Source: an uncultured bacterium (GTDB taxonomy: Bacteria > Bacteroidota > Bacteroidia > Chitinophagales > Chitinophagaceae). Taken from it: DNA of 64,000 nucleotides. Location: positions 87,190-151,189 of the forward strand of contig CAIXLY010000007.1 of the NCBI GenBank assembly GCA_903920455.1, in the 5' to 3' direction. Shown here one piece after another: positions 1 to 64,000 of this stretch; position 1 is the stretch's first letter, and each line of letters begins with the position of its first letter. A program made the translations under genes and the position numbers. The notes beneath the pieces are model-generated. The model was not told where the DNA came from, made no database searches, and saw only the letters and a list, made by a program, of their open reading frames with translations.

Positions 1-176
1 ATGTAAAATATTCTCAATTCTTTGCCTAATATTCCAAGAACGATTTGAAATCATTAAATATTTCTTTCGAACTTACTCTCGCAAAGGACACGACTAAAAG
101 TCCCCTCGTAAGACATTTGGATCACCGCAGGTAATCCAGCTTGGGCACAAGCCCTTTTAAACTCTAGAAGGGTTTT

Positions 177-1499
177 TTATTTGGCAATATCAATCTTCAC
201 TTTCTTATTTTTTAGCCGCTCTTCTTTAATGAGCTGTAAAGCTGCACCTGCATTTGATTTTCGGACTGCAACAAAAGAAAAAAAATCTTTGACTTCAATC
301 AATCCAATATCTTCTTTTTTTAACCGTCCCTTATTTGTAAGAAAACCTACAATATCAATTTTGTTTACCTTGTTCTTCTTGCCTGCACTAACATAGAAAG
401 TAGTCCAGATAGGTTTATCAGGCAATGAGACTTGAGCAGGCAATTCAATTTCTATCGGATCTGGCTGGATGTATGGTGGAATTGTTTCGTGTGGGGCAAG
501 CAATAAAATAGCTGTTCCACTGGCTTCCATTCGTGCAGTGCGACCGTTGCGATGGATAAAAGATTCTTGACTTGAGGGCAACTGAAAATGGACAATATAA
601 CGGATGTTTGGAATGTCTAAACCACGGGCTGCAAGGTCAGTTGTAACCAACAGATTTGAACTGCCATTTCTGAATTTGCACAGTGCAATATCACGCTCAT
701 CCTGTTCCATTGCTCCATGATAAAATACATTCACAATGCCCTTCTCTTTGAGAAATTTACTGACTTGCTCAACATTTTCCCTTTGGTTACAAAAGACAAT
801 GGTTGAACGATTGCCCAAAGAACAAATAAGGTTAAATAGGGTATTTGATTTGTCTGTATCAGCACTTCGAAGAATTTGAACTGCCAATGCCTCGGATTTC
901 TTCCCTGATAGAAAATTGATTTCAATTGGATTTTTCAAGCCAACAAATGCTGGTATTTCTGCTGCCTCTGTTGCAGAAGTCAGCATGCGTTTCTTAAGTG
1001 CAGCAAGCGATTTAACGATGAATGACATTTCAGCTTCAAAACCCTGTTCCAGTGATTTATCAAATTCATCCAACACCAGGGTTTCGATATGATTTGTAAC
1101 GATATTGCCTCTTCTGATATGGTCGGCAATTCTACCCGGGGTTCCAACTATCACCGACGGAGCCTGCTTTAGATTGTTTTCCTCTGTTTCCCTTAAATGC
1201 CCACCATAACAACAAGTAATCTTGAATCCGGTCGCCATGTTCTTAAACACTTGTTCAATCTGCAAAGCAAGCTCACGAGAGGATACTACGATTAATGCCT
1301 GACAAACAGGTTTGGCTTTATTCAACAATTGCGCAACAGGAAGCAAAAAAGCCAAGGTCTTTCCTGAGCCTGTATCTGCCAACAAAACAACGTCATCATT
1401 TGATACATTAGCCTCTAATGATGCCTGTTGCATTGCATTCAAGGCCTTGATTTTTAAATGAGAGAGCGCATCAGCAATAGAAAAAGAGGTTGGAGGCAT
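177..1499 (-). CDS. DEAD-box ATP-dependent RNA helicase with C-terminal DbpA-like RNA-binding domain
   Basis: Motifs ADTGSGKT (I), SSRELALQ (Ia), VLDEFDKS (II, DEFD), TSAT (III), HRNGRTAR (VI); C-terminal KVNKIDIVGFLTNKGRLKKEDIGLIEV resembles the DbpA RBD. Confidence 0.9.
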   Translation of the reverse strand: MPPTSFSIADALSHLKIKALNAMQQASLEANVSNDDVVLLADTGSGKTLAFLLPVAQLLNKAKPVCQALIVVSSRELALQIEQVFKNMATGFKITCCYGGHLRETEENNLKQAPSVIVGTPGRIADHIRRGNIVTNHIETLVLDEFDKSLEQGFEAEMSFIVKSLAALKKRMLTSATEAAEIPAFVGLKNPIEINFLSGKKSEALAVQILRSADTDKSNTLFNLICSLGNRSTIVFCNQRENVEQVSKFLKEKGIVNVFYHGAMEQDERDIALCKFRNGSSNLLVTTDLAARGLDIPNIRYIVHFQLPSSQESFIHRNGRTARMEASGTAILLLAPHETIPPYIQPDPIEIELPAQVSLPDKPIWTTFYVSAGKKNKVNKIDIVGFLTNKGRLKKEDIGLIEVKDFFSFVAVRKSNAGAALQLIKEERLKNKKVKIDIAK

Positions 1500-1634
1500 G
1501 GTCTAAAAGTACATCAAACTACATTAGCATTGGTCTTCTTTGACCAGCAGTTTCTGTAAACTCCCCAACACATAAAATTTTACTTATCAGCTGAAAGAGT
1601 TGAGAGAGGTTGGGGGAAATACAAGGTTGAAGGG

Positions 1635-1708
1635 GTTGAAGCGGTTTAAGGGGTTGAAGATTAAAAATATATTTCTTCAACTGCTTCAACCGCTTAAACC
1701 ACTTCAAC
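1635..1708. repeat. Imperfect inverted repeat (25-nt arms, 2 mismatches) built of ~9-bp tandem units
   Basis: Left arm gttgaagcggtttaaggggttgaag (1635-1659); right arm cttcaaccgcttaaaccacttcaac (1684-1708). Within each side period-9 units: aggggttga/agcggttta/aggggttga and cttcaactg/cttcaaccg/cttaaacca/cttcaactt. Confidence 0.85.
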
Positions 1709-1768
1709 TTCCTCAAGAAATCACCCCACTACCACCCATCAACTTCATTTTTGAACTATCTTAGCTTC

Positions 1769-2941
1769 ATGCAAAAGAACAATAACGCCAAGCCTACTTG
1801 GGCATATAATTCAAACTATCCTGGCATCGATGACCTGATCAAAAAAGCAAAATGCCGGATGCCGCGCTTTGCCTTTGAGTACCTTGATGGCGGATGCAAC
1901 GAGGATGTGAACTTGCACAAGAATACAGATGAGCTAAGAAAGGTTGAATTGCTTCCTTATTACCTGAGTGAACATACTGGGTCTGAGCTTTCCACAGAAT
2001 TGTTTGGACATACCTATGATGCTCCCTTTGGAGTCTCCCCTATTGGCTTGCAGGGATTGATCTGGCCAAACTCGCCTGAGATCCTGGCCAAGGCTGCGGT
2101 AAAACATAATCTTCCTTTTATACTGAGTACCGTTACCACTTCGAGCATTGAACGAATTGCAAAAATTACTGACGGCAAAGCATGGTACCAGCTGTATCAT
2201 CCTGCAGAAAATTCTTTGAGGGATGATATCCTCGATCGATTGGAAGCGTCGGGATACGATGTGTTGGTTTTGCTTTGTGATGTTCCATCATTCGGGTTTC
2301 GTCCGCGTGACATACGCAACGGATTGGCCATGCCACCAAAGATGACAGTGAAAAATATATTGCAGGTAATGGGTAAGCCAACATGGGGGTTAAAAACACT
2401 ATATCATGGTATCCCTGAATTTGCTACACTAAAACCCTACATGCCCAAAGGACTGAACATGAGTCAGCTTGGTCAGTTCATGAACCGCACTTTCTCGGGC
2501 AGACTGAACGCTGAAAAGATCGCGCCCATCCGTGATAAATGGAAAGGTAAGATCATTCTTAAAGGTTGTGCTACTGTTGAGGATGCAGACATGGCGGTTG
2601 CAATGGGTATAGACGGATTACTAGTTTCAAACCATGGAGGCCGACAGATAGATGCTGGACAATCAGCCATCAAATCACTCGGACCAATTGCAGATAAGTA
2701 TAAGGGTAAGATAAAAGTTATGATGGACAGCGGTATTAGAACCGGACCGGATATTGCCCGCACAATGGCCTCTGGTGCAGACTTCACATTCCTAGGACGA
2801 TCATTCATGTATGCTGTTGCAGCACTCGGTGATGAAGGTGCTGATCACATGATGGGCATGCTTAAAACACAGCTTTATCAGGTCATGGACCAAGTATGTT
2901 GCAAGCGTGTGGAAGATTTGCCGAAGCATTTGGTGCGCTAA
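1769..2941 (+). CDS. lldD: FMN-dependent alpha-hydroxy-acid oxidase / L-lactate dehydrogenase family
   Basis: RMPRFAFEYLDGGCNED..., LSTVTTSSIE, VSNHGGRQIDAG, MDSGIRTGPDIARTMASGADFTFLGRSFMY. The track ORF opens at 1751 (TTG); ATG at 1769 preferred. Confidence 0.85.
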   Translation: MQKNNNAKPTWAYNSNYPGIDDLIKKAKCRMPRFAFEYLDGGCNEDVNLHKNTDELRKVELLPYYLSEHTGSELSTELFGHTYDAPFGVSPIGLQGLIWPNSPEILAKAAVKHNLPFILSTVTTSSIERIAKITDGKAWYQLYHPAENSLRDDILDRLEASGYDVLVLLCDVPSFGFRPRDIRNGLAMPPKMTVKNILQVMGKPTWGLKTLYHGIPEFATLKPYMPKGLNMSQLGQFMNRTFSGRLNAEKIAPIRDKWKGKIILKGCATVEDADMAVAMGIDGLLVSNHGGRQIDAGQSAIKSLGPIADKYKGKIKVMMDSGIRTGPDIARTMASGADFTFLGRSFMYAVAALGDEGADHMMGMLKTQLYQVMDQVCCKRVEDLPKHLVR

Positions 2942-3262
2942 TAAAGTTGAAGAAAGTTAAAAAAGAAAACAGCCCATGGCTACATTCATCGTGACTCCAC
3001 CAGGAACAGAGATGTCAGGAAAAATATCCCATAATATTTCCCCGTATACGAGTATTTTATTCATAAATTGGAATTAGAAAAACAGATATCCCCCACTGCA
3101 TTGCAGTAATTCGTTTAGCCTTAAAAACAAATTAGGACAATAAGCTTTAACAATAAGATCGAAAATTAAAAAAAATCAAAAATCTGTTTTAAAATCAATA
3201 GATCCTTTTAATTTAGTATTGCCAGGTTGCTCGGCTAGGTATAATATTCGAATTATTAATAA

Positions 3263-3865
3263 ATGCGAGTTATGCAAACTAACAACAAAATGATCCTCGT
3301 GTTTTTCTGTCTCATGGTCATTTGGAGCTGTGAAAAGAAAGATATTGAGACACCAAAGGAAGAGGAAAATGAAATTGTAGATTCAAAGAAAATAATGGCT
3401 GGGGTATTGGCTACTGTCAACAACAATACTTTTACATCAGCTGTAGAGGCTACTGATACAGTCAATCTTTTAGACCCTAATGCTGTTGATGTTAATCAGC
3501 CAACACCTTATTATGCAACATATGGTTCAAATGATTCTTCCCTGATTATTTTAGCCGACGGCCGATTGGCTGACAACCCGGATTCGACAAGATTTGCACA
3601 AATTTTGCTTTGGGTTACGCGTTTTAAAGGGGCGGACACATACAACATTGAGGATTATTCAAGCTTTTGTTCTTTTTCAATTGTTGATTCCTTATACAAC
3701 CTGAGACAGTTCGTTAGTAGTGGCCCCAATGGCAATGTTACAATAAGCTATTTTGATACTGCAGCCAATACCATCAGTGGTTCTTTTGAGTTCAACGCAA
3801 TCTCCAATGACAGTATTCTGGTTGTAAAAAACGGGGTTTTCAATTCGGTTAAAATAAACCGATAA
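3263..3865 (+). CDS. Hypothetical lipoprotein
   Basis: 200-aa ORF with hydrophobic N-terminus and lipobox-like VIWSC; no family recognised. Confidence 0.6.
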   Translation: MRVMQTNNKMILVFFCLMVIWSCEKKDIETPKEEENEIVDSKKIMAGVLATVNNNTFTSAVEATDTVNLLDPNAVDVNQPTPYYATYGSNDSSLIILADGRLADNPDSTRFAQILLWVTRFKGADTYNIEDYSSFCSFSIVDSLYNLRQFVSSGPNGNVTISYFDTAANTISGSFEFNAISNDSILVVKNGVFNSVKINR

Positions 3866-4003
3866 TTTATTCTCAGCTTGAGATTTTAATTGGTTATTGC
3901 GAAGGAGTAGGAGTATCAAATTATTTCGCACAGCCCAAATCGAAAGGATTCAAATTCAATTTTGCACAAACGCCCTAGCAACAAAGATGTTTTGTTGACG
4001 CAA

Positions 4004-5155
4004 CTATTTGCTCAACTGAATCCTAAACGTGGTTCCATGTTCAGCATCTGAATGCTTTACAAAAAGCTGCCCATCATGATACTCCTCAATAATGCGTTTA
4101 GAAAGGGTAAGTCCTAATCCCCACCCTCTTTTTTTTGTGGTGAACCCCGGAGTAAAAATTTGATGCCCTCTCCATTCGGGAATTCCTTTTCCCGTGTCGG
4201 AAACATCAATAAAAACTTCTTTTTCATTATCAAAAATGACTACTTCAACGCTACCCTTCCCTTCCGTGGCGTCTAATGCATTTTTCAAAAGATTTTCAAC
4301 AACCCATTCCACTAGCGGTGCGGAAATGTTTAGATTAAGTTGTTCTTGACTGGCAACCCGAAAAACAATCTTGGTTTTTTCAGAGGCCCGTTTTTTAATA
4401 TAATCAACCGCATGAGAAACAAGATCAACCAGATTGCATGATTCCTTTTTGGGCTTACCGCCAATCATGCTAAAGCGATCAGCAATCAACTTCAAACGCT
4501 GGATATCTTTTTCCATTTCAGGTAAAACCAATTTAGCGTCTTGCCCTTGATTCAGCACCTCTATCCACCCCGAAAGCGCAGAGATGGGTGTTCCCAGCTG
4601 ATGAGCAGTTTCTTTTGCTAGTCCAGCCCAAAGATGATTTTGAGCAGACCGGTGTTGATTTCGAATAGATACCAACATCAGAATCGTAAACAGCATAACT
4701 ATGAGGAGCTGAACCAGCGGGAAATAACGGATTTGTATTAGCAGGGTAGATTCACCATAATAATATCTATTGAACTTTTTTCCATCAGCATCCAGATAAG
4801 TGGTGATGAAGGCGCCCTTTCTGCGATAGGAAGAAACAAGTTCATTTAAGTGATTTTTATCTTGGGCCACCTTGAGCGTATCGATATTGGTATAGCTCAT
4901 CACACTATCACGCTCGTCTGTTTCAATTACAGGAATAGTTTGTTGCTCTGCGACAATGATAGAGGACAAGGAAAGATTTTCAGTTCCTGAGGATTGTAGA
5001 ATCATTTGTTGTGCCGCAACCCACTCCTCCACTTTCTTTCTTTCCCGTTCAGATATTTTGTTGGACAAAGCATTTGAATAGAAGAATGTTCCGACAACGA
5101 TGATAACCGCGATCAGAGACATGAACAACTTCCAAGAATTCGGCTTATTTGGCAT
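4004..5155 (-). CDS. Membrane sensor histidine kinase
   Basis: Two TM segments; H-box ETAHQLGTPISALSGW, N-box ENLLKNALDATEG, G-boxes DTGKGIPEW and GWGLGLTLSKRI. No response regulator adjacent. Confidence 0.88.
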   Translation of the reverse strand: MPNKPNSWKLFMSLIAVIIVVGTFFYSNALSNKISERERKKVEEWVAAQQMILQSSGTENLSLSSIIVAEQQTIPVIETDERDSVMSYTNIDTLKVAQDKNHLNELVSSYRRKGAFITTYLDADGKKFNRYYYGESTLLIQIRYFPLVQLLIVMLFTILMLVSIRNQHRSAQNHLWAGLAKETAHQLGTPISALSGWIEVLNQGQDAKLVLPEMEKDIQRLKLIADRFSMIGGKPKKESCNLVDLVSHAVDYIKKRASEKTKIVFRVASQEQLNLNISAPLVEWVVENLLKNALDATEGKGSVEVVIFDNEKEVFIDVSDTGKGIPEWRGHQIFTPGFTTKKRGWGLGLTLSKRIIEEYHDGQLFVKHSDAEHGTTFRIQLSK

Positions 5156-5243
5156 GAGAAATGAAAATCTACCACTATTTGTGGGATTACAGCAAAAATG
5201 ACCATTTATGTTGTGCTTCCAAATTATTTTAGTCGATTAATCT

Positions 5244-5251
5244 TAATTTTG
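5244..5251 (+). promoter_or_regulatory. Bacteroidota -7 promoter element (TAnnTTTG) upstream of GT2
   Basis: TAATTTTG, 7 nt before the ATG at 5259; -33 element not clear. Confidence 0.35.
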
Positions 5252-5258
5252 AACGGAG

Positions 5259-6299
5259 ATGCATGAAATAAACAATCAACCAACAGTAGCCGTGGTCATT
5301 CTAAACTGGAATGGCAGAAAATATCTTGAGCAGTTCCTTCCAAGTGTTTTGGCCTCTACGTATAAGAATCTCGTTATTTATGTTGCAGACAACGGGTCAA
5401 CAGACGACTCAGTTTCATATTTAAATGGGCAATACCCTGCGATCAAAATTCTCTCATATTATACAAACGAGGGGTTTGCAGGTGGATATAATCGAGCCTT
5501 GAAGGAAGTGGATGAAGAATACCTGGTTCTCCTCAATTCAGACATTGAAGTTACTCCAGGCTGGCTTGAGCCCGTTGTTGACCTATTCTGCCGCCATCCA
5601 GACCTTGCCGCTATTCAGCCTAAAATATTGGACTACAACAACAAAGCATATTTTGAATATGCCGGTGCTGCAGGTGGCTGGATTGATCGATTTGGATATC
5701 CATTTTCAAAAGGCCGCATATTTGACATCCTTGAGAAAGACGAGAGGCAATATGATACACCAACAGAAATATTTTGGGCTTCAGGAGCATCAATGATCAT
5801 AAAGAAATCTGTATTCAATGAAGTGGGTGGGTTTGACCCCTTCTTTTTCGCCCATCAAGAGGAAATTGATGTATGCTGGAGAATCCACCTTGCTGGGTAC
5901 AAGATCATGTCATGCCCTTCATCAGTGGTATACCACATAGGAGGTGGCACTTTAGCCAAGGACAATCCCAATAAAATATTTCTAAACTTCAGGAACAACC
6001 TGATTATGTTATGGAAAAACCTTTCAGGGTTTGAGGCCATCTATGTATTGTTAGTTAGGTTTCTACTTGATGCCATCAGTGCCTGGAAAAACTTAATCGT
6101 TGGCAAATACCCTTATTTTATTGAGGTAGCCAAGGCACATATGGGATTCATGGGCTGGCTCATCTCAGGCAAAAGTCAGTCTGTATACCCAGTCAAAAGA
6201 TTTGGCCCAGTAAAAGGAATCTATAAAGGAAGTGTTGTTTGGCAGCACTTTATATTGGGCAAAAACAAGTTTTCTGAAATTATTCCTGAGAGTAATTGA
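5259..6299 (+). CDS. Glycosyltransferase family 2
   Basis: VAVVILNWNGRKYLEQFLPSVLAS, VADNGSTDDS, LLNSDIEVTPGWLEP, typical GT-A fold motifs. Confidence 0.9.
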   Translation: MHEINNQPTVAVVILNWNGRKYLEQFLPSVLASTYKNLVIYVADNGSTDDSVSYLNGQYPAIKILSYYTNEGFAGGYNRALKEVDEEYLVLLNSDIEVTPGWLEPVVDLFCRHPDLAAIQPKILDYNNKAYFEYAGAAGGWIDRFGYPFSKGRIFDILEKDERQYDTPTEIFWASGASMIIKKSVFNEVGGFDPFFFAHQEEIDVCWRIHLAGYKIMSCPSSVVYHIGGGTLAKDNPNKIFLNFRNNLIMLWKNLSGFEAIYVLLVRFLLDAISAWKNLIVGKYPYFIEVAKAHMGFMGWLISGKSQSVYPVKRFGPVKGIYKGSVVWQHFILGKNKFSEIIPESN

Positions 6300-6342
6300 A
6301 ATATACCCTTGATTGTTTATTTTTGCCCAGCAAAACAAGGAT

Positions 6343-6549
6343 ATGCAAAATAATACGACTGAAACAGCAGAAAAGAATGATTTTGGAAGAAATTGGGTGA
6401 TTTCATCACGTTTCTTATTTCATATACAACTCTTCGCCATCGTGGCATTTGTATTGGGTGGATGCTATGGTTTGTACAGCATGCGCTATAAGGGCAAACC
6501 AAAAGTTGAAGTTCCTGAAAGCACACTCTATACTCCAAAATACAATTAA
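6343..6549 (+). CDS. Small single-TM hypothetical protein
   Basis: MQNNTTETAEKNDFGRNW... with one TM segment (FHIQLFAIVAFVLGGCYGLY); start moved in from the 6313 track start. Confidence 0.45.
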   Translation: MQNNTTETAEKNDFGRNWVISSRFLFHIQLFAIVAFVLGGCYGLYSMRYKGKPKVEVPESTLYTPKYN

Positions 6550-6579
6550 GAAAATTGTATTTTGAATAGTTTCTTTCGT

Positions 6580-6587
6580 TATTTTTG
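6580..6587 (+). promoter_or_regulatory. Bacteroidota -7 element (TAnnTTTG) for tRNA-Gly
   Basis: TATTTTTG about 25 nt before the tRNA 5' end. Confidence 0.5.
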
Positions 6588-6611
6588 CACCCCTATTGTT
6601 CTTTAATTAAT

Positions 6612-6684
6612 GCGGAAGTAGCTCAGCTGGTAGAGCACAACCTTGCCAAGGTTGGGGTCGCGGGTTCGAATCTCGTCTTCCGCT
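6612..6684 (+). tRNA. tRNA-Gly (anticodon GCC)
   Basis: Cloverleaf: acceptor gcggaag/cttccgc, D stem gctc/gagc, anticodon arm caacc-ttGCCaa-ggttg, T arm gcgggttcgaatctcgt; CCA not encoded. Confidence 0.96.
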
Positions 6685-6686
6685 CA

Positions 6687-6714
6687 AAAAATTCCATCTC
6701 CTGATGGAATTTTT
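6687..6714 (+). terminator. Perfect hairpin downstream of tRNA-Gly (terminator-like)
   Basis: aaaaattccatc-tcct-gatggaattttt: 12-bp perfect stem, 4-nt loop, terminal U tract. Confidence 0.7.
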
Positions 6715-6746
6715 CATTTCTGATCATCACTTTTAGTGATTCAGAT

Positions 6747-6833
6747 GCCCTGGTGGTGGAATTGGTAGACACGCAGGACTTAAAATCCTGTTCGCTGAAA
6801 AAGCGAGTGCGGGTTCAAGTCCCGCCCGGGGCA
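6747..6833 (+). tRNA. tRNA-Leu (anticodon TAA)
   Basis: Class II tRNA: acceptor gccctgg/ccggggc, anticodon arm cagga-ctTAAaa-tcctg, variable arm ttcgctgaaaaagcga, T arm gcgggttcaagtcccgc. Confidence 0.96.
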
Positions 6834-6870
6834 CTTCTTTATACTTTCAAGTGATAATTTGATTGGAATG

Positions 6871-6934
6871 CAGGGACAAGGGACAGGGGACGAGGAATAC
6901 AGCCAGGGACAAGGGACAGGGGACGAGGGACGAG
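6871..6934 (+). repeat. Heptameric G-rich short tandem repeat, two copies of an identical 25-mer (33-bp period), G-quadruplex-capable
   Basis: cagggacaagggacaggggacgagg at 6871-6895 and again at 6904-6928; internal 7-mers GGGACAA/GGGACAG/GGGACGA/GGGACGA; four G3+ runs at 6906-6929. Confidence 0.85.
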
Positions 6935-7050
6935 AAATACAATGTTTATTCGTTTAGTTGATTAGTCCTCAACGCATCAACAAATCAACAATCATCACCC
7001 ACCTGCTTAGCATATTTTAAACAAGAATGAAGGATGAGAATTTGTCTTAA

Positions 7051-7653
7051 TCAATTACTCGCCTGCCATTCAATAGCAACAATGACCTCATTTTTTCTAC
7101 CAATCAATTGATACGGAGGATTGTAGCCTAGGTATCTAAAATGTCCTGTTGTTTTTATTCCCTTCTCTTCTAATGCTTTTCCTAATTGGGCTGCATATTT
7201 TTTGATGGATTCGTCATTTGCAAATCCGCCAAATTCGATGGCAGCGGCATATTCTCCAAGAGTTTCATGTAGTTCAACGTTGGCGTCATTTGGACGAGGC
7301 AGGTTTTTGATATCATATGCAGATGGCATAACAAAACTCATAGAAGATCCTTCATTGCTGATGTCCATATGCACCGGCGATGTCATTGCAATCTTGGAGG
7401 ATGTTTCATTATTCCCAAAAATATAACCTGCGATTCTGCGAAATCCACTGCTAGCGAGCTCCCTATAAGATTTGGCAGTGGATTGAATAGTGGCGAATGT
7501 AGCGGGAGGATAATACCTAATCTCGAAGCTGTCTTCCTTCTTTACAACTTGGTATTTCTGCTTTTCGACTCTACTCGTTGTTATAGCCATAAAAGACTGG
7601 AATATGACCAATATGAATAAAAAAACACCTAAAGTGATTATCATCGTTTTCAT
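7051..7653 (-). CDS. SOUL-family heme-binding-like protein
   Basis: EIRYYPPATFATIQ, IAMTSPVHMD, LPRPNDANVELHE: SOUL domain signatures; N-terminal TM segment. Confidence 0.85.
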   Translation of the reverse strand: MKTMIITLGVFLFILVIFQSFMAITTSRVEKQKYQVVKKEDSFEIRYYPPATFATIQSTAKSYRELASSGFRRIAGYIFGNNETSSKIAMTSPVHMDISNEGSSMSFVMPSAYDIKNLPRPNDANVELHETLGEYAAAIEFGGFANDESIKKYAAQLGKALEEKGIKTTGHFRYLGYNPPYQLIGRKNEVIVAIEWQASN

Positions 7654-7767
7654 GTTAATGTATATTCAAAATAACAAGAAAGAACTGACTTAAGTTCGGA
7701 AACTGTACTTTTTTACGAAATCGGGTCTTTCAGCGTTTAGTAAGTTTAGATATATTAATTCCGATGC

Positions 7768-9468
7768 TTAAACTACCTCGGTGATATTTTTTCGATCAAG
7801 CCCCAATATGCTGCCGCCATAAGCGAACACCAACACTGCAATAGCGCCGATGGCATTTAGCCACAACCAACCAATATCGGTAAAGGCATACATAGCGATA
7901 ACAACGATCTCGCCAAGAATGGCTGCATAAAAAACAGCCGTGCTGCCCACGCGTTTAAGATAGAAGGCAACAAGGAATATACCCAACATGACACCATAGA
8001 ACCATGAGCCCAAGACATTCACCGCTTCGATCAAGCTTCCAAGGCTGGTGGCAAATTGCGCAAATATGATACAGAAGACCCCCCAAAACAATGTGTAGAA
8101 TCTAGATAGCCTGAATTCCTCGGGTTCACTAGGATTAGCATTGATGTACTGCTTGTGAAAATCTATCAGCGTTGAGGAAGAGAGTGAGTTTAATGCGGCA
8201 GCAATACTTCCCCAAGCTGCAAGGAAAATAACAGCAATCAACAGTCCGACCAACCCCTTTGGCATATGGTCCATCACAAATCGGATGAAGATGTAGTTGG
8301 TATCGGTCTTTTCAACGGAGATACCAGACTGTTTCACCAATTGCTTTAATGCTGTTCTGAGCTGCTCCTCTTTTGCATTGATTTTCTTCAACGCATTCCT
8401 TACAACATTATCTTGACCTTGGTTCCAGTTGTTGAGCAACTCTTCTTTTTCAAGTGTAATTTGATGATGCTCTTTTTCAATAGCCAACACCTGGCCTCTA
8501 TAAGATGTTTGCTTGAGCTTATCAACAGCCAACTGATTAAAATATAATGGGGATGCATGAAATAAATAATAAACAAACACCAACACCCCAATCATTAAAA
8601 TAAAAAACTGCATTGGTATCTTGACAATGCCATTCATTAAAAGACCAATGCGGCTTTGCTTGATGGAGCTTGCCGTGAGATATCTACCCACCTGGCTTTG
8701 GTCTGTCCCGAAATAAGAAAGTGCAAGAAAAAAACCACCAATCAATCCACTAAAAATATTAAACCGATCATTCCAGTCAAATCCATGCTCAGTAACCCCC
8801 GTTGTAATGATGTTCATCTTTCCCATATCCCTACCGAGGTCAATTGCAGAAGTTAACCCAACACCATCAGGCAACATATCGAGAATCAAATAAGCAGCAA
8901 AGAACAATCCTGCAAAAATGATGATCAGTTGGAGTTGTTGGGTATACGCAACTGCCCTTGCACCACCGCTGATGCTGTAGAGGATAACAATACCTCCCAT
9001 GATTACATTGGTCAGGTAAATATTCCATCCCAAGACAGATGACATGATAATTGCGGGTGCATAAATGCTGATGCCCGTAGATAGCGCTCTGGACACCAAG
9101 AATACACCTGCAGTAAAGGTTCTTGTTCGCCTATCGAATCGCTTTTCCAAATATTCGTAGGCGGTATAAATATTGAGTTTAGTGAAGATTGGGATGAAGG
9201 TGATGGACAATACCACCATGGCCAATGGCAACCCAAAATAATATTGCACAAAGCGCATTCCATCTGTATAGGCTTGACCGGGACCAGAAAGAAAAGTTAT
9301 TGCACTGGTCTGTGTTCCAACTACACTCAACATCACCATGTACCAAGAAAGTTCTCTATTGCTACGATAATACCCGTTGATATCCTTGGTTGCCTTCCCC
9401 TTGTGGATGCCATATAGCACCACCAGCAGCAGGGTTAACAGCAATACAATCCAATCAATGAAGGCCAT
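7768..9468 (-). CDS. Sodium:solute symporter (SSS family)
   Basis: Multi-TM; SVVGTQTSAITFLSGPGQAYTDGMRF, TAYEYLEKRFDRRTR, GGARAVAYTQQLQL. Confidence 0.9.
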   Translation of the reverse strand: MAFIDWIVLLLTLLLVVLYGIHKGKATKDINGYYRSNRELSWYMVMLSVVGTQTSAITFLSGPGQAYTDGMRFVQYYFGLPLAMVVLSITFIPIFTKLNIYTAYEYLEKRFDRRTRTFTAGVFLVSRALSTGISIYAPAIIMSSVLGWNIYLTNVIMGGIVILYSISGGARAVAYTQQLQLIIIFAGLFFAAYLILDMLPDGVGLTSAIDLGRDMGKMNIITTGVTEHGFDWNDRFNIFSGLIGGFFLALSYFGTDQSQVGRYLTASSIKQSRIGLLMNGIVKIPMQFFILMIGVLVFVYYLFHASPLYFNQLAVDKLKQTSYRGQVLAIEKEHHQITLEKEELLNNWNQGQDNVVRNALKKINAKEEQLRTALKQLVKQSGISVEKTDTNYIFIRFVMDHMPKGLVGLLIAVIFLAAWGSIAAALNSLSSSTLIDFHKQYINANPSEPEEFRLSRFYTLFWGVFCIIFAQFATSLGSLIEAVNVLGSWFYGVMLGIFLVAFYLKRVGSTAVFYAAILGEIVVIAMYAFTDIGWLWLNAIGAIAVLVFAYGGSILGLDRKNITEVV

Positions 9469-9472
9469 GCGT

Positions 9473-9586
9473 TTATTTTGAAATCAAATAAAAGAAAATG
9501 ATCTCTGCAAACAACAACAAAATTACAAGAGCATACCAGTATGACCAGCACGGAAATATGGGTGGCTTTTCATCCATATTGGTCAT
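9473..9586 (-). CDS. 37-aa membrane micro-protein, possible symporter companion
   Basis: Read by hand: MTNMDEKPPIFPCWSYWYALVILLLFAEIIFFYLISK*. Ends 4 nt before the symporter start; its ATG overlaps the previous stop (ATGA). Below the track length cutoff. Confidence 0.6.
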   Translation of the reverse strand: MTNMDEKPPIFPCWSYWYALVILLLFAEIIFFYLISK

Positions 9587-9738
9587 CGCTTGTCGCGTTT
9601 ATATATAATTGCAGCAATAATTATTCCAATCAACAATCCCAATCCGATTTTCTTTCTCACTAGCGCAATCAGCAATCCAACCCCTATGCCCACCACCAAT
9701 GCAAAAACCGGTGAACGTTCTTTTCTATTTTGTTCCAT
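9583..9738 (-). CDS. 51-aa glycine-rich membrane micro-protein
   Basis: Read by hand: MEQNRKERSPVFALVVGIGVGLLIALVRKKIGLGLLIGIIIAAIIYKRDKR*. Overlaps the 3' end of the PIG-L gene by 14 nt in another frame and the next micro-ORF by 4 nt. Confidence 0.55.
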   Translation of the reverse strand: MEQNRKERSPVFALVVGIGVGLLIALVRKKIGLGLLIGIIIAAIIYKRDKR

Positions 9739-12079
9739 TGATTTTTAAATTAGGATTTGAAATCAAATTCGCAAATAGCCTGAATGCTCCAGGAACACCA
9801 GCGGGGAGTTGACGAAAGAATACAAGTCCGGTGTAAATAAACCTGCCCTTTCCTTCCTTACAAACAATCAAACTTCCCTTTAGATCAGCCTCTCCCTTAT
9901 CATGCATGGCCAGTAATGGCTTATAATCTTTGTCAAAGGCATCTGCAAAGTAAATGCCACGCTCTTGAACCCATCCAGAAAAATCAGCTGAACTGATCTT
10001 ATTGGGATGGTTCATCAATGTATCTTTTTCATCAAGTATCATTACTGCTGCATCTTCATCAGTCACTCGTCCTCTGTTGATGTTGAATGGCTTTGGACCA
10101 ATGCCAGTACTTAGTGGGCCAACATAATTATTGGTGTTATACTGAACAACCATATTGCCACCATTTCTCACATAGTTCATGAGAATTTCATTTTTCCCTA
10201 TAAGCCATTCATGCACATTATAAGCCCTCACTCCCAATACGATGGCATCGTATTGAGAAATCTTTTCCTCATACACATCAGCCTTGCTCAATTCCGTCAC
10301 TTCATATCCCAGGAGCTTGATCATTTCAGGAAGCCTATCACCTGCACCAACAATGTATCCAATTTTTTTCCCAGTTGTTTTGATATCTGCTGAGATGACC
10401 AACCGATCTCCCTTTTTGAAATACACAATGCTTGGGATATGCTCATATTCAATTTTTCTCAACACCGGCAAGCCCGTTGCATTTTCAACTGCAGTAACAT
10501 GTTTGCTGGTCGCTGATTTCGAGGCAGCTTGATTGATCAGTACTGGAGTAGGCGCAACAGCAACCGTTTGTGCTGGCACTACAGAGACTGGATGAAAAAA
10601 TTCTCCTTTGGCAGGATCAACAACACGAAAATTGATTGGGAACTCGTAGGGGATAATTAAGCCAGCAATTAACAAGGAAGCCTTAACAATGAAACTTGGT
10701 TTGTTTTCTGGCATTCCGATCAAGCGTTGATCATTGACATTAAAATATCCTTTATTCATTTCATTAACCAACCAATAAGGTTGTGATAAAGTAGTTGGAG
10801 CCGGAACAGAAATTATTGAAGTCCAGTTGATATTTTTCTTAAGCACTAGCCCGACATCCCGCTTCTGCCCATTCACTTCAACAGCATCAAGCTTAACAGC
10901 CACAGTGGAACGGTTGATGATTGCCAGATTCAACTTCAAGCTATCGCCCAGTTTAACCAGCTGCCTATCCGACAACGCTTCAAAATGAATTCCAGCTGCC
11001 ATTTGAATTAATCCATCTACTTCGGCCATTTTAATCTTCTTCCAATACTCATCCTTTAAATTGGCCAGTTCTTTTTTTATTTCGATCAATGCGGGCAATG
11101 AAGCTGAAGGATCATTCATATTATATCCAGCAATCAACGCGTCAACCTTGGCAGCAATAGAAGTCCCGCCCTCAACTCTACCCCAACCATCAACAATATC
11201 ATCCATCAGGTCTTGCTTTGCCTTGTCACCCATAGTGTACAAAAAATATTCAGTTGAGCTGCCACGGGATGAAGCAGAGCCAAATCCCTGACTGCGGTGC
11301 TTACTTCTCCCTTCCGCTGATAGCTCTCCAATACTTTTACCAAGCAAAGGAAGATAGCCCCCGAGATCAATTTTAAGCTGGTCATCTGAGGTGGTATTTG
11401 TAGAACCAAAACTGTAGGTATTCCAAAGTATTCTCTTGGCTTGCCATGGACCAACTCCAAATGTAAACTGTTCTGTAAAACGGGTTGGGTCGGCTGCGGC
11501 GATGAATGCCTCTCTGGCAATCACTGCTGAAGCAGAATGATGTCCATGTCCTGCGCGGTTATCCTCCGGAAATCTTGTAACGATGATATCTGGACGAAAA
11601 TTACGAATCACCCAAACCGCATCAGCGAGTACTTTTTCCTTATCCCACAACATGAGCGCCTCTTCGGTGCTTTTACAGTAACCAAAATCATATGCCCTTG
11701 TAAAAAACTGCTCTGCACCATCTACCCTTCTTGCAGCGAGAAGCTCTTGCGTTCTGATCAGTCCCAACTCAACACCCTGCTCCTCTCCAATTAGGTTTTG
11801 TCCGCCATCGCCCCGCGTCATGGCCAGGTATCCTGTTCGATACTGCCTTTCCCTAGCCATGTAGGCAAGGAAACGCGTATTCTCATCATCGGGGTGTGCC
11901 GCAACATAAAGCACAGAACCCAGCACAGCTAGTTTTTTCATGCCATGCAGTATCTCACCACTGCTCATCTGATGAGTGGACTGAGATTGGACCAAACCCG
12001 AAAAGAAAAGCGAAAACATTACTGCTGGCAGTAAGGGTTTCAACAAACACTGGAATATGCTTGAACAAGATTTAACCAT
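9725..12079 (-). CDS. PIG-L (LmbE-like) family deacetylase, exported, with large C-terminal extension
   Basis: VLYVAAHPDDENTRFLAYMAR, MTRGDGGQN, RFPEDNRAGHGHHSASAVIA; N-terminal signal peptide. Confidence 0.88.
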   Translation of the reverse strand: MVKSCSSIFQCLLKPLLPAVMFSLFFSGLVQSQSTHQMSSGEILHGMKKLAVLGSVLYVAAHPDDENTRFLAYMARERQYRTGYLAMTRGDGGQNLIGEEQGVELGLIRTQELLAARRVDGAEQFFTRAYDFGYCKSTEEALMLWDKEKVLADAVWVIRNFRPDIIVTRFPEDNRAGHGHHSASAVIAREAFIAAADPTRFTEQFTFGVGPWQAKRILWNTYSFGSTNTTSDDQLKIDLGGYLPLLGKSIGELSAEGRSKHRSQGFGSASSRGSSTEYFLYTMGDKAKQDLMDDIVDGWGRVEGGTSIAAKVDALIAGYNMNDPSASLPALIEIKKELANLKDEYWKKIKMAEVDGLIQMAAGIHFEALSDRQLVKLGDSLKLNLAIINRSTVAVKLDAVEVNGQKRDVGLVLKKNINWTSIISVPAPTTLSQPYWLVNEMNKGYFNVNDQRLIGMPENKPSFIVKASLLIAGLIIPYEFPINFRVVDPAKGEFFHPVSVVPAQTVAVAPTPVLINQAASKSATSKHVTAVENATGLPVLRKIEYEHIPSIVYFKKGDRLVISADIKTTGKKIGYIVGAGDRLPEMIKLLGYEVTELSKADVYEEKISQYDAIVLGVRAYNVHEWLIGKNEILMNYVRNGGNMVVQYNTNNYVGPLSTGIGPKPFNINRGRVTDEDAAVMILDEKDTLMNHPNKISSADFSGWVQERGIYFADAFDKDYKPLLAMHDKGEADLKGSLIVCKEGKGRFIYTGLVFFRQLPAGVPGAFRLFANLISNPNLKINGTK

Positions 12080-12180
12080 GGGAAATCATTCAATAATTTA
12101 TTTCGTTAAAAATAGCGAAATGAGCCGACTAGCATCCCACTCCAGAAGATTACTTTTAAAATCATCTTTATCTTTAACCG

Positions 12181-13917
12181 ATGAAGCAACACATGACCTC
12201 GGGCAGCATAATCGCTTGCTTACTCGTCCATTTCCTTTTTATCTCATGCAGTTTTGCACAGTCAGACACCAGCATCAACCCATATCATTATTCCATTTCA
12301 AAAATAGCCAAGGGAAATCATGGCGCCGTTTCATCTGCCCACCCATTGGCAAGCATGGTTGGACTAGCGATACTCAAGCAAGGAGGCAATGCATTTGATG
12401 CTGCAATTGCAGTACAATTGGCCCTTGCCGTAGTATACCCCAATGCGGGAAATCTTGGCGGTGGAGGCTTTCTTGTGGCGCATACAAAATCAAGTAAATC
12501 GGTAGCCATAGACTTTAGAGAAAAAGCCCCAGGGAGCGCAACTAGAGATATGTACCTAGACTCACTAGGCAATCCATTGGTTGGGCTAAGTGAGGATGGG
12601 CCCCTTTCCAGTGGAGTGCCTGGTACGGTAGCCGGACTCTTCAGCACCCTGAGGTATGCATTGCTCCCGTTTCAGGATCTCATTCAACCCTCAATTGATT
12701 TGGCTGAAAAAGGATTTGCGATCACAGAATCTGAAGCAGAAACACTGAACAGCCATCAAGATGATTTCCGCAAATACAGTACAGAGACTACCGTCTTCAT
12801 TAAAAAAGAACCTTGGAAAGCTCATGACACCTTAATCCAGAAAGAACTTGCACAAACCCTGATTCGAATTCGAGAACATGGAATGAAAGATTTCTATCAA
12901 GGAGAAACTGCAAGACTAATTGTTGAAGAAATGAAAAGGGGCAATGGAAAAATATCAATGCAGGACCTTGCCAACTACAACGCAATAGAGAGAACCCCTA
13001 TGACATTCAAATACAAGGGACATCAGATCATTGGAATGCCCATGCCCAGCAGCGGTTCACTCTTAATGCTACAAATCATGAAGATAGTTGAAGATAGAGA
13101 CATAGGAAAGATGGGCTTTCAATCACCAGAAGCTGTTCAGTTGATGGTTGAAGCAGAACGAAGGGCTTTTGCAGACAGGGCGGAGTATATGGGAGATGCG
13201 GATTTCGTAAAAGTTCCGGTCAAAAAATTATCTGATGCTGGCTACATAAAAAACCGAATGAAAGACTATGTAACGGGGAAAGCAACTCCAAGTAATATTG
13301 TAAGCCCTGGAGATATTAACCCCGAATCTGAAGAAACCACTCACCTTTCTATTGCCGATCGCTATGGAAATGCAGTCAGTGTTACTACTACATTAAATGG
13401 ATTGTATGGCTCAAGAACAGTGGTTGGTGGTGCAGGATTTCTTTTAAACAACCAGATGGATGACTTCAGCATCAAACCTGGGGTGCCCAATATTTACGGG
13501 GCTATTGGCAAAGAGGCCAATGCCATTGCTCCTGGAAAACGAATGCTTAGTTCTATGTCGCCCACCATAGTGCTAAAAAACAATAAACCCTATCTCGTTG
13601 TTGGAACGCCAGGTGGCACAACCATCCCAACCACGGTGTTTCAGACCATCATCAACATCATAGAATTTCGTCAGTCAGCATTCGATGCAGTGAACAACCC
13701 AAAATTTCATCACCAATGGCTACCTGATCAAGTCTTGGTAGAAGAAGAAATTCCTTCGAAACTGATTAATTCACTCCATGCCATGGGATACAAAACCACA
13801 ACAACACCTGAAATTGGGAGAACTGAGTTAATCAAGATTAATTGGAAGGGTAAAAAAAGCGCCTCATTTGAGGCAATTGCAGATAAGCGTGGAGATGATC
13901 ATGCTGCTGCGTTTTAA
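12181..13917 (+). CDS. ggt: Gamma-glutamyltransferase
   Basis: GNHGAVSSAHPLAS..., GGNAFDAAIAVQLALAVVYPNAGNLGGGGF, catalytic TTHLSIAD, LSSMSPTIVL, GTPGGTTIPTTVFQ. Confidence 0.95.
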   Translation: MKQHMTSGSIIACLLVHFLFISCSFAQSDTSINPYHYSISKIAKGNHGAVSSAHPLASMVGLAILKQGGNAFDAAIAVQLALAVVYPNAGNLGGGGFLVAHTKSSKSVAIDFREKAPGSATRDMYLDSLGNPLVGLSEDGPLSSGVPGTVAGLFSTLRYALLPFQDLIQPSIDLAEKGFAITESEAETLNSHQDDFRKYSTETTVFIKKEPWKAHDTLIQKELAQTLIRIREHGMKDFYQGETARLIVEEMKRGNGKISMQDLANYNAIERTPMTFKYKGHQIIGMPMPSSGSLLMLQIMKIVEDRDIGKMGFQSPEAVQLMVEAERRAFADRAEYMGDADFVKVPVKKLSDAGYIKNRMKDYVTGKATPSNIVSPGDINPESEETTHLSIADRYGNAVSVTTTLNGLYGSRTVVGGAGFLLNNQMDDFSIKPGVPNIYGAIGKEANAIAPGKRMLSSMSPTIVLKNNKPYLVVGTPGGTTIPTTVFQTIINIIEFRQSAFDAVNNPKFHHQWLPDQVLVEEEIPSKLINSLHAMGYKTTTTPEIGRTELIKINWKGKKSASFEAIADKRGDDHAAAF

Positions 13918-14010
13918 TACCTTTTAAGTGAAGGGTAATTAGGTGCCAACACGTTAACTTTACAACAAAATCATCAACTGAAAAGAATCATCAACATAGC
14001 AGGTTATATC

Positions 14011-17000
14011 TTGGGGGGAATTATTATCCTTCTCCTCAGTATTTGGCTATTGATTCAATCAACCTTTATACAGACAAGGTTGGTACACTATGCAACGAGC
14101 CAACTCAGCAAAACACTAAAATCAGAAGTGAAAATCGGCTCAGTAGATTTTTCACCATTCAATAGATTTTATATCAATGATATTCTATTGAGGGATCAGG
14201 GAAAGGACACCCTTCTGTATGCAGGTGTCCTTAAAGTTAAAATTACCGAGTTGTTCTTTTTGAAGAAGGACATCACCCTTCACTATCTGGGATTAACAGA
14301 TGCAGTGATCAATACAAAACGAATAGACAGCATCTGGAACTATCAGTTTATTCTTGATGCATTGGGAACAGGCCAATCAAAAAAACAAGAATTGAAGCTT
14401 GACATCAAGGACCTTGAATTGCAAAATATTCGATACCGTACAATTGACCAATGGAGAGGAGAAGACCAAAGCATCATAGTGGGTGACTTATCACTCTCAG
14501 CTGAGGACATCGACCTTGGGAAAAAGATTGTTAGCATAAACAATATAAAACTAGATGGGGTGTTATTTGACATCAATCAATACACAGGCAACAGGCCCGA
14601 TTCATTAAGGCCAAAAAGAAACAAAGTAACTCCAGGAGAATTGCAATGGAACAAAAACCAGTGGCAGATTAGCTCAAAAAGTATTACGCTTAAAAACAGC
14701 AGATTCTCTAGCAATGTAAAAACAGAAAGAGCTCCTTTCCCATACTTTGACGGGCTCCATCTGAACTTTTCTGATATCAATGGAGAGATAAATGACGTAA
14801 AATTTGTAAATGATACCATCTCTGGAGACATACAATTAAGTACCAAAGAAAGAAGTGGATTTGAAGTAACCTCCCTCCAGGCAAAGATGCGCATGAGCCC
14901 AGTGATCATGGCATTTGACCAACTGAAAATTATTACCCCTTACAGCAGGATTGGGAATTCTTTTTCTATGGGCTACACTTCTTTCAACGACGATATGAAA
15001 GACTTTGTGACCAATGTCTTTTTAAAAGGCGATCTTAAAAATAGCAATGTAGACATCAGGGACATTGCCTTTTTTGCGCCTGCACTCAAGAATAAAAAAA
15101 TTAGCTTGGTGCTCAACGGAAAAGTAAATGGTACGGTGAGTGCCCTTAAAGCTGAAAACATTAAACTCGACTATGGAAACAATACATCCATTAAAGGAGA
15201 TCTTAGCATTACAGGCCTTCCCAATATAAACAAAACGACCTATAGCTTCAAGACTACATCAATGGTGTCCAGCATAGGAGATATCAAAAAGATTATCCCA
15301 ACACTAGAGAAGTCAATTGGATTAAACCTCAGTCCACTAGGAACTATAGGGTTCAAAGGCAATGTTACTTATCTAGGCAATGATATAAAGATTAACGGCA
15401 AACTCAATACTGCACTCGGATCTGCAAGCAGCAACTTGACTATCAAAAATAGTGGCAGCAAATTGCAGCGACTCATTGCCACAGGCAATATTGAAGGAAT
15501 ACATGCTGGTAAATTGTTGGCGATATCAACTCTTGGAAAGGTATCTGGAAAGTATGCTATCAGAGGAAAGGGACAGCGAGATGTTGAATTCAATGCGACA
15601 CTCAATGCCGTTGAATTTAATGCTTATGATTATGCCGGCGTAAACATCAAAGGGAATTTCACGAATAGAAATATAAAATCTCTTGTGAATATTGACGATC
15701 GAAACCTGAATGCCTCAATCTTAGCACAGGTTGACCTCAGCGGTAAGACTCCTAGAACCAGTATCGATACGCGTATTGTTTCGTCTGATTTGAAAGCATT
15801 GAAATTCACTAGCATGCCGCTGCAATTTTCCGGTAGCAGCAAAATTAATGTAGATGGCAGTACACTTGACAACATGATTGGCAGTGCTGAATTTGATCAA
15901 TTGTATGTTGGCCGTGAAAAACAAACCTATCAATTTGATAAGATTCTTGTAAAAGCCGAGAACGTAGGCCCCTATAGATCATTCTCTGTACAAGGCAATG
16001 ATATTGATGCAAGGATCAGAGGCCACTTTGACTTTGCTGAACTTTCTGCGACATTTAATCAATACTTCAGCAAATACTATCCACTCTACTTTAAAAAAAC
16101 TGCTCCTCCAAAAAGAGACCAAGACCTGTCGTTTAGTTTTGAGTTGAAAAATGCCACTTCGATTTTAAAGATACTAGACAATGGGATGAGCGGCATGAAT
16201 TATAGCAATATTGAAGGCAGTATCGACACCAGAAATAACCTCTTTAGTATTAATGCTACAATCCCTAAACTGATTTACAAGAAAGTAGCTGTGTTTGATT
16301 TTTCTTTTGATGCAGATGGTGATTCAGACAGTTTGAAAATGTTTTCAAAAGCCAGCTCCGTTGTTTTTAATGACAGTCTGTTTTTCCCAAACAACGAGAT
16401 CCACATACGCTCGGCCAAAGATGTATCACTTATTGATATCAAAACGATTTCGGACCAATCCCTTTATGGCGCAAACCTATCGGCAACCATCAACAACCTC
16501 AAAGATGGGATCAACATCCATTTTAATCGTTCTTCTCTCGTCTTTAACGACAAAACATGGAACATTGAAAAAGATGGTGATGTAATTATTAGCAAATCGC
16601 TTTTTGATGCAAAGAACTTCATGATAACTAACGGAAACCAAGCCATTAGCATCATCACCCTGCCACCAGAAGCAAACAGAAAGCAAACCATAATTTTAAG
16701 TTTGGATAAAGTAAACTTAGGAGACATACTTCCATTTGTCATTAAGCAGCCAAGGATTCAGGGTATCACTACAGGCGACATCACACTCGAAGATCCTTTC
16801 AAAAACCTAAAAATGTATCTTAATGCCCAAACCGACAAGACTAGGTTTGAGGAGGATTCCATTGGAATAACAACACTTAACGCCTTTTGGGATAGCAAAG
16901 AAAAAAGAGCAAGCTATTTTTTTGAATCGAACAATCCAAACTACCAAATTGATGTAAATGGAAAGCTGGATTTAAATGAAACAAAAGAGGGTGCAATAGA

Positions 17001-18714
17001 AACCGATATCAATATTGACAACCTAAAGCTTGGGGTACTTAAGCCTTATCTTGGGGTCGTATTCAGCAACCTAGAGGGCTTTGGCAATGGAAAATTAAAA
17101 ATTAGTGGTAGCCTCAAGGAGCCAGATCTTATTGGATCAGTAAAAGTAACTGAGTCAAAAGTTACGATCGCCTATACCCAATGTACCTATCAGTTGCAAG
17201 ACCCCGTCATTGAATTCAAGCCAGATATGATTTCATTCGGCGAAATTCAGCTGAAGGATATCTATGGAAATTCGGCTGTGTTCAAGGGAGATCTTGAGCA
17301 TCATTTCTTCAGAAGATTTGGTTATAATCTTAGTGCGAGTTCAAAAAAATTACTGGTACTCAATACCACCAAAGCAAACAATGAACTTTTCTATGGCAAA
17401 GCCATAGCAAGATTTAATTTCAACATGATCGGCCCAGAACAATTGATGAGAATGTATGTAAGTGGGTTGCCAGTAGATAGTTCAACAATTAACATCAATA
17501 CCAGCACCAGCAGCAAGCAGTCTGCAGAAGTGGACTATATCCTATGGAAGTCTTATGGTGTTGAGATGAAAAAAGAATCGTTTGAAAACTCATCAAATCT
17601 AGTCATTGACCTTGACCTTACAGCTACCCCACTACTTAAGATGAATGTAATATTGGATGAATTAACTGGAGACATCATCTCAGGGGTAGGAAACGGTAAC
17701 TTGAAAATTCATACCGGCACAAAAGAAAACCTATCGATGATAGGTAGGTACAATATTGAGAGCGGTAATTATAATTTTAACTTCCAAGACATCTTTAAAA
17801 AACCATTTAAATTAGAAGGTGGGGGTAGTAGCTACATCAGCTGGACAGGAGATCCACTTGATGCAGACATTAATGTAAATGCAACATACTTAGCAGAGAA
17901 AGTAAGAATGAGTACGTTATTTACCGATGCAAGCAACTCTTCTGTATCAGGTGTCAGCTCGGATGTATTGCGTGAAATCAGTGATGTTGAAGTGAGGTGC
18001 AACCTTACTGGAACACTGAGCAAATTGAATCCAAATTTCCAAATTGTCATCCCACAAAATAGTGCTGCAAGAACCAACAGCACCATTGACAGCAGGCTAA
18101 AAAATATCAACCGAGATCAGCTGGAAGTGAGTAAACAGGCCACCTACCTGATTGTATTCAAAAGTTTTGCACCACAGTCTGCCATCGTTGCCAATGACCT
18201 GAATAGCCAATTGATCAATACCACCATTTCAGGGGTAATCAACGGAATATTGTCAAGCAGTGTTCAAAACTTCTTCTCTAAAGTATTGGGGTCTAGTGTA
18301 GATGTAAATTTCAATTATTCAAGAAACCTCACCAGCATTACTGGTAGTACTGGAACCACAGGAACTAGCCAAAATAATTTTAGGGAAAATGTAAGCTTGC
18401 AGTTTATCAAGTCGATTATGGATGATAAATTGATCATCACATTTGGAAGCGACTTTAACTTTGCGACAGCAAGCAACAACTCTATCGCTACCAGTGGACA
18501 AACATTCTTATTCCTGCCCGATGTGAATGTACAGTACAAAATTACTCCCGATGGGAAGTTTAGAACCTCCTTCTTTTATCGAAGCAGTTTTGACTTGCTG
18601 TCTACATCAGGAAAACGAAATAGAACCGGAGGAAATATTTCCTTTAGAACAGAATTTGATAAAATGTTTGGAACAAGAAAACGTCAGACTGAAGTTGTTC
18701 AAAAAGAAAAATAA
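14011..18714 (+). CDS. TamB-like / AsmA-superfamily translocation-assembly module protein
   Basis: 1567 aa, N-terminal TM anchor, long beta-rich repeats and C-terminal DUF490-like region (GNGNLKIHTGTKENLSMIGRYNIESGNYNFNFQDIFKKPFKLEGGGSSYISWTGDPLDADINVNATY). Start codon uncertain (TTG at 14011; frame open upstream). Confidence 0.85.
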   Translation: MGGIIILLLSIWLLIQSTFIQTRLVHYATSQLSKTLKSEVKIGSVDFSPFNRFYINDILLRDQGKDTLLYAGVLKVKITELFFLKKDITLHYLGLTDAVINTKRIDSIWNYQFILDALGTGQSKKQELKLDIKDLELQNIRYRTIDQWRGEDQSIIVGDLSLSAEDIDLGKKIVSINNIKLDGVLFDINQYTGNRPDSLRPKRNKVTPGELQWNKNQWQISSKSITLKNSRFSSNVKTERAPFPYFDGLHLNFSDINGEINDVKFVNDTISGDIQLSTKERSGFEVTSLQAKMRMSPVIMAFDQLKIITPYSRIGNSFSMGYTSFNDDMKDFVTNVFLKGDLKNSNVDIRDIAFFAPALKNKKISLVLNGKVNGTVSALKAENIKLDYGNNTSIKGDLSITGLPNINKTTYSFKTTSMVSSIGDIKKIIPTLEKSIGLNLSPLGTIGFKGNVTYLGNDIKINGKLNTALGSASSNLTIKNSGSKLQRLIATGNIEGIHAGKLLAISTLGKVSGKYAIRGKGQRDVEFNATLNAVEFNAYDYAGVNIKGNFTNRNIKSLVNIDDRNLNASILAQVDLSGKTPRTSIDTRIVSSDLKALKFTSMPLQFSGSSKINVDGSTLDNMIGSAEFDQLYVGREKQTYQFDKILVKAENVGPYRSFSVQGNDIDARIRGHFDFAELSATFNQYFSKYYPLYFKKTAPPKRDQDLSFSFELKNATSILKILDNGMSGMNYSNIEGSIDTRNNLFSINATIPKLIYKKVAVFDFSFDADGDSDSLKMFSKASSVVFNDSLFFPNNEIHIRSAKDVSLIDIKTISDQSLYGANLSATINNLKDGINIHFNRSSLVFNDKTWNIEKDGDVIISKSLFDAKNFMITNGNQAISIITLPPEANRKQTIILSLDKVNLGDILPFVIKQPRIQGITTGDITLEDPFKNLKMYLNAQTDKTRFEEDSIGITTLNAFWDSKEKRASYFFESNNPNYQIDVNGKLDLNETKEGAIETDINIDNLKLGVLKPYLGVVFSNLEGFGNGKLKISGSLKEPDLIGSVKVTESKVTIAYTQCTYQLQDPVIEFKPDMISFGEIQLKDIYGNSAVFKGDLEHHFFRRFGYNLSASSKKLLVLNTTKANNELFYGKAIARFNFNMIGPEQLMRMYVSGLPVDSSTININTSTSSKQSAEVDYILWKSYGVEMKKESFENSSNLVIDLDLTATPLLKMNVILDELTGDIISGVGNGNLKIHTGTKENLSMIGRYNIESGNYNFNFQDIFKKPFKLEGGGSSYISWTGDPLDADINVNATYLAEKVRMSTLFTDASNSSVSGVSSDVLREISDVEVRCNLTGTLSKLNPNFQIVIPQNSAARTNSTIDSRLKNINRDQLEVSKQATYLIVFKSFAPQSAIVANDLNSQLINTTISGVINGILSSSVQNFFSKVLGSSVDVNFNYSRNLTSITGSTGTTGTSQNNFRENVSLQFIKSIMDDKLIITFGSDFNFATASNNSIATSGQTFLFLPDVNVQYKITPDGKFRTSFFYRSSFDLLSTSGKRNRTGGNISFRTEFDKMFGTRKRQTEVVQKEK

Positions 18715-18808
18715 AATAACCAGACAGTCAGCCCCTATCTTAGTTTTGGGGAATTAGTTGCATGTAAAAACGTTGACTCCTCTTTAAATCACTGTCTGAA
18801 TTCTTGCA

Positions 18809-20008
18809 CTAAATCTCATGTCCCATTTTATCCCTCTTGGTATTGAGATACTGTTCATTGTGGGGATTGGAGGATATTTTGATGGGAACTGATTCTATGA
18901 TTTCTAATCCATAGCCTTTTAATCCGGCTCTCTTTTTGGGATTGTTGCTAATCAGCCTAATGTGTGAAATGCCGAGGAATCTGAGGATTTGAGCTCCTAC
19001 GCCATAGTCTCGCTGATCCGGCTGAAAACCAAGGTGAACGTTAGCTTCTACTGTATCCATTCCTTGTTCTTGCAACTGATAGGCTTTGAGTTTATTCAAC
19101 AATCCAATTCCTCTGCCCTCTTGATTCATGTACAAGATCACCCCCTTCCCCTCTTTCTCTACCATCTCCATGGCTGCATGAAGTTGATCGCCACAATCGC
19201 AACGCAAAGAACCTAGAATATCGCCAGTAAAACAGGATGAGTGAACGCGAACGAGCACTGGCTCATCCTTTGACCAAGTTCCTTTTACAAGCGCCATATG
19301 TTCAGGGCTAAGCGGATTATTGCGCTCTCTAAAAATCATGAGTTTGAAATCACCATACTTGGTTGGCATGTTGGCCGTGACCGGTTGTTCAATCAACGAA
19401 TCCATTTGAAGCCTATATTCAATGAGGTCCTTTATTGAAATCAATTTCATATCCCACTGCTTGGCCATCTCAAGCAGTTGGGGGAGCCTAGCCATTGAAC
19501 CATCATCATTCATAATCTCTACAAGCACCCCTGCAGGCTCCATTCCGGCCAACCTAGACAAGTCAACTACTGCTTCCGTATGGCCAGATCTTCTCAATAC
19601 ACCACCTTTTTTAGCACGAAGTGGAAATATATGTCCGGGTCTACCCAAATCAGTTGGTTGTGTATTTGGATCAATCAGTGCCTGAACAGTTTTAGCCCGA
19701 TCTTGCGCAGAGATACCAGAAGTGCATCCATGTCCAAGAAGATCGACAGAGACGGTAAAGGCAGTCTCGTGCAATGCAGTATTGTTATTGACCATCTGGT
19801 CTAGGCCAAGTTCATCACAACGTTGTTCCTCGAGAGCTGCACAAATAAGTCCACGACCAAACTTGCTCATGAAGTTGATCACCTCAGGCGTTACATTTCT
19901 GGCTGCGGTAATGATATCACCCTCATTTTCCCTATCCTCGTCATCTACCACAATGACCATTTTCCCAAGCTTTAGGTCGGCAATAGCACTTTCAATCGAG
20001 TCCAACAT
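18809..20008 (-). CDS. ribBA: Bifunctional 3,4-dihydroxy-2-butanone-4-phosphate synthase / GTP cyclohydrolase II
   Basis: [69 protein letters not shown]. Confidence 0.96.
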
Positions 20009-20056
20009 GCGTGTAGATTTTAAGCAAAATTATAAAAAGATTAAAGGCTTTAGGAA

Positions 20057-20761
20057 TCAATTTCCAGCAAGCTTTTTCATTTCAGACACTTGGGCAGAGA
20101 GCGAGTCGATCGATTCAGCCTTTGAAGCTTCAAACTCTCCTATTCTTGTTCTTCTCAAGGAAGACAAATAACCACCACAGCCCAGTTCATTGCCGAAGTC
20201 AAATGCCAGACTGCGAATATAGGTGCCCGTTGAACAGACTACCCGAAAATGAACCACTGGAAGCTCGATTGCGGTGATTTCAAATTCCTTGATGGTGATG
20301 GGGCGTGGCTCCATCTTTACTTCTTCTCCCCTTCTTGCAAGCACATATGCTGCGGTGCCTTGTTTTTTGATTGCAGAATAAATTGGCGGCACCTGCATGA
20401 TCAGTCCAACGAACTTGCCAGTAGCGGCATGTATGGCTGAATCTGAGAGGTTTTCCAATGTAGCTTGGAAAACTGGCTCACTTTCTAAGTCATAGGTTGG
20501 CGTGGTATGTCCAAGGGTAAAACTGCCTGTATATTCCTTCTCAGCAGCCATGTATTCGTTGATCTTCTTGGTGAATTTTCCGGTACAAACAATGAGTAAT
20601 CCGGTTGCCAATGGGTCCAGTGTTCCAGCATGGCCAACCTTGCTGATCCTTGTCAATCCCCTGACTTTCTTCACCACATCAAAGGATGTCCAGTTCAAGG
20701 GTTTATCAAGGAGAATAACTCGTCCTTCTTCAAATTCAATATTCCACTGGTTTGTACTCAA
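20057..20761 (-). CDS. truB: tRNA pseudouridine(55) synthase
   Basis: LDKPLNWTSFDVVKKVRGL, KVGHAGTLDPLATGLLIVCTGK, CSTGTYIRSLAFDFG. Confidence 0.95.
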   Translation of the reverse strand: MSTNQWNIEFEEGRVILLDKPLNWTSFDVVKKVRGLTRISKVGHAGTLDPLATGLLIVCTGKFTKKINEYMAAEKEYTGSFTLGHTTPTYDLESEPVFQATLENLSDSAIHAATGKFVGLIMQVPPIYSAIKKQGTAAYVLARRGEEVKMEPRPITIKEFEITAIELPVVHFRVVCSTGTYIRSLAFDFGNELGCGGYLSSLRRTRIGEFEASKAESIDSLSAQVSEMKKLAGN

Positions 20762-20917
20762 AATATAGATTTAGACAAAGTTACCACTGCCGGATTGAAT
20801 TACCTTGCAAACGAGTAAAAGCGTACATATTTACAAATGCTGCATAAACGGGTATATTGAGGGTAGGTTTTTTGTAAATCGACTTGAACATCAAAATAAA
20901 ATGATGAAATTTGACTC

Positions 20918-21763
20918 ATGAAAATTCTAGATATCGCATCAATATTTAGTGCTGCTTTGTTGTTAAGCGCATGCGGAGAACAGCCACAAAATGAGGGTTC
21001 CCTTGAATATGCTGAAGGCCAGGCTATTACCGCACCAGTACCCATTGGGTATTCAATATTAAATGCCTATCCCCACGATACCACCGCATTTACTCAGGGA
21101 TTAGAGTTTTATGAAGGAAAATTAATAGAAAGTACAGGGCTTACCGGCAGTTCAACCCTTCGTGTGGTAGACCCAACAACAGGAAAAGTAATCAAGAAGA
21201 TAAGCAACCAGAAAGATATTTTCGCCGAGGGCGTTACGGTGCTAAGAGACACGGTATATCAGCTGAGCTGGCAGAATCATCTGGTGTTTATGTATAGGGC
21301 AAAGGACTTTTTCCCGCTCGGCAGTATCCCTTGGAGTGGAGAAGGTTGGGGTATTTCCCATGATGGCACTTCATTAATCATCAGCGATGGTACTGACAAG
21401 TTATATTTTGTTGAGCCTGGTTCGCTCAAACTCAAGCGCGTTTTAAGCGTGCAAGACCAGTATGGTCCGGTTAACAACCTGAATGAATTGGAGGTCATTG
21501 AAGGGTATATTTACGCCAATCGCTGGCAGTATGACTATATCTTAAAAATTGACCCCAAGAGCGGTTTTGTTGTAGGGATGATGAATATGAAAGATTTTCT
21601 TCAGAAAAACAGCAGATCAAATCTAACCTACCTTAAGAAAATTGGATCAATTGCTGTAGAGTCGGGTGCTGTACTGAACGGCATAGCCTATGATTCAGTC
21701 AAGAAAACAATCCTCATTACCGGCAAGCTCTGGCCCGAGGTATTTGAGATAAAAATGAATTAA
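20918..21763 (+). CDS. Glutaminyl-peptide cyclotransferase (bacterial type)
   Basis: AYPHDTTAFTQGLEFYEGKLIESTGLTGSSTLRVVD, LTWxx-like repeats, NELEVIEGYIYANRWQYDYILKIDP, LNGIAYD; lipobox LLLSAC. Confidence 0.9.
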   Translation: MKILDIASIFSAALLLSACGEQPQNEGSLEYAEGQAITAPVPIGYSILNAYPHDTTAFTQGLEFYEGKLIESTGLTGSSTLRVVDPTTGKVIKKISNQKDIFAEGVTVLRDTVYQLSWQNHLVFMYRAKDFFPLGSIPWSGEGWGISHDGTSLIISDGTDKLYFVEPGSLKLKRVLSVQDQYGPVNNLNELEVIEGYIYANRWQYDYILKIDPKSGFVVGMMNMKDFLQKNSRSNLTYLKKIGSIAVESGAVLNGIAYDSVKKTILITGKLWPEVFEIKMN

Positions 21764-21783
21764 TCCAAGACTGGGTGGTATAA

Positions 21784-21834
21784 GTTGTAAGTTAAACTGC
21801 CAATCAGTAAATTGCATATCAAATCACTTACAAC
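21784..21834. promoter_or_regulatory. 9-bp perfect inverted repeat upstream of nagB
   Basis: gttgtaagt (21784-21792) and acttacaac (21826-21834), 33-nt spacer, ending 11 nt before the nagB start. Confidence 0.4.
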
Positions 21835-21845
21835 AACCTACTGAA

Positions 21846-23747
21846 ATGATAGACTCATTTGAAAAGAATCCAATTTCAATCCACGAAAACAACAAGGCTG
21901 CAGCAAAAGCAGTAGCAGCAGAGATCGCTGCGTTGATTAGGGAAAAAGCAAAAAAAGATCAACCCTGCATATTGGGATTGGCTACAGGATCTACTCCCAA
22001 AACCCTGTATGCTGAGCTGGTCAGGTTGCATCGTGAGGAGAAGCTCAGCTTCAAGAATGTGATCACATTCAACCTTGACGAATACTATCCCATGCAGCCC
22101 GATGCAAAGCAGAGTTACCACAACTTCATGCACACGCATCTTTTTGGGCATATTGATATTGATCCCAAAAACATTCACATCCCCGATGGCACGATAGACA
22201 AGTCAAAGATCCATGCCTATGGCGTTGAATTTGACAAGCAGATTGAGCTAGCTGGGGGAATTGACTTGCAGGTGTTGGGGATTGGATTGAATGGGCATAT
22301 TGGTTTTAACGAACCAGGTGCGAGCAGAAATTCAATTACGAGGTTGGCTGCGCTTGATAACGGAACAAGGCTTGCCAATGCTTATGAATTTGATAATATC
22401 TCACAGGTTCCCCGCCTTTCGATCACCATGGGAATCAGCACCATACTCAAGGCCAAGAGAATCGTCATGATGGCTTTTGGAGCCAGCAAAGCAGCTATTG
22501 TTCACATCGCCGTTGAAGGTCAAATTACTGATAAGGTTCCTGCTTCATTTTTACAGGAGCATACCAACTGTACCTACTTTTTGGATGAGGCATCAGCACA
22601 GGAGTTGACAAGGATTACATCGCCATGGTTAACAGGTGAGATAGAGTGGACTGAAAAAATGATTCGCAAGGCAGTATGCACGATGGCTGCTGAAGAAAAG
22701 AAACCCCTGTTGATGCTCACCCGAGACGACTATTATCATGCAGGATTGGCAGATCTTTTAGAGAAACACGGTACAGTATCAGATATCAATTTGAAAGTAT
22801 TTAATGGACTTCGCGACACCATCACTGGGTGGCCTGGCGGAAAACCAAATGAAGATGTTCCTAGACATCCTGAAAGAAGAAATCCCGCTTCAAAGCGTGT
22901 GATCATCTTCTCCCCTCACCCTGATGATGATATCATTTCTATGGGAGGAACTTTTAACCGTCTGGTTCAGCAAGGGCATGATGTGCATGTAGGCTATCAA
23001 ACCTCAGGCAATATTGCAGTGAGCGATGAATTTGTGATGAGGCAGATCGATTTTACTGTAGAATTTGACAACGCGTTTAACATTGACAAGAGCCGTTCGG
23101 CCAAGATTTGGGAAGATGCACTAACATTTATCAAGGGTAAGACCCCACATCAAAAAGATACCCAGGAAATTAGGGACATCAAAGGTATGATTAGAAGAAC
23201 TGAGGCCAGGGCAACCTGCCGTTATGTTGGCGTAAAAGACCAGAACATACACTTCATGAATCTTCCTTTTTATGAGACTGGATTGATTCAAAAAAATCCT
23301 CCGACTGAAGCTGATATACAAATACACATCGATCTGATCAAGAAGATCAAGCCACATCAAATATTTGCTGCAGGTGATTTTGCTGATCCCCACGGAACCC
23401 ATAAAGTATGCTTTGATGTAATGCTTGCTGCACTGCAACGACTTAAGGCCGCCAACGATGAATCTGTGAAAGAGTGCAGACTATGGTTGTACAGAGGTGC
23501 TTGGGCTGAGTGGGAAATGTGGAATATTGACATGGCTATTCCGATGAGTCCGGATCAGGTATTACAAAAGCGCAACGGCATCTTCATCCATCAATCACAA
23601 AAAGATGGTGTAGTGTTTCAGGGTGCTGATAGTCGGGAGTTCTGGCAAAGAGCAGAAGACCGTAATGCAGGAACAGCGGATTTGTTTGATCAACTCGGAC
23701 TCCCTCAATATGCAGCCTTGGAAGCATTTATGCGGTTTGAATATTAA
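21846..23747 (+). CDS. nagB: Glucosamine-6-phosphate deaminase fused to a PIG-L deacetylase-like domain
   Basis: N-terminal LGLATGSTPKTLYAELVRLHREEKLSF, LDEYYPM, GIGLNGHIGFNEPG; C-terminal IIFSPHPDDDIISMGGTFNRL and DPHGTH. Confidence 0.9.
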   Translation: MIDSFEKNPISIHENNKAAAKAVAAEIAALIREKAKKDQPCILGLATGSTPKTLYAELVRLHREEKLSFKNVITFNLDEYYPMQPDAKQSYHNFMHTHLFGHIDIDPKNIHIPDGTIDKSKIHAYGVEFDKQIELAGGIDLQVLGIGLNGHIGFNEPGASRNSITRLAALDNGTRLANAYEFDNISQVPRLSITMGISTILKAKRIVMMAFGASKAAIVHIAVEGQITDKVPASFLQEHTNCTYFLDEASAQELTRITSPWLTGEIEWTEKMIRKAVCTMAAEEKKPLLMLTRDDYYHAGLADLLEKHGTVSDINLKVFNGLRDTITGWPGGKPNEDVPRHPERRNPASKRVIIFSPHPDDDIISMGGTFNRLVQQGHDVHVGYQTSGNIAVSDEFVMRQIDFTVEFDNAFNIDKSRSAKIWEDALTFIKGKTPHQKDTQEIRDIKGMIRRTEARATCRYVGVKDQNIHFMNLPFYETGLIQKNPPTEADIQIHIDLIKKIKPHQIFAAGDFADPHGTHKVCFDVMLAALQRLKAANDESVKECRLWLYRGAWAEWEMWNIDMAIPMSPDQVLQKRNGIFIHQSQKDGVVFQGADSREFWQRAEDRNAGTADLFDQLGLPQYAALEAFMRFEY

Positions 23748-23810
23748 ACTTTCTGCAGACCAGCTCCTTTTTATGTGAACTGCTTAACACCCTGTTTAAG
23801 CATCTGTACC

Positions 23811-23818
23811 TAATTTTG
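23811..23818 (+). promoter_or_regulatory. Bacteroidota -7 element (TAnnTTTG) upstream of the desaturase
   Basis: TAATTTTG 26 nt before the ATG at 23844. Confidence 0.4.
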
Positions 23819-23843
23819 ATTTCTAAACAACTGATTAGCGGCT

Positions 23844-24590
23844 ATGGGATTAATTTTGGCATTTTTTTTCATTCATTGGTTTTTCTCTTTGTTCTTTCAT
23901 ACTTTTTTTCTGCATCGTTATGCATCGCACAAGATGTATTTAACCAACAAGACTTGGGAGAAAGTTTTCTACTTCTTGACATGGATGTTTCAGGGTTCAT
24001 CTTATCTGGTGCCGCGTGCATATGCTGTAATGCATAGGATGCACCATGCCTATAGCGATACCGAAAAGGACCCTCACTCGCCCCACTTCTTCAAGGATGT
24101 GTGGAAGATGATGATGCACACCAGGGACACTTACAATGCATTTGTCACGAATCAGAATGTGCCAGACAAGCAGTTTACCAGAGACTATCTTCCAGTTTGG
24201 AGCAAGATGGACAAGATTGGTGACCACATGATTACCAGATTGCTTTGGATTGCCTTCTATATATTATTTTATGTCTACTTCTCTCCAGCATGGTACTGGT
24301 TTCTTCTACTGCCTGTTCACTTTTTAATGGGTCCGGTTCAGGGTGCTGTAGTCAATTGGTGCGGTCACAAGTATGGGTATTCGAACTTCAACAATGGAGA
24401 TCATTCACGCAATTCAGAACGCTGGGGAATTTTCCTATTGGGCGAGTTATTTCAGAATAACCACCACCATTACCCTACCAGGGCAAAGTTTGCTGTGAAA
24501 AAGTTTGAGTGGGATCCGACCTTCTTTATCATGAGAATTATGAATAAACTGAGGATCATCAAGTTACAATCTGAGCCAGTGAAGGTTTAA
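23844..24590 (+). CDS. Fatty acid / acyl-CoA desaturase
   Basis: His boxes HRYASH, HRMHHAYSD, NNHHHYP; multi-TM. Confidence 0.9.
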   Translation: MGLILAFFFIHWFFSLFFHTFFLHRYASHKMYLTNKTWEKVFYFLTWMFQGSSYLVPRAYAVMHRMHHAYSDTEKDPHSPHFFKDVWKMMMHTRDTYNAFVTNQNVPDKQFTRDYLPVWSKMDKIGDHMITRLLWIAFYILFYVYFSPAWYWFLLLPVHFLMGPVQGAVVNWCGHKYGYSNFNNGDHSRNSERWGIFLLGELFQNNHHHYPTRAKFAVKKFEWDPTFFIMRIMNKLRIIKLQSEPVKV

Positions 24591-24604
24591 TTTCAGAAAA
24601 CACG

Positions 24605-24612
24605 TATATTTG
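24605..24612 (+). promoter_or_regulatory. Bacteroidota -7 element (TAnnTTTG) for tRNA-Arg
   Basis: TATATTTG 12 nt before the tRNA 5' end. Confidence 0.5.
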
Positions 24613-24623
24613 CATCCCAAAAT

Positions 24624-24697
24624 GGCCCCGTAGCTCAATTGAATAGAGCATTTGACTACGGATCAAAAGGTTTCAGGTTTGAATCCTGACGGGGTCA
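24624..24697 (+). tRNA. tRNA-Arg (anticodon ACG)
   Basis: Acceptor ggccccg/cggggtc, anticodon arm tttga-ctACGga-tcaaa, T arm tcaggtttgaatcctga; CCA not encoded. Confidence 0.95.
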
Positions 24698-24711
24698 CGA
24701 AAGACAAGCAT

Positions 24712-24754
24712 AACCCATTGTAAATGAATAATTTGCGATGGGTTTGTTGTTTTT
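24712..24754 (+). terminator. Rho-independent terminator downstream of tRNA-Arg
   Basis: aacccattgtaaat / atttgcgatgggtt: 14-bp stem with two G-U pairs, then tgttgttttt. Confidence 0.7.
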
Positions 24755-24862
24755 GGATAAACGTTGGTGAAAAAATTGCTTCATTTGTTTATACAAATCG
24801 CACTTATCAGTTGAACTCAGCGTTTTACATTATTCAAAATCCCCCAATATGACTATTAGCAT

Positions 24863-26143
24863 CTACTTTACTTCTTTCATGTCAGATTTAGCTAGAAAAA
24901 GGGCTATTAAAGTAATGAAAGCTGTTCCCGATAGTAAGTAGCCTACATAATCTACACCATAGTTTTTTGCCAGCATGGTAGCAATAAATGGTGTGAGTGA
25001 ACCTCCTAAGATACCGGCTAATGTGAAAGCTAAAGAAGCTCCAGTATATCTTACTTGGGCAGGAAACAGTTCAGCTAAGGCAGTGCCGATGATTCCATAG
25101 GTTAAACCAACCAGCATTAAGCCTATGTAATGAAACATGATTATTAAATCCCAACTTCCTGCAATAAATAGGTATTTGAATAAGAACCCGAACATTATAA
25201 TTCCAATGTTTGCATAAATCCAAACAGTTACTCTTTCATATTTTCCAGCAAGTGCAGCAGAGATGAGAATGCCTGCTATAAAAAATAGCATTGAACTTAC
25301 TTGTGTCAATAAATATCCTTGTCTAGAATAATTCATTGCAGACGTACCCCAACTTAATGAGAAAACGGTCATCAAGTAGTAAAAAAGAAATATTGTGACA
25401 CAAGAGAATGTACCTAAAATTAAAACTCTGGAATGTCTCTTGAAAACATATAGAAAGGGTATATCAACCCGTTCGTTTTTTTCTAATACATTCAAAAATG
25501 CTGGCGTTTCTATTAACTTAAGCCTTACGTACATACCTACACCAACAAGTATCGCACTGGCAATGAACGGAATTCTCCAACCGAATGAAAGAAATTGTTC
25601 ATCAGTCAACATCTTTCCTAACAATAAAAATATACCCGTGGAAAAAATAAATCCAAGTGGTGCACCAAGTTGAGGGAACATTCCATACCATGCTTTCTTT
25701 TTTTCAGGTGCATTCTCAGTTGCCAACAATACTGCGCCGCCCCATTCGCCTCCCAATCCAAGTCCTTGCCCAAATCGAAGCAGGGCTAGAATCAAAGGAG
25801 CCCAAATGCCGATTGAATCATAGCCAGGCAACAGGCCAATTGCAAACGTGGAGCAACCCATCGTTAGCAATGCTGCCACCAATGTTGCTTTCCGACCAAT
25901 CCTATCACCAAAATGACCAAACAATGCAGCGCCAAAGGGCCTGGCAATAAAGGCAAGGGCAAATGTTGCCAACGACTCTAATGTTGCTGTTGTTGGGTTG
26001 GAACCCGGGAAGAATAGTTTAGGAAATACCAATACAGCTGCAGTGGCATAAATATAAAAATCGAAGAATTCAATGGTCGTACCAGCTAGACTGGCAATTA
26101 AAACTCTTCGGGCTGAATTTTTGGTAGTTGTTTTGGTATTCAT
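24863..26143 (-). CDS. MFS transporter, metabolite:H+ symporter-like
   Basis: ASLAGTTIEFFDFYIYATAAVLVFPKLFFPG, GHFGDRIGRKATL, FGQGLGLGGEWGGAVLLATENAP. Confidence 0.9.
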   Translation of the reverse strand: MNTKTTTKNSARRVLIASLAGTTIEFFDFYIYATAAVLVFPKLFFPGSNPTTATLESLATFALAFIARPFGAALFGHFGDRIGRKATLVAALLTMGCSTFAIGLLPGYDSIGIWAPLILALLRFGQGLGLGGEWGGAVLLATENAPEKKKAWYGMFPQLGAPLGFIFSTGIFLLLGKMLTDEQFLSFGWRIPFIASAILVGVGMYVRLKLIETPAFLNVLEKNERVDIPFLYVFKRHSRVLILGTFSCVTIFLFYYLMTVFSLSWGTSAMNYSRQGYLLTQVSSMLFFIAGILISAALAGKYERVTVWIYANIGIIMFGFLFKYLFIAGSWDLIIMFHYIGLMLVGLTYGIIGTALAELFPAQVRYTGASLAFTLAGILGGSLTPFIATMLAKNYGVDYVGYLLSGTAFITLIALFLAKSDMKEVK

Positions 26144-26152
26144 AAACGTAAG

Positions 26153-26368
26153 CTAATGATTAAAGTATATTTGGTGAAAATAATTAGATATTCCTAACAC
26201 ATCTAATCTTTTTATGCTGTCTCTTGGGAGAAGGATTAAATGATGTTCTATCCAGGAATAAACACCATCACCTGTACCGAATATAATCCATGTTCTTTGG
26301 TGAGGTCCATTCAATTTTGGCCAAGTTAGTTTAGCTGCGCGGTTTGAACGTTTGATTGGTCTTTGCAT
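26153..26368 (-). CDS. Hypothetical short protein directly upstream of the MFS gene
   Basis: 71-aa ORF, same strand, 10 nt before the MFS start; no recognised family, coding status uncertain. Confidence 0.3.
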   Translation of the reverse strand: MQRPIKRSNRAAKLTWPKLNGPHQRTWIIFGTGDGVYSWIEHHLILLPRDSIKRLDVLGISNYFHQIYFNH

Positions 26369-26607
26369 GTTCAGGATTTGGAAAATTAAAACCCGATGGA
26401 TGAATTACTCAATTATAAAGAATCAAAAAGGTTTCAAATCTTGAAGAACCCATGTAGCGGGATCTGTTGTTGCTAACCGAAGCATCAGCATTTAAATCAT
26501 TTCAGAGAAACAAAAGGCACTGTAACAATAGATATATTGGTGTTTTATGCATCACATTTCACATTACTTGATATCTTAGCAACTGTTGATCAAATCAGAC
26601 AAAGTTT

Positions 26608-27324
26608 ATGACAAAGTCAATACCAAAGAAACTTTTTCAGCTATTACTTGTTATTATAGAGTTAAGCAAAGTGGCCGAGGCACAGGAAGTACTGAAAGTG
26701 GCCAGCAATATAAAGCAGCTAAAACTGGGAATCGAAATTGACCCTAAATTGGCACTTGTGGAACTGAAATCGGTAGTGCCAAATATTAGATACGATCTAA
26801 AATATGCAACCAAAGAAAATTTCACTGGAATCGCCCTTTACCCAAGAAAGACAAATACTACTTACTTACGAGTGGACCCAGCAATTGCATTGGGACATGT
26901 GGCAGAAGAGCTGAAATCAAAGGGATTGGGGATCCACGTCTGGGATGCATTCCGCCCCTATCATGTAACCGTTAAGTTTTGGGAGCTCATCAAAGATGAA
27001 CGATATGTAGCTAACCCGTCAAAAGGGAGTGGGCATAACAGAGGAATAGCAATTGATCTCACACTCTACAACCTCACTAGTGGACAGCAACTGGACATGC
27101 CAACAGGGTTTGACGATTTTTCAGAAAAAGCACATCACGGTTTTGATGCACTTAGTGAAACAAAGAAGCTGAACCGTGAATTGTTAAAGACAATCATGGA
27201 AAAAAATGGATTTATAATATTTCCTACTGAGTGGTGGCATTATTATTGGCCTCATGGAGAACAATATGATGTGCTGGATATCAGTTTCAAAAGAATCTCC
27301 AGATTTAAAAAAGTAAATCAATAA
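26608..27324 (+). CDS. D-Ala-D-Ala dipeptidase (VanX/DdpX family), exported
   Basis: VWDAFRPYHVTVKFW, SGHNRGIAIDLTLY, MPTGFDDFSEKAHH, PTEWWHYYW; signal peptide. Confidence 0.92.
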   Translation: MTKSIPKKLFQLLLVIIELSKVAEAQEVLKVASNIKQLKLGIEIDPKLALVELKSVVPNIRYDLKYATKENFTGIALYPRKTNTTYLRVDPAIALGHVAEELKSKGLGIHVWDAFRPYHVTVKFWELIKDERYVANPSKGSGHNRGIAIDLTLYNLTSGQQLDMPTGFDDFSEKAHHGFDALSETKKLNRELLKTIMEKNGFIIFPTEWWHYYWPHGEQYDVLDISFKRISRFKKVNQ

Positions 27325-27403
27325 GAAATAATAAAATAGAAGTGTCCATAACTTTGATTGTTTGAAGTAATCAACCTGCATCAATCATGAATATAATTTT
27401 AGT

Positions 27404-28636
27404 ATGCAAGAAAATAGGATGACTTTAGATTTTAATAATACCGAAAAAGCATTTGTCTATAAGAAAGATCATGCGCTGAAAAAAGCAAAGCTCCTGTTTT
27501 GGATAATGGGTTTCACTCCTATAGTTAAAATTGCAACTCTCATTACACCATTCCTTATTAAGTCAGGATTCCCAATAAAAAAACTAATTAGATATACGCT
27601 TTTTGAACAATTTGTTGGTGGAGAATCACTTGAAAAAACAGAAGTTGTCTGCAATCAGCTAGAGCAATATAAGGTTCAGGTGATTTTAGATTATGGCGTT
27701 GAAGGTGGCGAATATGATAATCAGCAGCATGACCAGGCAGCAGGAGAATTCATTAAGGTAATCAGGTACGCAGCAACAAGGAGGAATATCCCATTCGTTA
27801 GTATAAAAATTACAGGATTGGTATCCTTCACATTGTTAGAACGGATAAATAAACAAGGGGCCGCTAAAAGTAGCTATGACTTGACGTATATTAATGATGC
27901 ATTAAAAAATCTTGACTTCAACGATAGAGACAATTGGGGAAAATTAATGTTGAGAGTAGATAATATTTGTAAAATAGCATCTGATCTGGGCATAGGAATA
28001 ATGTTTGATGCTGAGGAATCCTGGATACAAGATCCAATTGATTTTGTTGCACATGCAATGATGAATAAATACAATATTAAAAAAGTGGTAGTCTATAACA
28101 CCATACAATTGTATAGATCAAATAGACTAGCGTTCATGAAAGATGGGGTTGAGCATGCAGAAAAAGAAGGGTATCAGCTAGGTGTAAAACTGGTGAGAGG
28201 GGCATACTTAGAAAAGGAAGTATCGAGGGCAGCTAAAGTGGGATACCAAAATCCAATTCAAGAAAGTAAAGAAGTTACTGATCTAGATTACGATGCTGCG
28301 GTACAAACTTGCTTAGAAAAAATAGAAACTGTTTCGAGCATAATCGCAAGCCACAATGAAAATAGTAATCTGATTGCTGCAACATACGTAATGAAACATG
28401 GGATAGCTACCAATCACCCCAATCTTCACTTCTCCCAACTGTATGGCATGAGCGATAACTTAACTTTTAACTTGGCTGATGCAGGCTTTAATGTGTCTAA
28501 ATACCTCCCCTTTGGGCCAATTGAAATAGTAATCCCCTACTTACTCAGACGTGCGCAAGAAAATAGTTCAATTGCTGGACAAACCGGAAGAGAATTTGAT
28601 CTTATAAAAAAAGAGTGCCTGCGAAGAGTAATTTGA
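27404..28636 (+). CDS. Proline dehydrogenase
   Basis: VKLVRGAYLEKE, ASHNENSNLIAATYV, QLYGMSDNLTFNLADAGFNVSKYLPFGPIEIVIPYLLRRAQENSS. Confidence 0.93.
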   Translation: MQENRMTLDFNNTEKAFVYKKDHALKKAKLLFWIMGFTPIVKIATLITPFLIKSGFPIKKLIRYTLFEQFVGGESLEKTEVVCNQLEQYKVQVILDYGVEGGEYDNQQHDQAAGEFIKVIRYAATRRNIPFVSIKITGLVSFTLLERINKQGAAKSSYDLTYINDALKNLDFNDRDNWGKLMLRVDNICKIASDLGIGIMFDAEESWIQDPIDFVAHAMMNKYNIKKVVVYNTIQLYRSNRLAFMKDGVEHAEKEGYQLGVKLVRGAYLEKEVSRAAKVGYQNPIQESKEVTDLDYDAAVQTCLEKIETVSSIIASHNENSNLIAATYVMKHGIATNHPNLHFSQLYGMSDNLTFNLADAGFNVSKYLPFGPIEIVIPYLLRRAQENSSIAGQTGREFDLIKKECLRRVI

Positions 28637-28766
28637 ACTATTAAATAAATTTTAATCAAGTGCCCGCAATATCAAGCTTATAATCAAAGGTTAAATGCTC
28701 AAACATCTATACCCCTATGTGATTTTTATCACCATTTCCAAATAGTAGAAATTGCAATTTCGCTAC

Positions 28767-29387
28767 ATGCAATTAAACCTAAAAGAGCATTGGGAAAAGG
28801 TATATCAAACTAAACAGCCCCAAGAGGTGAGCTGGACAGAAGAGACGCCCGAAACTTCTTTAGCGTTTATACAGGGCTTCAATTTAGCCAAAAATGCAAG
28901 TATTATTGATATTGGTGGTGGCGACAGCAAGCTTGTCGACTATTTACTTGAGGAGGGATATTCCGATATAACCGTATTAGATATTTCTGAAAAGAGTTTA
29001 GAGCGAGCAAAAAATAGATTGGGTGAAAAAAGCAAAAAGGTTAATTGGATAGTGTCGGACATAAAAAGCTTTCATCCAATAAGGAAATATGACCTTTGGC
29101 ATGACAGAGCGGCCTTCCATTTTTTAACAACAGAAGAAAAAGTACGCTCCTACTTGAGCATAGTAAGAAGCTGTGTAAAGGGGTATATGATTGTAGGAAC
29201 TTTCTCAACCAGTGGGCCAAATACATGCAGTGGACTTTCAGTAAAGCAGTATGACGACAAGGAATTATCAAAAATGTTTATGGATGGATTTCGAAAACTA
29301 AAGTGTTTAAAAGTTGATCATACAACACCATTTCAAACAAAACAAAGTTTTACATTTTGCAGTTTTAAAAGTATCGCGGCCCGATAA
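28767..29387 (+). CDS. Class I SAM-dependent methyltransferase
   Basis: ASIIDIGGGDSKLVDYLLEEGYSDITVLDISEKSLERAK; HDRAAFHFL. Start chosen at MQLNLKEHWEKVY. Confidence 0.85.
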   Translation: MQLNLKEHWEKVYQTKQPQEVSWTEETPETSLAFIQGFNLAKNASIIDIGGGDSKLVDYLLEEGYSDITVLDISEKSLERAKNRLGEKSKKVNWIVSDIKSFHPIRKYDLWHDRAAFHFLTTEEKVRSYLSIVRSCVKGYMIVGTFSTSGPNTCSGLSVKQYDDKELSKMFMDGFRKLKCLKVDHTTPFQTKQSFTFCSFKSIAAR

Positions 29388-29591
29388 TCGCAGATAGAAA
29401 AGTTTAGTAACAGAACATCTCACCTTGCATAATGACTAGCCGAAAGGTTTTTTGTCCATAGAACAAGAAAAAGTCTAGAAAGATTACAATTAAGGAATTT
29501 AAGTTCGTTTTTTCACCCACCTGGCAACTTTAAAATATAGAAACCACATTCAAAAATTATAGTATAAGGCATATATCTCAAATATTACTTT

Positions 29592-29625
29592 AGCTTTGTG
29601 ATATACTAAAGCTTTCTTAGAAAGC
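29592..29625 (+). other. Two overlapping, mutually exclusive small hairpins upstream of the DAGK-like gene
   Basis: agcttt-N10-aaagct (29592-29613) and gctttc-tta-gaaagc (29611-29625) share bases 29611-29613. Confidence 0.35.
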
Positions 29626-29649
29626 CGATATTGCATAAGCTAATCAATA

Positions 29650-30501
29650 ATGAATTATTTCATTTATAACCCAATAGCAGGAAATTCCCCGTCTAAAAAA
29701 AGAGCCGCATTGGTGCACCTTATAAAATTAGATCCTACTAATATTATCTTAGAAACAGAAAACAGGAGTGAGGAAACAATATTAGCCCTTAAAGCGATTG
29801 AATTGGGCGCCAAAAAAGTGATTGCCATAGGTGGTGATGGTACAATTAATAAAGTGGCGTTGGCATTGGCAGGAACAAAAATACCCCTTGGGATAATTCC
29901 AATTGGTTCAGGAAATGGACTAGCCCGTCATTTGGGAATACCAATGAATCCGAAAATTGCACTTCAGAAAGCCCTGAATGGAAAAATAAATCAAATTGAT
30001 GCCTGTCAAATAGGAGATAAAATGTTTTTTTGTACAGCAGGAATTGGATTTGATGCTGCAGTTGCACAAATATTCAACAAAAGAGGAAAACGAGGACTAT
30101 TCAATTATATCGTATCCCTATTTATTGCGTTAAGAACATATGAGCCTATAGAAATAGAAATAGAACCAGGAAAGAAAGAGAAAATATTTCTACTTACCTT
30201 CGCTAATGCAAATCAATATGGGAATAACGCATTTATTTCCCCATTCGCCGACATACAAGATGGTAAATTTGAAATAATCAAGATCAAAAACAATAGCCTA
30301 TTCTCCCTACTGCCGTTAAGCCTTAGACTCTTCTTGAAAACTTTACACAAATCCAAAGGAGTGGAAATTATATCAGCAAGGGATATAAGCATAAAATACA
30401 AAATCAATCAGCCACTACAAATTGACGGTGAGAGCCTAGAAACCATGGAGGAAGTTTTAAATGTGAGTATTCGAAAAGACGCCTTAACTGTAATAGTATA
30501 A
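29650..30501 (+). CDS. Diacylglycerol/lipid kinase family protein (DAGK catalytic domain, YegS-like)
   Basis: FIYNPIAGNSPSKKR, IAIGGDGTINKVALAL, LGIIPIGSGNGLARHLGIP, QIDGES. Confidence 0.9.
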   Translation: MNYFIYNPIAGNSPSKKRAALVHLIKLDPTNIILETENRSEETILALKAIELGAKKVIAIGGDGTINKVALALAGTKIPLGIIPIGSGNGLARHLGIPMNPKIALQKALNGKINQIDACQIGDKMFFCTAGIGFDAAVAQIFNKRGKRGLFNYIVSLFIALRTYEPIEIEIEPGKKEKIFLLTFANANQYGNNAFISPFADIQDGKFEIIKIKNNSLFSLLPLSLRLFLKTLHKSKGVEIISARDISIKYKINQPLQIDGESLETMEEVLNVSIRKDALTVIV

Positions 30502-30523
30502 ACAACCCTTTAGCTCTATATAG

Positions 30524-32446
30524 ATGAGAAGAGTCTACACAAATATTTATTCTGCACTTGCACTCCAGATTGGGGCTTCATTTATTCTATTGCACTTAAC
30601 CAGGTATGTCTTTTTTTTGCTCAACAAAAGTTACTTCCCCGAAATCAATTTTAGCGATTGGTTAAAAATCATATTCGGTGGAATGAAATTCGATCTGGCG
30701 GCTATTCTTTATACCAATTCTATTTTTATTCTAATTCAAATTATCCCTTTCGCATTTAGACATAAAAATAAATACAGGAAGATTTCGAATGTCATTTATT
30801 TGATCTCTAATTCATTAATGCTAGCATTTAGCATTGCCGATATGGTGTATTTTAAATATACACTAAGGAGATCAACCTGGATGATATTTAAAGAATTTTC
30901 CAATGAAGGAAATATTATTATAATTCTCCTAAAATCGTTGTTGAATTACTGGTATATTATTCCCATATTCCTTGGCTTTTTATTGATCTTGATCTTAATC
31001 AATAGAAAGATTACAAAAATGATTGCAATGCCAAGTCAAACCCCGTATCTGCATATTGGCAATTTTTTTATGCTTATTTCAATACCCGTACTTTTTACTG
31101 GTGGTGTAAGAGGAGATTTTAAATATACAACCAGACCAATTACAATGAGCAATGCTGGGGAGTACATCAAGAATCCAGAATTGATTCCACTCATATTGAA
31201 TACGCCATTTTGTATGCTAAGAACTATGCAACAGAAGTTCTATGTAAAAGAGGAGTTTTTTCCAGAAGAAGAAATCAATAAAAACTTTAATCCAGTACAA
31301 TCAACTTCCGATGGCAAGGCTTTTAAATACGAGAACGTTGTAATCATCATATTAGAAAGTTTTGGAAGAGAATCAGTTGGATTTTACAATAGAACGCTGG
31401 CGAACGGGAGCTATAAGGGATATACTCCTTTTCTTGATTCACTAATTGGAGAAGGCCATACCAATATGCATTCCTTTGCTAATGGAAGAAAATCTATTGA
31501 TGCATTGCCATCCATTTTAATGGGTATCCCTGCTGGTGAAATATCTTATATACTTACCCCCTATATTTCAAATAAAACACAAAGCCTGCCTGCTATCTTG
31601 AGTAAAAAAGGATATACAACAGCTTTTTTCCATGGTGCCCCTAATGGGTCAATGGGATTCAAGGCACTAATGAATTTGATTGGGGTTCAGAAATATTATG
31701 GCATGAATGAGTATGGCAATGAAAAGGATTTTGATGGCACTTGGGGAATTTGGGATGAGCCATTTTTTCAATATACTGCTGATCAGATTAATGGATTTAA
31801 AGAACCATTTATAAGCACAGTTTTCAGTGTTACTTCGCACGAACCATTTATGGTTCCATCAAAATACAAAAACAAATTTCCAAAAGGGGATCACCCACTA
31901 AGAGAAACAATAGGATACACCGATATGGCGCTAAAAAGATTTTTTGAAAAAGCCAAGACAATGAAGTGGTTCAAAAATACCCTATTCGTTATTACAGGAG
32001 ATCATGCATCTGTATCCTATTTTCCTGAATATCAAACAAGTTGGGGCTACATGTCGGTTCCGATACTTTTTTACCACCCTAGTGATAGCAGCCTAAGGAA
32101 AGTAGAAAAGAATATTGCCCAACAAATTGATATCATGCCATCGGTATTATCCTATCTGCATTATGAGCAACCCTTCGTTGCATTTGGAGAAAATTTATTT
32201 AACCCCCATAGGAAAAATATAGCCGTGAACTACCATAACGGATTTCAACTTTTCCATGACCAATACCTCTTACAAATAAATAATAAAGAAGCAACATCAA
32301 TGTATGATTACATTAATGACCCACTACTGAAAATTAATATTCTGGAAAAGAGAAAACCCCAAAAAGACAGTATGCAAAATACCATTAAGGCATTTATACA
32401 GCAATACCACAATAGATTAATAGACAATAAAATGACTGCAGAATAG
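30524..32446 (+). CDS. LTA synthase (LtaS)-like membrane sulfatase-fold phosphotransferase, paralog 1
   Basis: Five or so N-terminal TMs; VVIIILESFGRESVG, NGRKSIDALPSIL at the catalytic nucleophile position, TGDHAS; HEPF motif (VTSHEPF). Confidence 0.88.
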   Translation: MRRVYTNIYSALALQIGASFILLHLTRYVFFLLNKSYFPEINFSDWLKIIFGGMKFDLAAILYTNSIFILIQIIPFAFRHKNKYRKISNVIYLISNSLMLAFSIADMVYFKYTLRRSTWMIFKEFSNEGNIIIILLKSLLNYWYIIPIFLGFLLILILINRKITKMIAMPSQTPYLHIGNFFMLISIPVLFTGGVRGDFKYTTRPITMSNAGEYIKNPELIPLILNTPFCMLRTMQQKFYVKEEFFPEEEINKNFNPVQSTSDGKAFKYENVVIIILESFGRESVGFYNRTLANGSYKGYTPFLDSLIGEGHTNMHSFANGRKSIDALPSILMGIPAGEISYILTPYISNKTQSLPAILSKKGYTTAFFHGAPNGSMGFKALMNLIGVQKYYGMNEYGNEKDFDGTWGIWDEPFFQYTADQINGFKEPFISTVFSVTSHEPFMVPSKYKNKFPKGDHPLRETIGYTDMALKRFFEKAKTMKWFKNTLFVITGDHASVSYFPEYQTSWGYMSVPILFYHPSDSSLRKVEKNIAQQIDIMPSVLSYLHYEQPFVAFGENLFNPHRKNIAVNYHNGFQLFHDQYLLQINNKEATSMYDYINDPLLKINILEKRKPQKDSMQNTIKAFIQQYHNRLIDNKMTAE

Positions 32447-32450
32447 ATAA

Positions 32451-32473
32451 ATTGATAAAAGCTTTTTATCAAT
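32451..32473. terminator. Bidirectional terminator hairpin in the convergent gap
   Basis: attgataaaag/ctttttatcaat near-perfect palindrome with A/T tracts, in the 22-nt gap between convergent ORFs and overlapping the stop of paralog 2. Confidence 0.7.
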
Positions 32474-34352
32474 AATTCATGTATTCACTGAATATCTTTT
32501 GCATGTACGCCTTAGCAAAATTCAACTTGCTATCTTTTTCAATGGATGGGTCTGTAGATTTGAATTCAATCATTCGTTTTGCATCTTCATTGTAGCTTAA
32601 AGAAAATCCATCTCCAACCAGGCCAAATCCATTGTCCCAATCAAAAAATGCATATCCATTTTTTTGATTTGAACGAAAAAGGTCATGACTCCAAAAATTT
32701 GGTTCTACCGTCATGCCCAGTTGGTTATAAATTGTCTGACTGATGTCTGTCTGACTACCATAGATATTATTTCTTGTTCCACGAAATTCATCTTTGATAA
32801 CATTACCAAACAGTATCAAAGGAATTCGATGCCTTCGATAGTCCCAGATCTCATATTTTTCCAGCGGCAGACGATGGCCATGATCAGCAACAATGACGAA
32901 TAAGGTATTATCATACCAAGGCTGTTTTTGGGCTTGCTCAAAATATTTACCCAGGCTAAAATCTGTATAATATCCAGTATTCCTAAATAGATTAGATAGG
33001 CTATTGCTCTTATACTTCCCAGTAATTGGAAATTCAAATGGCTCATGATTAGACAAAGTCAATACAGTTGTAAAGAATGGCGTCTTTTGAGATTTCATGT
33101 CAGACAGGTGTTTGTCTAATAAAACACCATCGTGCGCACCCCATTTTGAATTAAAATCTTTTTTCTGAAATGACTGCTTGTCAACTACAACATCAAAAGC
33201 ATGTGACAAAAGATAAGATTTCAACCCAAAGAATTCACTCTCCCCACCATAATAAAAAGAAGTATGATAGTTCTGTTTATTAAATTGTTGGGCGACAGAT
33301 GGTAGATTAACTTGCTTTTCACTTTCCCTAATTATACTTCTTGTTGGCTGCGCAGGGAACGAGCTTAAAATAGCAATGAGCCCCTTATCGGTTCTCTCGC
33401 CAGATGAATAGATATTTGTGAACAACACCCCTTTTTTTATGATGCTTTCAATATTAGAAGCAATCCCTGGCTCACCGCCCAAACTCTCAATTAAATCGGC
33501 AGTATAACTCTCGAGTATGATGAACACCACATTAGGAGATATTGCATTTGGCTTTAATATATGCACAGTGCTATCCGCCGAAGTTTCTTGCTTCAGTAAC
33601 TGTTCGATATTTTTTTCAGGGAAATAGACATACCTGGATTTTAGCGGCGATAATTCAAAGAAAGTATTTTGCATCAGCTGCCACATCGTATTGGTGGAAA
33701 GATGGTTGTATATAGGTACAGTTGAATACTGGGCCATGCTCACATTGATTGGACTTAACTGCCAGCCTCCCCGTATAAAAAGAAAATTTATTCCTAGCAA
33801 TAAAAATGATAGGAAAGTCTTTACAATAACCCCGCCACTAAGTGGCAAAAAATCAACATTTTCATGCAGCAGCCTATTGAGCTTAAATAAGATATAGCCT
33901 AATGATAAATAAAAAAATATTGGACCCAACAAAGCACCTGTAAATCCTGAAATGGCAACTTCATATGGAAATTGGACAAAAGTGACGATTGCCTTAAAGT
34001 TTAATTTTGTACCCCATTCACGGTATAAATTCAAGTTTACGAATCCAATCAAAAGAAAAAGAATGATGAAAACAGGTTGGTAAACATTAAAAAAGGTTTT
34101 GGCCCATGATTTAGCATCAAACAATTGAATCATAACAACAACAATCAATGGCATTGTTACGATATAAGCTGCCATTGAGAGGTCTAGTCGAAAAGAATTG
34201 ATAAAAATATTCAATATATCCATTGAATTTCTGGCAGGAAACTTCTCAAAAAAATAAAAAACAGTAATAAGCCTTTCCAGAAAAAAAGCCACCAACCAGA
34301 AAATCAAGAGTCTTGAAAAAAGAACAAATGAAGAACGTAGACTTAGAATCAT
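32469..34352 (-). CDS. LTA synthase (LtaS)-like membrane sulfatase-fold phosphotransferase, paralog 2
   Basis: N-terminal TMs; VVFIILESYTADLIE, SGERTDKGLIAIL (Thr nucleophile position), LSNHEPF, VADHGH. Confidence 0.88.
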   Translation of the reverse strand: MILSLRSSFVLFSRLLIFWLVAFFLERLITVFYFFEKFPARNSMDILNIFINSFRLDLSMAAYIVTMPLIVVVMIQLFDAKSWAKTFFNVYQPVFIILFLLIGFVNLNLYREWGTKLNFKAIVTFVQFPYEVAISGFTGALLGPIFFYLSLGYILFKLNRLLHENVDFLPLSGGVIVKTFLSFLLLGINFLFIRGGWQLSPINVSMAQYSTVPIYNHLSTNTMWQLMQNTFFELSPLKSRYVYFPEKNIEQLLKQETSADSTVHILKPNAISPNVVFIILESYTADLIESLGGEPGIASNIESIIKKGVLFTNIYSSGERTDKGLIAILSSFPAQPTRSIIRESEKQVNLPSVAQQFNKQNYHTSFYYGGESEFFGLKSYLLSHAFDVVVDKQSFQKKDFNSKWGAHDGVLLDKHLSDMKSQKTPFFTTVLTLSNHEPFEFPITGKYKSNSLSNLFRNTGYYTDFSLGKYFEQAQKQPWYDNTLFVIVADHGHRLPLEKYEIWDYRRHRIPLILFGNVIKDEFRGTRNNIYGSQTDISQTIYNQLGMTVEPNFWSHDLFRSNQKNGYAFFDWDNGFGLVGDGFSLSYNEDAKRMIEFKSTDPSIEKDSKLNFAKAYMQKIFSEYMNY

Positions 34353-34489
34353 TTACTAAATTATTGTATGAAATTGAGCCTTACCAATTGAAAGATAAGA
34401 AGAAAATAAAATTATAAAAGATAATTTCTTGAAAACTATACGCGAGTAGACAACAAATACCTAGCCCACAATTAATTAAGATATTTAGT

Positions 34490-34732
34490 TCAATTAAGGG
34501 ATGTAAAATATTGGTAGTGCTTGGCAACCATTTGAGCACTTAAACCACTCCAAAAACCACGTCGGGTTACTTCAAGATTATGCCCAAATAATAACGGCGA
34601 TATGATTGGTCCTTGATTTTTTTTACTGAGGTCGATATGTACAGGAATATGTTGAGCATAAATTCGAACAACCTGCGATGTGAAAAATAAAACAAATATG
34701 ACAAAGCGAAAACCAAATCGAACTAAATTCAT
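34490..34732 (-). pseudogene. Truncated N-terminal fragment of a secreted glycoside-hydrolase-like protein
   Basis: MNLVRFGFRFVIFVLFFTSQVVRIYAQ signal peptide then HIPVHIDLSKKNQGPIISPLLFGHNLEVTRRGFWSGLSAQMVA, which resembles arabinofuranosidase-like N-termini (SP.LFGHNLEHTR...GLSAQM); ORF stops ~50 residues into the mature region. Confidence 0.5.
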
Positions 34733-34775
34733 GAAGCAAGGTTTGAAGAAAATCAAAAGATGAAGATAGATGAAA

Positions 34776-35708
34776 TCATTTGTACGTATTTGCAGATACC
34801 CTATCACCAAGTGATACCAATATTTTTTTTAGTCCGGTCATATTCATTTTCAGTCCGGTTTCCGCATCTGGATGGGTGTCTTCATTGATGATACCAATTG
34901 GTCCGGCATAGTTGTTATTTCTGACTATACGAATCATCTCTTGCTCACTATCACCCTCACCAATCGGATAAATCCGCCTATCACCCTTCTTCAAACCAGC
35001 TAAGTTCAATGCAAGCAAATAAGGAACTATAGTAGGAAAAAAGTTGGGGAAACGATCTATCTGATCTTGGGCATGGTTGAAGTTATAAACCAAGCCAATA
35101 TTGTTCATCTTCAAATACTGAATAATAGCCAGCTGATTTTCTGGTTCTCCATACCACCCTTCATGGTTATACAAACCCACCTTGCAACCAATGGCACTGG
35201 CTCGATTGGCAATATACTTAACAGCAGATGCAGCAGTTTGAATTTTCTGTTGCTGAGAGAGCGTATCAAATCCTTCGGGGGGAATAAACATATACCAGAT
35301 TTGGGTATTAATCTTTCGCCTGTCCAGGAATTTAAATGTTTCAATTACTCCATATTCACTTGAAGGGTCTGAGCCTGACAATAACCAAAAGGCTTGCAGT
35401 TGTATATGATGTTCATTGAGTTCGTCATACTCCTGATCAAAGGTTGGGACATGATGATCACGCCAATCATAAGCCAACCTGGTAATGCCGATTCCATTTA
35501 GCATTTCAGACCTCTCCACTGGCCCTCTATTTTTTACATCAAAGGGCACAATACACCATGCAATTAGATTTTGTCTTCTAAAATTATCCCTCTTGGGTAT
35601 ACTTTGACTATAGGCACGGTCTGGAATTGCAAAAGCAATCAACTGAAAAGCTACCACTACAAACAGTAGCATTAATTTTCTTTTAAATAAATCGGGATAT
35701 GGCATCAT
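34776..35708 (-). CDS. Secreted sugar phosphate isomerase/epimerase-like TIM-barrel protein
   Basis: Signal peptide; IGITRLAYDWRDHH, VGLYNHEGWYGEPENQ, NIGLVYNFNHAQDQ, YPIGEGD. Confidence 0.75.
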   Translation of the reverse strand: MMPYPDLFKRKLMLLFVVVAFQLIAFAIPDRAYSQSIPKRDNFRRQNLIAWCIVPFDVKNRGPVERSEMLNGIGITRLAYDWRDHHVPTFDQEYDELNEHHIQLQAFWLLSGSDPSSEYGVIETFKFLDRRKINTQIWYMFIPPEGFDTLSQQQKIQTAASAVKYIANRASAIGCKVGLYNHEGWYGEPENQLAIIQYLKMNNIGLVYNFNHAQDQIDRFPNFFPTIVPYLLALNLAGLKKGDRRIYPIGEGDSEQEMIRIVRNNNYAGPIGIINEDTHPDAETGLKMNMTGLKKILVSLGDRVSANTYK

Positions 35709-35900
35709 ATAAAGCAGTTAAGTCGGCAATTACTAATATACAAGAAATAATAGTATTAAACCCACTACTGATTTGCAGATATTATAACGAATGAAATCTA
35801 GTGATAATCAATCCTTTTAAGTCAGCCAGAATGATTAAGAAAGTAACGGAAACTTACTCGGGTGATTGATTATAGGTTGGGCAGAAAAATTATTTATAGT

Positions 35901-36521
35901 TCAGTTAGAGTAATCAAGACGCAGCTTATAAAAAAATTCTTGTTCAAGAACCTCCCTAACTTCACCAGGTTTTAATTCCCCAAGACTGAGTTCTTCAATA
36001 GAAATCCTAATTAGTCTCTTGCAGGGATGCCCTATTGCAGTCATCATTTTCCTAACTTGATGAAATTTACCCTCAGTTAAGACCACCTCAATCCAGGTAT
36101 TGGGAACATTCGGGTGCAACTCATATCCAGATGAAAATAAGCCTTCGGGTTGTTTGACAATAACGGCGTCACAAGGCTTTGTAGTGTACTCAGTATCGGT
36201 AGTGATTGGTATCAGTACACCAGACTTCAGTTTAGCCAATGCCTCCTCAGAGACGATTCCCCGAACTTGGACTAAATACTTTCTTGCATGTGGCACCTTG
36301 CCTTGAAACAACAAGCGGGTGATTTTTTTATTGGTTGTCAACAACAACAATCCCTCAGAATTCTTATCAAGTCTTCCTATTGCATGTATGCCTTCTGGAA
36401 ATGAAAAGTCAATGTCACCCAATAGTGCCAGCTGGTGGCTGCTAATGAACTGAGAGACCATATCATATGGCTTGTTTAATATAAAGTATCGATAACCCTC
36501 CATGATAAAATAGTGGTACAA
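35901..36521 (-). CDS. RsuA/RluE-family pseudouridine synthase
   Basis: YFILNKPYDMVSQF, AIGRLDKNSEGLLLLTTNK, KKYLVQVRG-like, EGKFHQVRKMMTAIGHPCKRLIRISI. Confidence 0.92.
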   Translation of the reverse strand: MYHYFIMEGYRYFILNKPYDMVSQFISSHQLALLGDIDFSFPEGIHAIGRLDKNSEGLLLLTTNKKITRLLFQGKVPHARKYLVQVRGIVSEEALAKLKSGVLIPITTDTEYTTKPCDAVIVKQPEGLFSSGYELHPNVPNTWIEVVLTEGKFHQVRKMMTAIGHPCKRLIRISIEELSLGELKPGEVREVLEQEFFYKLRLDYSN

Positions 36522-36593
36522 TTAAGTCTAGAATAGAAGAATAGATAACTTAAATTAGCTTATCAATCTAAGCAAAGAAACAAAAAATCTCTT

Positions 36594-37937
36594 ATGAAAA
36601 AGATTAGTCTATTCCTTATTACATATACTGGCCTGTGTATGCTTGTTAACGGCCAGAACAAGAATATATTACCAAGTAAAGAACAAGTAAAATATCTGCA
36701 AAAAGAGATTGGGGTAATCATACACCTGGATATCAATATATATGCTCCAGAAACTTTTGACTACGCCAAAAAAGAAACACTTCCCCCAGCGTCTTCTTTT
36801 AACCCGTCGCGTATTGACACTGACCAATGGATAAGGGCAGCTAAATCAGCTGGGGCAAGGTATGCTGTACTGACTGCAAAACATGGAACTGGATTTGCCT
36901 TATGGCATACAAAAGCCAATGCATATCATACGGGCAATTCACCGATAGAAATCGATGTGGTAAAATCGTTTATTAAATCGTGCAAAAAATATGGTTTAAA
37001 ACCAGGCATATACTACAACACCAACATGAATACCTTTTATGGTGCCGGCTATACTCCAATGACTGAAGAAAAAAGATTGGAGTTCAACGAAGTGGTATAT
37101 CAACAGCTTTCGGAACTGTGGGGAAACTATGGAAAGTTGTTTGAAATATGGTTTGATGGTGGTCTTATGTCTGATCCAAAAACAGGGATACTGGATAGGG
37201 TTACTGTCCTCCTTGAGCAGAACCAGCCTAATGCTTTGTTGTTTGGAGGATTATCTGGGATGAACAACCTAGTAAGATGGGTGGGCAATGAAGATGGAAG
37301 AACCCCATATCCACATTGGAATCAAAACTTCCTGAGCAATGTTGCTGGAGATGGATCCGAAACAGACAATCAATACCATGGAGACCCTGACGGCGATGTA
37401 TGGATGCCCGGAGAAGCAGATTTCCCCAATCGCAAGAAAACAGCATGGAATGGCGGATGGCTTTGGAGATCAAATGAAGATCATCACCTTTTCCAATCTG
37501 ATGAATTATTAGATAGATTTTATACTTCGGTAGGAAGAAATTCTAATATGATGATGGGTATGGCAATAGACACATCAGGACTATTCCCTGAAAAAGATGC
37601 AAGGATATTTGAAGAGTTCGGTACTAAATTAAAGCAAAGAGAAAATAAGAAAATAGCAACAACAAGTGGGAGGGGAAATGTCGTCATCCTAAAAATTAGA
37701 GATAGTTCAACAATTAATCAAGTAGAAATACAAGAAGACATTAAAAAAGGTCAGCGAGTAAGAAAGTATCAAATTGATGCCCGAGTTGATAGAGAATGGA
37801 AGAAAGTATGCGAGGGGACATCGATAGGATACAAAAGAATACAATTTGTTGATGCCGTTATTACACCTGAACTTAGAATTACTATTACTGAAACTTCAGG
37901 AATGCCAATCCTCAAGAGTTTTACAGCTTACCATTAG
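36594..37937 (+). CDS. Alpha-L-fucosidase (GH29-like)
   Basis: DTDQWIRAAKSAGARYAVLTAKHGTGFALW, EIWFDGGL; signal peptide. Confidence 0.88.
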   Translation: MKKISLFLITYTGLCMLVNGQNKNILPSKEQVKYLQKEIGVIIHLDINIYAPETFDYAKKETLPPASSFNPSRIDTDQWIRAAKSAGARYAVLTAKHGTGFALWHTKANAYHTGNSPIEIDVVKSFIKSCKKYGLKPGIYYNTNMNTFYGAGYTPMTEEKRLEFNEVVYQQLSELWGNYGKLFEIWFDGGLMSDPKTGILDRVTVLLEQNQPNALLFGGLSGMNNLVRWVGNEDGRTPYPHWNQNFLSNVAGDGSETDNQYHGDPDGDVWMPGEADFPNRKKTAWNGGWLWRSNEDHHLFQSDELLDRFYTSVGRNSNMMMGMAIDTSGLFPEKDARIFEEFGTKLKQRENKKIATTSGRGNVVILKIRDSSTINQVEIQEDIKKGQRVRKYQIDARVDREWKKVCEGTSIGYKRIQFVDAVITPELRITITETSGMPILKSFTAYH

Positions 37938-37978
37938 AGATGAATTCAATGAAGCATTGCAGGTACGCAACCAATCGT

Positions 37979-39070
37979 TCATGTGATTCTTGGCTTGATG
38001 ACAGTTGGCGCAAGCGTAAATAACCATTGCATTTTTAGCTTAACAAATAAATTATACGCAACAATTGGAAGAATTATCCCTGAAAATAACAGCGCAATTA
38101 ATAAAAAAGGAACCGAACTAATCAAACATATCTTAACCAGAAATATCCTAACAGCAGCCATCAGAATAATCTGCATACAAAAAATATATACGGAGTGATA
38201 GCCAATAATACGAATGTAGTTGGCTTTATTAAGACCAGTAAGGATGAATGATATGTTGATTGAAAGAAGACAACCTATAAAAGCTACCAACAGATAGAAA
38301 AAAGGCATCGTGTGTTCTACATAATAATTGTCCTGATGAAACATATTGATATCAGTAAATATATACTGAACAAGAATAAAGATGGGCAGCAGAAAGAAAA
38401 GAAGTCCATAAGAAGAAAGGAGTTTTTTACTCCTATTAGAATTAATCGATGTAGAAATAAAATCACCAATACCGAAAAAAAGATAGTATTGTAAAATATC
38501 CATTAGAAATCCGAGATAAATAAAATGTTGCCTAAGTAGAGAAACCGCAAAATACATAACAAGCCCTAATATCAACTGCAGATAGATATTGAGTTTTATT
38601 TTAATCTTCAACACAGCATAAATTAACCCCACAAAAAATAAAGCATTTAGATACCAAAACTGTCCTGTTCGCCTTGGGTCTATAATGAGTGATAAGTAAT
38701 CACTTGGAGCATAAACAGTATTCGTAAAGGGTGAAAAAATAATTTGCAATGTAAGCTGGATAGCACCCCAGACCAACATAGGATAAAGAATATTTTGTAC
38801 CCTTACTTTGGCATATTTACCCAACCCCCTTTTTGCTATGCTTGAAGAGAAAAAAATACCAGAAGCAATAAAGAAAAGTGGCATTCTAAATCCAAATAAA
38901 AAAACATTGATGTACTCAAGTACGGGATAACTTGCTACATCTAAACCAGAATTAGAAAGTGATTCATAGCAATGTCGAAAAGAAACCAAGATGATGCTAA
39001 TTCCTTTGTCATAATCAAGCCATGAATCGCGCCTTAGTTCAGACTGATCAAATCTTTGTAAAAACCCCAC
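37979..39070 (-). CDS. Acyltransferase 3 family membrane protein
   Basis: RDSWLDYDKGISIILVSFRHCYE, FLFGFRMPLFFIASGIFFSSSI, multi-TM. Confidence 0.85.
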   Translation of the reverse strand: MGFLQRFDQSELRRDSWLDYDKGISIILVSFRHCYESLSNSGLDVASYPVLEYINVFLFGFRMPLFFIASGIFFSSSIAKRGLGKYAKVRVQNILYPMLVWGAIQLTLQIIFSPFTNTVYAPSDYLSLIIDPRRTGQFWYLNALFFVGLIYAVLKIKIKLNIYLQLILGLVMYFAVSLLRQHFIYLGFLMDILQYYLFFGIGDFISTSINSNRSKKLLSSYGLLFFLLPIFILVQYIFTDINMFHQDNYYVEHTMPFFYLLVAFIGCLLSINISFILTGLNKANYIRIIGYHSVYIFCMQIILMAAVRIFLVKICLISSVPFLLIALLFSGIILPIVAYNLFVKLKMQWLFTLAPTVIKPRIT

Positions 39071-39132
39071 ATTTGATGTTTAGAAATTAACAGATACCCC
39101 ACCATTCAATTCCAAATTAATTGGACAGATCA

Positions 39133-39300
39133 TTAAGCGGGGTTAGGCAACATCGTTTCTACATAGATAGAAAGAGGAGGTTCTCTTGCATAAAGAAAAC
39201 GAAAAGAAATAATGCCGAAGATGATGAGATAATAATAAAAGACTAGAGCTATAGAATCATAGTTTCGGTCATGAAAAAAGCAAATTTTGATTGCTATTAA
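39133..39300 (-). pseudogene. Possible C-terminal remnant of a membrane protein
   Basis: Frame without its own start reads LIAIKICFFHDRNYDSIALVFYYYLIIFGIISFRFLYAREPPLSIYVETMLPNPA*; preceded by an in-frame TGA. Confidence 0.3.
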
Positions 39301-39380
39301 TCACAGCAGAGAACCTGCAATATCGGCAAGGATATGATTTGCTTGCTTATAAGCGTCTTTATAAACTACTAAATGTTAAC

Positions 39381-41534
39381 TTATTTTTTGAAGTCCCAAC
39401 TTATGGAACCAAGATTATCAGGCTTCCCCTTTTCAGCAGGAGATACAGTACCCTTTAGTTCGCCCTTTTTATTCCGTTTTACTGAAATTTTTCTCCAAGA
39501 GAAATCCCCTTTCTCATAATCAAATGTTTTTCCATCATCGTCATAGAGGTTATAATCAGATTCTTTATCGCCATAATGGCGAATGACGATATCGAACTTG
39601 CCATCAGAGACTGAAGAAACTGTTGCCATCGGAATAATCCCCCCATCACGAACAAATACAGGAATACGATCTAGACCCGGACTAACAGTAATCACCTGAC
39701 TCTCTCCCACCAGCTTGCCTGTAAAGAAATCATACCACTTGCCTTTTGGAAGCACTACTTCTCTTTTGGTCTCCCCAGTAAAAAGTGGGGCGATGAGCAG
39801 ATGATCTCCGACCATATACTGATCTTTGATTTCACGCTTCTTAGCCATTGCATATGGATTGTCGACAGAATTTAATTCACCAGTCTCAGACTTATCCTCT
39901 ACCGAAAAGCCATCAACCAAATTCATAGCCCGAAAAGGAGGCCTGCCATAAAAAGTATACTCTGCAAAGCAGGTATAGAGATAAGGAATCAACTGCATTC
40001 TAAGGTTGGCGACATCAGCAACTTGCTTCTCAACCTCCGGAAAAGACCAGGGCTTTGTACCATCCGCCCATGCATTGAGCATTGCCATTGGTGAAAAACA
40101 TACTGTTTGCATCCTACGCAACCATTCTTCTGCAGTTGCAGACCCACGTACTTCGGGAGTCCAAAGTGTTCCGATAAAAGAACTGTTGATCAACGCCGTA
40201 ATAAAATCTTTATGGCTATAATAGTCGTTATAAATTACAAATGGAAAGGATGTAGCTCCAGCATTAGAGGCCCTAACCAATCCATAGGTTCGCTTATTTT
40301 CTGCCCGATACAACTGAGTGAAATTCTTTTGCATCATTAATCCATAAGACTGCCTCATGATTTCTGAAGGAACGCCAGAGGGAAATCTTGTTACATCTGG
40401 CCATAGCCAAAAATCAAAACCATCATTCTCATCCATCTTAAAACCGCTAACTCCAAGATTCAAGAGATTATCCTTAAAATGCTTTCCAACCAATTGAGTG
40501 GCTTCTTTCATAGCATAATCAGGAACATAGCCAGTCCATACCGTATGAGAGGCAGTATAGGGCTTTAATGAACTGATTAATTTGCTGCTAGGCGCTACAT
40601 AGGGATTGATCCATAGGTTGGTATAAATGCCCTTGCCTTTTAATTTACTGATGAGGCCTTGAGGATCAGGAAATCTCTTCGTGTCCCACTCGTAGGTACA
40701 TGGATACGACTTGCTCTGCCATCCAGGTTCTAGTCCGATTACAGTAAGTGGAAATTTATGCTCTTCAAAGCCCCTCACTTCATTGAGCAAATCTTGATCG
40801 CTAAACAAGGTTGGAGTACGGTGCCAGAATCCTAATCCCCATTTTGGAGGAAGGCAACCACCACCCTGATAAAGATTAAACCTGCTGACTGCGTCAAGGG
40901 TAGTTGGGCCACCAAAAACATAAAGTTCAACTCCTTCGGCAGGGACCAACACTTCTACGTTATCGGAATAAGGAGAGGCAGACCACTGTGGATCTGAATT
41001 CCTATCGGTGGAGACTGGAGGATGCTTGCTATCTGCACGAACACCAGTACCTACCCATACATCAAGATACCGGGCAGAGTTGATGAATACTCCATATCCT
41101 TTTGAGGAAACATAAAAAGGAACAGGTGCATGCGTTCTTCCATTATCTATTCCATCATAATGGTCAACATGCAGTCTGAGAATACGTCCTCGCTGTTCAA
41201 CAGTTTTAAAATTTAAACCCAATCCAAATATCTTCTCTGCTTCATCAAGCGGAAAACGCAAATATGTTTTGCCATCATACAACTCAACCTTGATTTCATT
41301 TTCTTCGAGTGGAAAATCAACCGGCAACATGGCATTGATAGCAGAAGTTTTTGGGGCTACGCCTGAGACTGTCAGGAAATTCATAGCCTCTGGCCTACCT
41401 GCTTCGGCCTTCCAAACTCCGTTGGCGATTTTCTGCCATACCAATGGCATGGCTTGGGAATTGGCAGAGAGAGAAAAAGAAAATGAAAGAACAATAACTT
41501 GAGCAATGGCAAAAAAGCGTTTCCAAATTTTCAT
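39381..41534 (-). CDS. Glycoside hydrolase family 31 (alpha-glucosidase/xylosidase-like)
   Basis: GLGFWHRTPTLFSDQDLLNEVRGFEEHKFPLTVIGLEPGW, GVSGFKMDENDGFD (nucleophile region), MQLIPYLYTCFAEY. Confidence 0.9.
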   Translation of the reverse strand: MKIWKRFFAIAQVIVLSFSFSLSANSQAMPLVWQKIANGVWKAEAGRPEAMNFLTVSGVAPKTSAINAMLPVDFPLEENEIKVELYDGKTYLRFPLDEAEKIFGLGLNFKTVEQRGRILRLHVDHYDGIDNGRTHAPVPFYVSSKGYGVFINSARYLDVWVGTGVRADSKHPPVSTDRNSDPQWSASPYSDNVEVLVPAEGVELYVFGGPTTLDAVSRFNLYQGGGCLPPKWGLGFWHRTPTLFSDQDLLNEVRGFEEHKFPLTVIGLEPGWQSKSYPCTYEWDTKRFPDPQGLISKLKGKGIYTNLWINPYVAPSSKLISSLKPYTASHTVWTGYVPDYAMKEATQLVGKHFKDNLLNLGVSGFKMDENDGFDFWLWPDVTRFPSGVPSEIMRQSYGLMMQKNFTQLYRAENKRTYGLVRASNAGATSFPFVIYNDYYSHKDFITALINSSFIGTLWTPEVRGSATAEEWLRRMQTVCFSPMAMLNAWADGTKPWSFPEVEKQVADVANLRMQLIPYLYTCFAEYTFYGRPPFRAMNLVDGFSVEDKSETGELNSVDNPYAMAKKREIKDQYMVGDHLLIAPLFTGETKREVVLPKGKWYDFFTGKLVGESQVITVSPGLDRIPVFVRDGGIIPMATVSSVSDGKFDIVIRHYGDKESDYNLYDDDGKTFDYEKGDFSWRKISVKRNKKGELKGTVSPAEKGKPDNLGSISWDFKK

Positions 41535-41585
41535 TCGTATAATTTAAATAGCACTAAGGTTTAATAACAATAATTGTGAATGATT

Positions 41586-44516
41586 CTATTTCATTCCTAA
41601 CAAATACTCTGCAACATTGGCCAAATCATCGCCAGACATGCCCATTGATCCAGGATCAGGCATGAGTGACTTTGTCATCTTTTCACGGCTTTTGATATTG
41701 TCTTTAGGAATTGAATGTCTCTTGCCAGTTGCATCTTTCAACAACAGTGTTTTGCCGTCAGCCAAAAGAAATCCAAAAAAGGTTTCACCGTCTTTTGTAT
41801 TAATTAGCCAAGGCTCATAACCGAACACGATGGAAGCACTTGGATTGATGATGGCATCAAGCAAGGATTCACGATCATATTTTTGGTGGATTTGACTAAG
41901 ATCAGGACCAATCTCTCCGCCCTGCTCCCCTGCACGGTGGCAAGTTGCACAATGTTGAGTAAAGACCTGCTTTCCTTTAAGCGCATCAGGTTTTATTTTT
42001 TTTATGTCGGCGATGGAATACTTCATTCCACCAGCTCGCTTAAAGTAATTGCCTGCCTGAGTTCGAACTGTTTGATCTGGGTTTGTAAAAATTACTGCTT
42101 CAACGGCTGAATCAAGATCTGCAGGAAAAGTCTTGGCAGCCAACATTCCGATAATCATTTGTCCGCCTACCGAATCCTTTGCCATATACTCAGCAGTATT
42201 TTTTCTATCATCAAAAACAATAAGCTCATTTATTATTCTCTCTCTAGCAGCTTTCATTTCGGCTTTCTTCTTTTCCTTTCCTAAGTCCAATCCAATATTT
42301 TTCCAATCCAAATAAGTCATCCAATCATTGTCCTTTCTGAATGCAAGCCAATAATTGGCTTGCTCGGAAACATCCGTCAGGTTACTTTTTGAAAGACTCA
42401 GCATAGCTTCCGCGCCAGACTTGTCATGTACAAACCCCAATGCAGTAATGGCTTTTTTCCGCTCTGCTAAAGGTAAGGAAGGTGAATTTGCCCAGTTTTG
42501 TAATATATAAACAGCAGCAGCAGGATGAAGCCTCCACAACAATTGCGCATATGCTTCATTCCACTTTTCAGGTGATGCATTAATTTTTTCCCTAAACATG
42601 AAATTAAGCTCCGGCCATATGGCTTCATCATCATTTTCAAGTGCTTGTCCGATTGCCTCCAATAAATAAGGATCTTTCCCATCAAATGCTGCAACGATAG
42701 TCAACAGAGCCCCCTTCTTTTTCTTGAGTGGCAGATCTCTAATGGCAGTGACAATTTCTCTTTGTAAAAAGAGAGAAGGCCAAATCTCACCTTTAGACAA
42801 CTTAGGACGGCGCGAATCCATCGGTGTCAAAAAGAATTGATCGATCAGCTCAGCCATTTGATCTGTTGTATACACTCTTCGCAATGACCTCAAAGCTGCT
42901 GCGGCAATACGTGGCTCTTTGCTGTATAACAAAGAGTAGACCTCATCCTGCCCCTTCTTACCAAGCTGTGCGAGCAAACCAATAGCTCTGGCATGATGAT
43001 ATGGATTTTCTGAATTCATCAACGCTTTAACCGGATCGATTACTTTTTCACCCTGACTTTTCAATCGCTCAAAACCTTCATGACGAACGTTGACAGCAGG
43101 ATTTTTGAGGGCTTCGATTTGACCCTCAACAGTACTGAGGTCGATATTTGGAGTTTCCAGTTTTTTATTTCTAGGGGAGATGCGATAGATGCGGCCATGG
43201 CCCTTATTATCTTTCCTCTGATGACCGCCCACTACTGGATCATACCAATCAGCAATATACATTGCGCCGTCGGCACCAATCATCACATCACTTGGACGAA
43301 ACCATTTTGTAGTATCGATATCATTTGCCGCATCATACCATACATATCCTTTGTTGTCGGAAGGTAATGAGCTAATAAAGTTTTGACGCTTGCCAGCGAG
43401 AGCAAAGCCCGCACCGTTCAACTCTGGCTTGTAACCAAAAATAACATTGCGGCCAGCATCTGCACTCAACAGCATTCCGCGGTATTTCTCTCCCAATCCA
43501 TCTCCTTCATTTAGAACAATACCAGTTGGAGCTCCTGCACCACTATTATCACCAACCGGAATAACACCTGGATCTTCCTGATGCCAATGTGCAGTAAACA
43601 TATTTTGATCTGGTCGTTGATCAGCTTGCCATGACCTTGTGCCATCACTGCTGAAAAAACCTGCATTGCCACCCTCCATCAACCAACTAACACGGCATGT
43701 CACTACGCCATCATCATTATCATTCTGCCACATATCACCGTAGGAATCAACGGCTGTTTCATAGCTATTCCTGAATCCATGCCCCAGAACAGTGAGTCCT
43801 GTTCCGTCGGGATTAACACTTAGTTGCAGTCCGCCGACCCAAACTTTACCATCATCACTTTTTTGATTCCCCTCGTTTGTAAGATTGTAAGGTGTGCCCC
43901 CAGTATACAAGCTACCAGAACGGAGTGTCCAACCCGACTTGTCCGTTACCATATGAGGACCAGCATTACCCACATTGAAATAAATCTTGCCATCAGGTCC
44001 GAACACGCCGGAGTGCAAAGCATGATCATGATCCAATCCACCGAAGCCTGTCAGCAATATTTCTTTTTTATCTGCTTTATCGTCGCCATTCTCATCTGTA
44101 TATACGATGAGATTAGGAGAACATGATACGATCACTTTATTACCTACAACAGCTATACCGAGTGGCGAAACAAGGTCGCGGTCCTCAACGAAAACAGTCG
44201 ACTTGTCCGCCTTGCCATCTTTATCCGTATCCTCCAGAATGATCACCCTATCGCCATTTGCATGATGCAAGTCCTTGATGGAATCATTATTAAAATTCCT
44301 GTAGTTCACTGCTTCAGTGACCCATATTCTTCCCTTAAGATCCACATCCATGTTGGTAGGATTATAGAACATCGGACTTTCCGCCCAGAGCTCAACTTTT
44401 AAGTCGCCTGGAAGATATAGACCAAGAGGGTCTTTAGAAATGACATCATCATTTTTACAAGATGATGAGGCTACAACAATCAAAAAAATTAGGGTGATAT
44501 AATTCAATTTTTTCAT
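41586..44516 (-). CDS. Lipoprotein membrane-bound dehydrogenase-like beta-propeller + HEAT repeats + C-terminal c-type cytochrome
   Basis: Lipobox SSSC; LKVELWAESPMFYNPTNMDVDLKGRIWVTEAVNYR; HEAT-like middle; heme motif CATCH in GKQVFTQHCATCHRAGEQGGEIGPDLS. Confidence 0.88.
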   Translation of the reverse strand: MKKLNYITLIFLIVVASSSCKNDDVISKDPLGLYLPGDLKVELWAESPMFYNPTNMDVDLKGRIWVTEAVNYRNFNNDSIKDLHHANGDRVIILEDTDKDGKADKSTVFVEDRDLVSPLGIAVVGNKVIVSCSPNLIVYTDENGDDKADKKEILLTGFGGLDHDHALHSGVFGPDGKIYFNVGNAGPHMVTDKSGWTLRSGSLYTGGTPYNLTNEGNQKSDDGKVWVGGLQLSVNPDGTGLTVLGHGFRNSYETAVDSYGDMWQNDNDDGVVTCRVSWLMEGGNAGFFSSDGTRSWQADQRPDQNMFTAHWHQEDPGVIPVGDNSGAGAPTGIVLNEGDGLGEKYRGMLLSADAGRNVIFGYKPELNGAGFALAGKRQNFISSLPSDNKGYVWYDAANDIDTTKWFRPSDVMIGADGAMYIADWYDPVVGGHQRKDNKGHGRIYRISPRNKKLETPNIDLSTVEGQIEALKNPAVNVRHEGFERLKSQGEKVIDPVKALMNSENPYHHARAIGLLAQLGKKGQDEVYSLLYSKEPRIAAAALRSLRRVYTTDQMAELIDQFFLTPMDSRRPKLSKGEIWPSLFLQREIVTAIRDLPLKKKKGALLTIVAAFDGKDPYLLEAIGQALENDDEAIWPELNFMFREKINASPEKWNEAYAQLLWRLHPAAAVYILQNWANSPSLPLAERKKAITALGFVHDKSGAEAMLSLSKSNLTDVSEQANYWLAFRKDNDWMTYLDWKNIGLDLGKEKKKAEMKAARERIINELIVFDDRKNTAEYMAKDSVGGQMIIGMLAAKTFPADLDSAVEAVIFTNPDQTVRTQAGNYFKRAGGMKYSIADIKKIKPDALKGKQVFTQHCATCHRAGEQGGEIGPDLSQIHQKYDRESLLDAIINPSASIVFGYEPWLINTKDGETFFGFLLADGKTLLLKDATGKRHSIPKDNIKSREKMTKSLMPDPGSMGMSGDDLANVAEYLLGMK

Positions 44517-44548
44517 GAGTCTTGATTTCAATTATTTATTGGCAAAAG

Positions 44549-45418
44549 TTATTTGAAAATATTGCGCAGGTGAGCGAAGTTGTGTTTATAACTTTCAACT
44601 ATGCCCATATCACTGGGCTTGGCGTATTCAATCTGCATCCACCCATCGCCGTAGTATCCAATCTCATCGAGCGCGTTACCAATTCTTTGCCAATCCAAGG
44701 TGCCTTTGCCAAGCAGGAATCCATTCTCCTTCATGTGCAACTCACATATATTATCCTTCCCTAATAATTTCATTTCTTTATAGATATCATTGCCCGCATC
44801 TGTAGCATTGCGAAAATCATAATACACCTTAATTGCAGGCGAACCTACTTGCTGCATGATCTCCAGATGTTCCTCGGCAGTGAGATAAGATTCTATCCCC
44901 AAGGTGATTCCCATTTTTTCTGCTTTGGAAGCAACTCTTTTTAAACGCCTGACGGTTTCTGCTTTCCCTGCAGGATCATTTCTGAGATCGTTGCCATAAA
45001 AAAAGGCAAGTAAGATAACGGATACATCCAAGTTCTTAGCCACATCGATGCTATCAGACACCCACTCCTCAGCCCTTGGATCGGACTTATATGGGAACGT
45101 ATTGAGTTCTCCGATAGCAAGACTAGAAATTTTTACCCCTGTTGATTTTGACATCGAAAGATATTCCTGTTGCACGCTGTGTTGACGAAGGTGAAAGTTG
45201 TCACTTACACTACCCAAACTCACTTGTAAACCTTGAAGTCCAATTTCCTTGGCCAGTTCAAGTCCTGATACCTCTGCAGCTTTATCGATTGACCAGTCAC
45301 AAGCCCCAATTTTAAAACTTCTCTTCTTCATAAAATCCATGAAGGAGGCGGAGGGTGAGATTGCAGCACCTCCAAAGAGCAGAGCAGAATTTTTAATCAG
45401 TTGACGCCTAGTAGCCAT
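44549..45418 (-). CDS. Exported sugar phosphate isomerase/epimerase-like TIM-barrel protein
   Basis: Twin-arginine-like N-terminus MATRRQLIKNSALLFGGAAIS; GLQGLQVSLG, GIESYLTAEEHLEIM, VYYDFRNATDAG, ELHMKEN, QIEYAKP. Confidence 0.85.
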   Translation of the reverse strand: MATRRQLIKNSALLFGGAAISPSASFMDFMKKRSFKIGACDWSIDKAAEVSGLELAKEIGLQGLQVSLGSVSDNFHLRQHSVQQEYLSMSKSTGVKISSLAIGELNTFPYKSDPRAEEWVSDSIDVAKNLDVSVILLAFFYGNDLRNDPAGKAETVRRLKRVASKAEKMGITLGIESYLTAEEHLEIMQQVGSPAIKVYYDFRNATDAGNDIYKEMKLLGKDNICELHMKENGFLLGKGTLDWQRIGNALDEIGYYGDGWMQIEYAKPSDMGIVESYKHNFAHLRNIFK

Positions 45419-45471
45419 ATTTTAAATGCTTTAATAAATTACATAAGTGATATAAGTAAACGAGTCAAAAG

Positions 45472-46386
45472 TTACACTATTTTGAGACTAAAATCATCAA
45501 ACTCAACCGTTGGAATGCCTTGAAAACCAGAATCCCTGACAACAAATAATGATCCTGCAAGAGGCTGTTCAATCAACTGCTGCTCAGTCAATCCAACCTT
45601 TGCGGTGGTGATATACAAATCAGTTAAATCATCTCCTCCAAAAGTGCAAGAAGTAACACGATCAACTGGCAATGCAATAGAAAGTATTTTTATTCCAGTT
45701 GATGGATCCCATCGAGCAACCTGTGCTCCATCCCAATGGGCAATCCAGAGCATGCCCTCTGTATCAATCGTCATGCCATCAGGATAACCTTCATTGTTGG
45801 GAATCTGTATGACCGTTCTTTTATTCGTGATATTTCCTGTGGACACTTCGTAGTCATAGGCCACCACCTGAAATGTTGGGGTATCAATATAATAGAAGAT
45901 CTGATGATCAGGGCTCCAGGCTAATCCATTTGAAATGGTAACAGATTCAATTTTTTTAGAGCAGGTAATTTGATCATCAAACATATATACATGACCAGCA
46001 CCTTGATCTTCTGACATTGACATGGTACCAACCCAGAAACGTCCAAAAGGATCACACTTTCCATCATTGAATCGATTATCCATTAAATCCTGTTCAGGGC
46101 GTTGCAAGAATTGAATCTTACCCGTTGTCCTGTCAACATAGGACAAGCCAGACTTCAATGCTGCAAGATAATTTCCTTTTTTGGTGAGTGCGACAGCCCC
46201 GACAATGGACCCTAGTTCAATCATCCGATGCGATTGCTTTTTGGTGTCAAATTCGTGAATGATGCCATTTAAAATATCAATCCATGAAATGATTTTTCTA
46301 TTGGCATCCCAAACGGGCCCCTCGCCCAATAGGCATGTGTGGGGTAAAACAACTTCAGGATGATTATTAACGAAAGAATTATTCAT
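45472..46386 (-). CDS. SMP-30/gluconolactonase/LRE family protein
   Basis: LLGEGPVWD, NRFNDGKCDPFGRFWVGTM, SNGLAWSPDHQIFYYIDTP, YPDGMTIDTEGMLWIAHWDG. Confidence 0.93.
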   Translation of the reverse strand: MNNSFVNNHPEVVLPHTCLLGEGPVWDANRKIISWIDILNGIIHEFDTKKQSHRMIELGSIVGAVALTKKGNYLAALKSGLSYVDRTTGKIQFLQRPEQDLMDNRFNDGKCDPFGRFWVGTMSMSEDQGAGHVYMFDDQITCSKKIESVTISNGLAWSPDHQIFYYIDTPTFQVVAYDYEVSTGNITNKRTVIQIPNNEGYPDGMTIDTEGMLWIAHWDGAQVARWDPSTGIKILSIALPVDRVTSCTFGGDDLTDLYITTAKVGLTEQQLIEQPLAGSLFVVRDSGFQGIPTVEFDDFSLKIV

Positions 46387-46392
46387 ATGAAA

Positions 46393-47151
46393 CTAATACG
46401 GACTCGGACTAATGCTTGTCCATCCACCATCAATAATCAACGATTGTCCGGTTACATGTCTTGCCGCATCAGAGACAAAAAACAATGCAGCATTAGCAAT
46501 ATCTTCCACACTTGCCGGTCTGCCGATAGGTGTAATCCTTGACCAGGTCTTTTCATATTCCTTGTCTTCGAGCGTTCGCTCTGTCAGTGTTGCACCTGGT
46601 GCGATGGTATTCACGTTAATCTGTGATGAAGAAAGTTCTATCACCAAATTTTTTGCAAGCATCTCAATGGCAGCCTTACTCATCGCATAAGCTGCTAGTT
46701 TTTCATGCGCTTGGTGCCCGACAACAGAAGACATGAATAATAAACTACCACCAGTTTTTTGCAGTTGCATTTGCCTGGCAGCAGCTTGGGCGAGAAAGAA
46801 AGTTCCACCCAGATTCACTTGCATTACCCTATAGAAAGCTTCAGGGGTATAATTGATAAAGTCGCCAAACAACGTAACCCCAGCGTTTGCGATGATGATA
46901 TCCAATTTCCCAAACTTCGAAACAGCTGTTGCCACCATTTCGTCAATAATTTTTTGATCACTGGAATCTCCAGGCACCGCAACACAGACACCATACTGGT
47001 CATTAACAGTTGTTGCGGCATGAAGGGCAAGTTCGATATCCTGATCGTTTAACACAACAGATACTCCTGCCTCAGCAAGTTTTTTACAAATCTCAAGACC
47101 AATACCCTGGCCTGCCCCAGTTACAATAGCTACTTTTTTATCAAATGTCAT
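46393..47151 (-). CDS. SDR family oxidoreductase
   Basis: VTGAGQGIGLEI, NAGVTLFG, SSVVGHQ...YAMSKAA, LIIDGGWTS. Confidence 0.93.
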   Translation of the reverse strand: MTFDKKVAIVTGAGQGIGLEICKKLAEAGVSVVLNDQDIELALHAATTVNDQYGVCVAVPGDSSDQKIIDEMVATAVSKFGKLDIIIANAGVTLFGDFINYTPEAFYRVMQVNLGGTFFLAQAAARQMQLQKTGGSLLFMSSVVGHQAHEKLAAYAMSKAAIEMLAKNLVIELSSSQINVNTIAPGATLTERTLEDKEYEKTWSRITPIGRPASVEDIANAALFFVSDAARHVTGQSLIIDGGWTSISPSPY

Positions 47152-47170
47152 AACGCTCTCTTTATTTAAA

Positions 47171-48886
47171 CTAATGCGAATCTCTGGTTACTGCGCTGCC
47201 TGAAGATCCATTTAAAAAATCAAGATCGGCCCCCAAATGTGACTGCTGAACATGTTCTTGATAAAGCTTTACATATCCCCTCTTTACAAGCAGATGCGAG
47301 GGCTTCCATTGTTTTTTTCTTATAGCTAGTTCTTGATCGTCCACATGCAATTGAAGCAATCTAGACGCTACATCCAACTCAATCCAATCTCCATCCTTAA
47401 CGAGGGCCAATGTACCTCCGCAAGCTGCTTCTGGAGAAACATGAAGCACTACAGTACCAAATCCTGTGCCACTCATTCTTCCATCGGAAATTCTAATGAG
47501 GTCCTTCACCCCTTGATCCAATAATTTTTTTGGCAAGGCCATGTTTCCCACTTCAGGCATACCGGGATATCCGATAGGTCCAACATTCTTTAATACCAAA
47601 ATGCTGTTTTCATCAACGGGCAATTCGGGATCATCAATCCTTGCATGATAGTCTTCAATATTTTCAAAAACAACTGCCTTTCCCTTGTGCTTGAGCAGAT
47701 GTGCTGATGCTGCAGAGAGTTTTATTACTGCACCATGTTCACAGAGATTTCCTTTTACGATAGCTAAGCCAGACTCAGTTTTAAACGGATCATTCAATCC
47801 TCTTATGACATCATCATTATAACATTCAGCATCACTGTAATTTTCCTTGATCTGCTTTCCACTTACGGTAAGATGTGATTGCCTTAGGCGATCATGCAAT
47901 TCCTTCATCACTGCAGGGAGTCCGCCGGCATAATAAAAATCCTCCATGAAATACTCACCCGAGGGCTGTAGATTGGCGAGTAACGGGATGTTTTGAGACA
48001 ATGTATCAAAGTCTTCAATCGAAAGCGGTACTCCGATCCTACCGGCGATAGCCATGAGGTGAAGTACAAAATTTGTTGATCCGCCGATCGCTGCATTGAC
48101 CATGATGGCATTCTCAAAAGCCTCGCGGGTCAGTACATCAGAAAGTTTGATGTTCTCTTTTACCATCTCAACAATACGTTGCCCCGAGTATTGAGCAAGT
48201 ACTTTTCTTCTGCTGTCTGCTGCAGGGATAGCAGCATTTTCGGGCAATGACAATCCCAATGATTCAACCATGCATGCCATCGTAGATGCAGTGCCCATTA
48301 CCGCACAATGTCCTTGACTTCTGCACATGCAGGCTTCTGCAACGGTAAGTTCCTCCTGACTCATCTCGCCACTGCGTACAGCATCGTTGAACCTCCACAC
48401 ATCGCTTGTGCCAATGGATTTACCGCGATACTTTCCAGTAAGCATGGCGCCGCCTGAAACAACAATTGTGGGAAGATCAACACTACAAGCGCCCATCAAT
48501 AAGGAGGGTGTTGTTTTATCACAACCGCAAAGCAATACAACCCCATCCATTGGATTTGCACGGATAGACTCTTCCGTATCCATGCTGGCGAGGTTACGGA
48601 AAAGCATGGCTGTTGGCTTGATTAATGTTTCGCCAAGCGACATCACAGGAAACTCCAGAGGAAATCCTCCTGCGGCGATGACCCCTTTTTTTACAGACTC
48701 TGCGAGTTCTCGAAAATGCGCATTGCAGGGCGTGAATTCACTCCAGGTGTTGCAAATACCAATTACCGGCTTACCCCTAAATTCCTCATCGGGTATACCT
48801 TGGTTTTTCATCCATGCCCTGTAAATGAAACCGTCTTTGCCGGTTCTTCCGAACCATCCATGGCTTCTCAGTTCTTTTTTTTCCAT
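47171..48886 (-). CDS. IlvD/Edd family sugar-acid dehydratase
   Basis: GICNTWSEFTPCNAHFRELAE, LCGCDKTTPSLLMG, CMCRSQGHCAVMGTASTMACM, SDGRMSGTGFGTVVLHVSPEAACGG. Start at MEKKELRSHGWFG. Confidence 0.9.
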   Translation of the reverse strand: MEKKELRSHGWFGRTGKDGFIYRAWMKNQGIPDEEFRGKPVIGICNTWSEFTPCNAHFRELAESVKKGVIAAGGFPLEFPVMSLGETLIKPTAMLFRNLASMDTEESIRANPMDGVVLLCGCDKTTPSLLMGACSVDLPTIVVSGGAMLTGKYRGKSIGTSDVWRFNDAVRSGEMSQEELTVAEACMCRSQGHCAVMGTASTMACMVESLGLSLPENAAIPAADSRRKVLAQYSGQRIVEMVKENIKLSDVLTREAFENAIMVNAAIGGSTNFVLHLMAIAGRIGVPLSIEDFDTLSQNIPLLANLQPSGEYFMEDFYYAGGLPAVMKELHDRLRQSHLTVSGKQIKENYSDAECYNDDVIRGLNDPFKTESGLAIVKGNLCEHGAVIKLSAASAHLLKHKGKAVVFENIEDYHARIDDPELPVDENSILVLKNVGPIGYPGMPEVGNMALPKKLLDQGVKDLIRISDGRMSGTGFGTVVLHVSPEAACGGTLALVKDGDWIELDVASRLLQLHVDDQELAIRKKQWKPSHLLVKRGYVKLYQEHVQQSHLGADLDFLNGSSGSAVTRDSH

Positions 48887-48932
48887 TGGTACTAAAGTGA
48901 AATAACTCTTATGAATTGATTTAGGAATACGA

Positions 48933-50318
48933 TTATTTTTTGAATACAATATATGGACTTGCCACAGTAGTCAGGTAGACTGAATTTTGTGGTTTATCAG
49001 CATTGTAACATTCCCAAGGAGCGCCAAAGCCACTGCCCTTTCTGAAGTCTTCTTTTCGCAAATCATCAATATACTCCTTGGCTAGTTTTTTTGCTGCATC
49101 GATATCTACACGAGCAATGGCATCACAGGCCCATCCAAGCGGAGTGCCCCAATAAGCACCATTTTGATAGGAATTCTTGCTTGCCAAACTCTTTTCCCAA
49201 GCACTGCTCTCGCTATAATCATCTGATATGAGCACATGCCTGATGTTTCCGTTTTTTGCAAGATCACCTTTCAAATAAGCATCCCTGATAAAAGTACATG
49301 TTTTCACCATCTCATCACCTTCCAGTATACCATAGTAAACCGCCAACACCGTAGACCATACATCTGCCTGTTTACTCTTCCCGGTTGATGCCAAGAGCAT
49401 GCCGCGACCATCAGCAAATGTCAAAGGAATTTCTTTTTTTATTTCGGCCGCGATTGTCTTGTAAAATGAAACTTTTTTATGCGCCCCTTTCTTTTCAAAA
49501 ACTTCAGCGAGTTCCAATGCGGCTTTGTATTTCAACAGTGATGGCATGAGCAGATCGCCAGTGAAAGAAATAACATCCCTGAATCCATAATCAACTCCCC
49601 TCAGCTCATCATTGGTGAATACCAACTGTTTCCCGTTTCTTGTAGGAGGCACCTTAAAAGCCAACTCCATCCGATCAATCAAACTAAAGCCATTGATCAT
49701 TGAATCAAGGATAGCAAGATCTCCTGTGGTCTTGAGATACTGATGACCCATGTGTACGAAGTAAAACTGATCACAATATGGCGGGAACAAACCAAAGAGC
49801 TTATCGCCCTGTTGATTGAAATCATAGGTACCCGGAAAATATATCGGCAACCCATCATCAATCCTAACATGATCTGCTATGGCGCCAAGGGGCACCATAC
49901 TACCATGTGATGTAATCCATGTTTGATCGCACTGTGTTGATGCTGCAAGCAGCAACATGTGCTTTTGTTCAGCCGCTTTTACAAACCCGGTTTCTAATGA
50001 CATTGCATAATCTCTTATCCAATAGGATGGATAGCTGCTTCTGCCTCCTGGCCTTACAAGTACACCACCCGTGTTATTCGGACCAAAGTCAGTAGAAATA
50101 ACCTGACCAGGATGGATGCGTGAACTATCCAATACATCCTTGGTAAGCTGTTCTAAAAATTTATAATCAGCAGTTGACAATATCGATGTGCTTGCAATTC
50201 GCTGGGCACTAGCTCCAATGATAGAAAGCAAACAGATACAGAAAATGCCTGCCCTGACCAAGGCAAATACATTGACACTAGGTTTTTGGGGTGCGGTATT
50301 TATTGAAGTGATTGACAA
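48933..50318 (-). CDS. Uncharacterised exported six-hairpin glycosidase-like protein
   Basis: YPSYWIRDYAMSLETGF, GGYWGTPLGWACDAIARVD-like alpha/alpha barrel features; overlaps the GH2 ORF by 19 nt. Confidence 0.65.
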   Translation of the reverse strand: MSITSINTAPQKPSVNVFALVRAGIFCICLLSIIGASAQRIASTSILSTADYKFLEQLTKDVLDSSRIHPGQVISTDFGPNNTGGVLVRPGGRSSYPSYWIRDYAMSLETGFVKAAEQKHMLLLAASTQCDQTWITSHGSMVPLGAIADHVRIDDGLPIYFPGTYDFNQQGDKLFGLFPPYCDQFYFVHMGHQYLKTTGDLAILDSMINGFSLIDRMELAFKVPPTRNGKQLVFTNDELRGVDYGFRDVISFTGDLLMPSLLKYKAALELAEVFEKKGAHKKVSFYKTIAAEIKKEIPLTFADGRGMLLASTGKSKQADVWSTVLAVYYGILEGDEMVKTCTFIRDAYLKGDLAKNGNIRHVLISDDYSESSAWEKSLASKNSYQNGAYWGTPLGWACDAIARVDIDAAKKLAKEYIDDLRKEDFRKGSGFGAPWECYNADKPQNSVYLTTVASPYIVFKK

Positions 50319-52111
50319 ATTTCAAGATTTATTTTTCTGATTTTTTCTTCTGACATTTTGATGACTTTGCGATCGTAAGTCATGATCCCATTGACTTCAG
50401 ATTCAACATCGGTAGTTTGAGTATATACCGCTGCAGAATAAGCAGACGATATAAGCTCCTTCAATTTTTCTGCAAAAGAAACGTAGACATCAGTTGTTTC
50501 ATCAATGGTTTTGTACTGCACATAACCCCAGTTCCTTCCGGTCTCCCAGAGATGCCCATCAATATGCAATCCGATACCGCCATATTCACCCAACACATTA
50601 ACACGCTTGGAATCAAATATGCCCAATCTTGGTTCAGGATAATTATGAATATCAATCATATCCCCAATATCAAAATGATTTCCTCCGCTTGCAGGATTAA
50701 CTAGTCTTGATGGATCATAATTTTTAGTCCATTCTACAATTTTAGGAGTATTGAATTGTCCCCATGACTCATTAAATGGAACCCTAACTACAACACTTGG
50801 ATTAGAATAAGTTAAATCCATGATCTCCTTCCATTCTTGCATAAAGTTATCGTCTGAGGCTTTTGATCTTTGCAATTCGGGAGCATTGAAGTAACTCCGC
50901 TGCAGCCAAGGTTGAAACGCATCTCCACTTGGCATATCCTGCCAAACAAGAATTCCCTCCTTATCGCAATGATAATACCAACGGGCGGGCTCAACTTTAA
51001 CATGTTTGCGTATCATGTTGAAACCAAAATCTTTTGTCTTCTTGATATCAAACAGCAGCGCTTCATCGGTAGGCGCAGTGTACAAGCCATCAGGCCACCA
51101 GCCTTGGTCGAGCGGACCGAACTGAAAATAATTTTTATTATTGAGCTGCATGCGGTGAATTCCATTTGCATCTACCTTGGTAGAGATTTTACGCATGCCG
51201 ACATAACTTTTAAGTTTGTCTATTGCAATTCCATTGCGAATGATGGAAACCTCCATGTCATATAAAAAGGGCAATTCAGGACTCCATAACTTTGTATTGG
51301 GAACTGCGACAAAAACTTCCTGTCCGTTTGCAGCTTTACCAGCTCCAACAACTTTTCCCTGATCAAGCACTTTTACCTCAATGATATCCGTTGACGAAGA
51401 ACCGGAGGTAACAGCAAGTACAGAAACATTACCGCCATCTATATTAGGAACAGTCTTCAACTGAGACACATAAGCTTGTTCAACAGGCTCAATCCATACC
51501 GTCTGCCAAATTCCAGTAACAGATGTATAAAAAATTCCCTCAGGATTTTTAACCTGCTTACCCCTTGGCTGAAAACTTGCGTCGGTAGGATCCCACACTT
51601 TAACAACAAGATGCTGTGCTTTGTCTTTTGCTAAAAAAGAAGTGATGTCTATACTAAAAGGAGAATAGCCGCCTTGATGGCTACCTATTTTTATGTCATT
51701 CAACCACACATCAGCTTTCCAATCAACTGCCCCAAAATTGAGCATGATGCGTTTGCCCTTCCAAGCAGCAGGAACAGCAAAGGAACGTTGATACCACAAC
51801 TCGTTATCCTCTCCCACTGTTTTTTGCACGCCAGACAAGCTAGACTCAATTGCAAATGGCACAAGAATTTTACCATCAAATTTCTCAGGGGCATTAGCTC
51901 CCTTGGGAAGAATTGCGTAATTCCACAATCCATTCAGATTTTGCCACATGTCGCGCATCATCTGTGGACGCGGATACTCAGGAAGAGGTGCAGATGGATC
52001 AACCTTAGAAGCCCAAGCAGTTTTAATCTTATCTCCAGCCGGCTTCCAGTCCTGCGCGAAACTAGTAACAAAGAATAAAGTGGTCGAGAGTGCAAGCAGT
52101 AGTTTTTTCAT
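50300..52111 (-). CDS. Glycoside hydrolase family 2 (LacZ/GusA-like)
   Basis: YPRPQMMRDMWQNLNGLWNYAI, WYQRSFAVPAAWKGKRIMLNFGAVDW, GFNMIRKHVKVEPARWYYHCDKEGILVWQDMPSG, VVRVPFNESWGQF. Confidence 0.92.
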   Translation of the reverse strand: MKKLLLALSTTLFFVTSFAQDWKPAGDKIKTAWASKVDPSAPLPEYPRPQMMRDMWQNLNGLWNYAILPKGANAPEKFDGKILVPFAIESSLSGVQKTVGEDNELWYQRSFAVPAAWKGKRIMLNFGAVDWKADVWLNDIKIGSHQGGYSPFSIDITSFLAKDKAQHLVVKVWDPTDASFQPRGKQVKNPEGIFYTSVTGIWQTVWIEPVEQAYVSQLKTVPNIDGGNVSVLAVTSGSSSTDIIEVKVLDQGKVVGAGKAANGQEVFVAVPNTKLWSPELPFLYDMEVSIIRNGIAIDKLKSYVGMRKISTKVDANGIHRMQLNNKNYFQFGPLDQGWWPDGLYTAPTDEALLFDIKKTKDFGFNMIRKHVKVEPARWYYHCDKEGILVWQDMPSGDAFQPWLQRSYFNAPELQRSKASDDNFMQEWKEIMDLTYSNPSVVVRVPFNESWGQFNTPKIVEWTKNYDPSRLVNPASGGNHFDIGDMIDIHNYPEPRLGIFDSKRVNVLGEYGGIGLHIDGHLWETGRNWGYVQYKTIDETTDVYVSFAEKLKELISSAYSAAVYTQTTDVESEVNGIMTYDRKVIKMSEEKIRKINLEICQSLQ

Positions 52112-52197
52112 AATTTCCAACGTTAAAAAGATTATCCGAATATAAATAAAATGCATCCTATATACGCATCGCATATTAATAAAAACACATGCCAGAT

Positions 52198-54048
52198 CTA
52201 TTTATCCAGCCTTTTGATCAACTCTTGAATAGAAATGGTGATGATTCTACCAAGGGGCTTACCCTCGCGGTATGTAATCACTCGGAAAGTATCAGCATCT
52301 TTGGGAACACTTAACTTTTCACCCTTCTTATATTTTGGAGTATGATGATCAGGATATACATTCTCAAAAGAATAGTAAATATCCAAGCCCTCAAGTTCTG
52401 TATCTACCTGAATGAGTAAATTGTCTTGAGATCCTTTGATTGGTGTTACGATAGCATCGTAGAAACTACTTGCATAATTGATGTCATACTTAGCCAAACG
52501 CTTTAAGTGAGCTTCTGTTCGCCCAACAAATTGATTCCAGTTTTTATTTGATTTTTCAGACCAAAGAACCTCAGACAAAGCAAAAGAACGAGGCCACAAC
52601 ATGTACTCAGCATGACGGAATGTTGGCACACTTTCAGTCCACAAATTACCCTGCCCACCAAGAATATAAGTTTCGTCAACACCATCAGGAAGAGGCTCAA
52701 AATCAAATATAGTTTTAAAACGAAGCATGCTATATGTTGGAGGCTCAATTGAAGGATCCCCCTGGTAAAGATCCAGGTAGGCATAATCAGTTGGACTCAT
52801 CACTACATGATGATTTTGTTTGGCCGCAGCAATACCACCGCCCATTCCGCGCCAACTCATGACCGATGCCTTAGGGGCCAACCCACCTTCCAGAATCTCA
52901 TCCCAGCCCATGAGTTTTTTACCCTTCTGCTCAAGCATTTTCTCTAGGCGTTTGATAAAATAACTCTGGAGTTCATTGGTGTTTTTCAGGCCATTTTCCT
53001 TCATTCGTTGTTGACAATCCTCACACTTTTCCCAAAATCCCTTGTAGCACTCATCACCACCAATATGGATATATTCAAAAGGAAATACTTCGGCCACTTC
53101 TGTAAACACTTTATCCAGGAATTCAAAAGTAGACTCTTTACCTGCGCATAGGGAATTGTCATCTATCCCATAAAATTTACAGCCTGGATTAACTTTGTAG
53201 TTGAGTTTTGTAGATGAGAGAAAAGGATATGCAGCGATTGCAGCGAGACTATGACCAGGAACATCTATTTCTGGCAATACATCAACAAATCTGGCTGAAG
53301 CATAAGCAATCAACTCTTTAAGCTCTTGTTGTGTATAGAAGCCCCCATAGGTAGCTGCTTCACCTTCCTGCGGACAATCCCTATCCCACCACAACCCAGT
53401 GCGGGGCACACGCCAAGCAGCTACTGATGTTAGCTCAGGAAGTTTGTTGATTTGCATTCTCCATCCCTGATCATCGGTTAGGTGCAGGTGAAGAATATTG
53501 AACTTATAGATGACCATTTCATCGATCATGCGCTTAACCTGATCCATGGTAAAAAAATGCCTGCTTACGTCCAGCATCAATCCACGCCAAGGGAAACGAG
53601 GTTCATCTTTGATAGACACTGCAGGAATACTCAACTCCCCTTCTATCGGAATCATTTGCAACAAACTCTGAACACCATAAAAAAGACCTTGGGGCGTTAA
53701 CGCTTTTACCACGACTGAATTGCTGGACACATCCAACAGATATCCCTCTTTTTTAGTAGCTGCATTTGGATCGATGATAAGATTAATAGCCCTGGATTTA
53801 ACAGCAGTTCCGGATTTTGAAACCACTGCTGGCTGAGAATTAGTTGCAGATTTGATCATGTCTGATGTATAGGCTGCCAAAAATTTCAGTTGTTCATCAT
53901 TAAACAGAATGACAGTTTTTTCATTGATAACAAACCGTCCACTTTTCAGTGCAATCTCCTTGGGCTGAGGAATGATATTTATTTGTTGAGCCTGGGCAGA
54001 AAATGAAAAACAGCATAACAAAAATAAAGTGCGAATTATAATTTGCAT
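52198..54048 (-). CDS. Beta-N-acetylhexosaminidase (GH20)
   Basis: RGLMLDVSRHFFTMDQVKRMIDEM, LHLHLTDDQGWRMQI, PEIDVPGHSLAAIAAYP, YIHIGGDECYKGFWEKC. Confidence 0.95.
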   Translation of the reverse strand: MQIIIRTLFLLCCFSFSAQAQQINIIPQPKEIALKSGRFVINEKTVILFNDEQLKFLAAYTSDMIKSATNSQPAVVSKSGTAVKSRAINLIIDPNAATKKEGYLLDVSSNSVVVKALTPQGLFYGVQSLLQMIPIEGELSIPAVSIKDEPRFPWRGLMLDVSRHFFTMDQVKRMIDEMVIYKFNILHLHLTDDQGWRMQINKLPELTSVAAWRVPRTGLWWDRDCPQEGEAATYGGFYTQQELKELIAYASARFVDVLPEIDVPGHSLAAIAAYPFLSSTKLNYKVNPGCKFYGIDDNSLCAGKESTFEFLDKVFTEVAEVFPFEYIHIGGDECYKGFWEKCEDCQQRMKENGLKNTNELQSYFIKRLEKMLEQKGKKLMGWDEILEGGLAPKASVMSWRGMGGGIAAAKQNHHVVMSPTDYAYLDLYQGDPSIEPPTYSMLRFKTIFDFEPLPDGVDETYILGGQGNLWTESVPTFRHAEYMLWPRSFALSEVLWSEKSNKNWNQFVGRTEAHLKRLAKYDINYASSFYDAIVTPIKGSQDNLLIQVDTELEGLDIYYSFENVYPDHHTPKYKKGEKLSVPKDADTFRVITYREGKPLGRIITISIQELIKRLDK

Positions 54049-54093
54049 GGATAGTTGATTTTTAGAGGGCAGAAATTACACCATTATCTTGAG

Positions 54094-55719
54094 CTATTTC
54101 AGCTTGGTGGATAATTTGGTAATGACATCACTTTTAATCAACAGTTTACGGTCTGCATAAACCCTTAATCCCTTTCCTCGGTGATATTTATCCCCGTTTT
54201 TGTCCCACAACACGGTAAGATCCACCCCCTTATAAAAGATATGCTCTAAACAGAACCAATCCCAGTTGGACGGCACCAATGGATTGATCGTTAGGGTATC
54301 ATCCAAAGAAGGTCGGAGGCCTATGAGGCCGGTAATGACATTGTCGTTATATGTGGAGTGATTGTAATAAATACCACGTTCCTTAAACCCATGGTTATGG
54401 CCTTGAACTTCCATGCGGGTTCTGGCAAGCCAATCTCCATTAAATGGATTGAGGTTCTCATCGATCCACAAATCATTAGTCACAATTGTATCTGCATCAG
54501 GAGGTATCTGTCTAAAGCGATGTGATTTGGTATAGTTCTTAAAAGTCTGAAAAAAATCTTCTTTCGATACCACATCTTGATCATAGTCATTTAATACATT
54601 GGCCAACGCAGTAAGTGTTTCAGAAGTTGCAAAAGGCCAACTTGGTCCGTTCCATTGGCATTCATGTCCTTCATAACTCACTTTAAAGCCAGGATGTCTC
54701 TGTTCTGCAGTAGTTGGGCCAAAAGGCGCATAAAAACCTTCGGGATCCATGAGCTGTTTCCATGCTTTTTCATAACCTTGGTTTTTCGGTACAAGATTCA
54801 CGTACCAAGGAACAAATCCCAATAATTCTCTTGCAGAAGAAAGGGTATCAGCTGCTTTATCGTTTGGTAATTCAGACCGGGGTATCACTTTAAAAAAGTC
54901 TGCGCGCTTGTCCCACAACTTATCCAACACCAGGCTCTTCGTTTTCTCTGCCTCGGATAAATACTGTGTCTGTATATCCTTCAACCCATTTAATCCAGCT
55001 ATATACGATATTGCCCTTGCATCGGCATACATGTAGCTGTTGATTGTTGGTCTCTTTCCGGTGCCCCCAATGGCAACTTCCATTCCATCCTGTCCATCAT
55101 ATTGCCAAAACAAACCGTCTGGATCTTGTCGGCGATTTTGCCATTCCTTATAGTTTCCAATAAGATCTGGAAGAACATCTGATAAGAGAGCAGCATCAGG
55201 ATGCACCATATGATAATTCAAAAAACTTTCTGCAATCCAAAAACTATAGACATAGGGATTGCCTCCTTTCCTAAGCCAAAAAAGACCATAGTCGCGTATT
55301 ATTTTAGGATCTCGCAACCACCTGCCTTCCCTGAAATGATGCCCCGCTGGGCAGGAGATGCTATTGTATTTTCCAGCCCAAGAAACAGCAGGCATGAATT
55401 CTGTGACTACATACCCGTCAGCAGTTTCTTTGACATGCTTTCGGAATGTCCACCACCTGTAGTAATAAACTTCCTCAATTTCTTTATCCGGACAACTGAG
55501 AAAAGGAATATTTTTTGCAAGAAAATTCCAGCTTAGCTCATTGGGTATCATCTTGGTTTCCGGAATGACATCCACATGCAGATTCAATGTATCTTGATTA
55601 TTAAATTGATCAATATATCGCTTATACTCTTGTTGATCAAGTACCTGGCGGGTTGGGTACTTGCAGCTTAACAAACAAATAAGCAGGAGTAGTGTCGGGT
55701 TAACTTTCATACAAATCAT
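54094..55719 (-). CDS. MGH1-like / six-hairpin glycoside hydrolase
   Basis: DGQDGMEVAIGGTGKRPTINSYMYADARAIS, ECQWNGPSWPFATSETLTALANVL, NHSTYNDNVITGLIGLRP; lipobox LLSC. Confidence 0.8.
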   Translation of the reverse strand: MICMKVNPTLLLLICLLSCKYPTRQVLDQQEYKRYIDQFNNQDTLNLHVDVIPETKMIPNELSWNFLAKNIPFLSCPDKEIEEVYYYRWWTFRKHVKETADGYVVTEFMPAVSWAGKYNSISCPAGHHFREGRWLRDPKIIRDYGLFWLRKGGNPYVYSFWIAESFLNYHMVHPDAALLSDVLPDLIGNYKEWQNRRQDPDGLFWQYDGQDGMEVAIGGTGKRPTINSYMYADARAISYIAGLNGLKDIQTQYLSEAEKTKSLVLDKLWDKRADFFKVIPRSELPNDKAADTLSSARELLGFVPWYVNLVPKNQGYEKAWKQLMDPEGFYAPFGPTTAEQRHPGFKVSYEGHECQWNGPSWPFATSETLTALANVLNDYDQDVVSKEDFFQTFKNYTKSHRFRQIPPDADTIVTNDLWIDENLNPFNGDWLARTRMEVQGHNHGFKERGIYYNHSTYNDNVITGLIGLRPSLDDTLTINPLVPSNWDWFCLEHIFYKGVDLTVLWDKNGDKYHRGKGLRVYADRKLLIKSDVITKLSTKLK

Positions 55720-55794
55720 TAATAAACATAAACACCAACAGCGAGTTCAAGATTGATTCTTTAGGTCTGCTGGGATGACGGGTCGGTTAAAGAT

Positions 55795-55812
55795 ACTAAA
55801 ATGACTAAAATG
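55795..55812. repeat. Tandem direct 9-mer ACTAAAATG x2 in the divergent intergenic region
   Basis: actaaaatg at 55795-55803 and 55804-55812, midway between the divergent operons. Confidence 0.6.
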
Positions 55813-55904
55813 CTATACTTAAAACATCAAGATCAGCGGGCAGGTCTTTCAGTCAAGCATTTCACTGTTTCTCGGAATAGAAATATGCGTTCATTTAGTT
55901 TCAA

Positions 55905-55912
55905 TAGATTTG
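55905..55912 (+). promoter_or_regulatory. Bacteroidota -7 element (TAnnTTTG) upstream of the plus-strand glycosidase/sulfatase operon
   Basis: TAGATTTG 26 nt before the track start at 55938; no clear -33. Confidence 0.35.
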
Positions 55913-55937
55913 TATAGCCCGAAAGCATTCGAATAAC

Positions 55938-57017
55938 ATGCCAAACAGAATGATACAATCAACTATGGCCAAACAACTTTTTATCGCCTTATTAAGCAGC
56001 ATCTTTCTTTTTTCTTGTGCGAGCACAAAAAATACATCATCCGTAGTGACGGAAAAAGAGATGCAATCGGTATATGAAAAAGTAAAAACCCCATACAAAC
56101 AAGGTATTGTATTTCAACATCCAGACTCCTCCAAGTTGATTGACAGTCCATCTATATTTCGATGGAAAAGAAAATGGTGGATGACCTACATCATTTTTGA
56201 TGGAAGGGGCTATGAGACTTGGATTGCAGAGAGTAACAACTTAATGGAATGGAAATCGAAAGGTAGAATAATGTCATTCACTGATACGGGATGGGATGCA
56301 AATCAAAAAGCGGGATACATGGCACTGTTGGACATTAAATGGGGAGGCTCCTACAAACCCTCTGCACATGAAGGCAAATATTGGATGTCATATCTTGGCG
56401 GCTCAGTTAAGGGATATGAAGCAGGCCAACTGGGCGTTGGTCTAGCAAGAACAATCAATCCTATTGAAACAAAAGAATGGGAGCGTTTACCGCGGCCAAT
56501 ACTTGCGGCACATGACAAAGATGCAAGATGGTTTGAGAACAGCACCATCTACAAAAGCTATATTATCAAAGATAAAAAAAGACATACCGGCAAACCCTTT
56601 GTGATGTTTTATAATGCGGCAGGCGATACTGCTACTTATGAAAGCATCGGGATGGCTGTGTCCGACAACATGGTTGATTGGAAACGATATGGCAGCAATC
56701 CTGTAATCAGTCGATTTAAAAAAGGCACCATTTGTGGAGATGCCCAACTTGCTAAAGTTGGCAAACTCTATGTGATGTTTTACTTTGGCGCATTCTGGAA
56801 TGGCGATGCTCATGCATATGATCGATTTGCCTGCTCTTATGACTTGACCAATTGGACCGATTGGAAAGGAGAAGACCTCATCAAACCATCGGAATCCTAT
56901 GACAACACATTCGCGCACAAACCTTTTGTAATCAACTGGAAAGGAAAGGTGTACCACTTTTACAACGCAGTTGGTGAAAACGGAAGGGTAATCGCACTAG
57001 CAACATCAACTCCATAG
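55938..57017 (+). CDS. Five-bladed beta-propeller glycosidase lipoprotein (GH43/GH117-like fold)
   Basis: LFSCAS lipobox, HPDSSKLIDSPSIFRWKRKWWMTYIIFDGRGYETWIAESNNLMEW, AVSDNMVDWKRYGSNPV. ATG at 55965 (MAKQLF) is an alternative start. Confidence 0.8.
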   Translation: MPNRMIQSTMAKQLFIALLSSIFLFSCASTKNTSSVVTEKEMQSVYEKVKTPYKQGIVFQHPDSSKLIDSPSIFRWKRKWWMTYIIFDGRGYETWIAESNNLMEWKSKGRIMSFTDTGWDANQKAGYMALLDIKWGGSYKPSAHEGKYWMSYLGGSVKGYEAGQLGVGLARTINPIETKEWERLPRPILAAHDKDARWFENSTIYKSYIIKDKKRHTGKPFVMFYNAAGDTATYESIGMAVSDNMVDWKRYGSNPVISRFKKGTICGDAQLAKVGKLYVMFYFGAFWNGDAHAYDRFACSYDLTNWTDWKGEDLIKPSESYDNTFAHKPFVINWKGKVYHFYNAVGENGRVIALATSTP

Positions 57018-57055
57018 AATAACATTAATGCTGGTAGTATCATTTAAATTGTAGC

Positions 57056-58549
57056 ATGAACATCGCCAACCATATCCTTTGCTTGATATTAATCTGTAGC
57101 CACTCAATTGCAACCAAAGCGCAGCAGGCTAAGCCAAACATCATTTACATATTGGCAGACGACTTGGGTTATGGCGATGTGAGCTGCATGAATGAACAAT
57201 CAAAAATTAAAACGACCCATATTGATGCGCTGGCAAAAGCAGGAATGCGGTTTACCGATGCACACAGCAATTCTTCTGTATGTACCCCCACAAGATATGG
57301 AATCATGACAGGCAGATACGCTTGGAGAAGCAAGTTGAGCAATGGTGTTACCTGGAGTTACGACAGCTCGTTAATTGAGGGTGGCAGAAAGACTGTTGCA
57401 ACGATGCTCAAGCAACAGGGCTATGCTACAGCATGCATCGGTAAATGGCATTTGGGATTGGATTGGGGCAAAGACAATTCAGGCAATATCGATTTATTTA
57501 AACCCATTAAAAGAGGCCCAACCACTATGGGCTTTGATTACTTCTTCGGCATTACTGCCTCTTTAGATATCCCCCCATATGTATACATCCGTAACGACAG
57601 AATTACAGCGAGTTTAATTGACACGATAGAAGCAGCTGGTGGGAAAAGCTTCTGGCGTAAGGGGCCAATTGGCAATGACTTTAAACATGAGGAAGTAATG
57701 CCCAAATGTATTGAAGCTTCAATTGAGTTCATAGAAGAACAAGCAAAAAAAGAAAAGCCATTTTTCTTATACCTACCCCTTCCTGCACCACACACGCCCA
57801 TTTTGCCAACAGCAGCCTACAAAGGAAAAACTGGCACAAATGATTATGGAGATTTTGTATTGATGATGGATGATATGGTTGAAAAAGTTATTGATGCAGT
57901 AAAAAAAGCAGGAATCGAAGAGAATACGATGATTGTATTTACGAGCGATAATGGATGCTCACCGTCGGCTAATTTTAAAGAACTTGAACAAGCTGGGCAT
58001 TCTCCGAGCTATAAGTACAGAGGAGCAAAAGCCGACATCTACGAAGGTGGGCACCGGATTCCATTTATTGTCAAGTGGCCAAATCAAGTAAGGTCAAATA
58101 GTGTATCAGACAAAACCATATCACTCACAGATTTTTTTGCGACAATAACTGATCTCATGGATCAAGATATAGACGACAATACAGGTGAGGACAGCTACAG
58201 CATATTGCCATTGCTAACAGGAGATAAAAAAATGTATAAAAGAAACGATGTTGTCCATCATTCCATTGATGGAAGCTTTGCCATCAGAAAAGGAAAATGG
58301 AAGTTGGAATTCTGTTCCGGATCTGGAGGTTGGAGTTATCCTACTCCGGAGGAAACAGAATCCCATACACTTCCACCTGTTCAGTTATACAATATGAAAT
58401 CAGATATCAGCGAACAGCATAACAGATCAACTTCTCGCCCAATGGTTGTCAAAAAACTAACAACGCTTATGCAGCAGCAAATTGACAATGGTAGAAGCAA
58501 TCCAGGCAAGCATCAACAAAATGCCCTACCCATAAAGCTTCTGAGATAA
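57056..58549 (+). CDS. Exported S1-type sulfatase (formylglycine-dependent, Cys type)
   Basis: PNIIYILADDLGYGDVSC, active-site motif SVCTPTRYGIMTGRYAWR, GKWHLGLD, FTSDNGCSP. Confidence 0.94.
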   Translation: MNIANHILCLILICSHSIATKAQQAKPNIIYILADDLGYGDVSCMNEQSKIKTTHIDALAKAGMRFTDAHSNSSVCTPTRYGIMTGRYAWRSKLSNGVTWSYDSSLIEGGRKTVATMLKQQGYATACIGKWHLGLDWGKDNSGNIDLFKPIKRGPTTMGFDYFFGITASLDIPPYVYIRNDRITASLIDTIEAAGGKSFWRKGPIGNDFKHEEVMPKCIEASIEFIEEQAKKEKPFFLYLPLPAPHTPILPTAAYKGKTGTNDYGDFVLMMDDMVEKVIDAVKKAGIEENTMIVFTSDNGCSPSANFKELEQAGHSPSYKYRGAKADIYEGGHRIPFIVKWPNQVRSNSVSDKTISLTDFFATITDLMDQDIDDNTGEDSYSILPLLTGDKKMYKRNDVVHHSIDGSFAIRKGKWKLEFCSGSGGWSYPTPEETESHTLPPVQLYNMKSDISEQHNRSTSRPMVVKKLTTLMQQQIDNGRSNPGKHQQNALPIKLLR

Positions 58550-58584
58550 GAATCAACTTATAAATAAGTGAACCTATAACTAAA

Positions 58585-59529
58585 TTATAGCTTTAGTAAC
58601 ACTTTGTCAATTACGTGAATTACTCCGTTAGAGGCCATGATGTTAGTTCCAACAATGTTTGCCGCAGTGGAGTTTCCAGTCCCTTTAACGTTTGCCCCAT
58701 TTAATAAAGAAATGGTTAGAGCCCCACCCTCAAGTGTAGTTGGTTGTGCGCCCTCAGTCAGGTCAGACGAAAAGACCCTTCCTGCCAATACATGATAGGT
58801 TAATATTGCGGCCAATGTGTTTGGATCAGCGGCATTGATATCATCCACGGTTGCAAATCCAGCATCACGGAAGCCTTGATTTGTAGGTGCGAATACAGTA
58901 TAAATACCAGGACCAGCCAAAACCCCTGCAACATTTGTTGTGCCTTCGCTTGCCCTAACTACTGCAGCAGCCAAATAAGTAAAGGTTGTATCGGCGAGTG
59001 CGGACACTACGATATTTCCAGCAGGAGGCATAAGCACTTTTGAAATCAAATGCAATACGCCATTGCTGGCCAATATATTTGCGGTTGACACCTTTATGCC
59101 GTTGACATATACACCAGAAAAGTTATTTGTTATAAAAATAGAATCCCCTGACACAGTAATAATTTTGGCATTAGGCCCTGCTGGAAGATCAGCGGCCATA
59201 TATTTTGTATCGATGGCGTGATACAATAAGATATCAATTAACTCTTCATCAGTAAGACTGCCAATTTTTGCAGCATCAATTCCGGACGCAGCAAAGGCCT
59301 CGTTGGTAGGTGCAAACACAGTAAAGGTAGCCGCACTGTCAAGCGTCGAAGAAAGACCGCATTGCTCTAGTGATAGATCCATGAGGGTGAGATTCGACCT
59401 AGCTGCAACTTCATCTTTTATAGTTACTAATGGCGTACTATTGTCATCATCTTTCTTACAAGAAATTATTAGCAGAGAAAAAAAGAGCATACTGATTAAA
59501 GTAAAAATAACTGATCCAATGTGTTTCAT
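58585..59529 (-). CDS. Lipoprotein with two fasciclin (FAS1) domains
   Basis: TVFAPTNEAFAASG..., TVFAPTNQGFRDAGF, ASNGVLHLISKVL, ASNGVIHVIDKVLL; lipobox IISC. Confidence 0.94.
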   Translation of the reverse strand: MKHIGSVIFTLISMLFFSLLIISCKKDDDNSTPLVTIKDEVAARSNLTLMDLSLEQCGLSSTLDSAATFTVFAPTNEAFAASGIDAAKIGSLTDEELIDILLYHAIDTKYMAADLPAGPNAKIITVSGDSIFITNNFSGVYVNGIKVSTANILASNGVLHLISKVLMPPAGNIVVSALADTTFTYLAAAVVRASEGTTNVAGVLAGPGIYTVFAPTNQGFRDAGFATVDDINAADPNTLAAILTYHVLAGRVFSSDLTEGAQPTTLEGGALTISLLNGANVKGTGNSTAANIVGTNIMASNGVIHVIDKVLLKL

Positions 59530-59779
59530 ATGTATATATTTTTTGTGGAGCTAATCTATAACCAGTCGTAAACTTCACAACTGATGGGCTATCATTAATT
59601 ATCAATAACTATTGAATGATATTTAGGGCATCGACAATTTCCCTTTTCCGGTTATTCTATTGATTAAAATCAAATAGAGAAATAACAATCATCATTCTTA
59701 AGCCAGTACTATTCACATTACCTTGAATGCTTAGATTAAGAAACCTCATTGCACTTAAAAAACACTTAAATACATTCCT

Positions 59780-60277
59780 ATGAAAAGAAATTTCATTACA
59801 ACCACTATTATTTTGTGCCTTTTGTATACTGGAACTTATGCACAGGAAAAAGACACGGTTGTTGCACTCCCAGAAATCCGTGTAAGCTCTCCAACAGTCA
59901 TTACAGACAAAGTGGCAAAATCTTTTCTCAAAGCATTTCCAGGAGCAGAAAGCTTGAGGTGGTACAAGTATGACAAGGACTATTTGGCCAAGTTCATCTT
60001 GAATGATATGAACCACAACGCGCTGTTCAGACAAAATGGATACATCAAATACGATATTAGCTATGGCTATGAAAAACATCTTCCAGATGAAATCAAAACA
60101 CTTCTAAAAAAAGCGTACGACAACTATGATATCTTTAGGGCAATCAATGTGCAATCTGAAGGAAGAGATGTTTGGATAGTCAAGCTGGAAGGAATGAAGA
60201 AATATGCTACAGTGAGGATTGAGGAGGGGGAAATTGACGAATTTGAGCGATACGACAAAACAGCAGCCTCGAACTAA
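59780..60277 (+). CDS. Exported PepSY-like hypothetical protein
   Basis: Signal peptide; VAKSFLKAFPGAESLRWYKYDKDYLAKFILNDMNHNALFRQNGYIKYD. Confidence 0.65.
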   Translation: MKRNFITTTIILCLLYTGTYAQEKDTVVALPEIRVSSPTVITDKVAKSFLKAFPGAESLRWYKYDKDYLAKFILNDMNHNALFRQNGYIKYDISYGYEKHLPDEIKTLLKKAYDNYDIFRAINVQSEGRDVWIVKLEGMKKYATVRIEEGEIDEFERYDKTAASN

Positions 60278-60409
60278 GGGCCATCTCAAAGAAACAATAC
60301 CCCATCAATTAATGCATTGTACATAAAACGCTCAGCAAATTGAGCTTTAAGGGCATTTCTTCATAAATTTGAGCGTCTTGCATCGATTCAAGACAATCAA
60401 TAACAAAGG

Positions 60410-61744
60410 ATGCCCAACAAAGAAGAGATACCAACAGAAGAGAAGGGACTAAAAAGAACACTAACGCCAATCATGCTTTGGGGATTAGGGGTGGGATATG
60501 TTATCTCAGGAATGTATTTCGGATGGAACCTCGGACTTGAGAAGGGAGGAACGTTAGGGCTTGCCGTGGCAACAATTTTCATTGTGGTCATGTATGTCAC
60601 CTTCACCTTCAGCTACAGTGAGCTCGCTTGTGCCATACCTAAAGCAGGGGGTGGATTTGACTATGCCAGCAGGGCACTGGGGAAAAACTGGGGCTTTGTT
60701 GCGGGAATGGCCCAAAGCATAGAATTTATCTTTGCCCCTCCAGCCATCGCATTTGCTATTGGCGCCTATTTCAATTTATTCTTTCCGCAAATTCCAATTT
60801 TAAATATTGCCGTGTTTAGCTATATCGTCTTTACCGCACTTAATCTTTATGGAGTAAAAGCAGCTGCGATTTTTGAGTTGATAATTACCATCTTGGCGGT
60901 AGGCGAACTGATTTTATTTGCGGGAATAACCTTTCCACATGTTGAGATAAACAACCTAAAACAAAATGCATTACCACATGGCTGGTCAGGCATGTTTGCA
61001 GCAATCCCTTTTGCAATCTGGTTCTTTCTGGGGATAGAAGGAGTAGCCAATGTTGCAGAGGAAACAATTAAACCAAAACGAACGATACTTATTGGTTTTG
61101 GTTCAGCAATCGCAACCCTTGTAGTACTTTGCTTGATTACCTTCATCAGCTCGACTGGGGTAGCCGGATGGGAAGCCATCGTATACAAGGCCGACGGAAC
61201 TGCATCCGACTCCCCACTACCACTGGCATTGGCAAAGATTGTTGGCAATAATAATGCGCTCTATCACCTGCTTATTGCAATTGGATTATTTGGACTCATT
61301 GCCTCCTTCCACGGACTTATTCTTGCCGCTGGCAGATCCACCTTTGAGTTTGGGCGCGTTAGGTTTGCACCGCCGATCCTTGGAAAAATTCATAAGAAAT
61401 ATCAAACACCTGCAATTGCATTGCTGGTAAACATGTCGATAGGTATTGGCGCATTGTTAACCGGCAAAACCGCTGAGATCATTACCATATCAGTGTTTGG
61501 CGCACTTACACTATACATCATCTCGATGATCTCAGTAATCAGACTAAGGGCAATTGAGCCAAATTTAGAAAGGCCTTTTAAGGTTCCTTTTTATCCCATC
61601 TTCCCAATCGTTGCACTGACTATCGCTACCCTATCTTTTACAGCCATGTTGATCTACAACATGACACTGGGCATTGTTTTTATACTGTTAATAGTCATTT
61701 GCTTTTTAGCTTTCAAAATCATCAGACCAAGCTACCAGAATTAA
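60410..61744 (+). CDS. APC-family amino-acid/ethanolamine permease
   Basis: MLWGLGVGYVISGMYFGWNLGLEKGGTLGLAVATIFIVVMYVTFTFSYSELACAIPKAGGGFDYASRALG is strongly Eat-like. Confidence 0.82.
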   Translation: MPNKEEIPTEEKGLKRTLTPIMLWGLGVGYVISGMYFGWNLGLEKGGTLGLAVATIFIVVMYVTFTFSYSELACAIPKAGGGFDYASRALGKNWGFVAGMAQSIEFIFAPPAIAFAIGAYFNLFFPQIPILNIAVFSYIVFTALNLYGVKAAAIFELIITILAVGELILFAGITFPHVEINNLKQNALPHGWSGMFAAIPFAIWFFLGIEGVANVAEETIKPKRTILIGFGSAIATLVVLCLITFISSTGVAGWEAIVYKADGTASDSPLPLALAKIVGNNNALYHLLIAIGLFGLIASFHGLILAAGRSTFEFGRVRFAPPILGKIHKKYQTPAIALLVNMSIGIGALLTGKTAEIITISVFGALTLYIISMISVIRLRAIEPNLERPFKVPFYPIFPIVALTIATLSFTAMLIYNMTLGIVFILLIVICFLAFKIIRPSYQN

Positions 61745-61771
61745 AATACTTCTAGACCCTAATTCAACATC

Positions 61772-63130
61772 ATGAGCAAACAAGAAATTATCGAGTACGT
61801 AAAAAATCATCCTTCAGGAAGGGTCAAGCTGGCCTTTTCAGATATTGATGGAATCCTAAGGGGGAAGTATATTTCAACTGAAAAGTTCCTATCTGCAATA
61901 GAGAAAGGAACAAACTTTTGCGACGTGATTGTGGGATGGGATTCTGCTGATGTGTTATACGACAGATCGGAAGTTACAGGTTGGCATACTGGCTATCCAG
62001 ACAGCGCAGCAACAATTGACATCAATACCTTCAGGAAAATACCTTGGGAAAATGATATACCCTTCTTTTTGGGTGAGTTAAACGACAGTGACGGTAGCGC
62101 ATCTTCAGTATGTCCGAGGCAACTGCTAAAAAAAGCATTAGAGGAATCTACACAACAGGGCTATCGCCCTATGTTTGCTCAAGAATTTGAATGGTTCAAT
62201 TTTTCAGAAACTCCACAATCAGCAAATGAAAAGGGATTCAGAAATCTTACTCCCCTCACCCCCGGCATGTTTGGATATTCTATTTTGCGTTCAACACTAA
62301 ACAATCCATTCTTTGCAGATCTATTTGATCTCTTGAAAAAATTTAATGTGCCACTTGAGGGCCTGCATACTGAAACTGGTCCGGGTACCTACGAAGCCGC
62401 CATCTGCCACTCCGGGATATTAGAGGCAGGAGACCGGGCGCTGCTGTTTAAAACTGCGGTAAAAGAGATTGCCTATAAACACAATATCATGGCCACTTTT
62501 ATGGCCAAAATTAACGAGAATCTTCCTGGATGCGGAGGCCATGTGCACCAGAGCCTATGGGATATTGAAGAAAACAACAACCTGTTTTACAACAATCAAG
62601 ATCCACACAAGTTGAGCGATACTGCAAAGAGCTATATCGCTGGTCAACTGCACTGCCTCCCTTTCATTCTTCCAATGTTTGCGCCCACCATCAACAGTTA
62701 TAAAAGACTTGTAGAGGGTGCATGGGCACCTACCACACTCACCTGGGGTATTGATAACAGAACAGTGGCCCTGAGAATACTCAATGGCAGCGCGTCTTCT
62801 TGCAGGGTCGAGACCAGGGTGATAGGTGCAGACGTAAATCCTTATCTCGCAATGGCCGCATGTCTTGCTTCCGGTCTATATGGGATAAAAAATAAGTTGA
62901 CACTGGAACAACCTGCAACATTGGGAAATGGATACCAAGATTATTCAAACGGCAGTATCCCACATACCTTGATAGATGCAACCAACCAGATGAAATCATC
63001 CCCTATTGCAGCAGCCTTATTCGGAAAAACATTTGTTGATCATTTTGTTCAAACCCGCGAATGGGAATGGCGTCAGCATTTAAAAGCAGTAACTGACTGG
63101 GAGCATAAACGATATTTTGAGATTATTTAA
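61772..63130 (+). CDS. Glutamine synthetase family protein, probable gamma-glutamyl-amine ligase
   Basis: LPGCGGHVHQSLWD, PTINSYKRLVEGAWAPTTLTWGIDNRTVALRI, ETRVIGADVNPYLAMAA; genomic context of an amine permease. Confidence 0.85.
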   Translation: MSKQEIIEYVKNHPSGRVKLAFSDIDGILRGKYISTEKFLSAIEKGTNFCDVIVGWDSADVLYDRSEVTGWHTGYPDSAATIDINTFRKIPWENDIPFFLGELNDSDGSASSVCPRQLLKKALEESTQQGYRPMFAQEFEWFNFSETPQSANEKGFRNLTPLTPGMFGYSILRSTLNNPFFADLFDLLKKFNVPLEGLHTETGPGTYEAAICHSGILEAGDRALLFKTAVKEIAYKHNIMATFMAKINENLPGCGGHVHQSLWDIEENNNLFYNNQDPHKLSDTAKSYIAGQLHCLPFILPMFAPTINSYKRLVEGAWAPTTLTWGIDNRTVALRILNGSASSCRVETRVIGADVNPYLAMAACLASGLYGIKNKLTLEQPATLGNGYQDYSNGSIPHTLIDATNQMKSSPIAAALFGKTFVDHFVQTREWEWRQHLKAVTDWEHKRYFEII

Positions 63131-63145
63131 AAATAAGACTTAACC

Positions 63146-64000
63146 ATGTTTGATAAAATTTACCAATACAATTTTCCAACGACCATCAGATTTGGTGCAG
63201 GTGTAGTACATGAATTGGGAGACTACCTGGAGAATAACAAATTGAATAGCCCACTTATTGTTACAGATCCGGTGGTTGCAGAGCTTGGATTTTTTAAAGC
63301 AATTATAGCAGAACTTAAGAAACATCATATCGGCGTAGAGGTATTCTCTGACATCCACAAAAATCCGGTAAAATCTGATGTGTATAAGGGTACTGATGCC
63401 TACGATATCACAAAGCGCGATAGCGTCATTGGAATTGGCGGTGGTGCAGCACTTGACGTTGCACGTGCTATTGTTTTAAGGGTGAACCACAGAGAAGACC
63501 TATTCAAATACGATGATCTGATTGGTGGAGATGTGTATGTAACAAACGATGTTCCCCATTTCATCACCATACCAACAACAGCAGGAACTGGAAGTGAAGT
63601 CGGACGAAGCGCTATTATTGCAGATGATGAAACCCACCAAAAGAAAATATTGTTTTCGCCTAAGCTTTTGGCAAAAATAATTTTTGCAGACCCCATCCTC
63701 ACCATGGAACTCCCCCCTGCTGTAACCGCTGCTACAGGAATGGATGCCCTTACCCATAACCTTGAAGCATACATCGCAAAAATGGAACACCCCCTTTGCG
63801 AAGGGATTGCACTTGAGGGCATATCATTAATAGGAAATGCAATAGTGAAGGCAGTAAACAAGCCAGATATAGAATCAAGAAGTAAAATGCTGATTGCATC
63901 ACTCATGGGTGCAATAGCCTTTCAAAAAGGACTGGGCGTGGTTCATTCACTCGCACATCCACTCTCCTCTTTACTTGATACACACCACGGTCTGGCGAAC
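63146..64000 (+). CDS. Iron-containing alcohol dehydrogenase (incomplete, runs off window)
   Basis: Translated by hand: MFDKIYQYNFPTTIRFGAGVVHELGDYL..., GIGGGAALDVARAI, TIPTTAGTGSEVGRSAII, GMDALTHNLEAYI, LGVVHSLAHPLSSLLDTHHGLAN; absent from the track because there is no stop. Confidence 0.92.
   Translation, partial: MFDKIYQYNFPTTIRFGAGVVHELGDYLENNKLNSPLIVTDPVVAELGFFKAIIAELKKHHIGVEVFSDIHKNPVKSDVYKGTDAYDITKRDSVIGIGGGAALDVARAIVLRVNHREDLFKYDDLIGGDVYVTNDVPHFITIPTTAGTGSEVGRSAIIADDETHQKKILFSPKLLAKIIFADPILTMELPPAVTAATGMDALTHNLEAYIAKMEHPLCEGIALEGISLIGNAIVKAVNKPDIESRSKMLIASLMGAIAFQKGLGVVHSLAHPLSSLLDTHHGLAN

Follow-up and report, generated by a model that had tools for sequence, protein, structure and literature searches.

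The window, a stretch of 64,000 nucleotides from an uncultured member of the Chitinophagaceae (genome G000, contig C7, positions 87190-151189), closes with three open reading frames on the + strand. The preliminary description had placed a permease, a ligase resembling glutamine synthetase (GS-like ligase) and an iron-dependent alcohol dehydrogenase (Fe-ADH) here in close tandem, and we see the same arrangement: a permease of 444 aa (60410..61744), a GS-like ligase of 452 aa (61772..63130) and the N-terminal 285 residues of an Fe-ADH (63146..64000), with only 27 bases between the first two frames and 15 bases between the second and third. A noncoding gap of 132 bases (60278..60409, + strand) lies between the upstream ORF and the start of the operon, and from a reading of its sequence is predicted to be the probable promoter site. 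Position 64000 is also the end of contig C7, which cuts the Fe-ADH frame after residue 285.

Permease, ligase and dehydrogenase at the contig end

The first gene encodes an Eat-type APC permease matching PF13520 and PF00324 (AA_permease). With the model TIGR00908, 'ethanolamine permease', it scores 434.6 bits, above the curated cutoff of 381.75, and it is on this basis a predicted ethanolamine transporter. The third gene matches PF00465 and ADH_Fe_C (PF25137), and the metal-ligand motifs DALTHNLE, HSLAH and HHGLAN can be read directly in its translation. It is 86% identical to the corresponding operon dehydrogenase of the related genome G017, and is a predicted gamma-glutamylethanolamide dehydrogenase.

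The ligase matches PF00120 (Gln-synt_C) at 318 bits, but it falls below the cutoff of every NCBIfam ligase model, scoring 234 bits against 429 for GlnA (TIGR00653), 212 against 650 for PuuA (NF045547) and 203 against 470 for type III, such that no curated NCBIfam name can be given to it. In an alignment with E. coli GlnA and PuuA, the metal residues E129, E131, E212, E220, H269 and E357 are kept together with R321, R339 and R359, and the residues for glutamate and ATP are likewise kept. The ammonia-site glutamate of glutamine synthetase (GS) is gone, with E327 replaced by Trp (W318), and Y179 of GS is replaced by Phe. The same glutamate is replaced in PauA7 (by Trp) and in GlnA4 (by Phe) (PMC6529630). 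These residues are consistent with a gamma-glutamylethanolamide synthetase, which is the activity that we predict.

The family carries the glutamine synthetase label in databases, and the membership of the ligase in PF00120 would also suit an ordinary glutamine synthetase that lies near a transporter by chance. We regard this as extremely improbable. Both the GlnA score and the Trp at the E327 position argue against a type I GlnA, and the gene order is kept in dozens of Bacteroidota. Furthermore, the genome has a second Gln-synt_C match elsewhere, a 786-residue frame on contig C81, which is probably the true GS and which, from its size, we take to be of type III.

Downstream genes and conservation of the gene order

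Because the contig ends at 64000, the order of the genes that follow was taken from synteny in related genomes. In those with the closest ligases, Eat, ligase and Fe-ADH are followed directly by a protein of 230-260 residues matching PF07722 (Peptidase_C26, the PuuD family), which bears the cysteine motif ICRG and the histidine motif WHPE, and then by an aldehyde dehydrogenase (ALDH, PF00171). The window genome has an ALDH fragment of its own, made up of 178 C-terminal residues; it lies where contig C78 ends and shares 73% identity with the ALDH of the G017 operon. This fragment is convergent with a UxaC-like gene (uxaC), with a single base between the two, as is also seen in G017, G009 and G006. 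The position of the fragment at a contig end, beside uxaC as in the relatives, indicates that an assembly gap between C7 and C78, of about 1.8 kb, very probably splits the operon. A search of the window genome's assembly for a specific C26 hydrolase gave only weak general GATase matches; this fits a putative copy within the gap. Most relatives have the hydrolase gene, but some lack it (G008, G015 and G001, and loci L093, L096 and L127). The earlier expectation that an ALDH and a PuuD-like hydrolase would lie past 64000 is therefore borne out for both genes in the relatives, and by the C78 fragment for the genome's own ALDH; its own hydrolase would lie in the gap.

C26 and ALDH are joined in a single stop-free open frame in eight genomes. 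The fused product has about 690-720 residues in seven of these (G002, G007, G010, L077, L078, L079 and L083), and its ALDH part is shortened in the eighth (L080). G017 has them as two genes with an ATGA overlap. The fusion supports consecutive steps for the hydrolase and the ALDH.

We consider it likely that the window closes with the 5′ portion of an operon of five genes (Eat - GS-like ligase - Fe-ADH - C26 hydrolase - ALDH) through which ethanolamine would be used without the cobalamin enzyme EutBC. In the proposed route, Eat would import ethanolamine and the ligase would use ATP to join it to the gamma-carboxyl of glutamate, giving gamma-glutamylethanolamide. Fe-ADH would then oxidise the alcohol group, giving an aldehyde that stays bound as a gamma-glutamyl amide, ALDH would oxidise this to gamma-glutamylglycine, and the C26 hydrolase would cut the product to glycine and glutamate, with the glutamate being recycled. 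Glutamylation would shield the amine and avoid a free amino-aldehyde. The substrate and every step of the catalysis are predicted from the content, order and conservation of the genes, the residues of the active site, the family of the permease and the co-occurrence data, which suggest that the operon very probably breaks ethanolamine down to glycine via a glutamate conjugate.

Among 41 related genomes, 22 gave a match to the ligase, with two of the matches being weak and that in G025 only 37% identical. A wider scan of named genomes used a 16-member ligase alignment as query and selected on the ligase alone, such that the gene context of the loci is an independent result. It gave 80 ligase loci, nearly all in Bacteroidota, in Chitinophaga, Pedobacter, Aquirufa, Emticicia, Niabella, Parapedobacter, Olivibacter, Cyclobacterium, Mucilaginibacter and many MAGs. 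The full set of Eat, GS-like ligase, ADH, C26 and ALDH is present at 43 of the 61 loci with enough flank, and the gene order is thus not due to chance. Three others lack only a recognised adjacent Eat, three lack only C26 and 12 lack the ADH; in Emticicia, an ADH-less ligase adjoins an ATP-grasp-like protein and a GntP permease. These 12 loci, and the 18 of 65 ligase-bearing genomes of the order that have no Eat, suggest that the ligase may have other uses, and other amines may be among the substrates of the family.

The conserved operon also bears on whether the locus might serve the catabolism of an alkylamine or polyamine, by an IpuC- or PuuA-like route with a permease importing a hydroxyl-free amine. 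The window ligase shares 39% identity with a ligase annotated as IpuC, and the Puu pathway also has C26 and ALDH members. However, no cytochrome P450, PuuB amine oxidase or PuuE aminotransferase is found in the conserved operon across the 61 flanked loci, and the alcohol dehydrogenase would be left without a function. The PuuA score lies far below its cutoff and the ligase groups in a different clade from IpuC, so we accept neither name for it. The permeases of IpuC-type clusters are only 22-26% identical to the window permease and score 53, 47 or nothing with TIGR00908. Overall, we judge a hydroxyl-free amine to be very improbable. P450s are present in IpuC clusters, where the window-type operon has Fe-ADH; a free alcohol needs a dehydrogenase and no monooxygenase, so the presence of an Fe-ADH, rather than a P450 or an amine oxidase, suggests that the substrate already bears a hydroxyl, as ethanolamine does.

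Ligase clades, EutB and the substrate

In trees lacking S. coelicolor GlnA4 and the C. salexigens ligase, the window ligase falls in a Bacteroidota clade that we call GS_A. Its sisters are ligases of Photobacterium, Legionella, Burkholderia, Rhizobium and a Rhodobacteraceae strain (44-46% identity), and the operons of the Photobacterium and Legionella members have the order ligase - ALDH - Fe-ADH - GATase. In these trees, GS_A did not group with IpuC, PuuA or the Roseobacter TRAP-operon (ETAGA) ligases. As the ligase lies outside the Roseobacter ethanolamine clade and GlnA4 is absent from the tree, orthology does not give the substrate, and an assignment on that basis was rejected.

The window genome has no match to EutB (PF06751), which agrees with the earlier proposal that the EutBC ammonia-lyase is bypassed. 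With the predicted downstream genes present in relatives and an ALDH fragment in the genome itself, the glutamylation route put forward in the preliminary description is supported as an interpretation, its catalysis being predicted. In the genus sample, the permease is always accompanied in the genome by either EutB or a GS-like ligase. EutB occurs there in two genomes, G014 and G016, both of which lack a GS-like ligase and have Eat immediately ahead of EutB; in G016, EutC was confirmed directly behind EutB. Across the order, the permease is found in 59 of 199 genomes. All 59 encode EutB or a GS-like ligase, in many cases next to the permease. GS_A is present in 47 of these (34 adjacent) and EutB in seven (six adjacent), three of which also have GS_A. 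A strict mutual exclusion of EutBC and the GS-like ligase, which holds in the genus sample, was rejected on account of these three genomes. Eat and GS_A are associated across the 199 genomes with a Fisher p of 1e-19, a value that ignores shared ancestry.

The other eight permease-bearing genomes, which have neither GS_A nor EutB and are the only ones in which it was sought, have a second ligase type, GS_B. This groups with the Roseobacter TRAP/ethanolamine-operon ligases and with ligases of Thermomicrobium and Arthrobacter in a clade with support of 100/100. GS_B and Eat are in the same cluster in seven of the eight genomes and on different contigs in the eighth. Within the fetched stretches, a short-chain dehydrogenase (SDR) and an ALDH are encoded on the same strand in five of these, four of which have a GATase-like ORF; that of L180 is the only one to have been given a name by a model.

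One permease family would feed alternative first enzymes. EutBC is specific for ethanolamine and the Roseobacter-type operon is induced by phosphorylethanolamine, which argues that ethanolamine is the substrate here as well. Three lines of sequence-based evidence point to ethanolamine: the permease cutoff, the pairing of the permease with a ligase or EutB in the genus sample, and the co-occurrence across the order. The same pathway logic could nonetheless apply to another primary amino alcohol, such as L-alaninol, serinol or 3-aminopropanol, which would yield alanine, serine or beta-alanine. The window ligase has a clade of its own, Fe-ADH and ALDH could take any gamma-glutamylated primary alcohol, and the lack of an Fe-ADH beside the ligase in the sister-clade Rhizobium and Burkholderia suggests a spread of substrates. 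Against this, the permease scores above the ethanolamine cutoff, and its close homologues in the order (66-69% identity) are linked to the Roseobacter-clade ligases of type GS_B, with the more distant ones, a separate branch at 44-48% identity, linked to EutBC. Ethanolamine is also far more abundant in nature than the other amino alcohols named, and we consider a different amino alcohol unlikely.

More tentatively, and with rather less than even confidence, we suggest that the putative ethanolamine activity of GS_A was acquired separately from that of the Roseobacter-type ligases, that a single permease family serves three systems able to replace one another (GS_A with Fe-ADH, GS_B with SDR, and EutBC), and that the fused hydrolase-ALDH of some Chitinophagaceae may be bifunctional for the last two steps.

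Relation to described ethanolamine pathways

Ethanolamine is a membrane-lipid headgroup, in phosphatidylethanolamine, and a common source of nitrogen and carbon. The pathway itself has already been published, through a Streptomyces ligase assay, Phaeobacter proteomics and a Chromohalobacter proposal. What is new here is the phylum, a ligase clade apart from the Roseobacter ligases, the combination of Eat with C26, and the hydrolase-ALDH fusions. We found no earlier report linking ethanolamine glutamylation with Bacteroidetes/Bacteroidota in a search that left subscription journals mostly uncovered, which makes this weak evidence of novelty. If the proposed route is correct, it would add a phylum to a pathway so far described in Proteobacteria and Actinobacteria, and many environmental Bacteroidota (Chitinophaga, Pedobacter, Aquirufa, Niabella, Parapedobacter and others) would use ethanolamine without vitamin B12 or a microcompartment. 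It would also provide an annotation for the ligase, Fe-ADH, ALDH and C26 protein that is testable in cultured strains.

The ethanolamine operon of Phaeobacter sp. MED193 and other Roseobacter members comprises ETAGA, GAADDH, GETADH, GGAH and EtoXVW, and in Phaeobacter the counterpart operon was seen by proteomics to be induced by phosphorylethanolamine (PMC10132767). It resembles the window-type operon in combining a GS-like ligase, ALDH, ethanolamine transporter and gamma-glutamylglycine hydrolase, with the same proposed chemistry, and Roseobacter plasmid operons also encode an Fe-ADH with GS and ALDH. It differs in having a TRAP transporter in place of Eat and a hydrolase of the N-formylglutamate-amidohydrolase type in place of C26. 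The proteins of the two are only 33-35% (ligase), 36-38% (ADH) and 35% (ALDH) identical, and the ligase clades differ.

In Streptomyces coelicolor, GlnA4 makes gamma-glutamylethanolamide in vitro, and its cluster SCO1610-SCO1615 has a predicted dehydrogenase, ALDH and amidohydrolase beside the GS-like ligase, with the later steps predicted (PMC6529630). The dehydrogenase there is of the short-chain type, unlike the Fe-ADH of the window, and the Streptomyces permease, according to the same paper, bears no similarity to Eat and is missing from S. coelicolor (PMC6529630). For Chromohalobacter salexigens, glutamylation of ethanolamine is a proposal cited in PMC6529630, PMC9397018 and PMC10132767. 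The same four steps are proposed, and the differences from the window operon are a TRAP transporter and the phylum. The structure PDB 5dm3 is presumably that of C. salexigens Csal_0679.

The IpuC and PuuABCD pathways share gamma-glutamylated intermediates, a C26/GATase hydrolase and an ALDH with the window-type operon, but have a P450 or amine oxidase in place of Fe-ADH, and other permeases. Within the same order, the operon GS_B - SDR - ALDH - GATase - Eat shares the permease family, a GS-like ligase, an alcohol dehydrogenase, an ALDH and an amidotransferase-type hydrolase with that of the window; it differs in its Roseobacter-side ligase, its short-chain alcohol dehydrogenase, and the families of its ALDH and hydrolase.

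Fusion of the hydrolase and aldehyde dehydrogenase

In eight of the genomes compared (numbered L or G), the PuuD-like C26 hydrolase and the aldehyde dehydrogenase (ALDH) are encoded in one open frame (L077, L078, L079, L080, L083, L095, which is also G010, L024 and L034). A complete Bacteroidota operon, with a ligase identity of 72-73%, is carried by a contig titled Beijerinckiaceae (Alphaproteobacteria; L094), which is probably a mis-binned or mis-named MAG.

Related ligases in other gene neighbourhoods

GS_B, a second ligase clade, which the tree places towards the Roseobacter ligases, is present in the same order (L032 and L176-L182). The genes that accompany it there encode the Eat-type (predicted ethanolamine) permease, a dehydrogenase of the short-chain type and an ALDH other than that of the operon, together with a GATase-like ORF. 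L032 has two small ORFs between GS_B and the dehydrogenase.

Plasmid pAA03 of Aminobacter aminovorans (L159) bears an operon of Roseobacter-type ligase, ALDH and Fe-dependent alcohol dehydrogenase (Fe-ADH), adjoined by the beta-hydroxyaspartate cycle genes bhcRABC. This neighbourhood is consistent with a C2 product, for example glycine or glyoxylate. In the Emticicia-type loci L106, L133 and L141, the ligase has an ATP-grasp-like protein on one side and a GntP permease on the other, and both ADH and ALDH are absent, which suggests that its role differs from that of the operon ligase.

Genes 5' of the operon

The gene group at 52198-58549 of the window is likely a glycan-degradation cluster, comprising a GH20 hexosaminidase, an MGH1-like glycoside hydrolase, a weak GH130-like protein and a sulfatase. 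Upstream of the operon lies a small predicted secreted protein (59780-60277; 165 aa), for which Pfam returned no match; three relatives (L022, L026 and L037) have homologues of it close to the operon.
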